Assembly: GCA_020723935.1 (NCBI GenBank) | Contig: DYHY01000005.1 | Location: forward strand, 47,196-56,349 | Direction: 5' to 3' | DNA length: 9,154 bases | Source of the DNA: Candidatus Micrarchaeum sp. | Lineage (GTDB): Archaea > SpSt-1190 > DYHY01 | Shown here: positions 1 through 9,154 of the stretch, piece by piece | Layout of the letters: every line of letters starts with the position of its first letter | Numbering within the stretch: the stretch's first letter is position 1 | The notes under the pieces: model-generated | What the model saw: only the letters and a program-made list of their open reading frames with translations | What the model was told of the DNA's origin: nothing | Databases searched by the model: none | Made by a program: the position numbers and the translations under genes

Positions 1-2
1 TC

Positions 3-995
3 AAGGGCGATGACTTCTCTATGCCCTACTCCCTGACGGTCGGGCCGTTCCAGGGCGGGACGACGCATTCCTACCAGGCGAAGCTCGTGACCGCGGACGG
101 AAACTTCACGTCCGCGCTCCTCACGATCGCCCTGCCTGTGGCCCCGAAGGCCGTCGTCACGGTGAACGCGACGGTCCTCCTCGTGGCGGGCACGAACAGC
201 TCGAACCTGAACCTGACCGCGGAAGTGGCGAACTACACCGGGAGCGTCGTCAAGGTCCACATATTCGTGGACAACGCGTCGCGCATCCAGTCGACGTCTC
301 GGCCCTACACAGGGATAGTCGACGCATTCACGACAGGGACGATGCACACCTACTACGCTACCGCGATAACCTCGGACGGGAACATGAGCTCCAGGGTCTA
401 CAACGTCACGATACCCTCGGCGCTACCGGGGGAGACGTTCCCAGTCGTGTCCTGCCCGACGAACTGCTCGGTGTACCTGTACTGCGGATGCGGCGTTTCC
501 AACTGCCAGGTGGGGGAGGTCTACATCGCCTCCGAGGCGTCCGGAAGCCTCTTCTCCAAGAAGGTGACGACAGGCCAGTTCACGTTCGTGCCACTCTCCG
601 CGGGCCAGTACAACCTGCAAGCGATCTGCGGGACCAAGCAGTCCAGCGCCTACCCGGTCAACATCCTGGAGACGGAGCTGAGGGTGAACCTGACCTCGTT
701 CTCCTGCGGGACGCCGGACAGGCACACCTGCACGGTGACGGTGGACAGCAAGAACAAGGTGCCCCTCGACCTCTTCATTCTGGGGACTTCGCCTGCGAGC
801 AGGGCCTCCGCCCATTCGTCGGTGAAGCGCTCGACGATCGGATGGACGGGACTAAGGGAGCTAGTCTTCAGCGACATCACCTATGACGGGAGCGAGAGCG
901 AGCAGTACGACCTGACGCTCTACGTCTACCCCAAGGACGTCTACCTTGACCTGCCGGCGGCCTTCGTCTACCTCTTCCCGCTCGGGAGGGTCTGA
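3..995 (+). CDS. Modular secreted surface glycoprotein, 3' part (gene A, 5' end outside window)
   Basis: The frame is open to the left edge (from base 3: K-G-D-D-F-S-M-P-Y-S), so the ATG at 21 is internal and the gene is 5' partial, with about 330 residues visible. In order it shows the end of one Ig-like repeat (HSYQAKLVTADGNFTS), one full repeat of about 90 residues (about 141-425), a six-Cys module (Cys codons from 453 to 627) and a C-terminal module (about 691-995) with FSC-x7-C, DLFILG, SSVKRSTIGWTG and YPKD. Many N-x-S/T sequons suggest N-glycosylation. No membrane anchor follows the last module, so the protein is probably secreted or held by a partner. It is a close paralogue of the broken gene at 4110-6229, including identical stretches of DNA. 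I recognise no named family. The function is unknown; adhesin or cell-wall component is an inference. Confidence 0.85.
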   Translation, partial: KGDDFSMPYSLTVGPFQGGTTHSYQAKLVTADGNFTSALLTIALPVAPKAVVTVNATVLLVAGTNSSNLNLTAEVANYTGSVVKVHIFVDNASRIQSTSRPYTGIVDAFTTGTMHTYYATAITSDGNMSSRVYNVTIPSALPGETFPVVSCPTNCSVYLYCGCGVSNCQVGEVYIASEASGSLFSKKVTTGQFTFVPLSAGQYNLQAICGTKQSSAYPVNILETELRVNLTSFSCGTPDRHTCTVTVDSKNKVPLDLFILGTSPASRASAHSSVKRSTIGWTGLRELVFSDITYDGSESEQYDLTLYVYPKDVYLDLPAAFVYLFPLGRV

Positions 996-1021
996 AGAAC
1001 CGAGCGGAGCAGAAACTCCGC

Positions 1022-1038
1022 CGCGCGGCTTTCGCGCG
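1022..1038 (+). terminator. GC-rich hairpin after gene A
   Basis: CGCGCG, loop GCTTT, CGCGCG forms a perfect 6-bp stem 27 nt after the stop of gene A. No U-tract follows, so this is a possible transcript-end structure rather than a clear terminator. Confidence 0.3.
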
Positions 1039-1063
1039 AAGGGAAGATTTGCGGGCGCTAGCT

Positions 1064-1078
1064 CCGCCGTCCCGGCGG
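1064..1078. other. Second GC-rich hairpin in the gene A / tRNA interval
   Basis: CCGCCG, loop TCC, CGGCGG is a perfect 6-bp stem. It lies between the convergent ends of gene A and tRNA-Arg(UCU), so it could shape the 3' end of either transcript. Apart from the two hairpins in this list and a 5-bp one at 1106-1119 (CGCTC-TGCG-GAGCG), I see nothing else in 996-1119. Confidence 0.3.
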
Positions 1079-1119
1079 GGGCCTGCAGACCCCCTTGATA
1101 ACGCACGCTCTGCGGAGCG

Positions 1120-1194
1120 CGGGCCCGGCGGGATTTGAACCCGCGGCCTACTGCTTAGAAGGCAGTCGCTCTGTCCAAGCTGAGCTACGGGCCC
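1120..1194 (-). tRNA. tRNA-Arg (anticodon UCU)
   Basis: Read on the minus strand this folds as a full 75-nt cloverleaf: acceptor GGGCCCG/CGGGCCC, D-stem GCTC/GAGC, anticodon stem ACTGC/GCAGT with loop CTTCTAA (anticodon TCT at 34-36), 5-nt variable loop, T-arm GCGGG-TTCAAAT-CCCGC and discriminator G. It would decode AGA, and AGG by wobble. No intron is seen and CCA is not encoded. A TATA-like TTTATAAAAA lies 28-37 nt upstream. Confidence 0.97.
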
Positions 1195-1221
1195 GTGGCG
1201 CCCAGGAAGACCCGCCGGCCG

Positions 1222-1231
1222 TTTATAAAAA
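1222..1231 (-). promoter_or_regulatory. TATA box of tRNA-Arg(UCU)
   Basis: TTTATAAAAA (TTTTTATAAA on the minus strand) is an AT island in GC-rich DNA, 28 nt before the tRNA 5' end. The same motif precedes the tRNA-Arg(CCG) gene, which supports the assignment. Confidence 0.7.
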
Positions 1232-1261
1232 GTAACCTGCCTCCCTCCCGGGCGGTAAGAG

Positions 1262-1269
1262 TTATATCC
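1262..1269 (+). promoter_or_regulatory. TATA-like element of gene B
   Basis: TTATATCC is centred about 31 nt before the ATG at 1296. With usual archaeal TATA-to-start-site spacing, transcription would begin within a few bases of the ATG, giving a leaderless or nearly leaderless mRNA. Confidence 0.5.
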
Positions 1270-1295
1270 TTTAGTCTCCTTCCGCAAGGAAGGAT

Positions 1296-1679
1296 ATGGA
1301 ACACCCGCGCACGAATGCGGCCGCGGCGCCGGCGGCGCTCCTCGCAGTACTTCTCGCCATATCTCTCGTCCCAGGATCATTCTCCTGCTCGCCGTCCTCG
1401 TGCTCCTTCACGCTCTCCGGAGGGACGAGCCAGGCGGTGGACGTCTTCCTTCTGGGCTCGCGCGGCGGGACGAGGAACCTCATAAGGAGCCAGAGCATAA
1501 ACTACATCGACGGCCTCGGGCCCGAGGAGACGATACGCTTCGGCAAGTCCAACATCTACCCGTCCCTAGCCGGGCAGCAGTACCAGGTCTGGATATTCGT
1601 CTATCCCGAGGGGGGCGCCAAGACCAGCCCCGCGGGCTACACTTTCAAGTCCTCGGAAAGCGCGACGTATTCGTCCTAG
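1296..1679 (+). CDS. Small secreted protein: stand-alone copy of the C-terminal surface module (gene B)
   Basis: 127 residues. A hydrophobic signal segment (about residues 10-27, AALLAVLLAISLVPG) is followed at once by FSC-x4-C. The rest aligns with the C-terminal module of genes A and D: VDVFLLG matches LDLFILG, a central Ser/Arg and Tyr/Asp region matches SSVKRSTTGW...ITYDG, and WIFVYPEG matches LYVYPKD, ending in a Y-T-F similar to their final aromatic stretch. It has no Ig repeats, no six-Cys module and no transmembrane anchor, so the mature protein is essentially one module of about 100 residues. The ATG at 1296 is chosen for the signal peptide and the TATA spacing. The gene diverges from tRNA-Arg(UCU) and lies 106 nt before gene C. 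The function is unknown; a capping, ligand or decoy unit of the same surface structure is an inference. Confidence 0.8.
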   Translation: MEHPRTNAAAAPAALLAVLLAISLVPGSFSCSPSSCSFTLSGGTSQAVDVFLLGSRGGTRNLIRSQSINYIDGLGPEETIRFGKSNIYPSLAGQQYQVWIFVYPEGGAKTSPAGYTFKSSESATYSS

Positions 1680-1746
1680 CGATTGCGGGAGAGATATGGT
1701 TCAATTGTCGGAAAAAAGGCGGGCGGCGATGATGGCGGCTGGGAAC

Positions 1747-1753
1747 TCTTTTA
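1747..1753 (+). promoter_or_regulatory. TATA-like element of gene C
   Basis: CTTTTAA is the only clearly AT-rich core between gene B and gene C. It is centred about 36 nt before the ATG at 1786. It supports that start over the upstream in-frame ATG at 1696, which would leave a 30-residue polar, basic extension before the signal peptide. Confidence 0.5.
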
Positions 1754-1785
1754 ACCAAGGGAGGGGCCCGCGGAAGGGACCACGG

Positions 1786-4113
1786 ATGCTACCGCGCCCA
1801 GCACTGACCCCTGCGATCCTCGTCGCGCTCTTCCTCGCACTCGCGCCCCTTCTCATGGCATCCCCGGCGTACGCGGCGCCCGCCCTGACGTGTCAGACGC
1901 CCTGCTTCTCCGGAAGCCCGTGCGCCTGCGCGATCACCACGTGCGACTCGGGCACGCTCGTCATCACCGACTCGACCAGGAACCCGGTCGGAGCCGTCCC
2001 TATCTCCACGGGATCGACGACCTGGGTCCCGCCCGCGCCGGGGACGTTCCAGCTGCAGGCCAACTGCGCGGGATCGCTCTCGAACGTGATGTCGCTCACG
2101 ACCTCCGTCTCGGGCTCGACGACTGTCTCCTCCACGACCGCGGCATCCTCCATCTCGTCGTCGTCGACCACCACGCCCGGCTGTAGCTGCGGGGACTTTG
2201 TCGACAGGGGCTGCGGCCTCGGCTGTCCGGCCGGCTACATGAACCAGACGAGGACCTGCCAGCCCGCGGGATGCCTGTCGGAGACGACGTGCACACTCAA
2301 TGCCGCGTGCTCCGGGAACGCGACGACCACCACCACGATCTACGGCAACGGGACGACGACCACGACGACCCCCGTCGCCACGCAGGTCTGCGGCGACCAC
2401 GTCTGCTACGGCGCCGAGAACTACTTCAACTGCTGCGCCGACTGCGCGGGATGCGCCAACACATACTGCAGCCTCGCGACCCAGGGATGCATCGAGCCCT
2501 ATGACCTTTCCATCGACATACCGACGACGATATACTATTTCTCCCAGTTCCTCCTCTCCCCCAAGCAGGTTCTCGACCGCTCGACGAGCCTCCCGATAGA
2601 CTCCTACACGCTCTGCTGGCAGGCCTCCTGCGACGGGCTGCAGATAGCGAACCTGGGCTGCAACAAGAACGTGTTCTCGATCCCGGCGTCCTCACCCACC
2701 TGCATCAACAGGCTCTCGGCCCTCCTCTCGGTGAACGGGACGCTCTACACCTACGAGTACCCCGTGAAATACCTCCAGCAGCTCAAGATATTCTCCTCGA
2801 TATTCCCCTCTTCGGTCGCAGTCAAGGTCGGGGACCCCTACGCCGAATTCACGCTCACCATCCAGAACCTAGACACCAAGCAGACTGACATAAGGATCTC
2901 CTCGCCCGACGGCCAGGTCCTGATAGGCGGGAACACGAGCTACATCCTTTCGCTCCCCTCTGGGGCGAGCGGCAAGGTCGCCGTGCGCGCCCCGCCAGCC
3001 AACGGGACCTACGCGGTCCAGATGGAGGACGCCAACGCTAGGAGCGAGGTCCAGACGCAGCAGCTCGTCGTGCGCACCACCGAGGTAGCGGGCGGAGGGG
3101 CCGTCCCGCAGCTCTTCTTCGTCGACGCCTCGACATACTTCTCCGTGGAGGGCGGCAGGCGCTCGGAAGCCCAGGCGTACCTCAAGAACGTCGGGGGCAC
3201 CCCCGCCAACTTCTCGCTCTACGCCAAGGGGCCGGGGGCTTCGGCAGTATCCTTCGAGCCGTCCGACACAGTCAGCGTCTTCCCGACCGCCCAGGCCCTG
3301 GTCACCGTCGTCCTCCAGCCTACCTTCTCGACGAACGGCGAGTACGCCTTCTCGGCTTGCGCCTCGCCCGTCTCCGGAGGGCAGGAATCCTGCGTCCCCG
3401 CGACGCTCAACGTCACGTCGCCCGTGAGCGGCAGGTTCGACCTGGGCGTCTCCGTCGACCGCGTCGAGATAGGCGTGTCGGACGCCTTCGCGGACGTCAC
3501 GGTCTCCCTCGCGCTCCTCTCGAACACGACGCACGTCACCGGCTCCTTGGACACCACGTGCCCCGCGGGCGTCGTCACCGCGTCCTGGCTCAACGGCAAG
3601 GAGATACCCGTCGTCGCGAGGAGCTACACGAACACCGTCAGGGTGTCTCCCAAGGGCACGACCCTCTCCTGCTCCTTCGGGGTCGTCGTGTCAGACCAGT
3701 TCGGGAGCCAGAGGGAGGACGTCTCTGTTTCGATCACGCCCTCCTTCTCCGAGGTGAGCTCCATAGTCGACACCGCGAACCGCGCCGAAGCCCTGATACA
3801 GAAGGCCGAGAACGAGGTGATACGCATGAAGGCGACGGGCAAGGACCCGACGCAGCTGCAGCTCGTCGTCTCGGACGCGCGCTCGGACCTTTCGGCGTGC
3901 AGGAGCCAAGTGTCTAGCCACGACTACGACCAGGCGAGGATCGTCTGTAATCAGGCCCTAGAGAAGGCGGAAACGGCACTAGCGGTGTCTAGGTACTCCG
4001 AGGTCGCCGCCCAGATAAACGCGCCGGGCAAGTCCCTCAATCTGATGGTGATAGCCGGCGTAGCGATAGTCCTTATATCCACGACTGTCCTTCTCTTCGG
4101 GAGATTCACATGA
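1786..4113 (+). CDS. Large membrane-anchored, Cys-rich multidomain surface protein (gene C)
   Basis: 775 residues from the ATG at 1786. Residues 1-30 are a signal peptide ending PAYA|AP. Then come a six-Cys module (C36 to C94, same Cys spacing as in A and D), a Ser/Thr linker (about 105-131), a Cys-rich unit from C133 (CSCGDFVDRGCG...NQTRTC, thrombospondin-1-like in appearance), a Thr linker, and a second Cys-rich unit (CGDHVCYGAENYFNCCADC, about 202-235). Several beta-sandwich-like regions follow, one near 443-545 resembling NEW3/CARDB-type domains. A helical, probably coiled-coil region (about 654-745) and one transmembrane helix (about 750-772) end the protein, with FGRFT at the C-terminus. 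The body should therefore lie outside the cell. The stop overlaps the start of gene D (ATGA), implying coupled expression. The domain names are resemblances, not matches to a database; the function is unknown. Confidence 0.88.
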   Translation: MLPRPALTPAILVALFLALAPLLMASPAYAAPALTCQTPCFSGSPCACAITTCDSGTLVITDSTRNPVGAVPISTGSTTWVPPAPGTFQLQANCAGSLSNVMSLTTSVSGSTTVSSTTAASSISSSSTTTPGCSCGDFVDRGCGLGCPAGYMNQTRTCQPAGCLSETTCTLNAACSGNATTTTTIYGNGTTTTTTPVATQVCGDHVCYGAENYFNCCADCAGCANTYCSLATQGCIEPYDLSIDIPTTIYYFSQFLLSPKQVLDRSTSLPIDSYTLCWQASCDGLQIANLGCNKNVFSIPASSPTCINRLSALLSVNGTLYTYEYPVKYLQQLKIFSSIFPSSVAVKVGDPYAEFTLTIQNLDTKQTDIRISSPDGQVLIGGNTSYILSLPSGASGKVAVRAPPANGTYAVQMEDANARSEVQTQQLVVRTTEVAGGGAVPQLFFVDASTYFSVEGGRRSEAQAYLKNVGGTPANFSLYAKGPGASAVSFEPSDTVSVFPTAQALVTVVLQPTFSTNGEYAFSACASPVSGGQESCVPATLNVTSPVSGRFDLGVSVDRVEIGVSDAFADVTVSLALLSNTTHVTGSLDTTCPAGVVTASWLNGKEIPVVARSYTNTVRVSPKGTTLSCSFGVVVSDQFGSQREDVSVSITPSFSEVSSIVDTANRAEALIQKAENEVIRMKATGKDPTQLQLVVSDARSDLSACRSQVSSHDYDQARIVCNQALEKAETALAVSRYSEVAAQINAPGKSLNLMVIAGVAIVLISTTVLLFGRFT

Positions 4114-4301
4114 AAAACGCGGAAGCTTTCCTGGTGGCGACGCTGGTTCTGGCTCTGCTGATGGGGGCGACGGCCGTGCCGGCCCTCGCGGCCCCCTCTG
4201 AGAAATGCCCGGCCACGAACGGGTTCGTGCGCAACTGCATGAGCCTGGACGCCGCAAGGGCCCTCGCCGCGAACGACACCTCGTGGCACGAGGCGTACTA
4301 G
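4110..4301 (+). CDS. Fragment D1: signal peptide and start of the Cys-rich domain
   Basis: 63 residues up to the TAG at 4299. It carries a clear signal peptide (LVATLVLALLMGA...PALA|AP) and two Cys (K-C-P and N-C-M), then stops in the middle of the Cys-rich domain. If translated alone it would be a secreted peptide of about 36 residues. It is more likely the front part of the broken gene. Confidence 0.5.
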   Translation: MKNAEAFLVATLVLALLMGATAVPALAAPSEKCPATNGFVRNCMSLDAARALAANDTSWHEAY

Positions 4302-4352
4302 CTCCCCTGCCACGACACGGACAGCTGCTGCACCGCGACGGAGACGATATGC

Positions 4353-5297
4353 ATGGTGAAGCAGACGCCCACCACCGACCTGTGCAAGCCCGACGGCTCG
4401 ACGATGCGCCAGTGCGGCGCCCTCAACGCGCCCCCTTGGCCCAACGCTACCGAGGACAAGAGCAACCCCTGCCATGACAACGACCAGTGCTGCCCGTCCT
4501 ATCCCGAGCACGTCCACGGGATATGCTACGCAAGGCCCATCCTGCACGTCGTCGCGACGGCGTCCAGCACAATAACGGGCGCGGGCGGCGTCCCCAACTG
4601 GGTCGCCGTGACGCTCTACGGGAACGTGACTAACTACACCGGGAGCCTCGTCGCCGGCTATTTCGTCCCGGATGGCAACTTCACGATAGCGGGGGGCAAG
4701 ACTGGGAACTACACCTTCTCCTCGGGCTCGCAGAGCTACCAGCGCGGGACGTCCCCTGCCTATTACGCCCTCGCCGTCATGGCGGGCGGCAACTTCACTT
4801 CCGGGAACTACACCTTCTCCGTACCCCAGCGCGAGACGCTCGTGGTGACAGCGAACGCCACGCAGACGGCCCTGTCGGACTGGAAGTATTCACTTTCAAT
4901 CACCGCCAACGCCAGCGGCACGCCGGACACGACCGATGTTATGCGCATCTTCCTTGACGGCGCCGAGCTGGCCGCGGACAGCAACATCCCGTATTCCGCG
5001 ACATCGGGCCTGATGGCCGCGGGCACCAACCACACCTACTCGGCGCGCCTTTCCGCGTATTCCGGGAACTTCAGCTCGCCCAACTACACAGTTACCTTCC
5101 CGCCGCGCCCAGCGCCCAGCGTGACGGCCGCCGCCGCCCCCCAGCCGCTGGCCGACGGAAGGGCGGGGATAGGCATAACTGCCATCGTGAACGGCTCGGT
5201 CGCCAGCTCCGACGAGATGCATTTCCTCGTCGACGGCACCGACATAGGGTCGGACAGGACGCAGCCCTACTCGTTCCTCGCGGTGTCCTTCCTGTGA
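4353..5297 (+). CDS. Fragment D2: Cys-rich domain remainder and Ig-like repeats 1-3
   Basis: Same frame as fragment D1 and continuous with it except for the TAG; coding similarity in fact begins at 4302 (LPCHDTDSCC), before this fragment's first ATG. It contains PCHDNDQCC (4467-4493) and Ig-like repeats rich in N-F-T, N-Y-T and N-H-T sequons, and ends at TGA 5295 inside repeat 3. It has no signal peptide of its own, so by itself it would not be exported. Confidence 0.45.
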   Translation: MVKQTPTTDLCKPDGSTMRQCGALNAPPWPNATEDKSNPCHDNDQCCPSYPEHVHGICYARPILHVVATASSTITGAGGVPNWVAVTLYGNVTNYTGSLVAGYFVPDGNFTIAGGKTGNYTFSSGSQSYQRGTSPAYYALAVMAGGNFTSGNYTFSVPQRETLVVTANATQTALSDWKYSLSITANASGTPDTTDVMRIFLDGAELAADSNIPYSATSGLMAAGTNHTYSARLSAYSGNFSSPNYTVTFPPRPAPSVTAAAAPQPLADGRAGIGITAIVNGSVASSDEMHFLVDGTDIGSDRTQPYSFLAVSFL

Positions 5298-5377
5298 GGG
5301 ACGAACCATTCCTACTAGGCGAAGTTCGTGACCGCTGCCGGCACGTTCCAGTCTCCACTCTACTTGATATCGCTCCC

Positions 5378-5389
5378 GTCGGTCGGTCG
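5378..5389 (+). repeat. GTCG x3 microsatellite at the frameshift in gene D
   Basis: Three perfect tandem copies of GTCG sit where the reading frame changes. The size of the shift fits loss of one copy (-4) or gain of two (+8), so slippage here is a natural cause. Confidence 0.7.
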
Positions 5390-6229
5390 ACGGTCGCCGC
5401 ATCCGCGTCGGTGCTCGCCATGCAGAACGGGTCCCAGGGTCTAAACCTCACCGTCCCGGTCCTCAATTACAACAAGACGGCGACGCGCGTGCACGCCTTC
5501 GTCGACAACGCCTCGAGGGCCCAGGCGACATCCAAGCCCTACAACTGGCTCGTCGGGCCGTTCCTCCCTGGGACGACGCACTCCTATTTCGTCAAGGCCG
5601 TGACCGCCGACGGCAACTTCACCTCGGCCGTCTCGCAGGTGATGATCCCGCTCCCGCCCGGAGAAGTAGCGCCCGTCCTCACCTGCCCGTCCAACTGCTC
5701 GGTCTACCGCGCCTGCACATGCGGGGCGGCGAACTGCGACGACAACGGGACGGTCTACATAGCCCAGGCTACTTCCGGCGCTCTAGTCCCCAAGAAGGTC
5801 CACTCCGGCCAGATGTCCGTTGTCCCCCTCTCGGCGGGATCATACACCCTCCAGGCCGAATGCGGCTCCAAGAGGTCGCAGGCAGTGACCATCGGCGTCC
5901 TGGAGACGCAGCTACGCATAAACCTCACCGCCTTCTCCTGCACCCTCCTCGACAAGCGGACCTGCACGCTCACGGTGTCCAGCAAGAACATGGTCCCAGT
6001 CGACCTCTTCATCCTGGGGATGTCGAGGACCGACGGCTTCTCGGCCCGCTCGTCGGTGAAGCGCTCGACGACCGGCTGGACGGGCCCGAGGACGATAACG
6101 TTCGACGACATCACCTACGACGGCGGCAAGCCCGAAGATTTCGACCTCGCGCTCTACATCTATCCCAAGGACGTCTACATAGACCTCCCCGCGGCCTTCG
6201 CCTACATCTTCCCGCCGACGATCGGGTAG
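5385..6229 (+). CDS. Fragment D3: Ig-like repeat 4, six-Cys module, C-terminal module
   Basis: Homology to gene A in this frame begins near 5385 (VGRSTVAASASV) and runs to the TAG at 6227. Upstream of that the frame is open from GTG 5294 but encodes nothing similar. The first internal ATG is at 5420. It shows FVDNASRAQ and HSYFVKAVTADGNFTS (repeat 4), six Cys with the shared spacing, and the FSC-x7-C / DLFILG / YPKD module. It has no signal peptide. This is the best-preserved part of the broken gene. Confidence 0.5.
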
Positions 6230-6264
6230 GCAGGCGTGGCGGGCGCGGCCCGCGCGCAAGCGCA

Positions 6265-6287
6265 CAAAGCCTTTTAATTTGGCTTTG
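6265..6287. promoter_or_regulatory. Promoter of gene E with inverted repeat around the TATA box
   Basis: CAAAGCC-TTTTAATTT-GGCTTTG: the AT-rich TATA-like core (6272-6280) is framed by perfect 7-bp inverted arms. The core is centred about 34 nt before the ATG at 6310. The symmetry is what an operator for a dimeric repressor competing with TBP would look like, but no regulator gene is in the window. Confidence 0.5.
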
Positions 6288-6309
6288 CCTCCATTCCCAT
6301 GTGAGGAAA

Positions 6310-7110
6310 ATGCCTCGGACCGGTGCGGAGGAGGGGGAAGCGGGCGTATTCCTGCGGGCCCCGTCTCCCAGCATCCTCGTCCTGTGCGCGGCGTTAGTGT
6401 TCCTCGCGGCCGCCCCCGCCTGGGCCTACCTGACGATAGATCCCTCCTTCCTCAAGACGCCCCTCTCCAACAAGAGCTCCGCTGATTTCACGATAACAGT
6501 CTTCCCCGAGCCTGGCGAGGAATACAAGTACGTCACTATCTCCGCGTTCTGGCCGAACGAGAACGAGGCTTCGTGGCAGTCCAAGAGCCTCCTCGTGGGG
6601 CGCAGGGCTTCGACGAGCCTCACTGTCAGGCCCAGGACCGCCGGCGACTTCGTCCTGAAGGTCGCGATCTCCGGCGAGGGGGTGATGCCGCAGGAGGAAT
6701 ATGCGCAGGTCGTCGTCGAGGAGACTATCAACAACTCGCACCTCCTCGCGGACATCGGGAAGTACAAGGAGAGGATATCGCAGATCTCCCGGGCTCTCCT
6801 GCAGTTCGACAGGGAGAAGCATCCGGACCTCTACTCGCGCCTCGCGGACGTCAACTCCACCGCCGCGGGCGCCGAGGACAGCTACTATGACGGAAAGTAT
6901 TCGTTCACGAGGAACGCCCTCTCGCGCCTCGCGGCGGACGTCCCGGCCCTGGAGAAGGATATGTCGGCCCTGAAGAAGGATTCCGGCCAGGCCCCTCTCC
7001 CGCTTTCCTTCCTCCCCAGGCAGTTCGGTTCCCTCTCCTTTGACCTCGCCGTCCTGATAATAATACTCCTCTTCGTGGTGGCCCTGACTGCGAAGGCATT
7101 CCTCTTCTGA
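6310..7110 (+). CDS. Secreted beta-domain protein with helical stalk and C-terminal membrane anchor (gene E)
   Basis: 266 residues. Signal peptide about 1-39 (hydrophobic ILVLCAALVFLAAAP, cleavage AWA|YL). Residues 40-136 read as a beta-sandwich with alternating hydrophobics (ADFTITVFPEPGEEYKYVTI). Residues about 137-228 are helical and charged (KYKERISQISRALLQF, then SRLAADVPALEKDMSAL). A transmembrane helix (about 243-262) leaves a tiny KAFLF-type end. The layout of outside domain, helical region and C-terminal helix repeats that at the end of gene C. The start is ATG 6310, which fits the TATA spacing; in-frame GTG 6301 is possible. The gene has its own promoter just after gene D and ends 12 bp from ppcA. 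No Cys modules are present. I recognise no family; a membrane-anchored partner of the neighbouring secreted proteins is inferred from position. Confidence 0.82.
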   Translation: MPRTGAEEGEAGVFLRAPSPSILVLCAALVFLAAAPAWAYLTIDPSFLKTPLSNKSSADFTITVFPEPGEEYKYVTISAFWPNENEASWQSKSLLVGRRASTSLTVRPRTAGDFVLKVAISGEGVMPQEEYAQVVVEETINNSHLLADIGKYKERISQISRALLQFDREKHPDLYSRLADVNSTAAGAEDSYYDGKYSFTRNALSRLAADVPALEKDMSALKKDSGQAPLPLSFLPRQFGSLSFDLAVLIIILLFVVALTAKAFLF

Positions 7111-7114
7111 GCCT

Positions 7115-7122
7115 GCCCGGGC
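7115..7122. other. Short palindrome between convergent gene E and ppcA
   Basis: GCCCGGGC fills most of the 12-bp gap between the two stop codons. No T-tract is present on either strand, so termination signals, if any, overlap the coding ends. Confidence 0.3.
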
Positions 7123-8598
7123 CTATCCCAGGAACTTCCTCGCGTTCGCCGCGGCGAGGACGAGGTCCGTGACGCCCGCCTCCGCGTCCGAGCGCCGCAG
7201 TATGTCGGAAATCTTCCCCGTCGCCTCGCGGTGCGCCTCGTCCTGCCCGTGGTCTGGAACGACGGCCTTGATCGCTCCGATGAGGCCCTCGGGGACGAAG
7301 CCCGCGTCCGGGTTGAGGAACCTTACCGCCTCCTTCAGGTCGTCGTCGAAATGGACGTAGGATTCGCGCACCACCTCCAGGTCCCGCGCGTCCAGGGCGG
7401 TCAGGCCCAGCAGCTCGGGGGGGATGCCCAGGGAATAGAGCGCCGCGGTGAATTTTATCGCGCGCGGCAGAGTTATGCCCCCGACGCTCCTCGAATAGCC
7501 GAACAGCCCCACGTGCAGCTTCCTCTTCCTCCTCGCGGGGACGTGCCTTGCGACCGAGTTTATCGCCGGCGCAAGCGACGCCACCTGTCTCTGGTATTCG
7601 GCCGCGTACTTGCGAACGACGCGCACGCATTCCTCCTCGTCCACCTCCAGGGGCCTGCCCGCCCGCCTCTCCTCCAGGAACGATATCGCCTGGCCGGCCT
7701 CCTTGGGCGTGTGGTCGTACTTGAAGGCGGACTGGATCGTGAACGTGTGGACGCTCGGGTATTCCTCGGACACGCGCCCGGCGTTCCCGGGCGAGAGGCT
7801 GCCCCGGAACGGGGCGGAGCCGACGCCTATTATCGGGAAGAGCCCGACGCCCGTCTCCTCGGAGGCGCGCCCGAGCCTTGCGAGGGCGACCTTGTTGAGG
7901 AGGACCGCGCCAGCAAGGCCGTAGTTCATGGCCGGGTCGGAGCGCGCGAGGAAGACCCTCTGGCTCCGGACGTCCTCTTTGTCCGCGAGGTACTCCTTCA
8001 CCGTCTCCCCGGCCAAGAGCATGTTCTCCATGTCCTCGAAGAGGGGGATGACGTCTATCCTCTCGGGCTGGAAGTCCCCTATCCACTCGGCGACCGTTAT
8101 GTCCCCGTCGCGGAGCGAGCGGCCCTTCTTCCCTACGACGAACTGCGAATAGTAGCGATAGATCCGGTCTATCGCCTTCGCCGACGTGGTCATCGGGAGG
8201 ATCACCTGGAAGACCGGGGCGGCGGCGCTGTCGCCGTAGAAGGTCTTAGCTGTGTCAAACGAGCGCGGGATGCTCTCGAGGGTTTCCAGGACTATCTTGG
8301 CTTCCGCCCTCTCTATCTCAGGGTTTGGCACCCTCAGCGTGATGAACTTGTCCCTGCCGAGGACCTTCTCCCTGAAATAGTGGCCGTACTTGGCGAGGAG
8401 CTTCTTCACGACGAAGCCGTCGACTTCCTTGCCCTCGCAGTCCCACATCTGCTCGTCGCAGCCAAGGTGCGAGAACGAGTAGTACGTCTCCTGTATCTCG
8501 TCCTCGCCCCCAATCACGGCGTTCTCCGAGAAGAAGGGCATGCTGACATTGTCCGGATGCTGGGTGCTCATGCATTTCGGGATCCTGGGCTGCGACAT
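7123..8598 (-). CDS. ppcA: Archaeal-type phosphoenolpyruvate carboxylase
   Basis: 491 residues from the ATG at 8598. The enzyme adds bicarbonate to phosphoenolpyruvate to give oxaloacetate and phosphate (EC 4.1.1.31), refilling C4 intermediates in the cytoplasm. The sequence matches the archaeal family closely and over full length: MSTQHPDN (10-17), SHLGCDEQMWDCEGKEVD (43-60), RVPNPEIERAEAKI, LETLESIPRS, FLARSDPAMNYGL (about 215-227), the FKYDH region (about 295), and RKRKLHVGLFGYSRS (about 358-372) followed by LPRAIKFTAALYSLG. No key segment looks missing. An upstream in-frame TTG (8613) would add five residues. ATG 8598 is preferred because the minus-strand TATA (around 8632) is then 34 nt upstream, as for the other genes. 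The gene converges on gene E with 12 bp between stops. It has no evident link to the surface proteins. Confidence 0.96.
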   Translation of the reverse strand: MSQPRIPKCMSTQHPDNVSMPFFSENAVIGGEDEIQETYYSFSHLGCDEQMWDCEGKEVDGFVVKKLLAKYGHYFREKVLGRDKFITLRVPNPEIERAEAKIVLETLESIPRSFDTAKTFYGDSAAAPVFQVILPMTTSAKAIDRIYRYYSQFVVGKKGRSLRDGDITVAEWIGDFQPERIDVIPLFEDMENMLLAGETVKEYLADKEDVRSQRVFLARSDPAMNYGLAGAVLLNKVALARLGRASEETGVGLFPIIGVGSAPFRGSLSPGNAGRVSEEYPSVHTFTIQSAFKYDHTPKEAGQAISFLEERRAGRPLEVDEEECVRVVRKYAAEYQRQVASLAPAINSVARHVPARRKRKLHVGLFGYSRSVGGITLPRAIKFTAALYSLGIPPELLGLTALDARDLEVVRESYVHFDDDLKEAVRFLNPDAGFVPEGLIGAIKAVVPDHGQDEAHREATGKISDILRRSDAEAGVTDLVLAAANARKFLG

Positions 8599-8628
8599 CT
8601 TTTTCAGGGCCAAGGGGCTGCCCGCGGC

Positions 8629-8635
8629 TTAATAA
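8629..8635 (-). promoter_or_regulatory. TATA-like element of ppcA
   Basis: TTAATAA (TTATTAA on the minus strand) stands out in GC-rich sequence and is centred 34 nt before the ATG at 8598. It is too close to the TTG at 8613 to serve that start well. Confidence 0.55.
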
Positions 8636-8696
8636 GGGTTTTTTCCCGCGGGAGGGGAACGTGGCGGGCCAGCCTGCCTGGCCTCAACGGGACCGG

Positions 8697-8725
8697 AAAA
8701 GGGGCGGAATCCGCTAGCTTCCGCC
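8697..8725 (-). terminator. Hairpin plus T-tract after tRNA-Arg(CCG)
   Basis: On the minus strand GGCGGAA, a 9-nt loop and TTCCGCC make a 7-bp stem, followed by CCTTTTCC. It begins about 10 nt after the tRNA 3' end. Stem plus T-run is a reasonable archaeal terminator and separates the tRNA from ppcA. A further 6-bp hairpin (GGCCAG-CCTGC-CTGGCC) is at 8667-8683. Confidence 0.45.
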
Positions 8726-8734
8726 ATCCGGGGG

Positions 8735-8811
8735 TGGCGGGCCTGCCGGGATTTGAACCCAGGTTTGCGGCTTCGGAGGCCACCGTTCTGTCCAAACTAT
8801 ACTACAGGCCC
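8735..8811 (-). tRNA. tRNA-Arg (anticodon CCG), CCA encoded
   Basis: Minus-strand cloverleaf of 74 nt plus CCA: acceptor GGGCCTG/CAGGCCC, anticodon stem GTGGC/GCCGC with loop CTCCGAA (anticodon CCG), 4-nt variable loop, T-arm CTGGG-TTCAAAT-CCCGG, discriminator G at 8738. CCA follows directly in the DNA (8735-8737), unlike the other two tRNAs here. The D-stem GTAT/GAAC is weak, with an A-A mismatch. It reads CGG. A TATA box lies 25-33 nt upstream. Confidence 0.93.
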
Positions 8812-8835
8812 TTGGGAAGGTCCAACCCCTGGAGG

Positions 8836-8853
8836 TTTATAAAATACTTTAAA
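8836..8853. promoter_or_regulatory. Back-to-back TATA boxes between two divergent tRNA genes
   Basis: TTTATAAAA (8836-8844) is TTTTATAAA on the minus strand, 25-33 nt before tRNA-Arg(CCG). Immediately next, ACTTTAAA (8846-8853) is 25-32 nt before tRNA-Arg(UCG). One 18-bp AT island thus serves both directions. Confidence 0.6.
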
Positions 8854-8859
8854 CCGGCC

Positions 8860-8876
8860 GCGGGGATATCCCCCGC
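8860..8876 (+). other. Hairpin immediately before tRNA-Arg(UCG)
   Basis: GCGGGG, loop ATATC, CCCCGC gives a 6-bp stem that ends 1 nt before the mature tRNA 5' end. It could be part of a short 5' leader removed by RNase P, or lie at the start site itself. Confidence 0.3.
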
Positions 8877-8877
8877 C

Positions 8878-8952
8878 GGGCTCGTAGCGCAGTTTGGATA
8901 GCGCGAGTGGCTTCGAACCACTAGGTCGAGGGTTCAAATCCCTCCGGGCCCG
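8878..8952 (+). tRNA. tRNA-Arg (anticodon UCG)
   Basis: 75-nt cloverleaf: acceptor GGGCTCG/CGGGCCC (one T-G pair), D-stem GCGC/GCGC, anticodon stem AGTGG/CCACT with loop CTTCGAA (anticodon TCG), variable loop AGGTC, T-arm GAGGG-TTCAAAT-CCCTC, discriminator G. It reads CGA and other CGN codons by wobble. CCA is not encoded. Its last 11 bases (8942-8952) are also the first 11 bases of the 53-bp repeat unit that follows. Confidence 0.97.
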
Positions 8953-9154
8953 CTCTCCTTCCTTCGCGTTCCCGGGATTTCGCCCTGGCTCAACCTCCGG
9001 GCCCGCTCTCCTTCCTTCGCGTTCCCGGGATTTCGCCCTGGCTCAACCTCCGGGCCCGCTCTCCTTCCTTCGCGTTCCCGGGATTTCGCCCTGGCTCAAC
9101 CTCCGGGCCCGCTCTCCTTCCTTCGCGTTCCCGGGATTTCGCCCTGGCTCAACC
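8942..9154. repeat. Perfect 53-bp tandem repeat, 4 copies plus 1 base, running off the window
   Basis: Copies start at 8942, 8995, 9048 and 9101 and are identical; base 9154 begins a fifth. Each unit opens with CTCCGGGCCCG, the T-stem end, acceptor strand and discriminator of tRNA-Arg(UCG). The next 42 bp are unlike the tRNA. There are no variable spacers, so it is not CRISPR. The period is not a multiple of three and no open coding pattern is kept. It may be a true expansion at a tRNA 3' end or an assembly loop at a contig end. Confidence 0.9.

Follow-up and report, generated by a model that had tools for sequence, protein, structure and literature searches.

The question raised by this locus is how a perfect tandem array can start inside a tRNA gene and run to the last base of a contig. 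The window, meaning the whole 9,154-nt stretch analysed, comprises the final 9154 bases of contig C27 (56,349 bp), from the archaeal MAG G000 (1.14 Mb, 47 contigs). TRF identifies one array only: a period-53 tract at 8941-9154, 214 bp in length, with 100% matches and 4.0 (4.04) copies, which stops at the contig's last base. This agrees with the preliminary description of a perfect 53-bp tandem array seeded by the 3' end of tRNA-Arg(UCG), a gene that ARAGORN places at 8878-8953. That description had the array begin at 8942 with 11 tRNA bases. The start within the tRNA end is correct, but the exact point lies one base earlier, at 8941, and the tract opens with the 13 3'-terminal nt of the tRNA (CCTCCGGGCCCGC). 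Chance is excluded as the origin of the array. The features of the window are:

8878..8953, + strand: tRNA-Arg(TCG), which seeds the array (ARAGORN; Rfam RF00005, 68 bits)
8941..9154, + strand: period-53 tract to the contig end, which is also the window end (TRF)
8941..8953, + strand, with copies at 8994-9006, 9047-9059 and 9100-9112: tRNA 3' tail CCTCCGGGCCCGC, exact at shifts of 53, 106 and 159
8954..8993, + strand, repeated at 9007-9046, 9060-9099 and 9113-9152: 40-nt non-coding cassette between the tail copies (from the sequence)
8976..8995, + strand, repeated at 9029-9048, 9082-9101 and 9135-9154: right-end motif of the cassette, GATTTCGC...GCTCAACC (pattern search)
8941..8995, + strand, recurring at 8994-9048, 9047-9101 and 9100-9154: 55-mer, presumed to be the k=55 graph vertex at the contig end (214 = 55 + 3x53)
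8735..8811, - strand: tRNA-Arg(CCG), the divergent neighbour (ARAGORN)
8661..8674, - strand: degenerate copy of the tRNA-Arg(CCG) tail, 13/14, 73 nt downstream of the gene (GGCAGGCCCGCCAC / GGCTGGCCCGCCAC)
1119..1194, - strand: tRNA-Arg(TCT) (ARAGORN)
1071-1079, - strand: weak 9-nt copy of the tRNA-Arg(TCT) tail, alone near chance level (tail comparison)
1076-1093, - strand: hairpin GGGGGTCTGCAGGCCCCC preceding the tRNA-Arg(TCT) tail copy (from the sequence)

Away from these features, a long surface-protein-like frame at 4112-6229 carries in-frame stops at about 4300, 5297 and 5317. This interrupted frame possibly reflects a decaying gene or assembly errors.

Copies of tRNA tails downstream of tRNA genes

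A second tract in the genome, C11e, is a tandem of the tRNA-Pro(cgg) tail, and its presence prompted a search for tail copies at all tRNAs of G000, in which RF00005 finds 43 tRNA genes. A strong copy of the tRNA's own tail lies within 300 bp downstream at 10/40 tRNAs and a weaker copy at 21; swapped tails give 0/320. When matches of at least 9 are counted at 39 tRNAs, 54% have one downstream, as compared to 6% with the tails of other tRNAs, and 0% have one upstream. As a control, tRNA heads at the same threshold match upstream in 3% of cases and never downstream.

The copied segment extends from the T-loop to the 3' end and measures 9-25 nt; the direct repeat starts at about -22 to -9 relative to the tRNA end and extends to that end, at times continuing 1-9 nt past it. 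The copy reaches 25 nt for Ala-cgc (including 6 nt of trailer), 22 for Met and 16 for Leu-caa. Copies ending at the tRNA 3' end are also found for Gly-ccc, His, Pro-cgg and Arg-tcg, among others.

The comparison across genomes used a single threshold of at least 11, with tRNA borders from ARAGORN, neighbouring tRNAs masked and swapped tails as the control. Tail copies are found at 10/40 tRNAs in G000, 9/30 in G001 (same family), 7/21 in G002 and 5/20 in G007, while the 1/24 in G005 is not significant. Pooled over these five genomes, this amounts to 32/135 against 7/1080 swaps (p=7e-26). Other archaea give 0/24 (p=0.003), a set that is small and rich in tRNA-Arg. The array is one instance of an arrangement seen across the lineage: short and mostly non-coding cassettes lie behind tRNAs, and a copy of the respective tRNA's tail closes each of them.

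Two further loci were noted in this survey. The C1 end (L220) and the C47 end (L208) overlap by 15 bp; joined there, tRNA-Ala(ggc) would have a second copy of its 5' start (GGGCTGGTAGTTC) on its upstream side, a rare 5'-side duplication. A tail match of tRNA-Ser(cga) in G001, at +985, was rejected as chance because it lies inside a long open frame resembling a kinase gene.

Cassette families, folding and cargo

The DNA between tRNA and tail copy measures 40-180 bp, with approximate borders, and is non-coding and organized in sequence families. In G001, nine tRNAs are followed by 105-181 bp of such DNA with common sequence modules. All-against-all blastn of the G001 downstream regions yields 39 similar pairs (3 of them trivial neighbours) against 0 in shuffles, and the upstream regions yield the 3 neighbours only. 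The same comparison gives just 6 similar downstream pairs in G000, against 0-1 in shuffles. As a separate observation, the G001 cassettes L255, L275, L280 and L284 contain a double-hairpin module of nested form (CCCAAxTTGC..GCAAxTTGGGCCCAGTTGC..GCAACTTGGG), whose position differs among them, as if it had itself been inserted.

For the window's own unit, the full 53 bp has no further match elsewhere in G000, and its 26-mer core is absent from the genome_contigs collection. The search for other copies of the 42-bp part beyond the tRNA bases, proposed in the preliminary description, likewise finds none at full length; its 20-bp right end, however, has further copies, variable in the middle, next to two other tRNA genes only. 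In 1.14 Mb, the motif GATTTCGC(N4-28)GCTCAACC is confined to the array and to the DNA behind tRNA-Met and tRNA-Leu(taa), and the reversed control occurs 0 times. The pattern was picked after its three loci had been viewed, so its informative part is the absence elsewhere. The right-end motif ties the 53-bp unit to a cassette family.

The cassettes of the relatives typically form three hairpins, the first adjoining the tRNA end and the last adjoining the T-loop of the tail copy. Folding z-scores range from -2.3 to -4.9 in G001 and reach -6.0 for the G007 Thr and -4.6 for the G002 Met cassette. A hairpin lies just 5' of the tail copy, with nominal significance in each of three sets: G001 (Wilcoxon p = 0.002), G000 (0.011) and other class members (0.047). 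Stem sequences vary between genera. In the middle stem, 3/9 pairs are changed on both sides and 0 on one side only; this count comes from a single stem in a small sample of four sequences, as MAFFT on whole cassettes aligned hairpins poorly. Folding is weaker in G000, and the 40-nt cassette of the window has no fold (z +0.5). Because of this, and because it is much shorter than the cassettes of relatives, it could be a plain tandem duplication whose family resemblance is due to chance.

In G001, three tail-bounded segments carry genes. A 678-bp segment behind tRNA-Leu(tag) (L280) encodes an RHH antitoxin and a ParE-type toxin; a 1316-bp segment behind tRNA-Glu(ttc) (L283) encodes a Fic protein; and a 1285-bp segment behind tRNA-Ser(gga) (L270) encodes a nucleotidyltransferase (MNT) and a HEPN protein. 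At its left end, the toxin segment has the hairpin that also forms the left end of the non-coding cassettes; 22 exact bases are common to it and the Leu-taa cassette.

In G007, an identical 69-bp cassette lies behind tRNA-Val(gac) and tRNA-Val(cac), closed in each case by that tRNA's own tail. The two tails differ at several positions, and the upstream flanks of the loci are unrelated. Insertion with tail duplication would explain an identical cassette with tRNA-matched tails, and replication slippage does not. The arrangement fits mobility, and gene conversion between the paralogous tRNA-Val loci is a possible source of the identical cassette.

Proposed insertion at tRNA 3' ends and its alternatives

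Taken together, these data suggest, with a probability of about 0.6, that the array arose by tandem duplication of a single mini-cassette bounded by tRNA tails, and that the cassettes are miniature non-autonomous elements inserted site-specifically at tRNA 3' ends. Insertion is the mechanism we infer as most likely. In this mechanism, a miniature non-autonomous cassette would insert at the tRNA 3' end, the tail serving as a recombinase attachment site or being duplicated as the target site. The tRNA would be left intact, and a spare tail would stay downstream of the cassette. Stacks like the 53-bp array could then arise when more cassettes enter at the spare tail or when tails recombine with each other.

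Such a reaction calls for an enzyme. The preliminary description had suggested stacked attachment-site products or a tRNA-derived satellite. The attachment-like, tail-derived character of the units is borne out by tail copies across the genome and the lineage, whereas their production by an integrase is unproven: a search for an integrase gene, as that description had proposed, finds the tyrosine integrase PF00589 0 times in G000 and 0 times in each of 7/9 relatives, with positive controls at 14/14 and bins 72-91% complete except G003. The tyrosine integrase of G006 has no tRNA nearby. Cas1 (PF01867), the criterion for a casposon, is absent from G000, and the Y1 transposase PF01797 (HUH, IS200/IS605-type) is absent in nine genomes. 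A reverse transcriptase (PF00078) is present in 1/9 genomes, G001, and so is not general among cassette carriers. These absences are weak for each genome, as the bins are incomplete, and consistent across genomes. The element may depend on a helper from other mobile elements or on an enzyme outside the families searched. A wider reading is offered tentatively, as a possibility: an unrecognised archaeal cassette system, spread through the lineage, would recombine at the 3' tails of the cell's own tRNA genes. Its cassettes would be non-coding with three hairpins or, occasionally, of toxin-antitoxin type, and the enzyme moving them would belong to none of the known integrases, casposases, HUH transposases or reverse transcriptases.

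The negative recombinase searches also suit an account with no mobile element, in which tRNA genes stall replication, tail and trailer are duplicated in tandem by slippage or unequal recombination, and the copies then decay. Plain tandems of tail and trailer do occur in G000, at His (54), Gly-ccc (159), Leu-taa (60), Pro-cgg (75) and Arg-tcg (53). In relatives, however, the tail is repeated and the cassette is not, cassette families are common to unrelated tRNAs, and entire genes lie between tail copies. Copies never occur upstream of the tRNA, and the G007 pair of tRNA-Val genes combines one cassette with tRNA-matched tails. This account is therefore rather unlikely.

More doubtful still is a function as tRNA-linked RNA, in which the three-hairpin cassette would be co-transcribed and the second tail kept under selection as a processing or decoy signal (e.g. 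for RNase Z). The recurrent hairpin architecture, the compensatory changes in one stem, the fixed junction of hairpin and tail and the constant placement of the cassette on the tRNA coding strand are as expected of such an RNA. Against this, the cassettes are patchy among tRNAs and between genera, turn over fast and have decaying tail copies, toxin genes replace the cassette in some segments, and Rfam, across 17 sources, returns tRNA matches only, with no known RNA family in the cassettes.

Insertion of miniature cassettes at tRNA 3' ends would have parallels in several systems. In integrons, small cassettes that each end in a recombination site beside a hairpin are stacked behind a fixed entry site, toxin-antitoxin cassettes among them. 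The cassettes here are alike in size, in the hairpin-adjacent site, in stacking behind a fixed entry and in toxin-antitoxin content, but their site is the tRNA's own tail, and IntI, a PF00589 protein, is not found in most genomes. The 178-bp repeats of E. coli tyrT (rtT RNA) are tandem units that start with the tRNA gene's last bases, directly downstream of it. That is a single locus with a longer unit, whereas the pattern here is lineage-wide and has cassette families. CIMEs are gene-bearing relics at a single site; here, by contrast, sequence families extend across many tRNAs, each with its own tRNA's tail. Casposons encode Cas1, not seen in G000, and have terminal inverted repeats. They nevertheless resemble the cassettes in that they insert at the 3' ends of tRNAs and duplicate the tail (PMC6563490).

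That elements integrate at tRNA 3' ends, using att sites located in the gene's 3' part, is established from work on archaeal iMGEs (PMC6563490) and on partial tRNAs (PMC9897764). The anatomy is shared: in tyrosine-recombinase integrative elements at tRNAs, as here, the direct repeat runs from in or near the T-loop to the tRNA 3' end or just past it, the tRNA stays intact, and some segments carry toxin-antitoxin cargo. Those elements usually extend over kilobases (9-23 kb in PMC9897764), encode an integrase and are found at few tRNAs of a genome; in the genomes that PMC6563490 singles out, for example, four tRNA genes are occupied. Here, in contrast, the segments are 40-180 bp, non-coding and present at a quarter to half of the G000 tRNAs, and an integrase is not found. 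Accretion of att-bounded modules is also known (IME review, PMC5704250): in CIMEs and site-specific accretion, modules that lack a recombinase gene of their own stand one behind another at a single site, as here. The cassettes are grouped with known tRNA-end elements because their tail anatomy matches known att sites. A literature search for rtT/tyrT repeats and archaeal tRNA-tail cassettes found no description of tiny, hairpin-rich, non-coding cassette families at a large share of the tRNAs of several genera, each with its tRNA's own tail.

Integration at tRNA 3' ends is well known as a matter of rare kilobase islands with an integrase. Here, tiny cassettes ending in the gene's own tail lie behind a quarter to half of the tRNA genes of a small archaeal genome and behind many of those in sister genera. 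If mobile, such cassettes would rank with the smallest known site-specific elements and would offer small genomes an integron-like route to toxin-antitoxin genes that leaves the tRNAs unharmed. The tail copies provide a simple searchable signature.

Copy number and the assembly graph

The four identical units of the preliminary description are not a measured count. When both ends of the G000 contigs were compared (four contigs read N), the ends within each of the groups C28s/C29s/C45e, C15s/C21e, C22e/C29e/C37s and C8e/C9s proved to have exactly 55 bp in common, which indicates an assembler of the de Bruijn type, for example metaSPAdes, run at k=55. Tandem repeats form loops in a de Bruijn graph, and a contig that enters one breaks off once it has covered k plus a whole number of periods. 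Six tracts equal 55 + n x period: the array (214 = 55 + 3x53), C11e (205 = 55 + 2x75), C28e (239 = 55 + 2x92), C17s (249 = 55 + 2x97), the scaffold gap behind tRNA-Leu(taa) (115 = 55 + 60) and C18s (67 = 55 + 12). Some repetitive contig ends (e.g. C8e and C19e) break the rule, as expected where an end has another cause. The contig stops where the 55-mer 8941-8995 recurs for the fourth time, and together with the shared 55-bp ends this makes the four printed copies the assembler's count.

The assembler loop raised in the preliminary description accordingly determines how many copies are printed, but the duplication of the unit is very probably genuine. For a k=55 graph to contain a loop of 53, the 55-mer must recur in reads, and hence at least about 108 bp of period 53 must be present, so at least about two copies very probably exist in the genome. 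A pure artefact, with a single unit in the genome and the repeats made by the k=55 loop, would account for a contig that ends inside the array, for the exact 55 + 3x53 and its five parallels and for the shared 55-bp ends, but is very improbable given this read requirement, the His and Gly-ccc tail arrays inside contigs with unique flanks, the one-base difference between the C8/C9 copies and the tail copies in separately assembled relatives. An iteron or origin-like array, also suggested at first, has no support and was dropped because like anatomy lies behind many tRNA genes across the genome.

At least six G000 contig ends (C1, C11, C20, C27, C30 and C34) have a tRNA gene no more than about 200 bp away, and tail repeats appear to break the assembly there. 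Tail copies may account for contig breaks at tRNA genes in such genomes. Two other contig ends were noted: at the C28 end (L189), the 92-bp tandem tract (55 + 2x92) overlaps the apparent 3' end of an open reading frame, and the starts of C17 (L052) and C14 (L049) hold a period-97 repeat with palindromes (CCACTTCATCCCCCTCTGGGGATG), partly common to both and also a k=55 loop.
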